From an uncultured Bacillota bacterium (lineage in GTDB: Bacteria; Bacillota_I; Bacilli_A; RFN20; CAG-826): a stretch of DNA of 49,624 nucleotides. Below the pieces are notes generated by a model. It worked only from the letters and a program-made list of their open reading frames with translations, ran no database searches and was not told the DNA's origin. A program made the position numbers and the translations under genes. Below, piece after piece: positions 1-49,624 of this stretch; the first letter of the stretch is position 1, and every line of letters starts with the position of its first letter. The stretch covers positions 1-49,624 of the forward strand of contig CASFVT010000031.1 in NCBI GenBank assembly GCA_949298195.1, in the 5' to 3' direction.

Positions 1-944
1 GACGTGTACATGTTGTCCTTGTAGTGGTCCCAGTGGCCCGAGGTCTCCCAAAGCTCCCTCGATAGCATCGTCGGGGTCTCGATTTCCTCGTAGCCGTGGG
101 AACGGTGGACCTCGTGCCAGTAGTCGAGGAGGGCGTTCTTGAGCCGCATCCCGTTGGGAAGGAAGAAGGGGAAGCCGGGCCCGTAGTCGCTGATGAAGAA
201 GAGCCCGAGTTCCTTCCCGAGCCGGCGGTGGTCGTTCTTCTTCCTCTTCTCGAGGATGAGAAGGTAGTCGTCGAGCTCTTCCTTGCTCCACCAGCTCGTC
301 CCGTAGATCCTCGTCAGCTGCTTCTTCGAGGAGTCGCCGCGCCAATAGGCCCCGGCGATGGAAAGGAGCTTGAAGTGCTTGATGTAGCCGGTCGAGGGGA
401 CGTGGATTCCCCGGCAGAGGTCGAGGAACGACCCCTGGCGGTAAAGCGAGATTCCTTCATTCTCGTGCTCGTTAATCAATTCTTCCTTGTAAGGATTGCC
501 CGCGAAATCCTTCCTGGCCTCGTCCGCGCTGACCTCGAGGCGGAGGAAGCGGTTGTCTTCCTTCACGAGGCGGTGCATCTCGGATTCGATTTTCGGGAGG
601 TCTTCCTCGTGGAGGACCGTGTCGCCGAAATCGACGTCGTAATAGAAGCCTTCCTCGATGGCCGGGCCGAAGCCGAACTTGACCCCGGGGAAAAGCCGCG
701 CGATGGCCTCGGCCATCAGGTGGCTTGTCGAGTGGTTGAGGATCTCGAAGGCCTCGGGGCTCCCGATTCGGATGAAGGAAACCTCGTCCCCTTCCTTAAT
801 GGGGGCCGCCATGTCGTATTCCCCGTCCTGGCCCCGATAGGCAATGTCCTTTTTCCTGTTCTCGCCATCGAGGAGCTTGGCGAGGACGAAGCCGTTGGCC
901 CCTTCCGGGAGCTCGACGGCCTTCCCTTCGTAGACGACTTTCAT
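1..944 (-). CDS. thrS: Threonyl-tRNA synthetase, partial (N-terminal ~314 residues)
   Basis: Charges tRNA-Thr with threonine in the cytoplasm. The reading frame is open to the window edge, so only the N-terminal part is present: a TGS-like domain (about residues 1-60), the editing domain with its HSTSH metal-type motif, and the start of the catalytic domain. Family-typical strings are visible: GPAIEEGFYYD, LDLCRGIHVPSTG, GPGFPFFLPNG and ETSGHWDHYKDNMY. Two in-frame ATGs lie at 950 and 944. The GGAGGT Shine-Dalgarno is only 2-3 nt before the first but about 9 nt before the second, so 944 (MKVVYEG) is preferred. The gene follows glk on the same strand but has its own promoter and a T-box leader, so it should respond to uncharged tRNA-Thr. 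Confidence 0.97.
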   Translation of the reverse strand, partial: MKVVYEGKAVELPEGANGFVLAKLLDGENRKKDIAYRGQDGEYDMAAPIKEGDEVSFIRIGSPEAFEILNHSTSHLMAEAIARLFPGVKFGFGPAIEEGFYYDVDFGDTVLHEEDLPKIESEMHRLVKEDNRFLRLEVSADEARKDFAGNPYKEELINEHENEGISLYRQGSFLDLCRGIHVPSTGYIKHFKLLSIAGAYWRGDSSKKQLTRIYGTSWWSKEELDDYLLILEKRKKNDHRRLGKELGLFFISDYGPGFPFFLPNGMRLKNALLDYWHEVHRSHGYEEIETPTMLSRELWETSGHWDHYKDNMYT

Positions 945-960
945 ATCCATTTACCTCCGG

Positions 961-1000
961 AAAAGAAAAACGCGAAACCGTCCTTGAGGACGCTTCCGCG
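961..1000 (-). terminator. T-box-controlled terminator hairpin
   Basis: On the minus strand, CGCGGAA pairs with TTTCGCG (one wobble) and CGTCCT pairs with AGGACG around a CA loop. The hairpin is followed by a T-rich tract (TTTTTCTTTT). It lies immediately 3' of the T-box core, as expected for the terminator that the T-box/tRNA antiterminator replaces. Confidence 0.85.
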
Positions 1001-1140
1001 CGGTACCACCTCAATTCAAGCCGATCGGCTTGCCCTTTGCCCGCTTAACGCGCTGGGAGGACGCTGCCCTTGTTTCGGGCAGGGGCTCCGGAGTGGTACC
1101 CGGGTGGCTATTGCCAGAGGGGCGTGTCTCCTTCATGGCC
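961..1140 (-). ncRNA. T-box riboswitch leader of thrS
   Basis: The minus strand of the thrS leader carries the T-box core GGTGGTACCGCG (about 998-1010), followed by a terminator hairpin and a T-run just before the thrS Shine-Dalgarno. T-box leaders bind uncharged tRNA and read through into the synthetase gene. A plausible specifier is ACC (Thr) followed by A, within the GGGTACCACTCC stretch around 1093-1104. The specifier and the stem I boundaries are inferred by eye; the T-box core is directly visible. Confidence 0.92.
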
Positions 1141-1146
1141 GCCCTT

Positions 1147-1174
1147 AGGATAGCCCTCTATTTGGCCAAGTCAA
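1147..1174 (-). promoter_or_regulatory. Promoter of the thrS T-box leader
   Basis: TTGACT (-35, 1174..1169), a 16-nt spacer, and TATCCT (-10, 1152..1147) on the minus strand, between the glk stop and the T-box leader. The predicted transcript start is near 1140. Confidence 0.6.
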
Positions 1175-1183
1175 TGAGGATGC

Positions 1184-2026
1184 TCACTTGCGGGCCATCT
1201 GCCAGGCATAGGCCGCGGCCCCGAGGAGCCCGGCCTCCTGGCCGAGGGCGCATTTCTCGAGGCGGGCCGGGGCTGCGGCCTTCCTGAGTTCCCCGAAGAA
1301 GGCGTCCTCGCTTTTCATCACCCCGCCCGTGAGGACGAAGGCGGTCGGTTCAAAGGTAGCGTTCAGCATCTTGAACCAAGTAGAGAGGAGCTTGATCCAG
1401 TCGTGGTAGACCCGTAGGGCAAGGGGGACTCCCCCGGTGGCGAGCTCGAAGAAATCCCTGGCCCCATCGACGTGGAGGCCGTTGAGGGCGGCTAGGCGCT
1501 TGATTCCCTCCCCCGAGCAAAGGTGCTCGAGTTCGTAGAGCTTTCCATGATATTCGACGAGGGTGTGCCCGGCCTCGTAGCTCGAGGAGAGGAGACGCCC
1601 CTTCCTTGCTAGCGCCGCCCCGACCCCGGTCGAGATGGTGACGAAGAAGAGGCTCTCGAGATCCTTGAAGGAACCGATGTTGGCCTCCCCGAGGACGGCT
1701 GCCTCGGCGTCGTTGATTACGTAGGAGGGCCTACCGAATTCCTTCTCGAGGTAGGAAGCGATGGGGATGTCGGTTATCCCGACGTTCGGAAGGGCATAGA
1801 CGAAGCCGTCGTGGCGGACCCTTCCGGGTACCCCGCCGGCGATGGCCTTCACCTCTTCGACGTCATCGCCGAGCATTTCGATGGTCTTCCTGATGTTGGA
1901 AAGGAAGGCGTCCTTATCCCCCCTGAGAGTCGGGCGGATTTCGATTCCCTTGATGCGGTATCCCTCGTCGACGAGGGCCGCCCGGGTGTTGGTTCCCCCG
2001 ATGTCGAGGGCAAGTACGAGTCCCAT
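1184..2026 (-). CDS. glk: ROK-family glucokinase
   Basis: Likely phosphorylates glucose to glucose-6-phosphate with ATP (280 aa). The N-terminal phosphate-binding motif LALDIGGTNTRAAL is canonical for ROK sugar kinases, and FVTISTGVGAAL matches the second phosphate-binding segment. The usual ROK zinc-binding cysteine cluster (CxCGxxGCxE) is absent: the equivalent stretch reads YELEHLCSGEGI and keeps one Cys. The ATG at 2026 overlaps the pyk stop codon (TAATG), indicating translational coupling as the third gene of pfkA-pyk-glk. Longer upstream frames only read through pyk. Exact substrate specificity (glucose, mannose or N-acetyl sugars) cannot be fixed from sequence. Confidence 0.85.
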   Translation of the reverse strand: MGLVLALDIGGTNTRAALVDEGYRIKGIEIRPTLRGDKDAFLSNIRKTIEMLGDDVEEVKAIAGGVPGRVRHDGFVYALPNVGITDIPIASYLEKEFGRPSYVINDAEAAVLGEANIGSFKDLESLFFVTISTGVGAALARKGRLLSSSYEAGHTLVEYHGKLYELEHLCSGEGIKRLAALNGLHVDGARDFFELATGGVPLALRVYHDWIKLLSTWFKMLNATFEPTAFVLTGGVMKSEDAFFGELRKAAAPARLEKCALGQEAGLLGAAAYAWQMARK

Positions 2027-3483
2027 TAGTCCAGATCCTTTATCGAATTGACGTTGACGATGCGCATGAAGTTGGTCCGCCCGGCCCCGGTCGGGGTTCC
2101 GCCGGCGATGATGATGGGGGTGCCGGCCTCGAGGCCGAGGTCGCGGGCGATCTTGAGGGCGAGGACTTCCATCTCCTCGATGAAGTCGGGCATCGTCGTC
2201 TTGATGAGGACGCTGTAGACCCCCCAGAGCCAGGCACTTTCGAGGCACGCCTTCCGCGAGCAGGTCACCGAGACGATGGGGCAACAGGGCCGCGATTTCG
2301 AGATCCGCTTGGTCGAGTTCCCGGTCTGGGTGAAGTTGACGATGAGCTTCGCCCCGATGAGGAGGGCGGTATTGGCAATCGAGTTGGCGATCGCGTCGTT
2401 GATGGAATGTTCCGAGGTGTCGTAGGCCTGCCGGGAGAGCTCCTCATAGGGGAGTTCCTCCTCCATCGCCATGGCGATCTTGGCTTGCATCTCCACCGAC
2501 TGGACGGGGTAGAGGCCGGAGGCGCTTTCCCCGGAGAGCATGACGCAGTCGCTGCTTTCGTCGATGGCGGTCGCCACGTCGCTTACCTCGGCCCGGGTCG
2601 GGCGGGGATGGGTGGTCATCGAGTCGAGCATCTGGGTGGCCGTGATGACGGGTTTGCCGAGTTTACGGCAGAGCTTGATGATCCGCCGCTGAATGAGGGG
2701 GACTTGCTCAGGCGGCACCTCGTCGCCGAGATCGCCCCGGGCGACCATGATCCCGTCCGCGGCCCGGATGATGTCCTCGATCTTCTCGACCCCTTCCGGG
2801 TTCTCGATCTTGGCGAAGACCGGGATCTTCGGTTTCCCGTATTTCTCGAGGACGTTCTTCAGGTCGCGGATGTCCTCCGGCCGGCGGACGAAGGAGGCGA
2901 AGACGCAGTCGACGTCGTGTTCGCAGCCGAAGCGGAGGTCCTTCTCGTCCTGGTTGGAGATGAAGGGCATCGAGAGGCGGGTGGTCGGGACGTTCATCCC
3001 CTTCTGGTCCTTGATGTAGTGGTTGTTTTGAGCCTCAACGAGGATTTCCCTTTTGTCTTCGTCTTTCCCGACGACTCTCATCTCGAGGTTCCCGTCGTCG
3101 ATGAGGATGAGGTCGCCGACCTTCACGTCGTCGTAAAGCCCGGCATAGGTGCACTGGAAACGCTCGCCGTTCCCGAGGCATTTCTCGGAAGTGATGGCCA
3201 TCCGCTGGCCCTTGCTTACCTCGACTTTCCCGTTTTCCATCATGCCGGTCCGGATTTCCGGCCCCTTGGTGTCGAGGGCCACCGGGATGAAAATGCCCTT
3301 CTCGCGCTCCAATTCCCGGGCCAGCTCGAGCTTGGCGAGCTGTTCCTCGTGGGTGCCATGGCTGAAATTGAGGCGCATGACGTTCATGCCAGCCCGGTAG
3401 AGGCGGAGAATCATCTCCTTGTTGTCGCTGGCGGGCCCGATCGTGCAGATGATCTTCGTTTTCTTGCCGACGTGGAGTTCCAT
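2026..3483 (-). CDS. pyk: Pyruvate kinase
   Basis: Converts phosphoenolpyruvate and ADP to pyruvate and ATP, the last step of glycolysis (485 aa). It starts [20 protein letters not shown]. The sequence has [13 protein letters not shown], the active-site region [17 protein letters not shown] and the TATQMLDSM motif, then a C-terminal allosteric-type domain. It lacks the extra PEP-utiliser domain found on some Bacilli pyruvate kinases. The ATG at 3483 follows a GGGGGAAC Shine-Dalgarno and lies 11 nt after the pfkA stop; it overlaps glk by one base at its 3' end. The upstream extension of the frame is low-complexity shadow sequence. Confidence 0.97.
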
Positions 3484-3494
3484 TGCCGTTCCCC

Positions 3495-4530
<1,036 letters not shown>

Positions 4531-4577
4531 GACGGCAACGCGGCGCGTCCCGGCTACAAATGAGAGGGGAAAGCGCC

Positions 4578-4583
4578 TAAACT
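4578..4583 (+). promoter_or_regulatory. -10 box of dnaB, leaderless arrangement
   Basis: TAAACT is followed by exactly 7 nt and then the dnaB ATG, with no Shine-Dalgarno between. The predicted transcript would begin at or within a base or two of the start codon. Confidence 0.5.
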
Positions 4584-4590
4584 TATAGCC

Positions 4591-5871
4591 ATGAAGGAAC
4601 TTAGCCCGAGCGATTTTTTCTCTTCCCGCCTCGATGCCCCCGCAAGCATCGACGTGCCGCTTCTTCTCGACCTCTACCTTCCCATCGTCGGGGCCAAGGC
4701 CCTCGGGCTTTACCTTAGCCTCTCCCGCCTCGCCAACCGCGAGACCAGCTTTGAGGAGCTCTCTCTCCTCACCGGGCTTTCGATTGGGGAAATCGACGGG
4801 TCGCTCTCCCCGCTTGAGGCCATCGGCCTCCTCTCCAGCTACAAGAAAGCCGAGGAAGGAATCGGCCATTACCTCTTCCTCCTCCGCCTCCCGGCTTCAC
4901 CATCTTCTTTCTTCTCCAGCCCCCTTTTGGCTGGCACCCTCAGGAAGAACGCCCCGGAACCCTATTTCGAGCTAGCGAAGGCCCGTTACGCCCCCGACAC
5001 TCCCATCCCGAGCGGTTATCTCGACGTCGGGACGAGCTACCCGGCCTATTTCCGCCCGGGGGAGGTGGATCCCGCCTATTTGGAGGACCTGAAGGCCGAC
5101 CGCCGCCGGAGGTCGTCGATCAAGACCGGCTTTGACTGGAACCTCTTTTTGACCACCCTCGGACGCTTCGATCCGCGTTACGCCTCCCTCCGCTGGAGCG
5201 AGGCCTCGCGCCGCCGTATCGAGGGGCTCTCCGCCCTTTATGGCTACACCGAGGAAGCCGTGGCCGGTTTCTTCGATTCCCACTATGATTTCAGCGCCCC
5301 CGTCAATCGTCGGATGGATTGGAAGGGCCTCTCTAACGACCTCGAGGCGGCCATCAAGACCAAGGGCCTCCTCAAAAAGACCCCGGCGACCCGCCAGGGC
5401 AAGAGGTCCGAACTTACCGAGGAGCTCTTCGAACGCTGCCGGAACCTCCCCCCGCGGGAATTCCTCTCGAGCCTCCAAAACGGGAACCGAGTGGCCGCCC
5501 CCGACCTCCGCCTCCTCGAGAAGGTGACCGTCGAGATGGGGCTGAACAACGAAGTGGCCAACGGGCTCGTCCACTTCGTTTTGGCCTCCTACGACAACAC
5601 CCTTCCCTCCTCGATCGTCGAAAAACTCGCCGGGAGCCTCGTCCGCGAGAACATCGTGACCGTCGAGGATGCCCTCGATTACCTCGCGAGGACCAGCGAG
5701 TGGAAACGGAAAGCGAAGAAGAAGGAAAAGCCCCTCGTGAGCGTCGAGACGGGGAAGAAAGCCGAAAACGAGCCCTCGCCCGACATCGACGAGAAGGCCC
5801 CCGAGCTACCCCCCGAGGAGGAGGAAAGGAAACGCTATTTCGAAGACTTCATGCGTTCGACCTTCGATTGA
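4591..5871 (+). CDS. dnaB: Replication initiation and membrane attachment protein DnaB (DnaB/DnaD family)
   Basis: In Bacilli this protein helps DnaD and DnaI load the replicative helicase at the origin (426 aa). The N-terminal half has a winged-helix-like stretch (PLLLDLYLPIVGAKALGLYL, then ELSLLTGLSIGEI) typical of the DnaB/DnaD family. The C-terminal part (about residues 300-370) resembles the DnaD-like domain (LEKVTVEMGLNNEVANGLV and LDYLARTSEW), followed by a charged Lys/Glu-rich tail. It lies 9 nt before dnaI, the usual Bacilli pairing. Assignment rests on this context plus the domain pattern. Confidence 0.85.
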   Translation: MKELSPSDFFSSRLDAPASIDVPLLLDLYLPIVGAKALGLYLSLSRLANRETSFEELSLLTGLSIGEIDGSLSPLEAIGLLSSYKKAEEGIGHYLFLLRLPASPSSFFSSPLLAGTLRKNAPEPYFELAKARYAPDTPIPSGYLDVGTSYPAYFRPGEVDPAYLEDLKADRRRRSSIKTGFDWNLFLTTLGRFDPRYASLRWSEASRRRIEGLSALYGYTEEAVAGFFDSHYDFSAPVNRRMDWKGLSNDLEAAIKTKGLLKKTPATRQGKRSELTEELFERCRNLPPREFLSSLQNGNRVAAPDLRLLEKVTVEMGLNNEVANGLVHFVLASYDNTLPSSIVEKLAGSLVRENIVTVEDALDYLARTSEWKRKAKKKEKPLVSVETGKKAENEPSPDIDEKAPELPPEEEERKRYFEDFMRSTFD

Positions 5872-5880
5872 GGAAAGCAC

Positions 5881-6771
5881 ATGGAAAACGTCAAAGACAC
5901 GATTGCCGGCTTTAGCCCAGGCAAAAGCGGCCACGCCCTCCTGGACGAGATGTGGGCCCACCCCCCTTTTGCCCGGCTTCTCCGTGACCTGAAGGTGGAT
6001 TACGAGGAAAGCAGGGAGCAGTTGCCCGTCCTTTCGAGGGCCTACGAGGACATGCGTTCCTGTGAGAAGTGCCCTGGTTTGGATGGCTGCGTCAATGTTC
6101 TCCCGCGTTATGTGGCGAAGCTCACCCGCCTCGCGGACGGACGGCTCGTCCTTCGGACCGGGCCCTGCCAGAAGGCCCTGAACGAGGAAGCCATCCGTGC
6201 CAATTTCCTCATCCACGACGTACCCGATGCCTGGTTCAAGGAAGAGGAAAGGCCCTCCCAGCGGTCCAAGGACCTCTTCCTCCGCGGTTTTGAGGCAACC
6301 GGCGCGCTTTCCCGGAAGAAGTGGGTCTACGTGACTGGCGATCCCGGTAGTGGCAAATCCTTCCTCGCCTTCCTCCTGGCCAAGACCCTGGCTGGGCCCA
6401 AGGTCAATTTGAAAGTGGCTTTCGTTGACGTTAGGAAACGCTTCGACGCCCTCAAGGCCCTTTCCTACAGTGACCGTCCCGCCTTCGAGAGGGAGATAGA
6501 GGCCCTTTGCGGGGTCGACGTCCTCTTCCTCGATAGCTTCGGGGACGAGTACAAGAACGATTACCTCCGCGACATCGTCCTGATGCCGATCCTCGCCAGC
6601 CGGAGCAACGAGAAGAAAGCGACCTTCATCATTTCATCGTTTTCACTAACGGAGATCCAGCAACTCTACTCCACCTCGATGTCCTCGAGGATCATCGCCG
6701 GGAAGATGGCGAGGCTCATTGAATCAAATCTCCTTGCCACCTGCCGGATATCGGGACGATACGAGTTTTAA
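5881..6771 (+). CDS. dnaI: Primosomal protein DnaI (helicase loader)
   Basis: AAA+ ATPase that loads the replicative helicase (296 aa). The N-terminal domain has the DnaI-type zinc-binding Cys pattern (CEKCPGLDGC and a later C in GPCQK). The AAA+ core has Walker A GDPGSGKS and a Walker B-like VDVLFLDSFGDE, in which the usual DD/DE acidic pair reads DS. A sensor-1-like region follows (ATFIISSFSLTEI). The ATG at 5881 has an upstream GAGGAAA Shine-Dalgarno and follows dnaB by 9 nt. Confidence 0.92.
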   Translation: MENVKDTIAGFSPGKSGHALLDEMWAHPPFARLLRDLKVDYEESREQLPVLSRAYEDMRSCEKCPGLDGCVNVLPRYVAKLTRLADGRLVLRTGPCQKALNEEAIRANFLIHDVPDAWFKEEERPSQRSKDLFLRGFEATGALSRKKWVYVTGDPGSGKSFLAFLLAKTLAGPKVNLKVAFVDVRKRFDALKALSYSDRPAFEREIEALCGVDVLFLDSFGDEYKNDYLRDIVLMPILASRSNEKKATFIISSFSLTEIQQLYSTSMSSRIIAGKMARLIESNLLATCRISGRYEF

Positions 6772-6797
6772 TAACAACAAACATCAAATGTTGTTAT
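6771..6797. repeat. Perfect 9-bp inverted repeat at the dnaI stop codon
   Basis: ATAACAACA at 6771-6779 and TGTTGTTAT at 6789-6797, separated by 9 nt. The left arm begins on the last base of the dnaI stop codon. It is AT-rich, unlike its surroundings, and has no T-run. It could be a 3'-end stem-loop or a protein-binding site. Confidence 0.5.
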
Positions 6798-6871
6798 CAA
6801 TTGTTCAAAGGTCTTTGGGGCATCGCATTACCGCCTTGAATCCCTGAAAGAAAATCCCTTTGCTTTCAAGG

Positions 6872-6905
6872 AAAAAAGGCCGGCCGGTTTGGCGGCCGGC
6901 CTTTT
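6872..6905. terminator. Bidirectional terminator between dnaI and coaE
   Basis: GGCCGGCCG (6878-6886) and CGGCCGGCC (6893-6901) form a very GC-rich stem with a 6-nt loop, flanked by A6 on the left and TTTT on the right. It serves both convergent operons (dnaB-dnaI from the left, dnaE-polA-mutM::coaE from the right). Nothing else is visible in 6798-7006. Confidence 0.85.
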
Positions 6906-7006
6906 GTAGCCGTTGAGCTTGGGAAAGAGGTGTTTCCTGTCCGGTGGGCGTAGCTCCCGATCCGCGTTTCAACGAGGGGATGATAGCCAAATCAAGCAAG
7001 GTTTGG

Positions 7007-8398
7007 TCACGCCAAATAAGGCAATTCATTGACGTACTTTTCCATGTCGAGGACGGAACCTTCGCCGGATATGAGGAGGGTCGCGTTCTTCCTTAATTGG
7101 GTCTGGACGTCGTCCTTAGTGAGGGCGAGCGCTTTATCCACGTCCTTTCCCCGTTCCTTGAGCCGCATGGCCCGGATGTCAGTACTGGCCTCCACGTAGA
7201 CGAGGCAGGAGGTGACCTCCTCGAGGGGTGTATCGAGGTAAACCGGGGCTTCAATCACGTATTTGCGGGCGTCTCCGCTTCCAAGGCTCTTCAATGCCGA
7301 TTCGAATACCCGTGGATGGATGGCTTCCTCCAGGGTGGGTAGTTTCTCGGGCTTTTGGGCAATGGCCGCTAGGAGGGCCGAGCGGTCGATGGCTCGATCC
7401 TTGACGACCCCTTTCCCAAAGATCCCAGTGAGGCAGGTGACGATTTCCTTTTGCCGATAAAGCCCGTGGACTATCTCGTCGAAGTCGATGCGGACGTAGC
7501 CTCTTTTTTCCAGGAGGCGGCCGAGGGTCGATTTGCCAGCGGCAATCGGCCCGACGATGGTGACGAGGTAGGGGTGTTCGTTCTCGGCTTGGCAATGCGG
7601 GCAATAGGTCGTCCCCCGGCCCCCGATCTTGATCTTCTTGAGGGGCAACGAACATTTCGGGCACGGCTTCCCGGCCTGGCCATAGGCTAGGAGGGCGTTT
7701 TGCATCCGGCCGTCCATCCCTTCCCGAGGGTGGTAGCTCTTGATCGTCGATCCCCCGTTGACGATGGCCATGTTCAGGATGCGGCTACTTTCCCTCACGA
7801 TGGCCTCGGCATCTTCTAGGGAAAGGGAGGGACACTTCTTAAGGGGATGGAGGCCAGTCGCGAAGAGGGCTTCGTCCGCGTAGATGTTCCCGAGACCGCA
7901 CATGATGCCTTGGTCGAGGAGGGCTTCCTTGAGGGGGCCCTTCTTCCGGCGGTAGGCCTTCAAGAGTTCCTCGGGAGTGATTTCCCACGGCTCCTTGCCG
8001 ACTTCGCTCAGGGGCGGGGTGGAGTAGAGCTCTTCATTCTTTTTCAAGAGCAATACCCCGAATTTCCGGGTATCGAGGTAGCTTAGACGCGTCCCGTCGG
8101 TGAACTCGAAACGGAGGATCTCGTGTTTTTCCACCGGATCGCCTACCAGCCCGGTGTAGTATTTCCCCTCCATCCGGAGGTGGGAGACGATGGAATACCC
8201 CCCGTCGAGACGGAAGACGAGGAACTTGCCTTTCCTGGCGAAGGAAACGATCTGCCGTCCCTTTGTCATGCCGATGAAATCCCCCGCCCCGGTCAAGACG
8301 TTCTTGGCCCGGTATATCAGGACACCCCGTATCGTCTTTCCTCGGACTTCCTGCTCGAGGATCCGCCTGACGGTTTCGACTTCCGGTAGTTCTGGCAT
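7007..8398 (-). CDS. Fused formamidopyrimidine-DNA glycosylase / dephospho-CoA kinase
   Basis: One 463-aa ORF encodes two normally separate enzymes. Residues 1-271 are Fpg/MutM: PELPEVETV with the catalytic Pro2/Glu3, MCGLGNIYADE (helix-2-turn-helix) and a complete zinc finger (Cys246, 249, 266, 269), which excises 8-oxoguanine. After about six linker residues, residues 277-463 are CoaE, the last step of CoA synthesis: P-loop GPIAAGKST (283-291), the DFDEIVHGLY acidic site, and EEAIHPRVF. In many Firmicutes mutM and coaE are adjacent separate genes after polA; here they form one frame with no stop or internal Shine-Dalgarno that I can see. The start lies 1 nt after the polA stop codon. Confidence 0.93.
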   Translation of the reverse strand: MPELPEVETVRRILEQEVRGKTIRGVLIYRAKNVLTGAGDFIGMTKGRQIVSFARKGKFLVFRLDGGYSIVSHLRMEGKYYTGLVGDPVEKHEILRFEFTDGTRLSYLDTRKFGVLLLKKNEELYSTPPLSEVGKEPWEITPEELLKAYRRKKGPLKEALLDQGIMCGLGNIYADEALFATGLHPLKKCPSLSLEDAEAIVRESSRILNMAIVNGGSTIKSYHPREGMDGRMQNALLAYGQAGKPCPKCSLPLKKIKIGGRGTTYCPHCQAENEHPYLVTIVGPIAAGKSTLGRLLEKRGYVRIDFDEIVHGLYRQKEIVTCLTGIFGKGVVKDRAIDRSALLAAIAQKPEKLPTLEEAIHPRVFESALKSLGSGDARKYVIEAPVYLDTPLEEVTSCLVYVEASTDIRAMRLKERGKDVDKALALTKDDVQTQLRKNATLLISGEGSVLDMEKYVNELPYLA

Positions 8399-8399
8399 C

Positions 8400-10964
8400 T
8401 TATTCCTTGGCCTCCTTCCAGCTTTTCCCGTATCCCCCGGCCACGAGGAGGGGGACCTTGAGGGAGGCAGACGTTTCCATCGCCTCTTTGAGGAGGGGTT
8501 CGATTACCCCTATTTCCTCGGGTGGCACCTTGAAGAGCAATTCGTCGTGGATCTGGAGAATCATCCTCGTCTTGTGGCCCCCTTCCCTGAGAAGGGCATC
8601 GGCCTTCACCATCGCCTTCTTGATGATGTCGGCGGCCGTCCCCTGGATCGGGGCGTTGAGGGCCTGGCGGTGGGCAGCCTCACGCTTCCAGTGGATGGGG
8701 CTATGGAGGTCGGGCAAATACCGTCTCCTTCCGAAATAGGTTAGGCAATATCCGTGTTTTTCGGCGTAAGCGACCGCACCGTCGAGATAGGTCTTGACCT
8801 CCGGGTAATGGGCATAGAAATCCGTGATCAGGGCATCGGCCTCCGCGGGGGAACAGCCGATCTGCTCGCTTAAGCCATATTTGCTCGAGCCGTAGACGAC
8901 CGCGAAGTTGACGGCCTTGGCCTTCTGCCTTTCCCGATGGCTCGGGTGCTCGACGCGGAAGATCTTCCTGGCCGTCTCCTCGTGGACGTCCAGCCCCGAC
9001 TCGAAGGTCTTTATGTAGGCGGGGCAGTCGGCGATGGAAGCGAGTACCCGGAGCTCGATCTGGGAGTAATCGAGGGAGAGGAAGTAGGAGCCGTCCTCGT
9101 AATGGAAGGCTTCTTTCACCAGGGAACTCTCCTCGTCCCGCCCGGCGATGTTTTGGAGGTTCGGCTCGGAGCTCGAGAGGCGGCCGGTCGAGGTGAGGGC
9201 CTGGTTGAAATAGGTGTGGACGCGGCCTTTCCCGTCGAGGTGGGGGAGGAGGCCGTCGATGTAGGTGGAAACGAGTTTTTCGTATTTCCGGTAGGTCAGG
9301 AGGTCGGCGGCCACCGGATGCTCCTTGGCTAGAAGGAGGAGGGCATCCGAGGAGGTCGTCTTGCCCCGGACCTTCGGAAGCCCCAGTTCCTCATAGAGGA
9401 AAGTAGCGACCTGCACTGGAGAATTGAGGTTGAGGGGTTCCTTGGCGTAGGCGAGGACCTTCATGGCAGAGTCGTCGCGTTTCTTTTTGAACTCGGCCCC
9501 GATGGAAACCAAGAGCTTCTCGTCGAGAGGCACCCCTTCTTCCTCCATCTCGGCGAGGATGAGGGAAAGGGGGCGTTCGACTTCTTCGTAGAGGGCGTAA
9601 ATCCCCTCTTCCTTGAGGCGGCGAACGACCTTTCCGAAGTCGAGGAAGGAAGCCGCGGCCAGTAACGCCCCCTTCTCGCCGTCCTCCTTTTTTGGGTAAG
9701 GGAGGGAAAGTAGGGAGAAGACGGCTTCCTTCCGCCCGGCGATGTCGGGGGAGAGGAGGTAGGCCGCGGAGAGGAGCTCATCGGTCGGGGCCGAGAATTC
9801 AATGCCCAGGCGGTGGAAGTAGTAATGGGCCTCCTTCCGGCTGTAGGTGATGAAATGGCGAGCGGAAGCGAGGGCAAGATGGAGGAGGGGGATGGCTTCA
9901 GTGATTTCCGCTTCCTTCAAGTAAACGGATTTCGCCCCGTCGCTCAAGGCGATTCCCTTCGGGTTCGATAGGTGGTAGGAAGGGTCGTCGAAATCGAGGT
10001 AGAGCCCCAGTTCCTGGGCAGAAAGCAGTTCCTTCAGGGCCGTTTTGTGGAGGATTTCGATATCCCTGACGGCGGTTTTGCCCCAAGAAGGGGGGAGGGC
10101 CATGGGGAAGGTGGTTAGATCGTATTTGGCCGCGAAAACCCCGACCTCGTCCGAGCGGTAACCGCGGTAGAGGAGGTCGCCGGATCCAAAGGGAAGGGGC
10201 ACGTCGCGCTTGATTTTGGCAAGGCGATAGGATAGGCGGCCTTCCTCGACGTGCTCCTTGAGGGCAGCCCCGGCCTTCCCCCCGATTTCGTCGGCATGGG
10301 CGACGATGTTCTCGAAGTCCCCGTACTTGGCCAATAGCTTGACCGCTCCCTTCTCCCCGATCCCCGGGATGCCCTTGAGGTTGTCCGAGGCATCGCCGCG
10401 GAGGCCCTTGAAGTCGACGGTCTGCTCGGCCCGGTAGCCGAAGAGGCCGACGATGTTCTCGGTGGTGACCTTGGTCACCTCCTTGAGCCCGGTTTTCATC
10501 AAATTGACGTGGATGAGGGGAGAGACGAGTTGGAGGTAGTCCTTGTCGGAGGTGTAGATCTCGACCTCGTAGCCCTCTTTCTCGCTTAAGGTAGCGACCG
10601 TCCCGGCGAGGTCGTCGGCCTCGTAGCCGTGGAGTTCGTAGTGGAAGGCCCCGACCGCGGTGAGGAGTTCCCGCGAGATGGGGAACTGGGGAATGAGCTC
10701 GCTCGGGCAGGGGGCCCGGTTGGCCTTGTAGCTATCGAGCTCCTCCTTTCGGAAGGTGTCCCCGTCCGCGTCGAAGGCGACGAAGAAGAGATCCCCCTCC
10801 TTCACTTCGCCAAGGATCGAGCCGATCATCCGCCCGAAGGCGAAGATGGCATTGGTCGGAGTTCCATCGCGACTTCGCATGATTTGGCTGGGATCCCCCC
10901 GGTAGGTCGCGTAAAACGCCCGGAAGAGGAGGGAATTCCCGTCGATCACGTAGGCCTTGCTCAT
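8400..10964 (-). CDS. polA: DNA polymerase I
   Basis: Repair and Okazaki-fragment polymerase with 5'-3' exonuclease (854 aa). The N-terminal flap exonuclease domain begins YVIDGNSLLFRAFYA and contains DSYKANR, YEADDLAGT and IYTSDKDYLQL. The middle 3'-5' exonuclease-like domain starts near LYLDFDDPS but lacks the full DEDD catalytic set, as in other Bacilli PolA. The polymerase domain has motif A (LDYSQIELRVLA), the O-helix (KAKAVNFAVVYGSSKYGL) and motif C (LQIHDELLF). Its ATG overlaps the dnaE stop (ATGA), so the two are translationally coupled. Confidence 0.97.
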   Translation of the reverse strand: MSKAYVIDGNSLLFRAFYATYRGDPSQIMRSRDGTPTNAIFAFGRMIGSILGEVKEGDLFFVAFDADGDTFRKEELDSYKANRAPCPSELIPQFPISRELLTAVGAFHYELHGYEADDLAGTVATLSEKEGYEVEIYTSDKDYLQLVSPLIHVNLMKTGLKEVTKVTTENIVGLFGYRAEQTVDFKGLRGDASDNLKGIPGIGEKGAVKLLAKYGDFENIVAHADEIGGKAGAALKEHVEEGRLSYRLAKIKRDVPLPFGSGDLLYRGYRSDEVGVFAAKYDLTTFPMALPPSWGKTAVRDIEILHKTALKELLSAQELGLYLDFDDPSYHLSNPKGIALSDGAKSVYLKEAEITEAIPLLHLALASARHFITYSRKEAHYYFHRLGIEFSAPTDELLSAAYLLSPDIAGRKEAVFSLLSLPYPKKEDGEKGALLAAASFLDFGKVVRRLKEEGIYALYEEVERPLSLILAEMEEEGVPLDEKLLVSIGAEFKKKRDDSAMKVLAYAKEPLNLNSPVQVATFLYEELGLPKVRGKTTSSDALLLLAKEHPVAADLLTYRKYEKLVSTYIDGLLPHLDGKGRVHTYFNQALTSTGRLSSSEPNLQNIAGRDEESSLVKEAFHYEDGSYFLSLDYSQIELRVLASIADCPAYIKTFESGLDVHEETARKIFRVEHPSHRERQKAKAVNFAVVYGSSKYGLSEQIGCSPAEADALITDFYAHYPEVKTYLDGAVAYAEKHGYCLTYFGRRRYLPDLHSPIHWKREAAHRQALNAPIQGTAADIIKKAMVKADALLREGGHKTRMILQIHDELLFKVPPEEIGVIEPLLKEAMETSASLKVPLLVAGGYGKSWKEAKE

Positions 10965-13936
10965 TGTTTGACTCCTTCTTTTTCCAGTGGTTCGACCCGG
11001 TCGATGAGGTAGCTACCGGGCCGGTAGTTGTCCTTGCGGACCCGGGCGGTCACGGCCGTGCCCTTCTTGAGGTAGGGATAGGAAGATCGATAATCCTCCT
11101 CCCACATCACCCCTTCGAGGTGGGAGGTCTCGTCGTGGAAGAGGACGAAGGCCATCTTCTTCCCTTTCTTGGTCACGATGGCCTTGACCGAGTCGACCGC
11201 GGCGTAGACGAGGGTTTCCCCCCTTCCGGCGGCCATGACGAGGGGAAGGGCCCCCCGGGCCGCGATCTCTTCTTCATAAGGGGCGAAGGGGGAGGAGGAG
11301 ACGATGAGCCCCAGGACTTCCTCCTCGGCATCGAAGTCGGCCCGGGAATCCTTTTCCCGTTTCACGAGGGAGGGAGTCGGGATGTTCAGCTCGAGGAGGT
11401 AATCCATCCCCTTCTCGCCTCCGAAGAGGGTCGCGTACTGAATGGCCTCGTAACTCGAGGCGCGGAGGGTGGAACGGGTTTCCAGAAGCCCGTCGAAGGC
11501 CCCGGCATCGATGAGGGCGACGAGGTGTTCTTGCTTGAGGCCATAAGGGAGGAGGCGCCTCGCGAAATCGAAGAAACCGGCAAACGGGGCTTTGGCCCTC
11601 TCATCCGCGATACCCCTGATGACGGAGGAAGAGAGGCGGTGGATGTAGCTGAGGGGTATTTTGATTTTCCCCTCATGGGGCTCGAAGCGGAAATAGGGCC
11701 CGTCGATCGAGGGGGACGCGAGCTTGAGCGACATGTCCCTCATTTCGGCGAGGGTGGCGGTGAACTTGGGGTCGTTGGCCGATAGATAGGAGAGATATCC
11801 CGCGTAAAAGGCCTCTGGATGATGGGCTTTCACATAAGCCATGTACATGGTGAGATAGGCGTAGGAGACGGCGTGCGACTTGTTGAAGCCGTAGCTCGCG
11901 AAGCGTTCGATGAGGTCGTAGACCCGGCTGGCTTCTTCCGTGGGGTGGCCCTTCTTGGCCGCCCGGGAGATGAACTCGTCGCGCCCGGCCTTGAGCATCG
12001 CCTCGTTTTTCTTGGAGATGGCCCGCCGGAGGACGTCGGCCTCCCCGAACGAGTAACCGCTATAGGCCTCGGCCAGTAGCATGATCTGCTCTTGGTAGAC
12101 GATGATGCCATGGGTCTCATCGAGGATGTCGGCGAGCTCCCTGGCCGGATAGACGACCTTCTCGAGCCCCTTCTTCCGCCGGGCGAAGGTCTTGATCGAC
12201 TCCATCGGGCCGGGCCGATAGAGGGCGAGGATCGCGGCGACCTCGGAAAAGGAAGTCGGTTCGACCTCGAGGATGGCCTTCCTCATCCCCTCGCTTTCGA
12301 GCTGGAATAGACCCATGGTCTTGCCTTTCCTTATCAACTCGACGGCCTTCGCGTCGTGGATGTCGAGCTCCTCGTAGGTGAGTGCGGGCCCGCCTCCTTC
12401 CTTCACGAGCTCGAGCATCGTGTCGAGGATGGAGAGGTTCCGGAGGCCAAGGAGGTCGAACTTGAGGAATCCCTGTTCCTCGAGATAGTCCTTCTCGAGG
12501 TTGATGACGAGGCCGTTACTGGCCTCCTCCCGGGCCGGGGCGACCTCGGGAATCGGGTGCTCGTCGATGACGATCCCGGCCGCGTGGATCCCCCTTTGAC
12601 GGGGAAGCCCCTCGATCTTGACAGCCTCCTTCACGAGGTTCAGGTAGTATTCGTCGCCTTTCACGAGGTCATGGAAGGACGGGCTTTTCCGATAGTTGTC
12701 CCGAAGCGAAAGGAAGGGATTGAGGGTCGAGGCGAGCATCGAGACGTCCCGTTCCGGGTAAAGGAGGGCCCGTCCGGCATCGCGGACGGCTTCCTTGGCC
12801 CCGATGGTCTGGCTGGTGAGAACCCGGGCCACCCGGTTCCCTGGGTATCTGGAGAACAGGTATTCGACCACCTCGTCCCGCCGGAGGTCGGAAAAGTCGA
12901 TGTCGATGTCCGGGAGTGACTTCCGTTCCGGGTTGAGGAAGCGTTCGAAGAGGAGCCCGTGCTCGATGGGGTCGGGCTTGACGATGTCGAGGGCATAGGC
13001 GACCAGCGACCCGGCGGCCGAACCCCGGCCCGGGCCGACCGAAATGCCGCGCCTTCGGGCTTCCCTCACATAGTCCTCGACGATGAGGAAATAGGAGGAG
13101 TAGCCCATCTCGGTGATGGTCTTCAGTTCGTAGTCGAGGCGGGAACGGTATATCGGGTTGATTTCCCCTTTCTTGGCCAGTAGGCCCTCCTCGCTTTTCC
13201 TTTTGAGGAGCTCGAAGTCGCTTTCTCCGGTTTCGGTCGAAAAATGGAGCAATTCCCCCCTCTTTTTGAGGAAAACAAAATCCCCACAGGCGGAAGCCAC
13301 CCTGGAGGTCAATTCGATTTCCTCCGCGCGGTAATAACCGGAAATCTCCTCTTCGTAGGGCCAGTGGGCGTCCCTTGCCTCGCCGATTTCGGCGGCAGGC
13401 ACCTTCCTTTCGATCGCCTCGAGGGTCTTGATTCCCGAGGCCCCGTCTTCTTCGAAGTAACGGATATGGGGGAGGGCAATGAGGCGGCCGTGGCAAGAGG
13501 CCCTTAGGGCTTCCCTCTTTTTCTTCTCAAGGCCGAAGGGAAGACCGACGTAAGTGGTTCCAGGGATGTCGTCCTCGCCTTCCTCGGGGAGGTAGATGCT
13601 GACAAGTCCCGGGTGGGTCAAGTCGACGTCATCAAGGGAGACATCCGCCTTCGAGGCAAGGTAGGAAAGGCGGAGGAGTTCCCGGTAGCCGTCCTCGTCC
13701 TTGATGTAGAAAAGGAGTTTCCGCCCGTCTTTCAAGACAAGGAAATAGCCGAAGATTGGCTTTATCCCCTCCCTCATGGCGGCATGGGCGAAGGGGGCAT
13801 AGCCGGCGAGATTGACGTCGGTCAAGGCGACGGCTTCCGCCCCCCGTTTCCTGGCCTGGGCTGGAATGCCCGCGGCCTCGAGGGTCGATTGGAGATAGGA
13901 GAAGCCGCTTTGGACGAAAAGGGGGACGAAGCGCAT
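10961..13936 (-). CDS. dnaE: DNA polymerase III alpha subunit, DnaE type
   Basis: Replicative polymerase subunit (991 aa, short DnaE type). The N-terminal PHP domain is degenerate: the usual HxH metal motif reads PLFVQSGFS. The polymerase core has GPGRGSAAGSLVAY, the catalytic PDIDIDFSD, FLKFDLLGLRNL and YQEQIMLLAEAYSGYS. C-terminal helix-hairpin-helix and OB-fold parts follow (VMWEEDYRSSYPYLKKG). I chose the ATG at 13936 (MRFVPLF) because a perfect TATAAT ends 7 nt upstream; the longer ATG at 13945 lies inside that -10 box. First gene of dnaE-polA-mutM::coaE. A separate PolC would be expected elsewhere in a Bacilli genome. Confidence 0.95.
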   Translation of the reverse strand: MRFVPLFVQSGFSYLQSTLEAAGIPAQARKRGAEAVALTDVNLAGYAPFAHAAMREGIKPIFGYFLVLKDGRKLLFYIKDEDGYRELLRLSYLASKADVSLDDVDLTHPGLVSIYLPEEGEDDIPGTTYVGLPFGLEKKKREALRASCHGRLIALPHIRYFEEDGASGIKTLEAIERKVPAAEIGEARDAHWPYEEEISGYYRAEEIELTSRVASACGDFVFLKKRGELLHFSTETGESDFELLKRKSEEGLLAKKGEINPIYRSRLDYELKTITEMGYSSYFLIVEDYVREARRRGISVGPGRGSAAGSLVAYALDIVKPDPIEHGLLFERFLNPERKSLPDIDIDFSDLRRDEVVEYLFSRYPGNRVARVLTSQTIGAKEAVRDAGRALLYPERDVSMLASTLNPFLSLRDNYRKSPSFHDLVKGDEYYLNLVKEAVKIEGLPRQRGIHAAGIVIDEHPIPEVAPAREEASNGLVINLEKDYLEEQGFLKFDLLGLRNLSILDTMLELVKEGGGPALTYEELDIHDAKAVELIRKGKTMGLFQLESEGMRKAILEVEPTSFSEVAAILALYRPGPMESIKTFARRKKGLEKVVYPARELADILDETHGIIVYQEQIMLLAEAYSGYSFGEADVLRRAISKKNEAMLKAGRDEFISRAAKKGHPTEEASRVYDLIERFASYGFNKSHAVSYAYLTMYMAYVKAHHPEAFYAGYLSYLSANDPKFTATLAEMRDMSLKLASPSIDGPYFRFEPHEGKIKIPLSYIHRLSSSVIRGIADERAKAPFAGFFDFARRLLPYGLKQEHLVALIDAGAFDGLLETRSTLRASSYEAIQYATLFGGEKGMDYLLELNIPTPSLVKREKDSRADFDAEEEVLGLIVSSSPFAPYEEEIAARGALPLVMAAGRGETLVYAAVDSVKAIVTKKGKKMAFVLFHDETSHLEGVMWEEDYRSSYPYLKKGTAVTARVRKDNYRPGSYLIDRVEPLEKEGVKQ

Positions 13937-13943
13937 TGAGGAC

Positions 13944-13949
13944 ATTATA
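13944..13949 (-). promoter_or_regulatory. -10 box of dnaE, leaderless arrangement
   Basis: A perfect TATAAT followed by 7 nt and ATG, with no Shine-Dalgarno. The spacing puts the transcript start at or next to the start codon. No good -35 is visible. Confidence 0.6.
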
Positions 13950-13965
13950 AGGTCTTTGTCCGCGC

Positions 13966-14139
13966 CTATGGGTGGCGGTAATGGCCCTTGGGACAGGAAT
14001 AGACCCCGTCATCGTCGAGTTCGAGGGCCCCACCGCAAAGCGGACAGGTGCGGACATAGCCTTCTTTTTCCTTTTTCTTAAAGGGAGAGGCAATCATGAG
14101 TTCGAGGAAATCGTCGATGGGCACCCCTTGATTATCCAT
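13966..14139 (-). CDS. Small zinc-ribbon protein (57 aa)
   Basis: A short ORF upstream of dnaE on the same strand, in a stretch otherwise without a gene. The first ATG gives a 57-aa product starting MDNQGVPIDDFLEL, then a basic stretch (FKKKEKEGY) and a clear ribbon of two Cys pairs: CPLCGG and, after a short acidic loop, CPKGH. The start is uncertain: an in-frame ATG at 14097 would give 43 aa, and no clean Shine-Dalgarno precedes either. The pattern resembles small nucleic-acid-binding or accessory zinc ribbons; function unknown. The conserved-looking Cys spacing and codon pattern argue that it is real. Confidence 0.65.
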   Translation of the reverse strand: MDNQGVPIDDFLELMIASPFKKKEKEGYVRTCPLCGGALELDDDGVYSCPKGHYRHP

Positions 14140-14185
14140 CCCCGCCCCGTCCGAAGGAAGCCTCCTTCCTAAAGCCGGAGCGGGC

Positions 14186-14194
14186 TGCTACAAT
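14186..14194 (+). promoter_or_regulatory. Extended -10 promoter, leaderless arrangement
   Basis: TGCTACAAT is an extended -10 element; TACAAT ends 7 nt before the ATG at 14202, with no Shine-Dalgarno. A weak TTCCTA -35 lies at 17 nt spacing. Confidence 0.55.
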
Positions 14195-14201
14195 CCGGAC
14201 G

Positions 14202-14687
14202 ATGTTCCCCCATCTCATCAAGAACGCCTCGAGTGCCCCCTTCCCGTGGGCCCTCGCGACCGGACGGGACAAGTGGGCCTATATCCTGGCCGCCCTCTTC
14301 GTCCTTGCCGGAACCGTCCTCGTCATCGCCGGGATAGCCGGCCCGACCCTCCCGATCGTCGGGACAATCCTCGGGATCGGCGGTTTCCTGATATCCTTTC
14401 TCCTCCTTTTCCTCGTCAACAAGTTTCCCTCCTGGGGAAAGATCACCTCAATCGAGATCCGCCCCGACGGGACGATGAAGGTAAACGGCACCCTCTTCGG
14501 GCGGAAGCTCAAGGAGAGGACGATGCCACTCACCTACCTCGAGAAAAGGAAAGAAGGCTATTACCTCGGCTCCTCCTATTACCGATCCGTCTTCCTCCCG
14601 TTCGGTGGTTTTGGCCACGACGAGGCCGACTTCCTCGACCGCCTTGCCAAGATGATCGAGGCGAAGAACTATCCCCTCAAGGGCTGA
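14202..14687 (+). CDS. Two-TM membrane protein of unknown function
   Basis: 161 aa. Residues about 28-72 form two closely spaced hydrophobic helices (YILAALFVLAGTVLVIAGIAG and a second one ending FLLLFLVN), followed by a soluble C-terminal domain with alternating beta-type sequence (ITSIEIRPDGTMKVNGTLFG). The layout is that of a PH-like or YcxB-type membrane protein, but I do not recognise the family. It is transcribed away from dnaE and appears to be a single-gene unit. A small hairpin (ATAACC, GCC, GGTTAT at 14695-14709) follows the stop without a T-run. Confidence 0.75.
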   Translation: MFPHLIKNASSAPFPWALATGRDKWAYILAALFVLAGTVLVIAGIAGPTLPIVGTILGIGGFLISFLLLFLVNKFPSWGKITSIEIRPDGTMKVNGTLFGRKLKERTMPLTYLEKRKEGYYLGSSYYRSVFLPFGGFGHDEADFLDRLAKMIEAKNYPLKG

Positions 14688-14766
14688 TCCGTCCATAACC
14701 GCCGGTTATCACGGGGGTGATGAATAGGCATTGGAAGCATCTATCGCGATCATCGAAAATGGTGGC

Positions 14767-15743
14767 ATGAAGTCCCTCGGTCCTTTGTTGCTTCCGCTTC
14801 TTGTCCTTTCTTCCTGCATGGCCCCCGTCGGCTCATCCAGTGGAACAAGTCAAGAAACCTCGACCACGTCTCCGTCGATGGCTTTCCCAGCGCGGCCGTC
14901 GTCTATTTCTCCTGTAGCGGCAACACGGCCGGGGTGGGGAGGGAAATCGCCCTCCAAACCGGGGCCGCCATATCGGAAATCGTCCCTCTTGAACCCTATA
15001 CGGCCGCGGACCTCGACTATACCGATCCCCATTCCCGGACGAGCCGGGAACAAGCCGACCCCTCTTCCCGCCCCGGGATGGCCTCGGACACCGGGGATTT
15101 CGCTGCCTTCGACACCCTTTTCCTCGGTTACCCGATTTGGCATGGCCTCGCCCCGCGGATCATCGAGACCTTCCTCGAGGCCCACGACTTCGATGGAAAG
15201 AGGGTCCATCTCTTCTCGACCAGTTCGTCCAGTTCCGGGGAAAGGTCGAAAGAGGAACTCGAAAGAACCCACCCGGACATCGGATTCGATGGCCTTCTTC
15301 ACCTTACCTCCCGCGATTTGCCTGAGCGGGAAGAACTGGTGGGGGAATGGCTCCTAAGCTTAGCCGAGCAGGAGGACAGCGAAGTGAAAGTCAATGTGAA
15401 CGTCGAGGGGAGGACGGGGGAACTCGTCTTGGAGGAATCGCCATCCTCTGGCGCCCTGATCGAACTCCTCAAGGAAGGGAGACTCGAAATCGAGGTCGAT
15501 GACTATGGGAACATGGAAAAAGTGGGGGAACTCCCCATTGTCCTCCCCAGGAACGACTCCCCAATCGAGGTCGGGCCGGGTGACGTAGTTCTCTATCTCG
15601 GCAATTCCCTTTGCTTTTATTACGGAACCCATTCGTGGGACTTTACCCGCCTCGGGCACCTTGAGGGGATCTCGACCCGCGAAGAGGCCCTTTCCTTCCT
15701 CGGCGGGGCCGGTCCCAAGGAAATCTCGATTCAGCTCATTTGA
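14767..15743 (+). pseudogene. Lipoprotein with flavodoxin and cyclophilin-like domains, one frameshift
   Basis: The first frame (14767 to about 14856) encodes a lipoprotein signal peptide (MKSLGPLLLPLLVLSSC, Cys17). The flavodoxin domain is in the frame one base back and begins about 14893 (VVYFSCSGNTAGVGREIA, the FMN phosphate loop), with LFLGYPIWHGLAPR typical of flavodoxins. It continues into a C-terminal cyclophilin-like domain (DVVLYLGNSLCFYYGTHSW). Adding one A to the A-run at 14855-14857 joins signal peptide and flavodoxin into one 325-aa protein. Without it, the signal peptide frame loses the catalytic part. Likely an exported FMN redox protein before the frameshift; a sequencing error is the alternative. 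Confidence 0.75.
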
Positions 15744-15805
15744 TTGTCGATTGGCATTCGTGGTTCATGTTGCGAAGCGCAAACGGATCAGCTGACCCGG
15801 CGGCA

Positions 15806-15834
15806 TTGTAATGGCCGGTTATCGGATTTACAAT
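15806..15834 (+). promoter_or_regulatory. Promoter of the subtilase operon
   Basis: TTGTAA (-35, 15806-15811), a 17-nt spacer, and TACAAT (-10, 15829-15834). The ATG at 15844 is 9 nt downstream, so the leader is very short or absent. The two elements form an 8-bp inverted repeat, CATTGTAA (15804-15811) and TTACAATG (15828-15835), so the promoter may double as a protein-binding site. Nothing else is visible in 15744-15803. Confidence 0.65.
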
Positions 15835-15843
15835 GAGGCCAAG

Positions 15844-16293
15844 ATGAAGCATTTGAGACTCTTCTCCACCTTGGTGTTATCCGCTTTCCTACTTTCATGC
15901 GCGCCGATCTCGAACCCCTCCTCTTCAACGAGTGAGGATCGGCCCCTGAATTGGTGTGTCATGCTCACGCTCAGGGATTCCTCGGAAACAGTCAATCCAT
16001 ACACCCCCTTTCGATTTCCGATTGAACAGGATGAATGGATTGCGAATGTGATCAGGATCCTCGACATCCGCGACGCCGCGAAGATTTCCTATGATCCAAG
16101 CGGCACGGATTATCTCGATCTCTACTACGAGAATCTTACGGATTTCACGCGGCACGATGTCTATCGGATCGAGGCGTATTCGTCTTCTCTCATTCGAAAA
16201 TACGTCGTCCAACCCAACAATCCCTCCTACCCAAGTCCCTACCGTTTAGGCTGGCCCGCCGAACTAAATAGCATCAGGAGGCAGCTACCATGA
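15844..16293 (+). CDS. Small lipoprotein, paralogue of the one at 18519
   Basis: 149 aa from the ATG at 15844 (MKHLRLFSTLVLSAFLLSC; lipobox Cys19). An upstream in-frame ATG at 15811 lies inside the promoter and is rejected. The mature part shares a pattern with the product of 18519: DEWIANVIRILDIRD versus DEWNANLFAILELRD, and HDVYRIEAY versus HDIYQMIVY. It overlaps the protease start by 4 nt (ATGA). Function unknown. Because two copies flank a secreted protease, a role as surface-bound partner or inhibitor is possible but only inferred. Confidence 0.75.
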   Translation: MKHLRLFSTLVLSAFLLSCAPISNPSSSTSEDRPLNWCVMLTLRDSSETVNPYTPFRFPIEQDEWIANVIRILDIRDAAKISYDPSGTDYLDLYYENLTDFTRHDVYRIEAYSSSLIRKYVVQPNNPSYPSPYRLGWPAELNSIRRQLP

Positions 16294-18509
16294 TTGCTTT
16301 GTATTCGCTTTCCCTTTTAATATCACTTGCCATTTCTGGTTTTTCCAGCACCGGTCAGTACGCGAGTTACAGTGACATGATTGATTTTGATGATTCCTAT
16401 TCTGACTTTGCAATTGAGCGAAATTCTTCTTCTGGTTCACCTGGGCATTTCTACGATTTCGAGATAGCGAAATTCAATTCCGGCATCAGAAGCGACCGAA
16501 CCGAATTCGGTGCCGGCATTACCATTGGGTCATTTGAAGAGAAGCCGAACACGACAACTTTTCTGTCGGATGTGGATTGGAAGGTCAAAGACGATGCAGG
16601 CGAAGTTAGTGAACACTCTTTTTTGACGAGCTCCGTTTTTGGTGGTAACACAGGAATCGCTTCGGAATCCGATGTCCTCTTCGGGAACTGCACTATCCCT
16701 TCTAATACTGCCGCCAGGTCTGCGTATTGGATGTGGCAAAACGGAGCGGACGTCATCACCTCGTCAATCGGTGAAGCGGATTTGGACGGGGTGTACCACG
16801 ATAAGAGTTGTTACCTTGATGAATTCGTCAATGATAGTGGCATTCTCGTAGTCGATGCAGCCGGAAATGATTTCCCATTGGATGCCGGCGTTAATTTTCT
16901 TGGCACGGGACTCAATACTCTTTCGATTGGCGGCTCATCGGCCTTCAATAATATTTATGTGAATAGTAACCACGGTCTTCTTGGATCAGATGATAACCCC
17001 AATGCACCTCATAAGCCAAATCTCGTCGCCCCGGCTGATTCGATCTTCGGAATCGACGGTTGGCGTGAACCGACTTCCGGAACCAGTTTGGCTGCCCCAT
17101 TTGTGGCTGGCATTTCAGCACTTCTCCTTGGTGAATTCCAAGATGAGTTGGAAAACTCGCCTGACCTTTTGGCGGCCGTTCTTTGCGCAGGCGCAACGAC
17201 GCTGAACGGGCAAACCAGCCGTTTCGATTCACGGGTCGGAGCCGGAATGGTCAATTACAGCCGTAGCCGTCGCATCATGCTGAAGCAAAACGCGGGTTAC
17301 GAAGTCGGTATACTGACGAGCGGAACAAAGATGTTTTCCCAGCGGTTCGTCTTGCAACCTGGCCAAACACTTACCCTTAGATGCCGTGTTCTGGTTGATT
17401 TGGGCTTTGATGCATTGGTTTATGATCCATTTGTAGAAGCCATTCCGTACTCGGAAATCGATTTTGCCCACCCATCGATAAGCATCCAATCGTCGGGTGC
17501 TCCGGTTTTTATCCCGCCCAATTCGCGACTCATCGAAAAAAAGGCCAACGAAGCGTCCTTGGTTTTCAAAAACAGTCTGAATTCCCCTCTGACTTTCACC
17601 GTGGGCATCGATGCCGAGGCCGGAACGGCCACGGGGAGCGATCCATTCGCCGTGGCTTACATAATCGATGAACCGGCTATTGGGGAACTTCATCTCAACA
17701 ACGCCTATCTTGACCAATCTCCCAGCCTTGCTTTGGCGGAGAATGAAACTCTGTTGGAGGATAACGACTCGTTTAACGTTGCCGTCTACACGGAGAGCGG
17801 GAATCAAATAATGGCCTTGGAAGACGTCGAAAACGGAGAAGTCATGAGCGACGATGATTGGGCTGCCATCATCGATTCCGACGGCCCATACTTTTACGCC
17901 CAGGCCTCGGCAGGCTCTGAAAAAAGCAAGTACTACTATTTTGCCGAGCCCAGGGAATATTCCCACCTAGTGCAGGTGCTTCCGGTTGACTGGGGCTACC
18001 GTGAAGCATATGACACCGAAGATAACGCTACCTATATTTTCGGCGGAATTGACTTGTCGGTTTCCCGCGAAAGGGTCGGCTATATCAAGAGTTCTTTCAT
18101 AAACCTCTCCCCGCGGAAGGCCAATCGAGGCCATGCGTATTGGCGCTTTGAATTCGCCAACCCGATCCAAGAAGCCCTCGTGGCGATGGCTTGGTGGTCT
18201 GAAAACGAGTACCAAGACGACGGGACCGCCTATGTCCACATCAAGGATTCTTCTGGCGTTTGGCACAAGGATGCCGTTGATTTGCTTGAACTCGAGATGC
18301 CGGCTTATTCAGATGGAATAACCCGTCTCGAAATCGGATATCCTGGGGGAATAGCCGGATTTGAAATCGAATTGACGAACGAAGCAACCGGCAGCCGGAA
18401 TAAGGGCCGCTTGTCGATTGACGACATAGTCTTCAAACAATACGGCTCCGAGTATTCGTGGATTTCGAAAAACTACGAAATTCAATCGCCTCTCCCGATA
18501 CTTCCGTAG
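16290..18509 (+). CDS. Secreted subtilisin-like serine protease (S8 family)
   Basis: 739 aa with an N-terminal signal peptide. The catalytic Ser266 lies in SGTSLAAPFVAG, the oxyanion Asn193 in VVDAAGN, and His109 in EHSFLTSSVFGGNTG. The segment equivalent to the catalytic Asp (AVIDTG in subtilisin) reads GITIGSFEEKP, so the acid is probably Glu83. No long inhibitory propeptide precedes the domain. About residues 330-739 are beta-rich and include a jelly-roll-like C-terminal domain (HAYWRFEFANPI, RLSIDDIVFKQYG). I see no LPxTG or C-terminal TM. The Shine-Dalgarno AGGAGG is 8 nt before the ATG. Base composition is less GC-biased than neighbouring core genes. Confidence 0.88.
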   Translation: MIALYSLSLLISLAISGFSSTGQYASYSDMIDFDDSYSDFAIERNSSSGSPGHFYDFEIAKFNSGIRSDRTEFGAGITIGSFEEKPNTTTFLSDVDWKVKDDAGEVSEHSFLTSSVFGGNTGIASESDVLFGNCTIPSNTAARSAYWMWQNGADVITSSIGEADLDGVYHDKSCYLDEFVNDSGILVVDAAGNDFPLDAGVNFLGTGLNTLSIGGSSAFNNIYVNSNHGLLGSDDNPNAPHKPNLVAPADSIFGIDGWREPTSGTSLAAPFVAGISALLLGEFQDELENSPDLLAAVLCAGATTLNGQTSRFDSRVGAGMVNYSRSRRIMLKQNAGYEVGILTSGTKMFSQRFVLQPGQTLTLRCRVLVDLGFDALVYDPFVEAIPYSEIDFAHPSISIQSSGAPVFIPPNSRLIEKKANEASLVFKNSLNSPLTFTVGIDAEAGTATGSDPFAVAYIIDEPAIGELHLNNAYLDQSPSLALAENETLLEDNDSFNVAVYTESGNQIMALEDVENGEVMSDDDWAAIIDSDGPYFYAQASAGSEKSKYYYFAEPREYSHLVQVLPVDWGYREAYDTEDNATYIFGGIDLSVSRERVGYIKSSFINLSPRKANRGHAYWRFEFANPIQEALVAMAWWSENEYQDDGTAYVHIKDSSGVWHKDAVDLLELEMPAYSDGITRLEIGYPGGIAGFEIELTNEATGSRNKGRLSIDDIVFKQYGSEYSWISKNYEIQSPLPILP

Positions 18510-18518
18510 GAGCCAAAT

Positions 18519-18911
18519 ATGTTAAAAAATGGTTTGGGTTTACCTGTAGTAGCGATGATCTCGATGGCTTTGCTTACGGCCTCCTGTGCCCCCGCTGGGG
18601 AGAAATGCCCAGCGGCCCCTGCCACGGTCATCATCCAATTCATTTTCCCGGAGTATACCAAGAACCCCGACCCGGTCATCGAGATTCCCTACGGCGTGAA
18701 TTCCGACGAATGGAACGCCAATCTCTTCGCGATCCTCGAGCTCCGCGATTACTGCGGTTATGAATTCCTCGACGGCTACAAAGCCCACGTCTACTATGAC
18801 TCGGAAGGCGCTTTCTACGATCACGACATCTACCAGATGATCGTTTACCAACCGACCATCGTCGAGTGGTTCTACGTCGTCCCACCCGGCTCTTCCCTCC
18901 CGATCGATTGA
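18519..18911 (+). CDS. Small lipoprotein, paralogue of the one at 15844
   Basis: 130 aa with signal peptide and lipobox ending TASC (Cys23). Aligned by eye with the product of 15844, it shares DEW-AN-L-AI-LRD, a tyrosine-rich middle, HD-IYQ and a C-terminal YVVPP-type end. It has a TAGGAG Shine-Dalgarno and follows the protease stop by 9 nt, so the three genes form one operon. Function unknown. Confidence 0.75.
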   Translation: MLKNGLGLPVVAMISMALLTASCAPAGEKCPAAPATVIIQFIFPEYTKNPDPVIEIPYGVNSDEWNANLFAILELRDYCGYEFLDGYKAHVYYDSEGAFYDHDIYQMIVYQPTIVEWFYVVPPGSSLPID

Positions 18912-18996
18912 TCTCCGAACCCAATTGGCTCCATGGAAGCGGGACAACAAAAGACCAACCACAATGGAGTCCTTTTGCCTCGATTACCAATTGAAA

Positions 18997-19024
18997 AACC
19001 TGATTAGCACAGGGTAATCGGGTT
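18997..19024 (+). terminator. Possible terminator after the subtilase operon
   Basis: AACCTGATTA and TAATCGGGTT pair over 10 bp with one wobble around an 8-nt loop. The following sequence is only weakly T-rich. The rest of 18912-19139 shows no gene I can support. Confidence 0.4.
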
Positions 19025-19139
19025 GGTTCGCTTGGTTTTCCCAACTGATTTCGCAGTTTTGACGTTTCAGCGTAAAAAGTCGCAAGGAGAATCTCATGCA
19101 ATCCGAGCACTCGATTTCTGACCCGGGATTTCTTTTTCA

Positions 19140-19169
19140 CTCCCCTAAGGGGAGAAAATGCTCTACAAT
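19140..19169 (+). promoter_or_regulatory. jetA promoter with palindrome at the -35 position
   Basis: TACAAT (19164-19169) lies 7 nt before the ATG at 19177 with no Shine-Dalgarno between. The -35 position is occupied by a perfect palindrome, CTCCCCTAAGGGGAG (19140-19154), a candidate operator. Confidence 0.5.
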
Positions 19170-19176
19170 TCAACCA

Positions 19177-20574
19177 ATGAGCAATCTCTTCGATATCCTC
19201 CCCAGTCGTCTCTTCTCGGTTTTCAACCGGGCCGACCGCCGGGCCAACTATGACATGCTGGCCTACATATACTCCCTCTACAACGGCCGTGACGTCCGCT
19301 TGAGCATCGGGCGGGCGGAACTCGTCCGCCTCCTCACCGGCTTCATCTCGATGAAGGCCTACCTCGTGATGGAGAACGAGGACGGGGTCTCCCTCTCCGA
19401 CCGCGATGCCCGGGGAAAGGCCCTCGCCAAAATCAACCAATTCCGGGATACCGGCTGGCTCGAGGCCGATGCCAGCAACGACCGGGAACTCAAGATTAGC
19501 TACTCCCTCAACGACAACGCCGGGCGTCTCCTCCGCCTCCTCATCTCCATTGCCGGCGGGGAAGAGGAGAAGGTCGGCTATAGCGGCTATTTCTATGCCG
19601 TCTACCGCCTGCTCGTCCCCTTCGACATGGAAAAGGCCCGCGATGCCTTCTCCCAGGTCGTCCGCCTCACCGACGAGCTCTTCCAGTCCCTCCAAGGGGT
19701 CATCTCGGCCATCAAGCGTTTCATCGACCGCCTCCTCATGGACGAGAACCTCTCGCCGGAGGACATCCTCCGCCTCCTCCTCGACGAATACGAGGAGCAG
19801 GGCATCGTCTCGGTCTTCAACGACCTCAAGGGCAAGGACAACCCGAGCAAGTTCACCCTGGCCATCATCGACGAGCTCGAACTCCTGCGCGGCGAGAAGC
19901 TCGACGAGTTGACCTTGGCCTACATGCGCGGCGAGGACGCCTCCTCAGAACGCCTCCTCGAGGTGAAGAAGGGTCTACGGAAGGACCTCGAGCACTGCAT
20001 CCGGCGTTACCTCTCGGTCAATGACCTCGTCGCGGCCATCGACGAGAAGAACGCCCGTTTCTACTCCTCCTCCGTCAAGCGCCTCCGCTTCATCCTCAAT
20101 ACCTCGCGCGACGTCTCCGGGCGGATCGACGCCCTCCTCAAGATCCTCGCCGCCTCCGATCCGAAGGCCGATTACGGGGACGTCATCCCCATCGAGAAAA
20201 TCGGCCTCCTCGACGAGAACTCCCTTTATAGCGAGCCGATCGACCGGGAGAAGGAAGTCCGCCTCGACGCTGACATCCCCCCGGTTGACCGCACGGGTGC
20301 CGCGGCCGCCGCGGCCCTCCTATTCACCGACGATGCCTTCTCGATGAAGGAAATCGACGAATACGTCCTCGGCTTGCTTGGTAGTAGGGATGAGCTCCTC
20401 TCGACGGAAATCCCCCTGACCGACGACGATGACGTCTACCGTTACCTGTTGCTCCAGATGTACTCCACCTACAAGGAGACGTCTTATTCGATTGAATACC
20501 GTTCCGGCGGATCGAACAACGGTCCTTACCGGGTAAGGAACTTCGCGTTGCGCAAAAAGGAGGCCCGCCCATGA
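19177..20574 (+). CDS. jetA: JetA-like protein (Wadjet / MksF-like kleisin)
   Basis: 465 aa from ATG 19177 (MSNLFDILPSRLFSVF). In Wadjet/MksBEF systems JetA is the kleisin subunit that bridges the SMC-like ATPase and clamps DNA. The sequence is helical and acidic, with a winged-helix-like N-terminus (DMLAYIYSLYNGRDVRL, RAELVRLLTG) and long helical segments in the middle. Identification rests on the three-gene layout and overall pattern. An in-frame ATG at 19096 with a good AAGGAG would add 27 residues; I prefer 19177 because of the -10 spacing and because family members begin near this LF-LP-LF pattern. It overlaps jetB by 4 nt (ATGA). Confidence 0.8.
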   Translation: MSNLFDILPSRLFSVFNRADRRANYDMLAYIYSLYNGRDVRLSIGRAELVRLLTGFISMKAYLVMENEDGVSLSDRDARGKALAKINQFRDTGWLEADASNDRELKISYSLNDNAGRLLRLLISIAGGEEEKVGYSGYFYAVYRLLVPFDMEKARDAFSQVVRLTDELFQSLQGVISAIKRFIDRLLMDENLSPEDILRLLLDEYEEQGIVSVFNDLKGKDNPSKFTLAIIDELELLRGEKLDELTLAYMRGEDASSERLLEVKKGLRKDLEHCIRRYLSVNDLVAAIDEKNARFYSSSVKRLRFILNTSRDVSGRIDALLKILAASDPKADYGDVIPIEKIGLLDENSLYSEPIDREKEVRLDADIPPVDRTGAAAAAALLFTDDAFSMKEIDEYVLGLLGSRDELLSTEIPLTDDDDVYRYLLLQMYSTYKETSYSIEYRSGGSNNGPYRVRNFALRKKEARP

Positions 20575-21206
20575 GCGACCGTTTGACTGAACTAGACCGT
20601 TTCGACCTCGAGTACCGGAACCTGACCGAGGGAAAGCGCGGCGATTTCGCCCGCCTCGTCATGAAACTCCTCCGCGATACCTACGTCGTCAGGAAGAAGG
20701 GAGACGACGCCGGCGACTACTTCGCCCTCCTAACCAACAGTGCCCTCTTCGAATCCTTCTTCGCCCTCATCGACCTCGGCTTCGAGATCGACCGGGCCAA
20801 GGAAGTGGCCTATCTCGTCAATATGGAAGGCCGTGACCGCCTCCGCCTCGGCAAGTTCGACACGGCCCTCGTCCTCGTCCTCCGCAAGCTCTTCATCAAG
20901 AAGAGCCGCGAGGCCGCAAGTAGCGACCGCCTCCTCCTCCCGATGGGGGAAGTGATTGCCGCCATGAAGGAAGCCGCCCCTCTCGGGGGCAAGGAGCGGA
21001 TCTCCCATTACCGGGCCGCCCTCCGCCTCCTCAAGAAACACAAGATCGTCGATTGCCCCGCCGAGGTAAGCGAGGAATCGACCATTGAGATCTACCCGAG
21101 CATCGCCCTCCTGGTACCCCAAGAGGACCTCGATGCCATCGAGGAAAGGCTCGCGGCCATCGGCAAAACTGTAGAAGAGGGAGAAGAAAATGAAGAAACT
21201 GACTGA
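20571..21206 (+). CDS. jetB: JetB-like protein (DUF4194 / MksE-like)
   Basis: 211 aa. JetB/MksE is the small winged-helix partner (KITE-type) of the SMC complex. Visible are ARLVMKLLRDTYVVRK at the N-terminus, a central FFALIDLGFEIDRAKEVAYLV stretch and the RLRLGKFDTALVLVLRKLF segment, followed by a winged-helix-like ending and an acidic tail. It overlaps both neighbours, jetA by 4 nt and jetC by 17 nt, indicating tight translational coupling. Confidence 0.8.
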   Translation: MSDRLTELDRFDLEYRNLTEGKRGDFARLVMKLLRDTYVVRKKGDDAGDYFALLTNSALFESFFALIDLGFEIDRAKEVAYLVNMEGRDRLRLGKFDTALVLVLRKLFIKKSREAASSDRLLLPMGEVIAAMKEAAPLGGKERISHYRAALRLLKKHKIVDCPAEVSEESTIEIYPSIALLVPQEDLDAIEERLAAIGKTVEEGEENEETD

Positions 21207-24200
21207 CATCCGCCTCATCAATTGGCACGGTTTCTACGATGAAACCATCCCCGTCGACGGAAGCGTCCTCGTCGCCGGCGACAACGGGAGCGGCAAGTCC
21301 TCCCTCCTCGACGCCATCTACTACCTTTTGAGCGGTGGGGACGCGAACCATTTCAACTCGGCCGCCAACGAGAAGACCGACCGGACCCTCGAGACCTACA
21401 TGCGGGGGCGGACCGGCGAAAGCGGCCACCCCTACCTCCGGGAGGGGAAGGCCGTGGTCAGCCACATCGCCCTCCAGTTCCTCGACGAGAAGAAGGCCGA
21501 GAACTTCCTCGTCGGGGTGGCCCTCGAACTCCAGGAAGGCCAGCGCGACGTCCTCAAGACCTTCTATTACGTCCCCAACCACGCCCTCGATGATTCCCTT
21601 TTCAAGGACAAGGAGGGGCACGTCCTCAATTTCCGCCTCATGGAAGCCGAGGCCCCGATGGGGACTTTCCACCTCCTCGGCGACACCCAGAAGAAGATCC
21701 GGGCCTCCCTATATGACGAGGTCCTCGAGATCGACGGGAAGAAATACCTCGACCTCCTCCCGAAGGCCATCTCCTTCAAGCCGATCGACGACGTCCACGA
21801 GTTCGTCTACCGCTTCCTCATGCCCGAACGCGACGTCGATCTCACGGCCATGCGGACGGTCATCCACAGCCTCAACGAGCTCTCCCACTCGGTGAAGGAG
21901 GAAGAAGAGAAGAAAGAGGCCCTCCGTGCCATTTCCGAGAAGGGGAACGAATACACCAAGAAAAAGAAAGAGGCCTCTCTCTACGCGGCCCTTGCGACGA
22001 GCCTTGCCTCCACCTCGCTCGAAGACGAGCGGGAACGCCTCCTCGAGGAGAAGGAAGCCCTCATCAGCGCCGGAAAGGAACTCGAGAACAAGCGCTCCTC
22101 CCTCCTCCGGAGGAAAGAGGAATGCAACCGCGACCTCTACGCCCTCGAAAGCGATTCTTCCTTCTCCGCTTACAAGAACATCGACGATGCCATCCTGACT
22201 GCCGAGAAGAAGGAAAAGGAGGCCGAAAACCAAGCCCGGGCCTTCGAGTCGAAGCTGGCCCGCGAGGCCTCCTTGGCCCACGCCCTCTCGATTTCCGTCG
22301 AACTGCTCCCCTTCCTCGAGAAGCACGATTACCAAGGGCTCCAGTCACGGCTCCACAGTTACCAGAACCTCTTCAGGAAGAAGCGGGACGAGATCCGCTC
22401 CTCCTATAGCGCCGTCGAAAGCTCCCTCCTCGAGGAGAAGAAGGAGGCCCGCCGCCTCCAGCTCGAGATCGAGGAGCTCGCCGCCGGGCGCTCCGTCTAT
22501 CCCGAGGCTTTCGTCGCCCTCCGGAAGAAGATCATCGAGAGGGTCAAGGCCGAGACCGGGGAAGACATCGACATCCGTCCCTTCCTCGAACTGATCGATC
22601 TGAGGGAAGGCGAGGAGGAGTGGCGCAGTGCCATCGAATCCCTCCTCGGAGACCGCCGCTTCGACCTCTTCGTCGACCCGAAGTACTATCCGATTGCCCT
22701 GAGCGTCCTCGACGAGGAGAAGGAAAAGCATCCTTCGGGAATCGGCCTCGTCGACCTCGAACGCCTCCCCGCGGAAGTCGAGGTGAAGGAAAACTCCTTG
22801 GCCAAGAAACTCACGGCCCTGACCTACGACGCCGAGCGTTACCTCAACCTCCTCCTTGGGCGGATGGAAGCGGTGGACGACGCAATTGCCCTCCAAGGGA
22901 AGGAAGAGGCCCTCTCCCCCTCTGGCGTCGCCTACTACGAACGGGCCGCCCGTTCTTCGTCGAGTTACGGTTCGGTCCCCTACATCGGGGCCGCCTCACG
23001 GCACCTCCAACTCGAGGAAAAGGAGAGGGAGCTCGACGAGCTCACCCATGACATCGAACTCGGGGAAAGCGAGGCCAAGGACACCTATGCCCTCATCGAG
23101 CGGCTCGAGCATTCGAACCTCATGGGTCTCTTACAGGAGCCGAACCGTTGGGCCCTCCTCGAGGAAGCCCGGGGGGAGGTTGCCCTCCTCCGGGGTCGGA
23201 AGGAATCCCTCCAAGACGAATCCAGCGACCTCACCTACAAGGGCCGTCGGCTCGCCGAACTAAGGAAACTCCTCTCCGAACTGGAAGGCGAGGTGGCCGA
23301 AATCGACGAGGAAATCAAGGAAAACGCCAGCCGCCTCGGTTCCGACGAGACGCGGCTGCACTCGCTCGAAGGGGCCGTGAAGGGGAAGGAAGAGGAACTC
23401 ATCGCGATGCTCAAGAAGGAAGGGCTCACCCTCGCCTTCGAGGACTTCAAGAAGGACAAGGAACTCGCGAGCAAAGAAGCCAGCGCCGAAAGCACCCGGC
23501 TCCTCAATGAGCTCGTCAAGTCCGAACGGGAACTGCGTTCCCTCATGGGGAGCTACATCCGCCGTTTCTCCTTCGACGAGACCAACGAGATCGACGCCCT
23601 CCCGCATTTCCTCGAGGAGTACGACAAGGTGGCCAACCACGATCTCGTGAGCCACATCGACAAGCTCGAACGGGCTTCCGACAAGGCGGCCGAGAGCTTC
23701 CAAAACGACTACATCGCCAAGATCAGGAGTTCGATCGAGGAGGAGAAGAAGCACATCAAGAAGCTCAACGCCATCCTCGCCGGACGTCCCTTCGGTAGCG
23801 AAGGGGACGTCTACGAGTTCCTCATCGCCCCGGCCAAGGATCCCGATTTCCGGCCCTATTACGACATCTTCGCCTCCAAGGAGGACTTCGAGAAGCCCTC
23901 CCTCTTCACCGAGAACCTCTCGAAGAAGAACGAGGCCCTCATCGCGAGTCTATATGACCGCTTCACCCGCGAAGACGCGGACGAGAAGCTCATCCGGAGC
24001 TTCACCGACTACCGGAACTTCATGGACTACGACATCAAGATCACCGACCGGGAGGGTAGGACCTACCGCTTCTCGGAAATCTCCAAGTCGAAGTCCGGCG
24101 GCGAGACCCAGACCCCCTTCTACGTCATCATCGCGGCCAGTTTCGACCAACTGCTCCGCGAAGACCGCGGGGAAGCCTCGCCTGGATGCCTTGTCATGTT

Positions 24201-24399
24201 CGACGAGGCCTTCGAGAAGATGGACCAATCCCACGTCGAGAGCATGATGCGTTACTTCCGCGAGCTTTCGATCCAGCCTCTTCTCGCCGTGCCGGGCAAC
24301 CAAGCCAAGGCCATTGCCCCCTACGTCGATACCAAGGTTGCCCTCGTCAAGCAAGGCGGGAGGATCATCGCCTCGAGCCTTCTCAAGGCCGCAAACTAA
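21190..24399 (+). CDS. jetC: JetC-like SMC-family ATPase (MksB-like)
   Basis: 1069 aa. The N-terminal ATPase half has Walker A GDNGSGKSSLLD (residues 30-41), and two long coiled-coil regions (about 230-480 and 620-870) flank a hinge-like segment. The C-terminal half has the ABC signature SKSKSGGETQTPFYV and Walker B CLVMFDEAFEKMD. JetC/MksB dimers load onto DNA and extrude loops; in full Wadjet systems the JetD nuclease then cuts plasmids. No JetD-like gene (a toprim/Topo VI-type nuclease of about 400 aa) is found upstream or downstream in this window. A strong terminator follows the stop. Confidence 0.9.
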   Translation: MKKLTDIRLINWHGFYDETIPVDGSVLVAGDNGSGKSSLLDAIYYLLSGGDANHFNSAANEKTDRTLETYMRGRTGESGHPYLREGKAVVSHIALQFLDEKKAENFLVGVALELQEGQRDVLKTFYYVPNHALDDSLFKDKEGHVLNFRLMEAEAPMGTFHLLGDTQKKIRASLYDEVLEIDGKKYLDLLPKAISFKPIDDVHEFVYRFLMPERDVDLTAMRTVIHSLNELSHSVKEEEEKKEALRAISEKGNEYTKKKKEASLYAALATSLASTSLEDERERLLEEKEALISAGKELENKRSSLLRRKEECNRDLYALESDSSFSAYKNIDDAILTAEKKEKEAENQARAFESKLAREASLAHALSISVELLPFLEKHDYQGLQSRLHSYQNLFRKKRDEIRSSYSAVESSLLEEKKEARRLQLEIEELAAGRSVYPEAFVALRKKIIERVKAETGEDIDIRPFLELIDLREGEEEWRSAIESLLGDRRFDLFVDPKYYPIALSVLDEEKEKHPSGIGLVDLERLPAEVEVKENSLAKKLTALTYDAERYLNLLLGRMEAVDDAIALQGKEEALSPSGVAYYERAARSSSSYGSVPYIGAASRHLQLEEKERELDELTHDIELGESEAKDTYALIERLEHSNLMGLLQEPNRWALLEEARGEVALLRGRKESLQDESSDLTYKGRRLAELRKLLSELEGEVAEIDEEIKENASRLGSDETRLHSLEGAVKGKEEELIAMLKKEGLTLAFEDFKKDKELASKEASAESTRLLNELVKSERELRSLMGSYIRRFSFDETNEIDALPHFLEEYDKVANHDLVSHIDKLERASDKAAESFQNDYIAKIRSSIEEEKKHIKKLNAILAGRPFGSEGDVYEFLIAPAKDPDFRPYYDIFASKEDFEKPSLFTENLSKKNEALIASLYDRFTREDADEKLIRSFTDYRNFMDYDIKITDREGRTYRFSEISKSKSGGETQTPFYVIIAASFDQLLREDRGEASPGCLVMFDEAFEKMDQSHVESMMRYFRELSIQPLLAVPGNQAKAIAPYVDTKVALVKQGGRIIASSLLKAAN

Positions 24400-24416
24400 G
24401 CCGGTCCCTGTCTTCG

Positions 24417-24442
24417 AAGCCGGTCGGAAAGGCCGGCTTTTT
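24417..24442 (+). terminator. Terminator of jetABC
   Basis: AAGCCGG (24417-24423) and CCGGCTT (24433-24439) pair around a 9-nt loop, followed by a run of T to 24442. Confidence 0.8.
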
Positions 24443-24580
24443 GCATTGAAATATACCGAAAGCACTTGCAAAACAGGCCTCGTTTATTGGATATCACGTT
24501 TAAGGGGCCCAAGGATCTATCGTCGTTTTGATCAGCCGAATGGATGGCGATCCGCTCTGCTAGATCCACATTCTTGACTT

Positions 24581-24627
24581 TTCTTAACCCCTTTGGGGTT
24601 TAAGAAGTCTTAACAAACGTCTATACT
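24581..24627 (+). promoter_or_regulatory. Promoter and long inverted repeat upstream of surface cassette 1
   Basis: TATACT (24622-24627) ends 6 nt before the ATG at 24634, with no Shine-Dalgarno. Upstream, TTCTTAACCCC (24581-24591) and GGGGTTTAAGAA (24595-24606) form an inverted repeat around TTT, covering the expected -35 region. It could be an operator. The 24443-24580 stretch shows nothing else. Confidence 0.5.
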
Positions 24628-24633
24628 TCGCCT

Positions 24634-25266
24634 ATGAGGATGAACAGACGTGGGTTCCGTCGTGATCTAGGGATGGTTAGCGCCCTCTTGCTGACCCTTT
24701 CATCCATCAGCCTTTTCAGTCTCGGGTTTTCATCCTTTGCTTTGAACGACAACCCCCCTGTCTATGGCACGGTTTCGGCCGAGTTCGCCCCTGTTTTGGA
24801 AATAATCTCAGTCGATTCTTCCCATGATGGCGGGTGGGTGGAGCCCTTCACCTTCTGCCGCGACGGGTTCGTCATCGACGGAAAACTCCATGACACTGCA
24901 AGCCACGTTTTCCATCTTCTTTTGGATGCCTCAAAGGCCTATTCAAGCGGGCTATTGGAGGACGGTTCCCTCCGGATTGGCGTCGATTTGACCGAAGGCG
25001 GCTCCTCTCCCATCTTCGTGAAGGAAGGAATCCTCGGCGGTCTCTCGGTCGGTTATTCTAATCGGGCTCTCACCGCGAATCCCGTCTTCAATGATATCGG
25101 GGCGAGTTTTGAAGCTTCCCTCCCCCTTGCCGGTGACGAAGGAACCATTCCCCTTTCCATGTCGTTCGCCTTCAATGTTCCGGCTGATTCGATCGACGCG
25201 GTATTTACCGCGGCGGCTGCGGTGGAATCATTGAAAATGAACCTTTCCGTCGAGGTGCTCGGATGA
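24634..25266 (+). CDS. Small secreted protein of surface cassette 1 (SipW-type signal, TasA-like layout)
   Basis: 210 aa. A basic N-terminus (MRMNRRGFRRDLG) is followed by a hydrophobic stretch ending LGFSSFALND, similar to SipW-processed signal peptides of TasA/camelysin-type fibre proteins. The mature part is about 180 residues with beta-type patterns and no recognised catalytic motif. Its last codons overlap the ATG of the Hint-domain gene (ATGA), so the pair is co-translated. The homologous position in cassette 2 holds a similar protein. A TasA-like role is inferred from layout only. Confidence 0.7.
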   Translation: MRMNRRGFRRDLGMVSALLLTLSSISLFSLGFSSFALNDNPPVYGTVSAEFAPVLEIISVDSSHDGGWVEPFTFCRDGFVIDGKLHDTASHVFHLLLDASKAYSSGLLEDGSLRIGVDLTEGGSSPIFVKEGILGGLSVGYSNRALTANPVFNDIGASFEASLPLAGDEGTIPLSMSFAFNVPADSIDAVFTAAAAVESLKMNLSVEVLG

Positions 25267-28200
25267 GAAGGAAATCGCGTCTACTCCCGATGATGTTCGG
25301 CCTGGCCGGCGGGATAACCCTCCTCTCGTCTTTAGCTTACGGTGCATATGTCTTCGTTTCGGCAAAGACCGAAACCAAACCGGTCATCGACCCGAACGCC
25401 CAGGCGGTTTGTTATCTCAATGATCCCGACAACCGTTATGTCTCTTTCAAAAGCGCGTTGGACGATGCACACGCCGATGGGGGCGGCATCGTCGTGGCCA
25501 TTCCCCCGAGCGATGCTTGCGTCTATCCGAATGGCGGGACTTACTCGAACAAGAACGACTTGATCGCCCAGCTGGCCCCTGAACGAGTCGAATATACCCT
25601 CGAGGAAAATATAACCGTTTATTCGGATACTTATCTGGTTCTTCCTTATGACTCCAGCTCGATGGAAGGGATTTCCCTTTCCAACATCGAATCATCCTAC
25701 ATCGAGCAGATGAAGACCCCGCCTTACAACCACACGGACAATCCGTCGACCGTCAAAGTCGGTACCAGCAATTACAACTTCCTGACCAATGCGGCTACCG
25801 ATTACGCCGGCCTTTTCCAGCGTACCGTCCTCCGGGTGAAGCCAGGGATCCAAATCCACAATCAGGGAACGATCGTCGTTTCGGGCATTCTTTCCGGCGG
25901 TTACGGCGGTTCGGCCTACAACGGTCAGACTTCCCATAGCTATGCCGAGATAATCTTGGAAAGCGACGCGGAAAACGGAGCCTCGAAAATCGTCCAGGAT
26001 GTCTCTTCGGCCGATCTATACTGCTATGGCTACATCAGCGAAGAAGGCGGCTCCGGTTCGCTGGAAGTTTCGAGTGGCCGCGTTTTCGAACCGTTCATCC
26101 TCCGAGATTATCGGGCCATCCCATCCTCCTATGCCGTTTATCGGAGTGGCATGAACGAAACCTATCTGTGCTCCCCATTCAATCAATTCGAGCTTAGGAA
26201 CATCTCAGCGAGCCTAACGTTGAGGGACGGTGGTTCCCTGATTGGGATGGCAAACATCTATGATGTCTTGCAGGTTCCCCTTCCACAAAGAATCGACTTG
26301 AATCTTATCGGAAACGGCGAGCAGTACTTCCTAGATTTCAAAGACGGTGCCTACCTTAGGGCAAAATACAATCCGTCGACTCAGGTCTGCGATGCTGATT
26401 TTTACGGCGGTTTCGACCTCCGGAGCATCGTGATGTCGCTTTCGGCCATGGGACAAGACGTTACCTTGAATACGAATCTTTGCTTGTTCCCACTCTCATA
26501 TCGATTTGACATCGGCCTAAATGGAAACGGGGCGGTCTACGATTGCAACAACCAGAACGTGAAAGTCATGACCGGTGCCAAACTCGAAGTCGGGAGCGGC
26601 GCCACCCTCAACGTCAATCGCCTGGTGGTTTACACGGCCTTTGCCGACCGTGCCAAACCATCGACCATGGTTACCCAAGCCGGTGGAACCGCTTATCCGT
26701 CCAACAAGAACGGCGGGGAATTCCGGGTTGCCGGGGCGGTGAACGCCCAATATCTGGCCGGGAACCTCATCCTTGAAAACGGTGGTTCCTACGTGGTTCC
26801 GGAAGGAAGCGACCGTACTGCCTTCACATCCTATGAATTCCTTTCGATGGACTCTTCCGCTAGTGGTTTGGTTCCGTATGCCGTGCAAGCTTATACCCAA
26901 CTCAAAGAGGAACTGAACGTGATTGATGCGAGTGACCTCGATGAATTGGTTCCCCTCTTCATCGGTGTTCAGACGTTCTCGAACCTTCCGGATTATTGCC
27001 CTTCCTATGTCTTGAATGTCTTCGACCCGGTTTCGGCCGCTTCCCGTTTGGATCCAATCCGCGGATTCATCCCAAGCCAGGTTCGGGCGGCATCCGGCCT
27101 TCCGTCTGGGGAATATGCGAGTAGCGATGGTGTCCAGCGAACTTATCTCATGAGTCCCGGAACACGTTACCAATATCGCCTGCTCGGGGACATCTATCTT
27201 GTCTACGAGAACGGATCGAGTTGGTCCTCGGTATACGAATTCGATTCGATAAGGACAATCGAAAAGGCCACGAATGCCTATGTCATTTCCTCTAATCTCT
27301 CGATTGAGGAGTCTGATTTCCCGATTGCCGGTTTCGATGTAGGGTCGCTCTCGCACCCCATCCCGAGCGACAACCCCGACGAGCAGATCTATCCGCTATT
27401 CGTTGGCAAGACCATCCAACTCACAGGTTCGATAGCGAATGCCGACAAGGCCTACATTAAACGGCTGAGTTGGTCGACCTCTGATGCGAAAATTGCCAGA
27501 ATCACCCCGAGCTCCGATACCATAAACGTCACGGTTACTGGTGTTGCGGTCGGCCAAGCGACGATTATGGCGAAAGCCGGGGATTTCACGGACACCTTCG
27601 TGGTTCATGTTTATCAAAGCATTGATGATATTGGAAGCGGCTTCGTTGGACTCGACGAGTCGCAATGTTCCATCTCTTCCGATCCTTCGGATCGAATCAC
27701 CAGTAGCAGCGGGGGGACAGCGAATTTCACTGTCCATTACAACGCTGGGGCTTGGATCAACACGATTACATGGACCGTAAACGGTTCGGGTCGTTGGGAA
27801 TCGACGGGGACAACCAGTGCCTACTACGACACATCGGCTGATTGTACTTTCGGGGCCCAGTCCGGTATGTTTAGCGACGTCTATACCGTCACCTGCACGC
27901 TCGTCGATTATGCGGGCAAGAGCGTGAAAGTGACGAAGGAATTCAAAGTTGGATTGATTGATAAACCTGATACATGTATTGTCGCTGGCACCCTCATCAC
28001 TTTGAGCGATGGTTCCGAAATACCAGTCGAAGACATACAACCTGGCGACGAGCTCCTAGTCTTTAACCACGAAACCGGAAAGATAGATAGCGCACCGGCC
28101 GTCTTCAACGACATGGATCCGCTCGGCTATTATGATGTGATCGAACTTACCTTCGATGACGGGAGCACCCTGGGCATTTCCTATCAGCACGCTCTCTTCG

Positions 28201-28643
28201 ATGTCGATGCCAATGAATACGTCTATGTCGATGAAAGTTCCTATCAAAGCCTCATCGGACACCGTTTCTACAAAGAAGGCGGAAAGGTAGCCACCTTGGT
28301 CGACGCCAAACTCGAGAACCGGCTTTGCGTCGTCGGCTCGCCTGTCAGCGACTGGCATCTGAACTTCTTCACCAACGGCTTCCTTGGGATGCCCGGAAAC
28401 ATTACCGGTTTCTTCAACATGTTCGAACTCGATGAGAACATGAAATACGACGAGGAAGCCAAAGCACGCGACATCGAGGAATATGGCCTCTTCACCTATG
28501 AAGACCTCAGCGACTACATGGTGCCGGATGCCTTCCTCCATTTCCCATTCGCCTATACCAAAGTATCCATTGGCAAAGGCCTCATGAGTTATGACGATTT
28601 GATTGGCATCCTCGAGCACTATCGCGAATATCTCTTCTATTGA
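25263..28643 (+). CDS. Large surface protein with Ig-like domains and a C-terminal Hint (Hedgehog/intein) domain
   Basis: 1126 aa. An N-terminal TM/signal anchor (about 10-34) precedes a long beta-rich region (60-690) that looks like a beta-helix. Then come a BIG2-type Ig domain (about 705-785: VGKTIQLTG, LSWSTSDAKIARI, VAVGQATIMA), another Ig-like domain (786-900) and a Hint domain from Cys905 (CIVAGTLITLSDGSEIPVED, GDELLVFN). The B-block His is His976 (SYQHALFDVD). Hint domains activate the peptide bond before their first Cys, so the extracellular N-terminal part may be cleaved or transferred to a nucleophile. About 110 residues after the Hint core are conserved in the cassette 2 protein. 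No sortase motif is present. Confidence 0.85.
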   Translation: MRRKSRLLPMMFGLAGGITLLSSLAYGAYVFVSAKTETKPVIDPNAQAVCYLNDPDNRYVSFKSALDDAHADGGGIVVAIPPSDACVYPNGGTYSNKNDLIAQLAPERVEYTLEENITVYSDTYLVLPYDSSSMEGISLSNIESSYIEQMKTPPYNHTDNPSTVKVGTSNYNFLTNAATDYAGLFQRTVLRVKPGIQIHNQGTIVVSGILSGGYGGSAYNGQTSHSYAEIILESDAENGASKIVQDVSSADLYCYGYISEEGGSGSLEVSSGRVFEPFILRDYRAIPSSYAVYRSGMNETYLCSPFNQFELRNISASLTLRDGGSLIGMANIYDVLQVPLPQRIDLNLIGNGEQYFLDFKDGAYLRAKYNPSTQVCDADFYGGFDLRSIVMSLSAMGQDVTLNTNLCLFPLSYRFDIGLNGNGAVYDCNNQNVKVMTGAKLEVGSGATLNVNRLVVYTAFADRAKPSTMVTQAGGTAYPSNKNGGEFRVAGAVNAQYLAGNLILENGGSYVVPEGSDRTAFTSYEFLSMDSSASGLVPYAVQAYTQLKEELNVIDASDLDELVPLFIGVQTFSNLPDYCPSYVLNVFDPVSAASRLDPIRGFIPSQVRAASGLPSGEYASSDGVQRTYLMSPGTRYQYRLLGDIYLVYENGSSWSSVYEFDSIRTIEKATNAYVISSNLSIEESDFPIAGFDVGSLSHPIPSDNPDEQIYPLFVGKTIQLTGSIANADKAYIKRLSWSTSDAKIARITPSSDTINVTVTGVAVGQATIMAKAGDFTDTFVVHVYQSIDDIGSGFVGLDESQCSISSDPSDRITSSSGGTANFTVHYNAGAWINTITWTVNGSGRWESTGTTSAYYDTSADCTFGAQSGMFSDVYTVTCTLVDYAGKSVKVTKEFKVGLIDKPDTCIVAGTLITLSDGSEIPVEDIQPGDELLVFNHETGKIDSAPAVFNDMDPLGYYDVIELTFDDGSTLGISYQHALFDVDANEYVYVDESSYQSLIGHRFYKEGGKVATLVDAKLENRLCVVGSPVSDWHLNFFTNGFLGMPGNITGFFNMFELDENMKYDEEAKARDIEEYGLFTYEDLSDYMVPDAFLHFPFAYTKVSIGKGLMSYDDLIGILEHYREYLFY

Positions 28644-28700
28644 AAATTCTGTTTTTGGTTTTGACGCCTGGGATTTGAACTCATCTTTCCGACTAAGCCC

Positions 28701-28718
28701 ATTACAATTTGCTGTAAT
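28701..28718 (+). promoter_or_regulatory. -10 region and inverted repeat of surface cassette 2
   Basis: ATTACA (28701-28706) and TGTAAT (28713-28718) form a perfect inverted repeat. TGTAAT serves as a -10 exactly 7 nt before the ATG at 28726, again leaderless. TACAAT at 28703-28708 is an alternative -10. Confidence 0.45.
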
Positions 28719-28725
28719 CCCCGCG

Positions 28726-29344
28726 ATGAGAAAGCGCTCCTCCTTCTTGGCAACCAGCTCCCGGATTGTCGGGGGGTGTTTTACTAGCCATCGCCTTGGC
28801 CTCTAGCCTTAGTGTTGGCTTTGCCTCGTGGCTCATGACTGCCTCGGGAAATGCCTATCCCGCTGACGGTAGCCTCCCGGTTGACGTAGCCGATGTGGTC
28901 GAAATACCGCTTCTATCGGTGTCCAACGTCAGTGGTTTTGCCATCGGTAGCGACGGCCTCGCCAACGAGGATGAGGTTCTGAGCGAGGCGACGGTCGTCT
29001 ATGCTATTGCTATCGAAAACGATTTGGCCTCTACCGGCGGCTATCTCTCGGAGTCCGGGGCAATCAACCTTGAACTGATTTTCGCTTCGGAGAACCAAAA
29101 GGGCTTGTTTTCGCCGTCTTACCTAGCGGAATCGGAGTTGACCGTGGGGAGTCAGACTGTGGTAGGCACCGGAAGCGTTTATTCGGCCACCGATGGTAGT
29201 CTTTCGACGAGCGGGATTGCCGTGCCCCTTTCAAATGGCGAGAAGACCGAGGTCAAGGTCACTTATCGTTTCAGTGGCGATCTATCGGCCTTCTACAATC
29301 CGCTTCCCAAGTTTACCTTGACTGCCGGGGCTCTCCATCAATGA
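28726..29344 (+). pseudogene. Small secreted protein of cassette 2, frameshifted in a G6 tract
   Basis: Counterpart of the 24634 gene. From ATG 28726 the frame reads MRKRSSFLATSSRIVGG and then fails after the six-G run at 28771-28776. Removing one G continues into VLLAIALASSLSVGFASWLM and an open frame to 29344, giving a 205-aa protein with a classic signal peptide close in size to cassette 1's 210 aa. A TTG at 28766 could restart translation but would lose the basic N-terminus. The end overlaps the next ATG by 4 nt, as in cassette 1. Slippage-based phase variation, decay and sequencing error are all possible. Confidence 0.75.
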
Positions 29345-32047
29345 GAAAGCACAGTCTGTCTCTGCCAATCCACGTCCTCTCCCTCGGGGTTCTTCTTTCC
29401 GTCTGCGCGGGATCTGCCACTTTCGTCGTCATCAAGGACGATGGCTTCGTTACCAAGGTCTTGACGGCTGATGCCGCCTACAAGACGGTCGCAACCATCG
29501 GGAGCAAGAAATACACCAACATCGGCAAGGCCATCGCTGACAGCAGGAGCGGTGACGTCATCGAGGTGATTCCAGGCAACACCGGTGCCAACCGCCGCTC
29601 GAGCCGTGATTACACGATCAGGATGCCAATTGGGATGGCGGGAGACACCTTGACGATTCCCCAAGGCGTCACCCTGAACATCCCCTATGAAGCCGGGAAA
29701 GCCAACTCGAAGACACCGGATGGTGTCATTTCTACCCATGCTTTCGCGAACAAGGACGCCTACTGCAAGTCCTCGGTCATCCTCGACGACGGATTGACCC
29801 TCGTTAACGAAGGGAAAATCGAAATCGGTGGGGTTGTCGGGGCGGCCGGCGGTGGAACGCCCAGCGGTTGTACGGCGGGAAGTTTCAGCGAATTTATTCT
29901 AGGAGAAGGTTCAAAGCTCATGAGCCATGGGGAGATTTGGGCCTATGGGCTCCTTTCCGAAGTAAGCGAAGGCACCTCGGAAGTCATCCTCCGGCCCAAT
30001 GAAGACGGAAATTTGCTATCTACCGATGTATTGGTACGATTTCGGCGGTGGAAGCGCCCTTAAGGCCATCTATGATGCGGTAGATGAGCGGGGATGCATA
30101 CCGATTGACGATTTCTACATGGAAAACGTCGAAAATCGGACGATCATCCATTCCGGTGCCGAAGTCACGTCTTGGGTGAACCTTTATGCCGCCGATAGCA
30201 ACGGTGAGTATGATCTCAAATTGATCGGTGACGATTCTACCGCGGTAATAACCCTCGCCGACCCGCAGTCCTACCTAGTGACGGATTTCGACCCGACCGC
30301 CATCAAGCACCACCTCGATTTTTACGGAGGCGCCGTATTCGGTTCCCTCGTGATAAATACCAAACAGGCCATCATCGATGCTGCCGGTAGTGGTGCTTGG
30401 ACTCTAGCTTCAATCGCGGGCCTACCAGCTGAAGTCTCCACGTCCGATGGATATTTCCCGCTCTCGCATGTTTTTGACATTTCGCTCAATCCCCTCCCCG
30501 AGAGTGAGAGCACGGCCTTTTACGATGCCAATACCGTAAAGTACAAGCTCCTTAATTCCGCGCGTCTACATGTGGCGAAAGGAGCGTCTTTCAAAACGGG
30601 CGGGTTGGCAGTCTATGACGGAACCGATTATTTAGGTGGTCGCGGGACACACGCTTCTTCCTTGAAAAAGAGCCTTAATCCAAACACAACCCCGGCCGAG
30701 GCCATAGTTGACGGCCAATTGACCGCAGATTTGGTTGTCGGAACCGTGGAAACGAACCAGTCAAACTCCAAAATCGTTGCCAATGCCGTGACTAGTACCG
30801 TCATGTTTGAACCGAAGGAAGGAACTGGAAAGCAGTTTACGGCGAAGATGTTAGATGACGAGCAAGGCTGGTTCTATATACCGTTGTCCTTGACTTTGCG
30901 GGATAGTGCCGGTGATTATCGCGATTACGGTGGAAGCCTTGGAAGTTTCTCAAGCAAACCTGGTGACGGCTATCATTATTGGGAATTGACCACGGACAAT
31001 GAACTCAAATCAGTGAGCATTTCAAGCCCAAATGGTTTTGAAAGCGGGAAGAATGCAGCGGCGACCTTCAATCTATCCTCCGTCCTGAATCCGACTAGCC
31101 CCGATAGTCGTGACATCCAATATGACTGGTCGGTTGCCGGCTCCAATCCCGATGGCGGGACTGCCACTTTGACAGTGGATCAAAACGACCCGTCAAAAGC
31201 AACTTTGCATCTTCCCGCCAATTCGAGCGAAGACACCGATGGGTATTTCACGGTTACATTGAAGGTAACTGCCATGTCCAGCCTTACCGGTGAGCAAATC
31301 ACCGTCGCGACAAGTGAAAGATTTATCGCGGTGCACAAGGATGATCCGTGTTTTGAAGCCGGCACGATTGTCCTGACCAAGGCTGGAGCGAAGAAAATCG
31401 AGAACCTTGAGGCCTCCGATCTTGTTGTTTCCTATGATCAATGGACTGGCGAGCTCCGCTACAGCCGGATTGCCCTTTTGGTCAATCACGGTGAGGACGA
31501 GTATGCGGTCATGGAGCTTCATTTCGACGACGGCTCATATATCGGTTTCATCAATAGCCACTGTCTTTTCTCGGTTGACGATGGATGTTATTTGGATTTC
31601 CGACCCGATAATTTCCGATCCTATGTCGGAAAGAGCTTCCTGAAGCTATCGGAAGACGGGAAACTCGTGGAAGTCAAGCTGGTCAAAGCCGAGCTCGTGA
31701 AGAAGACAACCACTTCCTATACCGTCATTTCCAGCGAAGACCTCAACTGCTTCGGGAACGGGCTCCTAAACCTCACGACCATCCTCAAGGGCATCTATAA
31801 CATCTTCGATTGCGATTCCCACGGTCTCATCGAGAGAGTCAAGGCCAAGGCCGATATTGAGAAGTACGGCCTCTTTGGCTATGCGGACTTCCGTGAGGCC
31901 ATCCCCGAACAGGTATTTGTCGACTTCGGATTCAAATACTTCAAAGTCGCGATGGGCAAGGGAATCCTCGATAAGGACACCCTGGATTACTACATCCGTT
32001 GGTTCTACCAGTTGCTTGCCTCGGGTGAGGGACAAGTGGTTTCATAG
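29341..32047 (+). pseudogene. Hint-domain surface protein of cassette 2, one frameshift
   Basis: Counterpart of the 25263 gene; about 901 aa if repaired. The first frame (29341-30063) has a signal anchor and a beta-helix-like start (NIGKAIADSRSGDVIEVIPG). The remainder is one frame over and runs to 32047. The best join is in the AAATTT stretch at 30009-30014: removing one base gives a smooth passage from RPNEDGN to YLPMYWYDFGGGS. The Hint domain starts at the Cys codon 31349 (CFEAGTIVLTKAG) with the B-block His in NSHCLFSVDD. The C-terminal tail matches cassette 1 (KYGLFGY, FKVAMGKGIL versus EYGLFTY, TKVSIGKGLM). No BIG2 domain is obvious. Confidence 0.75.
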
Positions 32048-32074
32048 TCCCAGCAAAGTCCGCAAAACACACTT

Positions 32075-32100
32075 CGATTTGCAAAATCACCGGCAAATCG
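32075..32100. repeat. 8-bp inverted repeat between convergent genes
   Basis: CGATTTGC (32075-32082) and GCAAATCG (32093-32100) form a perfect stem with a 10-nt loop between the cassette 2 Hint gene and the UvrA-like gene. No T-run follows, so it is a weak terminator candidate for either direction. Confidence 0.4.
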
Positions 32101-32108
32101 ACATCAAA

Positions 32109-34601
32109 TCAATCGCTTAGGTATTTCCGTAGGTAAGGGCCGGTCACGCTTTCCTTCACGTCCAGGATTCCATCTAGGGGCCCTTGATAGACGACGTTCC
32201 CGCCCTTATGGCCCCCGCCGGGACCCATGTCGACGATGTAGTCGGCATTGGAGATGAAATCGAGGTCGTGTTCGATGACGATGATGGTTGCCCCCTTGGA
32301 AAGGAGGGCATCGAAGACCTCGAGGAGCTTTTCGACGTCGAGTGGATGGAGCCCAATCGTCGGTTCGTCAAAGACGAAGAGGGAAGAGTCCTGGTTCATT
32401 CCCATCTCGAAGGCCAGCTTCAACCGTTGGGCCTCCCCGCCGGACAAAGACGGGGTGGCCTCGCCGAGGGTCAAATAACCAAGCCCCAGGTCGATGAGGG
32501 TTTTGAGCCGCGCCTTTGCCCGAAGCAAAGGCGCGCACCTCGAATACGCCTCCTCGACGGTGAGGGAAAGCATCTCCGGGAGGGGCAATCCGTTCCCGTC
32601 CGGGAAGCGGATCCCGTCTATCCCCTTCCGGTAACGCCTACCATGGCAATCGGGGCAGGGAAGCTCCACGTCGGGAAGGAACTGGACGTCCATGGTGATG
32701 CTTCCCGTCCCGTCGCAAGTCGGGCAGCGGAGGTTCCCCGTATTGTAGGAAAAGCTCGAGGCGGTGTAGCCATGCGCTTTCGCGATGGGGAGTTTGGCAT
32801 AGGCCATCCGGAGCTCGTCGAGGATGCCGCTATATGTGGCGAGGGTCGAACGGACGTTGGCCCCGATCGGGGTCGCGTCGACGAGGGCGAGCTTCTTGAT
32901 CCCGGCCGACTCGATGTTGGTCACGTGGGAAGGGAGGGGCAGGCCGCCGATTTGGGCCTTCAGGCCGGGAATGAGGCTTTCGAGGACCATCGTCGTCTTC
33001 CCGGAGCCCGAGACCCCGGTGACGACGCTCAGGCGCCCTTTGGGAAAAGACACGTGCAGGGGCTTGACCGTGTGAATGGCTTTCGAGGAGAGGCTCAACC
33101 GACCTCCGTCCCACATTTCCTCCCCGGTGGCCCTCTTCCTGATGAGGACTTTCTTGCTCCCGCTTAGGTAGGGGCCGATGAGGGAGGCGGGGGAAGCGGT
33201 CGCTTCCGCGGTCGGTCCTTGGGAGATTATCGTCCCGCCGTCCTTCCCGGCCCCCGGCCCGAGTTCGACGAGGTAAGATGAAGAGGCGAGGATCTTCTCG
33301 TCGTGATCGACGACGATGAGGGAATTTCCCTGTTCGACCAATTCGCGGAAGAGGGCAAGGAGACCGTCGACGTTGGCTGGGTGAAGGCCGATCGAGGGCT
33401 CGTCGAGGACATAGAGGACCCCGGTCGTCTCGCTTCGGACGGCCCGGGCAAGGGCGATTCGCTGCCGTTCCCCGGTCGAGAGGCTATTTCCCGCCCTCTC
33501 GAGGGAAAGGTAGTCGAGCCCGAGATTGAGCAGGGGCGTCGCCATCATCATGAACTGCCTTAGCATCTCCAAGGCCATTTCCTTCATGGACGGGGGGACT
33601 TTAGCGGGGATTTCCTTCAAAAAGGCAACCAAATCGGCAAGAGGCAGGGCCGCGGCCCTCTCGAGGGGAAGGCCGGCAAGGAGGCTCGAACGGGCCTTTT
33701 CCGAGAGGCGACTGCCATGACAAGCCGGGCATTCGGACTCGATGAGGAACTTCGCCACCCGCTTCATCCCCTTTTCGTCCTTGGCCTTGCTCAGGGCGTT
33801 CTCGACCGTCTTGAGAGCCGAGTAATAGGTGAAATCGAGTTCGGCGAAATCATCGCCCTTCTTCGAGCGGTAGAGGATGTGCTTCTTCTCCATCGGCCCG
33901 TGGAGGACGATTTCTTTCTCTTTTGCGCTCAGATCCCTGTAGGGGATGTCCGTCCTCACTCCCATCGCCCGGCAGACGTCGACCATGAGCGACCACATGA
34001 GGGAGTTCCACGGGGCGACCGCCCCCTGCTCGATCGTCAGGCCTTCATCGGGGACGAGGCTTTTCTCGTCGACGAGGAGGGCGAGGCCGGTTCCCCCGCA
34101 CTGGGGACAGGCCCCGCCGGAATTGAAGGCGAAGCTCTCGGCATCGGGGCCCATGAAGACTTCCCCGCATTCGGGGCAGGTCAGCTCCCCCGTGAGGGCC
34201 ATCGTCGGGGACGGAGGGACACGGTGGCCGTTCGGGCAGAGGTGGCTCCCGAGCCTGGAATACATGAGGCGGAGGACGTTATTGAGTTCGGTGAGGGTAC
34301 CGAAGGTCGAGCGGATGCCGGGCACCGATGGCCGCTGACGGAGGGCAATGGCTGCGGGGACGTGCTCGACCGTGGCCTCCGCCCGGGTCGTGTCTTCCTC
34401 GATCCGCCTTCTCGTGTAGGTCGAGAGGGATTCCAGATAACGCCTCGAACCCTCGTGGAAGAGGACCCCGAGGGCGAGGGAGGACTTCCCGGATCCGGAG
34501 ACCCCGGCGATGGCGACGAACTCCCGGAGGGGAATCCGGAGGGATATCCCCTTGAGGTTATGGACCTTCGCGTCCTTTACGAGGATGGCTTCTTGTCTCA
34601 C
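32109..34601 (-). CDS. UvrA-like ABC ATPase (UvrA2 type)
   Basis: 830 aa from a GTG at 34601 (VRQEAILVKDAKVHNLKGI) with GGAAGAG upstream. The longer frame to 34637 starts inside the terminator hairpin of the upstream gene and is rejected. Two ABC modules: Walker A GVSGSGKSSLALGVL and GVSGSGKTTMVLESL; signatures STGERQRIALARAV and SLSGGEAQRLKLAFE; Walker B LYVLDEPSIGLHP and LFVFDEPTIGLHP. Zinc-finger Cys pairs are present (CPECGE, CPTCDGTGS, CPDCHG). It is roughly 100 residues shorter than housekeeping UvrA, as in UvrA2 proteins that lack the UvrB-binding insertion and are linked to DNA-damaging drug tolerance. The housekeeping uvrA is expected elsewhere. Confidence 0.88.
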   Translation of the reverse strand: MRQEAILVKDAKVHNLKGISLRIPLREFVAIAGVSGSGKSSLALGVLFHEGSRRYLESLSTYTRRRIEEDTTRAEATVEHVPAAIALRQRPSVPGIRSTFGTLTELNNVLRLMYSRLGSHLCPNGHRVPPSPTMALTGELTCPECGEVFMGPDAESFAFNSGGACPQCGGTGLALLVDEKSLVPDEGLTIEQGAVAPWNSLMWSLMVDVCRAMGVRTDIPYRDLSAKEKEIVLHGPMEKKHILYRSKKGDDFAELDFTYYSALKTVENALSKAKDEKGMKRVAKFLIESECPACHGSRLSEKARSSLLAGLPLERAAALPLADLVAFLKEIPAKVPPSMKEMALEMLRQFMMMATPLLNLGLDYLSLERAGNSLSTGERQRIALARAVRSETTGVLYVLDEPSIGLHPANVDGLLALFRELVEQGNSLIVVDHDEKILASSSYLVELGPGAGKDGGTIISQGPTAEATASPASLIGPYLSGSKKVLIRKRATGEEMWDGGRLSLSSKAIHTVKPLHVSFPKGRLSVVTGVSGSGKTTMVLESLIPGLKAQIGGLPLPSHVTNIESAGIKKLALVDATPIGANVRSTLATYSGILDELRMAYAKLPIAKAHGYTASSFSYNTGNLRCPTCDGTGSITMDVQFLPDVELPCPDCHGRRYRKGIDGIRFPDGNGLPLPEMLSLTVEEAYSRCAPLLRAKARLKTLIDLGLGYLTLGEATPSLSGGEAQRLKLAFEMGMNQDSSLFVFDEPTIGLHPLDVEKLLEVFDALLSKGATIIVIEHDLDFISNADYIVDMGPGGGHKGGNVVYQGPLDGILDVKESVTGPYLRKYLSD

Positions 34602-34624
34602 CTTGAAATTCTCTTCCAAAGGGA

Positions 34625-34648
34625 AAGGAAAAGCCACCCGAAGGTGGC
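34625..34648 (-). terminator. Terminator of the modular lipoprotein array
   Basis: On the minus strand GCCACC-TTCG-GGTGGC (34648..34633) is followed by TTTTCCTTT. It lies 21 nt after the stop of the last lipoprotein gene. Confidence 0.75.
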
Positions 34649-34668
34649 CATGGGAGTAAATCGATCAA

Positions 34669-36019
34669 TCAAACTCCCCACATTTCCTCGAATATCCCTT
34701 GGTCGACCGGCATCGCGGAGTCGAAGTCGAAGCGGAGAATCGCCTCTTCCCCGCCCGAATAGGAAATGCTCATCTCCGCAACCATCCCGGGCCCGTCGAG
34801 GGCGATTTCGAATTCGTCGGGAGTACCGTAAAGGGGGTTTTCGTGGAAGAACTCATCGTCGGGCAAGAGAACACTGGAGAGTTCATCGAGGGAAACCGAG
34901 TCGTCGATGCGATAATGGGTCGCATCGATTTTCTCGAAGAGATCGGCGGAAAGAGCGTAGCTCGGGCGGAAGTGGAACTCATCCTGATTTTGGAAGCCCA
35001 TGTTGCTCCCTCCGTCGATGTTGCCGCTCACATACCAATTCTCGTAGATCTCGTGTTCCGAGTCGCCGAACTGCCTGTAGATATAGTTGGTTCCCTCTAT
35101 TTCCTCGTTCGTGTGTTCAAGGCCGGCATTCGGCATGTGGAAGAGGGAGCTTCCTTCGTAATAGAGGCTCGACGATTGCCCTCCCCGCACGATCTCGAAG
35201 GCGTAGTCAGCGTTTTCAAGGGCCGATAGGGCCGTCCGGAGGGGTTCGTTCTCGGTCTTCGTCGGGTAGGGGGCGACGTGCTCGACGGGAGGGAGGTGTC
35301 CAGGTCGTCGATGATGTCCGCGGAGAAGCGGAACGGTTCGCCACTGGGGCCCTTGGGCCCTGGTTGATAGTAGAGGCCTTCCGCCTCGAGGCTGGTGAAA
35401 CTGCCGTCGCTTTCGTAGAGGACGGCCGTCTCGACGCTCAGTGAAACCCCGCCGCCCATGCTCATGGTACCGAGAATGGAATTGGCCACGTAATCGGAGG
35501 TCGCCTCCTCGATGAGGTAATGCCGGCTTCCCCGGTTTCCGTGATGTCCCCGCGGCCGATCCTCGAAAGCGGGGAAGCGAACTCGGCCATGAAGTAGCCA
35601 TTGGACGTGGTCTCGACCGTGTTCAGGAGGCTGAGGTGCTCGGTGACCGCGTAGTTATTCTCCGCGTCGAGGAAATAGGTGAGTTCGTAAGTAAAGCCCC
35701 CTCCGGTCGTGGGGTCACCGTAAAAGCCGTGGAGGTGGAAGGCCTTCCCGCCCTCGTTTTGATAGACGATCGAGCCGCTGATTAAAGGCCTTCCGGCTTC
35801 GCCGAGCTGGAATTCGAACTCCAGAAGCAGGTTGCCGTTAAGCTTCGCGAGGGCTGAATCGAGGTCGTGGCCGGTTTCCGAGGTCGTGGCCGTCGTGGCA
35901 GATGTTGCCTAGGTGAGGTTTTCGCCCGTTTCGTCGGCTGCCGAGGCCGCTTTCGGGGCGCAGGCCCCGAGTCCGACGGCAAGTAGCCCGGCGAGGGCAA
36001 GGGTTTTTCCTTTTTTCAT
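34669..36019 (-). pseudogene. Modular lipoprotein D, decayed (in-frame stop plus two frameshifts)
   Basis: The start at 36019 has a strong AAGGAGG Shine-Dalgarno and a lipobox signal peptide (MKKGKTLALAGLLAVGLGAC, Cys20). A TAG at codon 37 (35911..35909) interrupts the frame, but the same frame continues with protein-like sequence (LNGNLLLEFEFQLGEAG, YELTYFLDAENNYAVTEHL). Single-base deletions near 35518-35526 and 35285-35297 then shift it twice before the intact end (YAFEIVRGGQSSSLYYEG to MWGV). Repaired, it would be about 450 aa. It has the same module layout as the three lipoproteins upstream (for example LRTALSALENADYAFEIV). Last gene of the array, directly before a terminator. Confidence 0.8.
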
Positions 36020-36032
36020 CGCTATGTCCTCC

Positions 36033-38783
36033 TTAGTAGTTGAAGAGTTCCTCGAGACCGGAAGGGATCTCGCCAATCCCCCCGAAGGAAGAGATGGTCC
36101 CGATTTCCTTGTCCTCGGGGTCGATGAGGGTGATTCCCGTCAACTCTCCGGCGGTCAGTTCATAGATCCCTTCCTTGAAGAAGGCTTCCTCGCCCGGATA
36201 GGCCATCCGGAATAGTTCCCATAGACCGGTGGCCGGGACCGAGGAAAGGAATCTTTCCGCCGAGAAATCGAGGGTTCCCAGGGCATTGGCAATTTCCGAG
36301 GAGGAGAAGAAATAGCCTTCGCCCTCGGAATAGATGGTTACCTTGGATTCGAAGACGATTTGATGGCTCCCATCCCCCTTTTTGGCAATCGGATAGAGAT
36401 AGAGCTCCCCGTCTCCCCGTTGGAGGGCGGCCCCTTGGGAAGCGTCGTCGGGGAGGATCACGAGAAGGCCGTGGTTCCCGGTCCCGTACATCGTCCCGGT
36501 ATGCCCGGCGATGTCGTAGGTCGCCGACCAATCGGCATCGAAAAGCGCATAAACGGCATCCATGACGATGTCGTAGGTCCCGTCGTCGAGGGGGTCGGCC
36601 TCGCTTAGCCCGAAGGGGAGTTCCTCGAAGGGCGAGATGGAAATCTCGTAGGCGGAGCCCCCGTCGTTGAACTCGATTCCGGTGATGAGCCCGTCGGTTA
36701 GGGTGACGTAGCCTTCCTCACACCACTGGGTGTCGAAATGCTTGAGCCTGAGATAGGAGGGGAGGAGCCATCTGATGCCGCTGAAATCGTTGTATTGGCC
36801 GATGCTGTAGAGGCCCTCGCCGAGGTAGTGGAAACACTGGGCGACATCACCATAGGAGAGATTCCCTTCATATGCGCTTTGGTAGTAGACGGAGAAGGTA
36901 TCGTAATAGGAAGAGAAGAGAGTGGGGTCGGATAGCCTCCAGGCGAAGCGCTCGTAGGAGTATCCGTCGAAGTCCCCATTTCCGTCATCCCGGTACCAGA
37001 CGACGGAGGAGATGCCGCCTTCCGAAGGAACCACGAGGGCGCTGCTCGCCCCTTGGTAGTAGGTGAGGAGGGGAGAGCCGTCCACGCTGACCTCATAGGC
37101 GTACCCGGCTCCAAGCGAGCGGATGGCATCGATCAAGTCGAGGTATTCCTCTTCCCCTTGGTAGACCCCGTCGACAAGGCCGAAGGGCATCCCTTCGTAC
37201 GGATGGAAACCGAATTCCAGCTGGGGCTGGCCGCCTTGGAAGGCCTTGATCGAGGAGAGGCTGCCGTTTTCGAGGGCGATTTCCAGCCGCTCGTAGCCTG
37301 AATAGAAGTTCGCCCCGTTGTCGGCTAGCAATTCCCCGGGGAGCAAGAGGTTCAGCACTTCGATGGTCAAATAGGGAATCTCGAGGACGTAAACCCCGTT
37401 TTCGTACTCGAAGAGGGCGGGATTGAAAGCGGTGTAGGCGGAGTCGAAATCCGAGCGGGCGTAACTCGACCCGCCCTCGAGGAGCATGAATCCGCCATCC
37501 CGTTCCTCGGCGTGCCACTTGTGGAGGTTTTCTCCGTCAAGCGGATCGTTCGGGGCGTAGTAGGCATCCTCCTCGCCGAGTCCATCGCGACTGACGTCGG
37601 CTTGGAGATAGAAGGAGCTTTCGCCTCTATAAAGGCGTTTGGACGCGTTGTTGAGGTCAAAGTCCATGACGTAGGGGCCATCGAGGAGGGAGAGGGCCTC
37701 CAAGAGGGCGGCGGACTCGCTTGTTGGTTCATCGCGGGGAGCGAGATGCTCGACGTTTACGTCGTCATAGGAGGAGATGGTGCCGTTGACGGCGATTTCC
37801 ATGTCCGGGATGCCCGGGGCGACGGCCATCGCAAAGGAAAGCGAGAAGCCGACGAACCGCCCGTCCTCGATGCTCATCGTCGCTTCTTCGGTGAGTGGGG
37901 GAAGGCTCTCGTGGGGAGATCCCGAGAGGATGAATCCGAACACCCGTTCGGCCTCGTGGGTGTCGAGGCGGTAGATGTTTTCATCGACCTCCGTGAAATC
38001 GCGTTCGGTCAGGCTACGAAGGGGCGAAAGGTAGGTCGCGTTGAAGTTCTCGTAGGTGGGCTCGAGGGTCACCTTGCCATTGAGGCCGAGCCGCTCGACG
38101 TAGGCAAGTCCGTCCTCGCCCTTGAAGTAGGCGTCCCCGGTCTCCTGGACTTGTTCCATGCTGGCCCCGGGAATGTCGAGGGGCTCGCCGTTCATGAGAA
38201 CATACTGGGACATCGTCGCGGTAACGGAAAGATCGGTGGCCTCATTCGAATAGAGGTCGTTGGCTACCATCTCGATGCTGAGCACCTGGCTCATCACGTT
38301 GCCTTGTCCGTCGTCCATGTCCATGGAGTAAGTCCCGTGGGCATAGGCGTCGACGCGGTGGGGGAGCTTGAGGGCCTCGACGGCTTCGTAGAGGATGTCG
38401 CCAGGCTCTTCCTCCCCTTGGCCGCCGGAGGTATCCGAAGCCGAAGTCTCCGAACCCGAACCGCCCGAGGGACCGGAAGCCGATCCCGAATCCCCGCCTT
38501 GGGAGTCGGAAGTCGATGGTCCGGGTTCCTCCCCGAGCGAGGAAGAGGACGATGATGACCCCGAATCCGTGGTTCCTGGCGAAGAAGAGGAAGAAAAGGA
38601 AGTGCCACCCGTGGAAGAGGAAGTCGACCCCGTCCCGCCTTCCGATGTGCTGGATCCGTCAATCGAGGAAGTGGATCCTTCCCCCTCGGAAGTCGAGACG
38701 GCACTCGAGCCCCCCTCCGGTCCACAGGACGATAGTAAAAGCGTCAATGCCAGCAAGGACGTTCCCAAGAGGCGTTTTTTCAT
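36033..38783 (-). CDS. Modular lipoprotein C
   Basis: 916 aa from ATG 38783 with a GGAGGG Shine-Dalgarno; lipobox Cys20 (LTLLLSSC). Residues about 22-130 are a Ser/Gly/Thr/Glu low-complexity spacer, typical of a flexible stalk holding the domains away from the membrane. Four related modules of about 190 residues follow. Each opens with a helix like LYEAVEALKLPHRV, LLEALSLLDGPYVM, LIDAIRSLGAGYAY or VMDAVYALFDADWS, and two close on a P-[YF]-E-x-[LM]-P-F-G-L motif (FHPYEGMPFGL, ISPFEELPFGL). The fold resembles beta-rich lipid- or ligand-binding lipoproteins in layout, but I do not recognise the family and assign no function. Confidence 0.85.
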   Translation of the reverse strand: MKKRLLGTSLLALTLLLSSCGPEGGSSAVSTSEGEGSTSSIDGSSTSEGGTGSTSSSTGGTSFSSSSSPGTTDSGSSSSSSSLGEEPGPSTSDSQGGDSGSASGPSGGSGSETSASDTSGGQGEEEPGDILYEAVEALKLPHRVDAYAHGTYSMDMDDGQGNVMSQVLSIEMVANDLYSNEATDLSVTATMSQYVLMNGEPLDIPGASMEQVQETGDAYFKGEDGLAYVERLGLNGKVTLEPTYENFNATYLSPLRSLTERDFTEVDENIYRLDTHEAERVFGFILSGSPHESLPPLTEEATMSIEDGRFVGFSLSFAMAVAPGIPDMEIAVNGTISSYDDVNVEHLAPRDEPTSESAALLEALSLLDGPYVMDFDLNNASKRLYRGESSFYLQADVSRDGLGEEDAYYAPNDPLDGENLHKWHAEERDGGFMLLEGGSSYARSDFDSAYTAFNPALFEYENGVYVLEIPYLTIEVLNLLLPGELLADNGANFYSGYERLEIALENGSLSSIKAFQGGQPQLEFGFHPYEGMPFGLVDGVYQGEEEYLDLIDAIRSLGAGYAYEVSVDGSPLLTYYQGASSALVVPSEGGISSVVWYRDDGNGDFDGYSYERFAWRLSDPTLFSSYYDTFSVYYQSAYEGNLSYGDVAQCFHYLGEGLYSIGQYNDFSGIRWLLPSYLRLKHFDTQWCEEGYVTLTDGLITGIEFNDGGSAYEISISPFEELPFGLSEADPLDDGTYDIVMDAVYALFDADWSATYDIAGHTGTMYGTGNHGLLVILPDDASQGAALQRGDGELYLYPIAKKGDGSHQIVFESKVTIYSEGEGYFFSSSEIANALGTLDFSAERFLSSVPATGLWELFRMAYPGEEAFFKEGIYELTAGELTGITLIDPEDKEIGTISSFGGIGEIPSGLEELFNY

Positions 38784-38896
38784 GTGATTCCCTCCAACTA
38801 GCGAGATTTTACGATTCCGGGAAAGGCATGACAATGATGAAACGGCATCGATCACATTTCTTCCGGAAGCAAGCGAAGAGAAACTGTTTTGCTGGT

Positions 38897-38922
38897 GAAA
38901 AAAGAGCCGGTGGGCCGGCTCT
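38897..38922 (-). terminator. Terminator after lipoprotein B
   Basis: AGAGCCGG and CCGGCTCT (minus strand, 38922..38903) pair around a 4-nt loop, followed by a run of T. It separates lipoproteins A-B from C-D into two transcription units or attenuates between them. The rest of 38784-38934 shows no gene. Confidence 0.85.
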
Positions 38923-38934
38923 ATCTGATGATGA

Positions 38935-40896
38935 CTAGATGATTTCGATGGGGTATGGGAGGCCCTCGTAAGGGAGGATCTCGATTTCGAGATAGGGCTC
39001 GATCCGATATCCGCTTGCCCGGTGGAAGGCAATCGAGGCGATGTTCCCAGCCTCGTCGAAGGCGAAGGCGACCCCCATGGAATCCTCAGGTTGCAAATCG
39101 TATTCGTAGAACGGATCCAAGGCATTCAGAAGGGGTTCGGGAAGGTAGGATGCGACGTCCGACCCGAGGCTCCAGGAGTTGTGGGGCAAGGCGAGGATTT
39201 CCCCGTTCCCCGTCTCGATTAGATAAGCCTCGTCGAGGCCATAGGGGTAGATTTGAAGAAGATCGGCGAAATCGGCGATAGGGAGTTCGATATCCGGATA
39301 GACAAGAAGGGAGCCATCGGCGGTTTCGCCATGGTGGTAGTAGGACCGATAGGACGAGGCGGTCTCATCGTAGGCATAGTAGGAGCCCCCGCCAGGGAGG
39401 AGGGAAAGGATCTTCTCGCCTTCGAAATCGACATAGAGATCGGTCACCAAGTCCTCGACGAATGGGGATGAAACCCGGTAATGGGCGCTCCTAGCCGGAT
39501 TCCCGAGGACGGATTTGATGCTCTCGAGCCCCTCCATCGAATGCTCGGGCGAGGGTTCGACCCCGGGGATGAGGCCGAGGGGAAGGCCGTCCCCGACATC
39601 GTAAGCGAAGGACTGGCGGTAAATCGCCTTCCCTTCTTGCTCGATCTCGATTTCCCCGATATGGCCCTCCCCGTCGAGGAGCACGGAGAAGCGGAAGGGA
39701 TCGTAGAGCCCGGTGGCCGGGATGGCCGGATAGTCGTTCCAGTAGAAGGAACTGGGATAGAACCGGGCGAGGAGTTCGGGGTAGGAGGAGTCCCCGTTGT
39801 AGACATAAGCATCCCCGTCCTTTTCGAAGGAGGCCGCGGAAATCCCGAGGATCGGGCGGAGGGCGGTCAGGTATTTCTCTTCGTCGAGCGGGCCGTGACC
39901 GGATTCCTGATACCATGGATGCCCATCGGCCGGGTAATAACCGAGTCCCACCACGGAGAGGGAATCGTCGACGAGGATGCTGACGGATGCCGTCTCATAG
40001 GGCGAGATCTCGAAATCCTCGACCTCCCTATCTTGCATGATGACGGCTTTTTCGGTGAAGAGGCCGGTGTAGAAGGAGGAATACCCGCTGGAATAGGGGA
40101 AGGTCTCGATGACCGTCTTGAAGTCGCTCACGGCCAATTCAGCAAGTGCTTCCTCGAGGGGGAGGTTCTCGGCCGGCACGGGGAGGGGCTCGAGATGCCC
40201 GATTTCCACCGACGAGGGATCGAGGCCTATCTCGAAGGGCGCTTCGATGGGCTCATCGACCATCAGGGCGTCGCTGATGAGGATTTTGCCCTTGATGAGG
40301 GGATTTCCATCGGGATTCCCGATCGAGCATTCGGTGGTGTCGAAGGCCCCGAACAGCCCGGGGAGGAGGTGGATCACGAGACGGGAGACGACGTAATCGG
40401 CAATCCCGAGGTCGATGTCGTAACCGCCGTCGGAGTTGGGGGTGAGGTCTTCCTTCCCGATCCGCGCGAAGGGGTTCAAGGCGTAGAGGTTGAAGAGGAA
40501 GCCGGCGTTTTCGCTCTCCACGACGTTGTCCTCGGTGAGCCTTTCCTCGTAGGCGATGCCGGCCTCCCCGCGGAAATAGGTCGCCTCGCCCGTCTCGGTG
40601 GGAACCAGTTCCCCGTCCTCGTCGCGGTAGGAAATCGCGTACTCGGTGGAAAGGGCCGGCATGTCGACGTCATAACGGTAAAGCGATTCGATCACGATTG
40701 GAGAACCGTTCACGGTTATCTCGGCATCGAGGGTGACGCTCAGGTCGCCCGAAATCCCCGTGAGGAGGGAATCGGGGTCGAGGGAGGGGGTGGCGCCCTC
40801 CGCCTCGGGTAGCCGGGCGGCCTTGGTGAGGCCCGAGGGGGCACAGGCGGAAAGCAGGAGGGGCAGGAGGCTCAGCAGGGAAATTCTCTTTTTCAT
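38935..40896 (-). CDS. Modular lipoprotein B
   Basis: 653 aa from ATG 40896, with AAGGAG 8 nt upstream and lipobox Cys18 (LLPLLLSAC). It lacks the long Ser-rich spacer of A and C. It appears to contain three modules of the same family; junction motifs include YDVGDGLPLGLIPG and the C-terminal ILPYEGLPYPIEII. Module starts include ALAELAVSDFKTVIETF and MEGLESIKSVLGNPARS. It lies 12 nt after lipoprotein A. Function unknown. Confidence 0.85.
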   Translation of the reverse strand: MKKRISLLSLLPLLLSACAPSGLTKAARLPEAEGATPSLDPDSLLTGISGDLSVTLDAEITVNGSPIVIESLYRYDVDMPALSTEYAISYRDEDGELVPTETGEATYFRGEAGIAYEERLTEDNVVESENAGFLFNLYALNPFARIGKEDLTPNSDGGYDIDLGIADYVVSRLVIHLLPGLFGAFDTTECSIGNPDGNPLIKGKILISDALMVDEPIEAPFEIGLDPSSVEIGHLEPLPVPAENLPLEEALAELAVSDFKTVIETFPYSSGYSSFYTGLFTEKAVIMQDREVEDFEISPYETASVSILVDDSLSVVGLGYYPADGHPWYQESGHGPLDEEKYLTALRPILGISAASFEKDGDAYVYNGDSSYPELLARFYPSSFYWNDYPAIPATGLYDPFRFSVLLDGEGHIGEIEIEQEGKAIYRQSFAYDVGDGLPLGLIPGVEPSPEHSMEGLESIKSVLGNPARSAHYRVSSPFVEDLVTDLYVDFEGEKILSLLPGGGSYYAYDETASSYRSYYHHGETADGSLLVYPDIELPIADFADLLQIYPYGLDEAYLIETGNGEILALPHNSWSLGSDVASYLPEPLLNALDPFYEYDLQPEDSMGVAFAFDEAGNIASIAFHRASGYRIEPYLEIEILPYEGLPYPIEII

Positions 40897-40908
40897 GGTC
40901 AATGCTCC

Positions 40909-43632
40909 TTATAGGGCCTGGATGGTGCTTTCGACATCCCCGGGAAGGCCTTCGTAAGGACGGATGCCGCTTATCTGGAGGACCGCATTCCCATCGGGAT
41001 CGAAGTAGTAGACGGCCTCGACCTCATGGCTGAGCGGATCGAGGTCGATTTGGCAGGTGGCAAGGATGGATAGATCCTCCCGTCCATGGGCCAAGGCGAC
41101 CGCGTACCACGGATAGAGGGGGAAGGCACCCCCATCGACATAGAAGAGGAGGGGGCTCGGGAGGTAGAAGTAGGTGTTTTCGAAAATGCTTTCATCGAAG
41201 ATCATGTTCGACGGGTTCTGGTAATCGATGATGGCGGCCCCGGCGAAATCCGGCTGATGGTCCTCGTCGACCATGACGGCCGCGTCGACGGGAATGCTTT
41301 CCCCGGTTTCCCCGTCGGTGGCCTCGGCCGGGACGATCCAACAGTCGCTCAGCCCCGCCTCCTCGGGCTCGGCATAGACCGAGTAACCGGCGAAATGAAG
41401 GGTTCCGGTGTGCTCGGTGCCGTCCACGTCGAGATAAACGTAATCGGCCGTGAAGGGCGAGAAGATGCCCGAAATCGCTTCCTTGATGAGCGTGCTTTCC
41501 TCGAGTTCTCCCTCTTGGGAAAGGGGAGTCGATTCGTCGAGGCCGAAGGGGAGGGCGTCGATTGCCTCGATGTCGACCCGGGCGTATTCCTCGCCGTTTA
41601 CGTAGTAGACGATGGACGTGATGAGCCCCGCGCCCACCTCGACCCTGACCTCGTCGGAGGAATAAGCGACATCGGAGGTATCGATCCCCATGTTGGTCCG
41701 GATTATCTGGTCGGGGAAGAAATAGGAGGCCTCCTCGGGTATGTAGATCAGCCAGGCATCCGGGTCTTCGAAGTCGAACGAGTAACTGACCGAATCGTAG
41801 TCGTATTCGGTGAGGGCCGCGGGGAGGAAGCCCTCATATGGCACGTAATCGGTCATTGCCCACTCCCAGTGGAAGTCCTCGTAACGGTGGCCGACGAGAC
41901 TCTCGCTCCCCTCCCTCTCGACGAACCAGACGAGGTCGGAATAGCCGTATTCGAGGTCGCCGGCGAGGTAAAGGAAGCTCTTCTCGCCCTGATAGACCGT
42001 GATGGCGGGGACATCGGATCCGGCATATTCGGTGAAAGCCCCGGAGAAGGTGTACTTCTTCATCCCCCGGAGGCTTTCGATGGCCTCGAGGGCCGATACG
42101 AGGACCGGATCCCCGTCGAAGGGGGCATCGTCGATGTCGATCGGGAAGCCGGTGAAGGGATGGAAAGTCGCGGTGTAGGAATTCCCGACGCTGGAGTCGA
42201 TCTTGATGCTCTCGAGCTTCCCCTCCCCATCGAGGGTGATTTCCATCACGTTCGGCCAGTAATGGATGGAAAAGCCGGGAAGGTAGTCGATCAGGGTTGG
42301 CATGATTGCTTCCCAGACCGCGGCCACCGAGGTGCGGGTCGAGCGGTCCGGGCACTCGAAGCTGTAGATCCCGTCGACGTAATCGAAGAGGCCGGCGTAG
42401 ACGCGCAGGTAGGAGCTCATCGCCGCCATCCGGTCCGGGAACTCGTGGTAGGTCTCCTCGAAAACGCCGTCGCGCTGATCCCAGAGGTAGTACTTCCCGT
42501 CGGGGTCGTCGCTTTTCGGGGCAACGAGGTAGTGGCTGCCGTAGGATGTGTTGTCCGTCGGCTCCATGTAGGCGATGGTCTCGCCCTGATAGTAGCGCCC
42601 GTTGACGGTTTCGGGGGTCGAACTCGCTGAGCGGGACCTAAGCTCCATCTCGTAGGGTTCGTCGAGCGTCTCAAAGGCCGTCATGAGCCGTTCCTGATCG
42701 GCGTTCAAGGGCCCGTTCCGGGGATTGAGGTGGGGGATCGCGATGTCTTCGTAGGAATCGACTGTCACGTCGAAATCGAGTTGAAGCGGATCCATGTTCG
42801 GGGCGCCCATCATCCCGCCCAGGTCGACATCCATCGTGAACGAGAGGGCGGTCAGCCGGTCACTCTCGAAATGGGCCTCGGCCCTCCCTTGGTCGCCCTG
42901 GAAGGAAGAAGAAGAACCGTTCGGGCCGATCGGCTGGTTCATGAAAACGGAAAGGACGAGGGAAGCGGCTTCGTGGTCGAGATAGTAGGCATCGCCTTCC
43001 TTCACGAAGTCGCGGGAGGTGAGTAGGGACAAGGGGGAGGCGTAGGTCGAATCGAAGTTGAAGCCGATGCGGTCCTTCTTGATCTCCCCGGTGAGCTCGT
43101 AGTCCTCGATGTAGGCCAGTCCCGCCTCATCCTCGAAGACGGTCGAGCCAATGAAGTTGGACATGCTTCCGTTCGGGACCTCGACTTCCTCGCCCTCGAT
43201 GATGGCCTTCGTGGCCGTCTGACTCGTAAACGAACCGCGGTAGGCCCCGATACCGTATTCCCCGTCGATTTCCATCCCCATCCGGTAGAGGATTTCCGTG
43301 CTGACCCCGGGAGCCATCTCCATCGTGAAGCGGCTTTCCCCGGTGGCATCCAGCTGGATGCGGTGGGGCTTCTTGAGCTCCTCCATGGCCTTATCGAGGT
43401 CGACCCCGGTGAGGGGCAGGTCCCCGCCTTGGCTCGATGAGGAAGAGACATCGGGCCCTTCTGCGGACGATGATGTCGATTGGCTACCGCCGGCCCCGCT
43501 TGAGGCTAACGACGTCGCTAGGCTTCCGCTTCCGTCGACCAGCGAGGAAGAGGGGGCGGCCCCTTCGGGCGCGCAGCCGCTCAAGGCCAAGGCCAAAAGG
43601 GCCAAGGGGATGGCGATTGTGTTTCTTTTCAT
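40909..43632 (-). CDS. Modular lipoprotein A
   Basis: 907 aa from ATG 43632, with GGAGG 8 nt upstream and lipobox Cys20 (LALALSGC). A short Ser/Gly spacer (about residues 22-75) is followed by four modules: AMEELKKPHRIQLDA, LMTAFETLDEPYEMEL, VSALEAIESLRGMKKY and LIKEAISGIFSPFTADY. Module ends include FHPFTGFPIDID, IDALPFGLDES and the C-terminal IRPYEGLPGDVES. The first module aligns well with that of C (LKKPHRI versus LKLPHRV, and ASPLSLLTSRDF versus LSPLRSLTERDF), so they are clear paralogues. Function unknown; it heads the A-B unit. Confidence 0.85.
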   Translation of the reverse strand: MKRNTIAIPLALLALALSGCAPEGAAPSSSLVDGSGSLATSLASSGAGGSQSTSSSAEGPDVSSSSSQGGDLPLTGVDLDKAMEELKKPHRIQLDATGESRFTMEMAPGVSTEILYRMGMEIDGEYGIGAYRGSFTSQTATKAIIEGEEVEVPNGSMSNFIGSTVFEDEAGLAYIEDYELTGEIKKDRIGFNFDSTYASPLSLLTSRDFVKEGDAYYLDHEAASLVLSVFMNQPIGPNGSSSSFQGDQGRAEAHFESDRLTALSFTMDVDLGGMMGAPNMDPLQLDFDVTVDSYEDIAIPHLNPRNGPLNADQERLMTAFETLDEPYEMELRSRSASSTPETVNGRYYQGETIAYMEPTDNTSYGSHYLVAPKSDDPDGKYYLWDQRDGVFEETYHEFPDRMAAMSSYLRVYAGLFDYVDGIYSFECPDRSTRTSVAAVWEAIMPTLIDYLPGFSIHYWPNVMEITLDGEGKLESIKIDSSVGNSYTATFHPFTGFPIDIDDAPFDGDPVLVSALEAIESLRGMKKYTFSGAFTEYAGSDVPAITVYQGEKSFLYLAGDLEYGYSDLVWFVEREGSESLVGHRYEDFHWEWAMTDYVPYEGFLPAALTEYDYDSVSYSFDFEDPDAWLIYIPEEASYFFPDQIIRTNMGIDTSDVAYSSDEVRVEVGAGLITSIVYYVNGEEYARVDIEAIDALPFGLDESTPLSQEGELEESTLIKEAISGIFSPFTADYVYLDVDGTEHTGTLHFAGYSVYAEPEEAGLSDCWIVPAEATDGETGESIPVDAAVMVDEDHQPDFAGAAIIDYQNPSNMIFDESIFENTYFYLPSPLLFYVDGGAFPLYPWYAVALAHGREDLSILATCQIDLDPLSHEVEAVYYFDPDGNAVLQISGIRPYEGLPGDVESTIQAL

Positions 43633-43655
43633 TTGGCGTTCCTCCACCATTAGGG

Positions 43656-43671
43656 CCATTTTCGCAAATGG
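43656..43671. repeat. Small hairpin upstream of lipoprotein A
   Basis: CCATTT-TCGC-AAATGG, a perfect 6-bp stem between the LRR lipoprotein stop and the lipoprotein A Shine-Dalgarno. No T-run. A shorter CCATT-GCCT-AATGG hairpin lies at about 46322-46335, upstream of the LRR gene. These could be leader stem-loops. Confidence 0.35.
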
Positions 43672-43697
43672 TAAAGGGAAATCAAAGCGAAAGCTGA

Positions 43698-46307
43698 CTA
43701 AAGGGAGAGGTATTCCGCCCGCGGGCAGTCGAAGTGGAGGTCGACCCCGGAGTCCAGGAAGAGGATGCGGTCGTCGTCCATTTCGAACCGTTGTTCCTCG
43801 AGGCTGTCCCCCAAATAGATGGAAAGCCTCTCGAGCCCGGCGAAGGGCGCATCGCCCGAGGAGACGGAAATCCTCGATCCACGCGGGACATAGAAGCGAA
43901 GGAGCCTCGTGGAGGAGGCAAAAAGCCCGCTGGTTTCCAGGTAGAGGGGAGTGTCCGGCCCTTCATATTCGAAGCTCTCGAGATCGGGTGCCGAAAATAA
44001 GGAATCCCCCCCGAGGACGTAGGGGTCAACGTCCCCTTGGGGGCTTTGGGTCTCGTAGACGATTCCCCGTAGCCCCGTGAGGTCGTGGGAGAAGGCGTAT
44101 TGGGGGAAACCCCGGACGGGAATGGAAGCCCCCACCCGGGCTGGAATGACGAGAGTTTCCGGCACTTCGCCGGCTAGTCCGAGGGCCCCGGCCGATTTCG
44201 ATCCCGTCGATTCGTCCTCGTAGATCCCGAAGACGATCCCGTCCTCGATGAGATAATCCGCGAGGCGAAGGCCCAAACCGGTTCCCGAGTGGACGTCGAA
44301 GCCTTCCCCGAGATGACGTTCGATGTCGGGGTGGCTCGGGAGGACGCTATCGAAAGGCTCCGTGTCGCGGAAATACATCGTCGGGCTCGCTTCCCCGTTT
44401 TCCGGTCCGGTGACCGCCGGGAGGTAACGGAGGGTCGAAGGGAAGATGGCCCCGCGGAGGGAGGGGCAGCCGGCGAAGGCATTCGCGGCCACCCCGACGA
44501 CGGGGAACGCTTGGCTTTCCCCTTCGATTTCGTGGTGGACATAGTCCGGGATCTCGAGGAAGGCCGCCTCTTCCGGGGGATGGACCAGCCAGGCGACGGC
44601 GTTACCCTCGACGTCGATCCCGATGAGGTATCGGGAGGAATCGACCATGAGGGATCTCTCCCATACCTCCTCAATCAAGAAGACGGTGTAGACGTTGGGT
44701 TCGTCGACGAGCTCGGGGTGGGCATCGGTCACGAGGAGGGTACCGTTCGATAGATATGCCGAGCGGACGTCTTGATCGAGCGGGGATCCATGATACCCGC
44801 GTTCATCGTCGAGCTTGGCGTGGACATACTTGAGGCTCGGGAGGAAGGCATCGAAATCCGGATACCCCTCGACCTCCAGTTCGGCGACCCCCGTTCCCCG
44901 GAAGGCCGAGATGGGGAAGTCGGTCCCGCCGACGGTTTTTTCCGCGACCGGACCCCGGAAGGTGACGTCGACGAGGTTCGGGCAGCCGGCAAAGGAGTCC
45001 TCGGAGAGATCCACCCCGGGGGGTAGTGAAATGGAGGTGAGGGAAAGACATCCCTCGAAAGCCTTCGGGTCGACGATGAGGCCGTCCTCGAAATCCGGGA
45101 GGGAAATCGTGTGAAGGGAAGAGCAGCCTTCGAAGCAACCCCCGCGGATGTAGGAGAGGTTGTTCGGCCATTCGATTTCCTCGAGGGAAAGGCATCCCGA
45201 GAAGGCCCCGCCCGGCAAGTGCTCGTCGGAATCGACATAGAGGGCATGCCCGTAGACGCGGTCGGTTTCCTCCCATTCGGGGACGGGGATGTCCTCGTCC
45301 CCGGCCAGGGTGACTTTCCTCAGATCCACCGAATCCTCGAAGGCGTAGCTCCCGAGGACGGCGAGGGAAGCGGGGAGGACGATTTCCTCGAGGCCCGAAG
45401 TCCGGATGAAGGAGGCACGCCCGACGGCAAATACCTTCGGGGGGATCTCGATGCGGGAGGGGAGCTCACATTCCATGAAGGCAGAGCTGACGATGAAGCG
45501 GAGCGTTTCCGGTAGTTCAAGGGAAGTCAGCCTTTTCCCGGCAAAGGCGAGGGGGCCGATGCCGTAGACCTCGAGGCTCTTCTCTTCGTGAACGATCGTC
45601 TCGGGAACGATGACATCGCCTTCCGTTCCGTCGTAGGAGGCGATGAGGGCCCCATGGCCCCCGTCCGGGAATTCCCTGACCCCGTAACGGAAGCCGCCTT
45701 GCTCCCCGTGATCGATGACCCCGGCCGCGACCTTCGCGCCCCCCAGGTCGATCGATCCCCCATAGCCGAGGGAGGTATAGATGACGAGGTCGCCGCCGTC
45801 TTGGAAGTCGTTCGTATCGAGGCAGCCGCCTTCGTAGAAAACGCTACGGAGGGAATCGCATTCGGCGAAAGCCGCGTAGCCGATGGAGATATCGTGGAGG
45901 GTGAGTTCCTCGAGGCGGTCGCAATCGTAGAAGGCGTTGGTCTCGATGCAACGGAGGTTTTCCGAGAAAACGATGGAAGTGACCCCGGTTCCGGCGAAGG
46001 CACTTTGGCCGATTTCGAAGACGGGCAGGATTCCTTCCTCGCCCTCATAGGTCTCGGGGACGACGAGTTCCCCTTCGTAATACCCCATTATTAGGGGATA
46101 CAGGACGTAACCGGGTTCCCCGTAATGGTCGGTGTATTCGACCCGGAAGGAGTCGGGGTCAGTGATAGACGAGGAGGGAATTTCGGGCGATGTCTCCGGG
46201 AAAGAGACATCCGTCGACGTCTCGGCTTCCCAAATCAGGAAGCCGCACGAGGAAAGTAGGGAAGCCGGTAGAAGGAGAAGGAGGAAGCCCAAAGCCTTTT
46301 TGCCCAT
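43698..46307 (-). CDS. BspA-like leucine-rich-repeat lipoprotein
   Basis: 869 aa with lipobox Cys21 (LPASLLSSC). Multiple Treponema-type LRR units (LRR_5) are visible, for example IGQSAFAGTGVTSIVFSENL, IETNAFYDCDRLEELTL, FSGCLSLEEIEWPNNL, FEGCSSLHTISLP and FAGCPNLVDVTF. The repeats come in at least three blocks separated by beta-rich linkers that start PVFEIG- or VYGIGPLAF-like. BspA-type LRR proteins are surface adhesins that bind host matrix or other bacteria; that role is inferred from the family. The start is fixed by the signal peptide; the upstream TAAAAA/AAGGGG is ambiguous between a -10 and a Shine-Dalgarno. Confidence 0.88.
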   Translation of the reverse strand: MGKKALGFLLLLLPASLLSSCGFLIWEAETSTDVSFPETSPEIPSSSITDPDSFRVEYTDHYGEPGYVLYPLIMGYYEGELVVPETYEGEEGILPVFEIGQSAFAGTGVTSIVFSENLRCIETNAFYDCDRLEELTLHDISIGYAAFAECDSLRSVFYEGGCLDTNDFQDGGDLVIYTSLGYGGSIDLGGAKVAAGVIDHGEQGGFRYGVREFPDGGHGALIASYDGTEGDVIVPETIVHEEKSLEVYGIGPLAFAGKRLTSLELPETLRFIVSSAFMECELPSRIEIPPKVFAVGRASFIRTSGLEEIVLPASLAVLGSYAFEDSVDLRKVTLAGDEDIPVPEWEETDRVYGHALYVDSDEHLPGGAFSGCLSLEEIEWPNNLSYIRGGCFEGCSSLHTISLPDFEDGLIVDPKAFEGCLSLTSISLPPGVDLSEDSFAGCPNLVDVTFRGPVAEKTVGGTDFPISAFRGTGVAELEVEGYPDFDAFLPSLKYVHAKLDDERGYHGSPLDQDVRSAYLSNGTLLVTDAHPELVDEPNVYTVFLIEEVWERSLMVDSSRYLIGIDVEGNAVAWLVHPPEEAAFLEIPDYVHHEIEGESQAFPVVGVAANAFAGCPSLRGAIFPSTLRYLPAVTGPENGEASPTMYFRDTEPFDSVLPSHPDIERHLGEGFDVHSGTGLGLRLADYLIEDGIVFGIYEDESTGSKSAGALGLAGEVPETLVIPARVGASIPVRGFPQYAFSHDLTGLRGIVYETQSPQGDVDPYVLGGDSLFSAPDLESFEYEGPDTPLYLETSGLFASSTRLLRFYVPRGSRISVSSGDAPFAGLERLSIYLGDSLEEQRFEMDDDRILFLDSGVDLHFDCPRAEYLSL

Positions 46308-46365
46308 GGCCCCTTTTTACCATTGCCTAATGGGGAAGGCAAAGGAAAGAAGCCGCCCGGGAGCG

Positions 46366-46385
46366 AAAAACGGGGTTCCCCCCGT
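46366..46385 (-). terminator. Terminator of ackA-nrnA
   Basis: On the minus strand ACGGGG and CCCCGT pair around a 4-nt loop and are followed by TTTTT. The hairpin abuts the nrnA stop codon. Confidence 0.8.
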
Positions 46386-47404
46386 CATTTGGCCTCCGGA
46401 TGCTCCCTGAGGAGGGCATCGAGGTCGGCGATGAAGGCCTCGAGCTCGGTGAGGTCCTTGATCTTCGCCCCCGAGGCCTGGGCATGGCCCCCGCAGCCCC
46501 ACTTGAAGGCGATGGGGGAGATGTCGAGCATCTTGCTCCGGATGGAGATGCGCCAGCAGTAGTCCTTCGGGTTGGGGTCCTCGGTGATCGAGCACCAGAT
46601 GCCGATGCCGTCGATGTTGGAGAAGACGTTGACGTTCTCCTTGCCCCGCTCCGGGGTGATCTTGAGTTCCTCTTGCGTCTTGGCGTCGAGGGTGTAGTAG
46701 GCCACACCGTGGGGGGAAATCTTGAAATTGTTGAGGACGTAGGCGGTCGATTTGAGGTCGTCGATTTGCTTGACGTACATCGAACGGTAGAGGGAGGGGA
46801 GGTCAAAGCCTTCCTTCAGTAGTTCCTTGGCCACCGCGAAGGTGTGCTCGTTGGTCGAGGAGTACATGAAGCGACCCGTGTCCCCGACGATCCCGATGTA
46901 GAAGTAACGGGCCGCTTCCTTGCTCATCCACTTCCCGGGCCAGGCGAGGCAGAAAGAGGCGACGATCTCGCTGGCCGCGGCCTTCTCCTCGTCGAGGACC
47001 GCGACGTCGGCGATGTCTTCGCCCCGGAAGGGGTGGTGGTCGAACTTGACGATTTCCGCCGCCCTTTCAAAGCGCGGGTCGGCGATCCGTTCCTTGTCGC
47101 CGACATCGACGACGACGGCGAGGAATTCCCCCTTGGAGAGCCACTCGTCGTTGAGGCGTTCCGTCTCTGGGAAGAGGCGGGGGGTGAAGCTCACGTGGTT
47201 GTCCCCGACGAAATGGATGTCCTTCCCCGGGAAGTTGTCGGTGAGAAAGGTGAATAGCCCCATCTGGGTTCCCATCGCATCGTAGTCGGGCTTGATGTGG
47301 CGGTAGATGACGATGCGGTCGAATTTTTCGATGAGGCGGTGGATTTCCCGGTATTCCTTCTGGAAGCGGCGGGCGAAATCCCTGATCTCGGCCGGGAGGC
47401 TCAT
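46385..47404 (-). CDS. nrnA: DHH-family phosphoesterase, NrnA-like (oligoribonuclease / pAp phosphatase)
   Basis: 339 aa. NrnA-type enzymes degrade nanoRNAs and dephosphorylate 3'-phosphoadenosine 5'-phosphate. The first metal motif reads IKPDYDAMGTQ (usual form HPDGDAxGS), VVDVGD supplies another Asp, and DHH is present in VKFDHHPFRGED. The C-terminal DHHA1 domain has the glycine-rich GCGGHAQASGAKI substrate loop. The ATG overlaps the ackA stop (ATGA). Its place near dnaE and ackA matches the Bacilli order, supporting NrnA over other DHH enzymes. Confidence 0.85.
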   Translation of the reverse strand: MSLPAEIRDFARRFQKEYREIHRLIEKFDRIVIYRHIKPDYDAMGTQMGLFTFLTDNFPGKDIHFVGDNHVSFTPRLFPETERLNDEWLSKGEFLAVVVDVGDKERIADPRFERAAEIVKFDHHPFRGEDIADVAVLDEEKAAASEIVASFCLAWPGKWMSKEAARYFYIGIVGDTGRFMYSSTNEHTFAVAKELLKEGFDLPSLYRSMYVKQIDDLKSTAYVLNNFKISPHGVAYYTLDAKTQEELKITPERGKENVNVFSNIDGIGIWCSITEDPNPKDYCWRISIRSKMLDISPIAFKWGCGGHAQASGAKIKDLTELEAFIADLDALLREHPEAK

Positions 47405-48612
47405 AGTCTCCCCTCGTAGGCGGCGACCGCGTCCATCGCAATCATCTTCTCCTCGTCGGTCGGGATGACGGCGACCTTGACCTTGCTTTCGGAAGTCGAG
47501 ATGAGGGCCTCCTTCCCGGCAAAGGCCTTCTCGTTGGCCGCCTCGTCGACGTCGAGCCCGAGGGCTTCTTTCGCCCGGTCGAGGACGAGTTTACGGTAGA
47601 AGGGGCTGTTCTCCCCGATGCCCGCGGAAAAGACGATGAGGTCGCATCCCCCGAGGCGGACGTAGTATTGGCCGATGTAGTCGGCGACCCGCCGGGCGAA
47701 GAGGTTCGAGGCCCGGATGGCCCTTTCGTCGGCTTTGAAATAGGCCTCCTCGACGTCGCGCGTGTCGTTGGAAATCCCCGAGACCCCGAGGAAACCGCTC
47801 TTCTTGTTGAGGAGGTCATAAACCTCGCTGGGGGAAATGCCAAGCCGTTCGGCGAGGTAATAGGAAACCGAGGGGTCGATGTCGCCCGAGCGGGTGCCCA
47901 TCATGACCCCGCCGAGGGGGGTAAGGCCCATGGAGGTGGCGACGACCTTCCCGTCGCGGATGGCGGCCAAGGAGGCCCCGCTCCCGAGGTGGCAGGTGAT
48001 GATCTTGGTGTCGGTTTGCCCCTTGAGGTAACTCCCGAGGGCCTTCTCGGCCAAGTAGCGGTGGCTCGTCCCGTGGGCCCCGTAGCGCCGGCAATCGTAT
48101 TTCCGGGACAACTCGTATGGAATCGGGAAAAGGTAATCCTCCTCTTCCATCGTCTGGTGGTAGGCGGTGTCGAAGACGGCGATGGTCGTCGCCTCGGGGA
48201 TGGCCTCCTTGAAGGCGTGGTAACCCATGAGATGGGCCGGGGCGTGGAGGGGGTCGAGGGGGATGAGCTCGGCGATTTTCTTCTCGGTATCCTCATCGAA
48301 GATGGCCGATTTGCTGAAGTATTTGCCCCCTTGGACGACCCGGTGCCCGATGGCGACGATATCTTTTTTGTCCTTCACGATCCCCTTCTTGAGGAGGGCA
48401 TCGAGGATCAGCTCGACCCCTTTGTCGTGATCGGGGATCGGGAGGATTTCCTTGAGGTGTTCCTCTCCGTAGTTGAGCTTGAAGATGCCGTCGTCGTGGC
48501 CGATCCGGTCGACGAGGCCCCCGCAGACGACTTCGAGGCCCTCGTAGCGGTAGAGCTTGTATTTGAGGGAGCTGCTCCCGGCGTTGACGGCCATCACGAG
48601 GCGTTGGTCCAT
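47401..48612 (-). CDS. ackA: Acetate kinase
   Basis: Makes ATP and acetate from acetyl-phosphate in fermentation (403 aa). Motifs: VMAVNAGSSSLKYKLY, IGHRVVQGGKYF, AVFDTAYHQTM, RYGAHGTSHRYL, ITCHLGSGASLAAI and FSAGIGENSPF. The ATG at 48612 has AAAGGA about 12 nt upstream, slightly long spacing. The longer frame to 48708 overlaps the promoter and is rejected. First gene of ackA-nrnA. Confidence 0.96.
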   Translation of the reverse strand: MDQRLVMAVNAGSSSLKYKLYRYEGLEVVCGGLVDRIGHDDGIFKLNYGEEHLKEILPIPDHDKGVELILDALLKKGIVKDKKDIVAIGHRVVQGGKYFSKSAIFDEDTEKKIAELIPLDPLHAPAHLMGYHAFKEAIPEATTIAVFDTAYHQTMEEEDYLFPIPYELSRKYDCRRYGAHGTSHRYLAEKALGSYLKGQTDTKIITCHLGSGASLAAIRDGKVVATSMGLTPLGGVMMGTRSGDIDPSVSYYLAERLGISPSEVYDLLNKKSGFLGVSGISNDTRDVEEAYFKADERAIRASNLFARRVADYIGQYYVRLGGCDLIVFSAGIGENSPFYRKLVLDRAKEALGLDVDEAANEKAFAGKEALISTSESKVKVAVIPTDEEKMIAMDAVAAYEGRL

Positions 48613-48646
48613 GGTTAATCGTTGTCCTTTCTTTTCGTTTAGGGAA

Positions 48647-48675
48647 ATCATAAGGCCTAAGAGGGATTTTCTCCA
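48647..48675 (-). promoter_or_regulatory. Promoter of ackA-nrnA
   Basis: TGGAGA (48675..48670), a 17-nt spacer, and TATGAT (48652..48647) on the minus strand, giving a leader of about 30 nt. The divergent intergenic region also contains the palindrome CCCCATAGGGG (48703-48713). Confidence 0.5.
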
Positions 48676-48796
48676 CGAGGAAATCGGCCGTCCCGCTTCT
48701 CTCCCCATAGGGGAAATCCGCTTTAGAGAGTGGGCGCGGGTTCCCTTTTGTTGTAGGATAGGGCCAGTGAAAATCGTTTTTGAAGGAGACTAGGAG

Positions 48797-49624
48797 ATGG
48801 CTTACGGCATTCTTTACGACTTTCTGATGGGGCAAAGCATCGATGCCTACACCTATTTCGGGGCCCATTTCGAGGAGCGGGAAATCCTCGATGGGAAGAA
48901 AAAGAAGAAGGTGCGCGGGGTCGTCTTCCGCCTCTATGCCCCCCTCGCGAGCGATGTCTCGGTCATCGGGGAATGGAACGATTGGGATGTCCGGGTCAAC
49001 AAGATGGAGAAGATCGACGACTCCGGGGTGTTCGAGGCCTTCGTTCCCGGCCTCGTCGACTACCAGTCCTACAAGTACCACTTCCGGAACTGCTGGGGCG
49101 AATACGTCGACAAGGCCGACCCCTATGCCTTCTATAGCGAGCTCCGTCCCCAGACCTGTTCCCGCCTCTACGATTACCGGGGCTTCCCTTGGATGGACGG
49201 GGATTGGATGAAGTCGCGCGACCGGAACTTCGATAAGCCGATGAGCATCTACGAGCTCCACCTCGGGAGCTGGAAGGGGAAGATCGACGGCCGCTTCCCG
49301 AGTTACGAGGAAATCGCCGATTACCTCATCCCCTACATCCACGAGACCGGCTTCACCCACGTCGAGATCATGCCGATCGTCCAATATCCCTTCGACGGGA
49401 GTTGGGGTTACCAGGCCACCGGCTTCTATTCCGTCGACAGCCGTTACGGGAACCCGAAGCAGCTCATGAGCTTCGTCGACCGCCTCCACCGGGCCGGGAT
49501 CGGCGTCATCCTCGACTTCGCGCCCGTCCATTTCGCGAGCGACTACTGGGCCCTCAAGGAATTCGACGGGAGCCACCTCTACGAATACGGCGACCCCCAT
49601 ACCTACAGCCAGTGGGGGAGCCTC
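48797..49624 (+). CDS. glgB: Glycogen branching enzyme, partial (N-terminal 276 residues)
   Basis: Introduces alpha-1,6 branches into glycogen. The frame runs open to the window end. An N-terminal CBM48-like domain (VRGVVFRLYAPLASDVSVIGEWNDWD) is followed by the GH13 start: MSIYELHLGSWKGK, YLIPYIHETGFTHVEIMPI, GSWGYQATGFYSVDSRYG and VILDFAPVHFASD. In the last motif the usual GlgB form is DWVPAHF, so the string is slightly diverged. The ATG at 48797 has AAGGAG 8 nt upstream. Further glycogen genes may follow beyond the window. Confidence 0.93.
   Translation, partial: MAYGILYDFLMGQSIDAYTYFGAHFEEREILDGKKKKKVRGVVFRLYAPLASDVSVIGEWNDWDVRVNKMEKIDDSGVFEAFVPGLVDYQSYKYHFRNCWGEYVDKADPYAFYSELRPQTCSRLYDYRGFPWMDGDWMKSRDRNFDKPMSIYELHLGSWKGKIDGRFPSYEEIADYLIPYIHETGFTHVEIMPIVQYPFDGSWGYQATGFYSVDSRYGNPKQLMSFVDRLHRAGIGVILDFAPVHFASDYWALKEFDGSHLYEYGDPHTYSQWGSL

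Follow-up and report, generated by a model that had tools for sequence, protein, structure and literature searches.

Gene content of the locus

The DNA analysed here (hereafter the window) is a stretch of 49,624 nucleotides from an uncultured Bacillota bacterium of the RFN20/CAG-826 lineage (assembly GCA_949298195.1, contig CASFVT010000031.1), and it carries on its forward strand two consecutive cassettes, A and B, for which a first-pass annotation proposed a common plan of a small secreted protein followed by a large surface protein ending in a Hint domain. Cassette A shows the whole of this architecture and is intact, each of its two genes being a single ORF. Small gene A (24634..25266, +) encodes 210 aa with a SipW-type signal (GFSSF) and no poly-G tract, and is joined through an ATGA overlap to Hint gene A (25263..28643, +), which encodes an exported protein of 1126 aa. 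The latter contains a Big_2 Ig-like domain (27402..27593, +; residues 714-777; E 1.4e-5, above the cut-off), followed by a Hint core (27975..28403, +; residues 905-1047), which opens, as had been predicted, at Cys905, the Cys1 of the module, and by a conserved helical tail (28404..28640, +; residues 1048-1126) in a position like that of the SRR/ARR of Hedgehog proteins. An SD-like GAGGTG precedes the start of Hint gene A, so its translational coupling to small gene A would not be obligatory. The leaderless promoter suggested for this cassette finds partial support: a -10-like TATACT (24622..24627, +) lies 6 nt upstream of the ATG of small gene A, as in leaderless mRNAs, but a clear -35 was not seen upstream of it. 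Just 5′ of the same start there is a near-perfect inverted repeat (24581-24606), which may be a terminator or an operator.

Cassette B keeps the order of the two genes and the ATGA overlap (29341-29344) of the proposed plan, but both genes are frame-broken as assembled. The likely start of small gene B (28726..29344, +), an ATG at 28726 with a -10-like TGTAAT (28713..28718, +) 7 nt upstream, is out of frame with the rest of the gene, whose ORF was listed from a TTG at 28766. This frame disagreement falls around a G6 run (28771..28776, +) in the signal-peptide codons; at this site, two Hint-cassette paralogues in the same genome (contigs C12 and C30) have G11 and G10 in their small genes. Ten G6 runs exist on the forward strand of the window, this one among them, and its length is not above chance and proves nothing alone; a G-tract switch for cassette B, in which only G6 is present, is weakly supported. 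The surface protein of about 900 aa that had been attributed to cassette B is not one ORF, since Hint gene B is split in different frames between a first part of 240 aa (29341..30063, +) and a second part of 682 aa (29999..32047, +), with Hint module B at its end (31346..32044, +, Cys through C-terminus). This break is not at any G run.

Directly upstream of cassette A, the window contains the Wadjet genes JetA, JetB and JetC (19096-24399, +), JetD not being recognised among the few neighbours scanned, and a causal tie of the cassettes to these genes was considered and dropped for want of evidence. A subtilase-family protein (16290-18509, +) is encoded near the Wadjet genes, and a BspA-type leucine-rich-repeat protein at 43698-46307 (-).

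The C-terminal Hint module

Structure prediction gave a Hint fold with high confidence, as the first-pass annotation had anticipated, and 367 proteins with the module were found. Its two expected catalytic residues are retained in the homologues: in an alignment of 168 modules, Cys1 is present in all of them and the B-block His72 in 166. Position 46 is acidic in 129/168 (D 91, E 38), a Cys is found in 57/168 at the place matching the Hedgehog SCYA (by eye), and the Thr of the TxxH motif occurs in just three modules, while the residue at -1 to the Cys is variable (Gly 45/168, Ser 60/168). The module forms the C-terminus of the protein in 167 of the 168 cases, the exception (L065, genome G123) having module and tail mid-way in a frame of 2326 aa that ends in a hydrophobic, membrane-like segment. 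The C-terminal His-Asn of inteins is absent from the 168 modules, whose corresponding residues, when aligned by eye with inteins, are mostly Ser and Met, and the same set has neither a C-terminal Asn nor a C-extein after the module.

Modules A and B stay below the gathering scores of both PF01079 (17.5 and 17.1 bits, respectively, vs 29.7) and PF13403 (15.5 and 20.5 bits vs 28.4), and PF07591 (PT-HINT) gave no match in the own genome. The solved structure closest to the model is BIL2 (6y75), and BIL2 and some inteins are nearer in fold than Hedgehog, in comparisons whose matches span mainly model residues 7-153, that is, chiefly the core. After this core come about 80 strongly conserved residues, a tail that includes several short helices (Gly171 in 168/168, Tyr170 in 96% and Lys201 in 97% of the modules), whose position and size recall the sterol/adduct recognition region of Hog domains.

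Among the matches listed (120 of the 367), the carriers of the module differ widely and include proteins with subtilase, MBG, Flg_new or camelysin domains. An N-terminal signal-like hydrophobic stretch is present in 98 of the 120. None of these 120 homologues shows an LPxTG in its last 60 residues, in line with the lack of this motif noted at the locus. Precomputed domains indicate that five homologues among the matches listed combine camelysin (PF12389) and Hint in one protein, and the PF12389 match was reproduced in both of the fusions that were scanned.

The upstream small gene and the export background

The Hint module occurs in 32 of the 193 genomes searched (own included), at 46 places, of which 42 full modules were assessed once G153, which was not fetched, and the fragments L067-L069 had been set aside. 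In one of these fragments (L068, genome G021), the frame of a signal peptide that contains a G6 run continues directly into the middle of the Hint module, likely a deletion remnant. Of the 42 full modules, 36 are directly preceded by a small gene, in most cases 190-250 aa or thereabouts, whose product has a SipW-type signal (32 recognised through a script motif and four by eye, namely L030, L035, L040 and cassette B of the window), so that the pairing of the two genes proposed from the window exceeds chance and is a feature of its relatives as well. Figures for the gene overlap depend on the start codons chosen by the script. The six modules without a small gene are L034, L046, one of the two in L055, L064, L065 and L066, L034 having a split Hint gene whose upstream region was unassessed. 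Six further named loci, labelled Clostridia (five) and uncultured bacterium (one) in the database, include one pair (L028), one case in which none was found (L027) and four that run off the fetched end; for one related small protein the label reads Bacilli bacterium.

The small proteins are highly divergent (11-27% identity to small protein A). The TasA/camelysin-like signal ascribed to them holds as far as the SipW-type motif, which is conserved with the consensus GFxSW, but PF12389 (camelysin) matched 0/36 aligned small proteins at E<=0.1 and no convincing Pfam family was obtained for them. A sequence search with small protein A returned nothing but itself, and a profile of the 36 proteins gave 5 matches, itself included; these near-empty searches do not allow the small protein to be assigned to a family. 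Its predicted model (7-row alignment, pLDDT 52) had no match in the PDB at E<=0.001, and the PDB matches it gave were left out of account.

A SipW-type peptidase (E<=0.001) was detected in 31/32 Hint genomes vs 104/161 others (p 9e-5), and above the family cut-off in 27/32 vs 50/161 (p 3e-8, hand count). The lone Hint genome without it (G115) is also a place without the small gene, and in the own genome the match is over the family cut-off (G000:C19:32241-32603). Sortase, on the other hand, was found in 1/32 Hint genomes vs 10/161 others (Fisher p 0.69) and not in the own genome. A sortase-free role of the Hint cassettes, as the first-pass annotation suggested, fits these data, although sortase is scarce in all relatives (11/193) and its lack in Hint genomes is therefore no special sign.

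Poly-G tracts in the family

The main new point of the analysis is that 15 of the 36 cassettes carry a G8-G11 tract, which points to phase variation. Thirteen of these tracts lie in the signal-peptide codons of the small gene, where the charged part of the signal meets the hydrophobic part, and two between the -35 and the -10, while 21 cassettes, cassette A included, are without a tract of G8 or longer. At six loci of 26-33% GC (L041, L043, L051, L054, L056 and L058), the cassette tract is the sole run of G6 or longer in the DNA fetched. Over the 32 Hint genomes there are 142 distinct tracts of at least G8 (counted by hand from listings, with G043 excluded as it is not a Hint genome), and 15 of them map to the 5′ ends of the 46 places, against about 0.02 expected randomly. 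Such tracts are also present in three more cassettes (L090, L091 and L093), which are truncated where the contig or the fetched DNA stops.

When the frames of the 13 signal-peptide tracts were compared by hand, with one genome per species, three were in frame (L043, L059 and L060); the other ten were out of frame, some shifted one way and some the other. In L030, L031, L052, L053, L056 and L062, the out-of-frame start is preceded at 6-7 nt by a hexamer that agrees with TATAAT in 5/6 or 6/6 positions; L040 has such a match at 8 nt, and L045, L051 and L058 have weak ones. Second lesions were seen in two of the ten copies, a stop codon behind the signal in L030 and a frame change in the last codons of L040. 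L030 has TGA at a position usually occupied by Trp, but a recoding of this codon was rejected, as TGA terminates ORFs here, for example in the ATGA overlaps. Estimates of dN/dS, made with a purpose-written script, were 0.20 over 200 codons for the small genes of L051 and L058, neither of which is in frame, and 0.19 over 190 codons for L039 (in frame, no long tract) against L040 (out of frame, with the change in its last codons); two other pairs gave 0.22 and 0.32. Purifying selection on out-of-frame copies is a prediction of switching and points to phase variation, so that the poly-G tracts likely flip the small gene/Hint gene pair on and off.

The own genome contains six tracts of at least G8. 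Besides those of the two paralogues, a G10 (L084, C12:36528) and a G9 (L087, C19:34725) lie upstream of other TasA-like exported genes, the SipW-type peptidase gene adjoining the L087 tract locus, whereas the remaining two, both G8, have no TasA-like exported gene in sight. In the fetched loci, which were picked partly for their tracts, 14 of 48 distinct tracts of at least G8 lie between -35/-10-like hexamers at a fitting distance, vs 0.9% of random positions, and Hint cassettes account for two of the 14. Poly-G promoter spacers precede many kinds of genes (L095, L101, L104, L106, L109-L115). Variable promoter spacers thus seem to be a habit of this bacterial group.

Comparison with known systems

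The Hog domain of Hedgehog proteins consists of a Hint core followed by a sterol/adduct recognition region, the N-terminal part of the protein being exported (PMC2362128, PMC9163320, PMC13060885). The present module has Cys1, the acidic residue 46 (in 129 modules) and His72 at identical numbers, and after the core a helical C-terminal extension, a candidate counterpart of the SRR/ARR, but it is bacterial, mostly lacks the Gly at -1 and the TxxH Thr, and shows a Cys at the SCYA place in about a third of the cases (57/168, by eye). Bacterial intein-like (BIL) domains have been described in a range of bacterial proteins, where they occupy variable regions (PMC5874633). They and the inteins share the fold of the module, with BIL2 as its closest solved structure, whereas the module has a conserved tail instead of the C-terminal His-Asn (by eye) and the C-extein. 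Polymorphic toxins such as MafB are large exported proteins with a Hint domain close to the C-terminus, and a variable toxin tip follows it. Hint domains of this class are the subject of PMC7738311 and PMC4725963. The modules studied here resemble them in being near the C-terminus of a large exported protein, but are followed by one conserved tail, and the own genome shows no PF07591 match.

As for the small gene, TapA-SipW-TasA of Bacillus subtilis and CalY of B. cereus include small exported proteins with SipW-type signals, and the Bacillus TasA/CalY operons are not known to encode a Hint protein. These are filament systems, one of which is described as sortase-independent (PMC10151520, PMC9674648, PMC13082335). 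The signals and the peptidase found in 31 of the 32 Hint genomes are shared with them, whereas the absence of a Pfam match and the Hint partner set the small proteins apart, their predicted fold being of low confidence (pLDDT 52). Contingency genes with poly-G tracts are known from Campylobacter and, as PilC, from Neisseria, and promoter spacers of variable length from vlp of Mycoplasma hyorhinis, with the homopolymer in signal-peptide codons or in the -35/-10 spacer of surface genes. The cassettes have theirs at the same two kinds of site; in contrast to those contingency genes, they belong to another lineage, and a single tract would control two genes at once, one of them encoding the Hint-tailed protein. 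The titles and abstract openings covered by a literature search, with most subscription journals outside it, do not describe this cassette.

Discussion

Of the three outcomes that would have refuted the first-pass annotation, namely no Hint fold, homologues without the Cys and His, or a small gene that does not accompany the Hint gene, none came up. Three features go beyond that annotation: the frame breaks in cassette B, the conservation of the tail behind the Hint core and, not visible from the window alone, the poly-G tracts of the relatives. Starting from the observed gene pairing, the predicted Hint fold with its conserved Cys and His, the tail, the G tracts in mixed frames and the purifying selection, it appears on balance probable that these are paralogous cassettes of a family in which a poly-G tract is the likely on/off switch of many members, and whose Hint module would cut before the Cys and likely pass the new C-terminus to an acceptor in the cell envelope. 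Slippage in the G tract would act as the switch, and, through the ATGA overlap, the Hint protein would be lost together with the small protein when the latter is out of frame. An N-S acyl shift at Cys905 would lead to the cut of the large protein just before this residue, and the new C-terminus would be passed to an envelope acceptor held by the tail rather than undergo plain hydrolysis, whereas the small protein could serve as a filament subunit or as a chaperone. Against this explanation stand the presence of Gly at -1 in just 45/168 modules, the near absence of the TxxH Thr, the closer fold of BIL2 and some inteins, the second lesions of L030 and L040, the window's G6, the SD-like GAGGTG of cassette A, the general scarcity of sortase among the relatives and the 21 cassettes that are tractless.

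A simpler chemistry is tenable, though we give it less credit. The Hint module may only cut, through hydrolysis before Cys905, so that the protein is released or its two pieces are held together and nothing is joined. Splicing needs a C-terminal Asn and a C-extein, both absent here, which makes cleavage the least demanding chemistry, and the varied residues at -1 agree with it. However, the conservation of a tail of about 80 residues, with an invariant Gly171, should be beyond the needs of plain hydrolysis.

The G tracts could otherwise be recoding sites, in which ribosomal frameshifting or RNA polymerase slippage would give a constant low expression of out-of-frame genes. Long G runs are slippery for polymerases, which is in favour of this possibility, and the purifying selection on out-of-frame copies is equally compatible with it; but the in-frame and both out-of-frame states all occur, and two cassettes have the tract in the promoter spacer, where recoding would be powerless, so that we consider it unlikely. 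Just as unlikely in our view is that the broken frames are homopolymer errors of sequencing or assembly, or pseudogenes, with cassette B either decayed or misassembled. The genomes do seem to have been assembled from metagenomes (MAG stands in the titles of the six named loci), the second break of cassette B, in its Hint gene, is away from any G run, L030 and L040 have second lesions, and L034 is another split Hint gene. Errors, however, shift frames but do not produce a G8-G11 at the same site again and again, in loci whose GC is 26-33% and in which no other run of G6 or longer was fetched, nor does decay sit well with a dN/dS of 0.20 in a pair that is out of frame in both genomes. Finally, a catalytically dead module kept as a mere folded C-terminal binding domain, to which the loss of the TxxH Thr in all but three modules could point, is very improbable, as Cys1 and His72 are retained almost throughout although most other positions vary.

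Returning to phase-variable cassettes with an envelope acceptor, a bolder proposal, which we put forward tentatively and doubt more than believe, is that the module is a bacterial counterpart of Hog, in which Hint and an adduct-recognition tail would cut off and covalently load the C-termini of phase-variable surface proteins on the envelope as a self-contained replacement of sortase, in hundreds of bacterial surface proteins. If the tail is an adduct-recognition region, bacteria would have a self-anchoring chemistry otherwise known from Hedgehog-type proteins, and the tail would be a handle for finding the acceptor. In any case, and independently of any anchoring, the G tracts would be the sign of a surface layer that varies, in a little-known bacterial lineage, and the state of the tracts could be read straight from metagenome reads.
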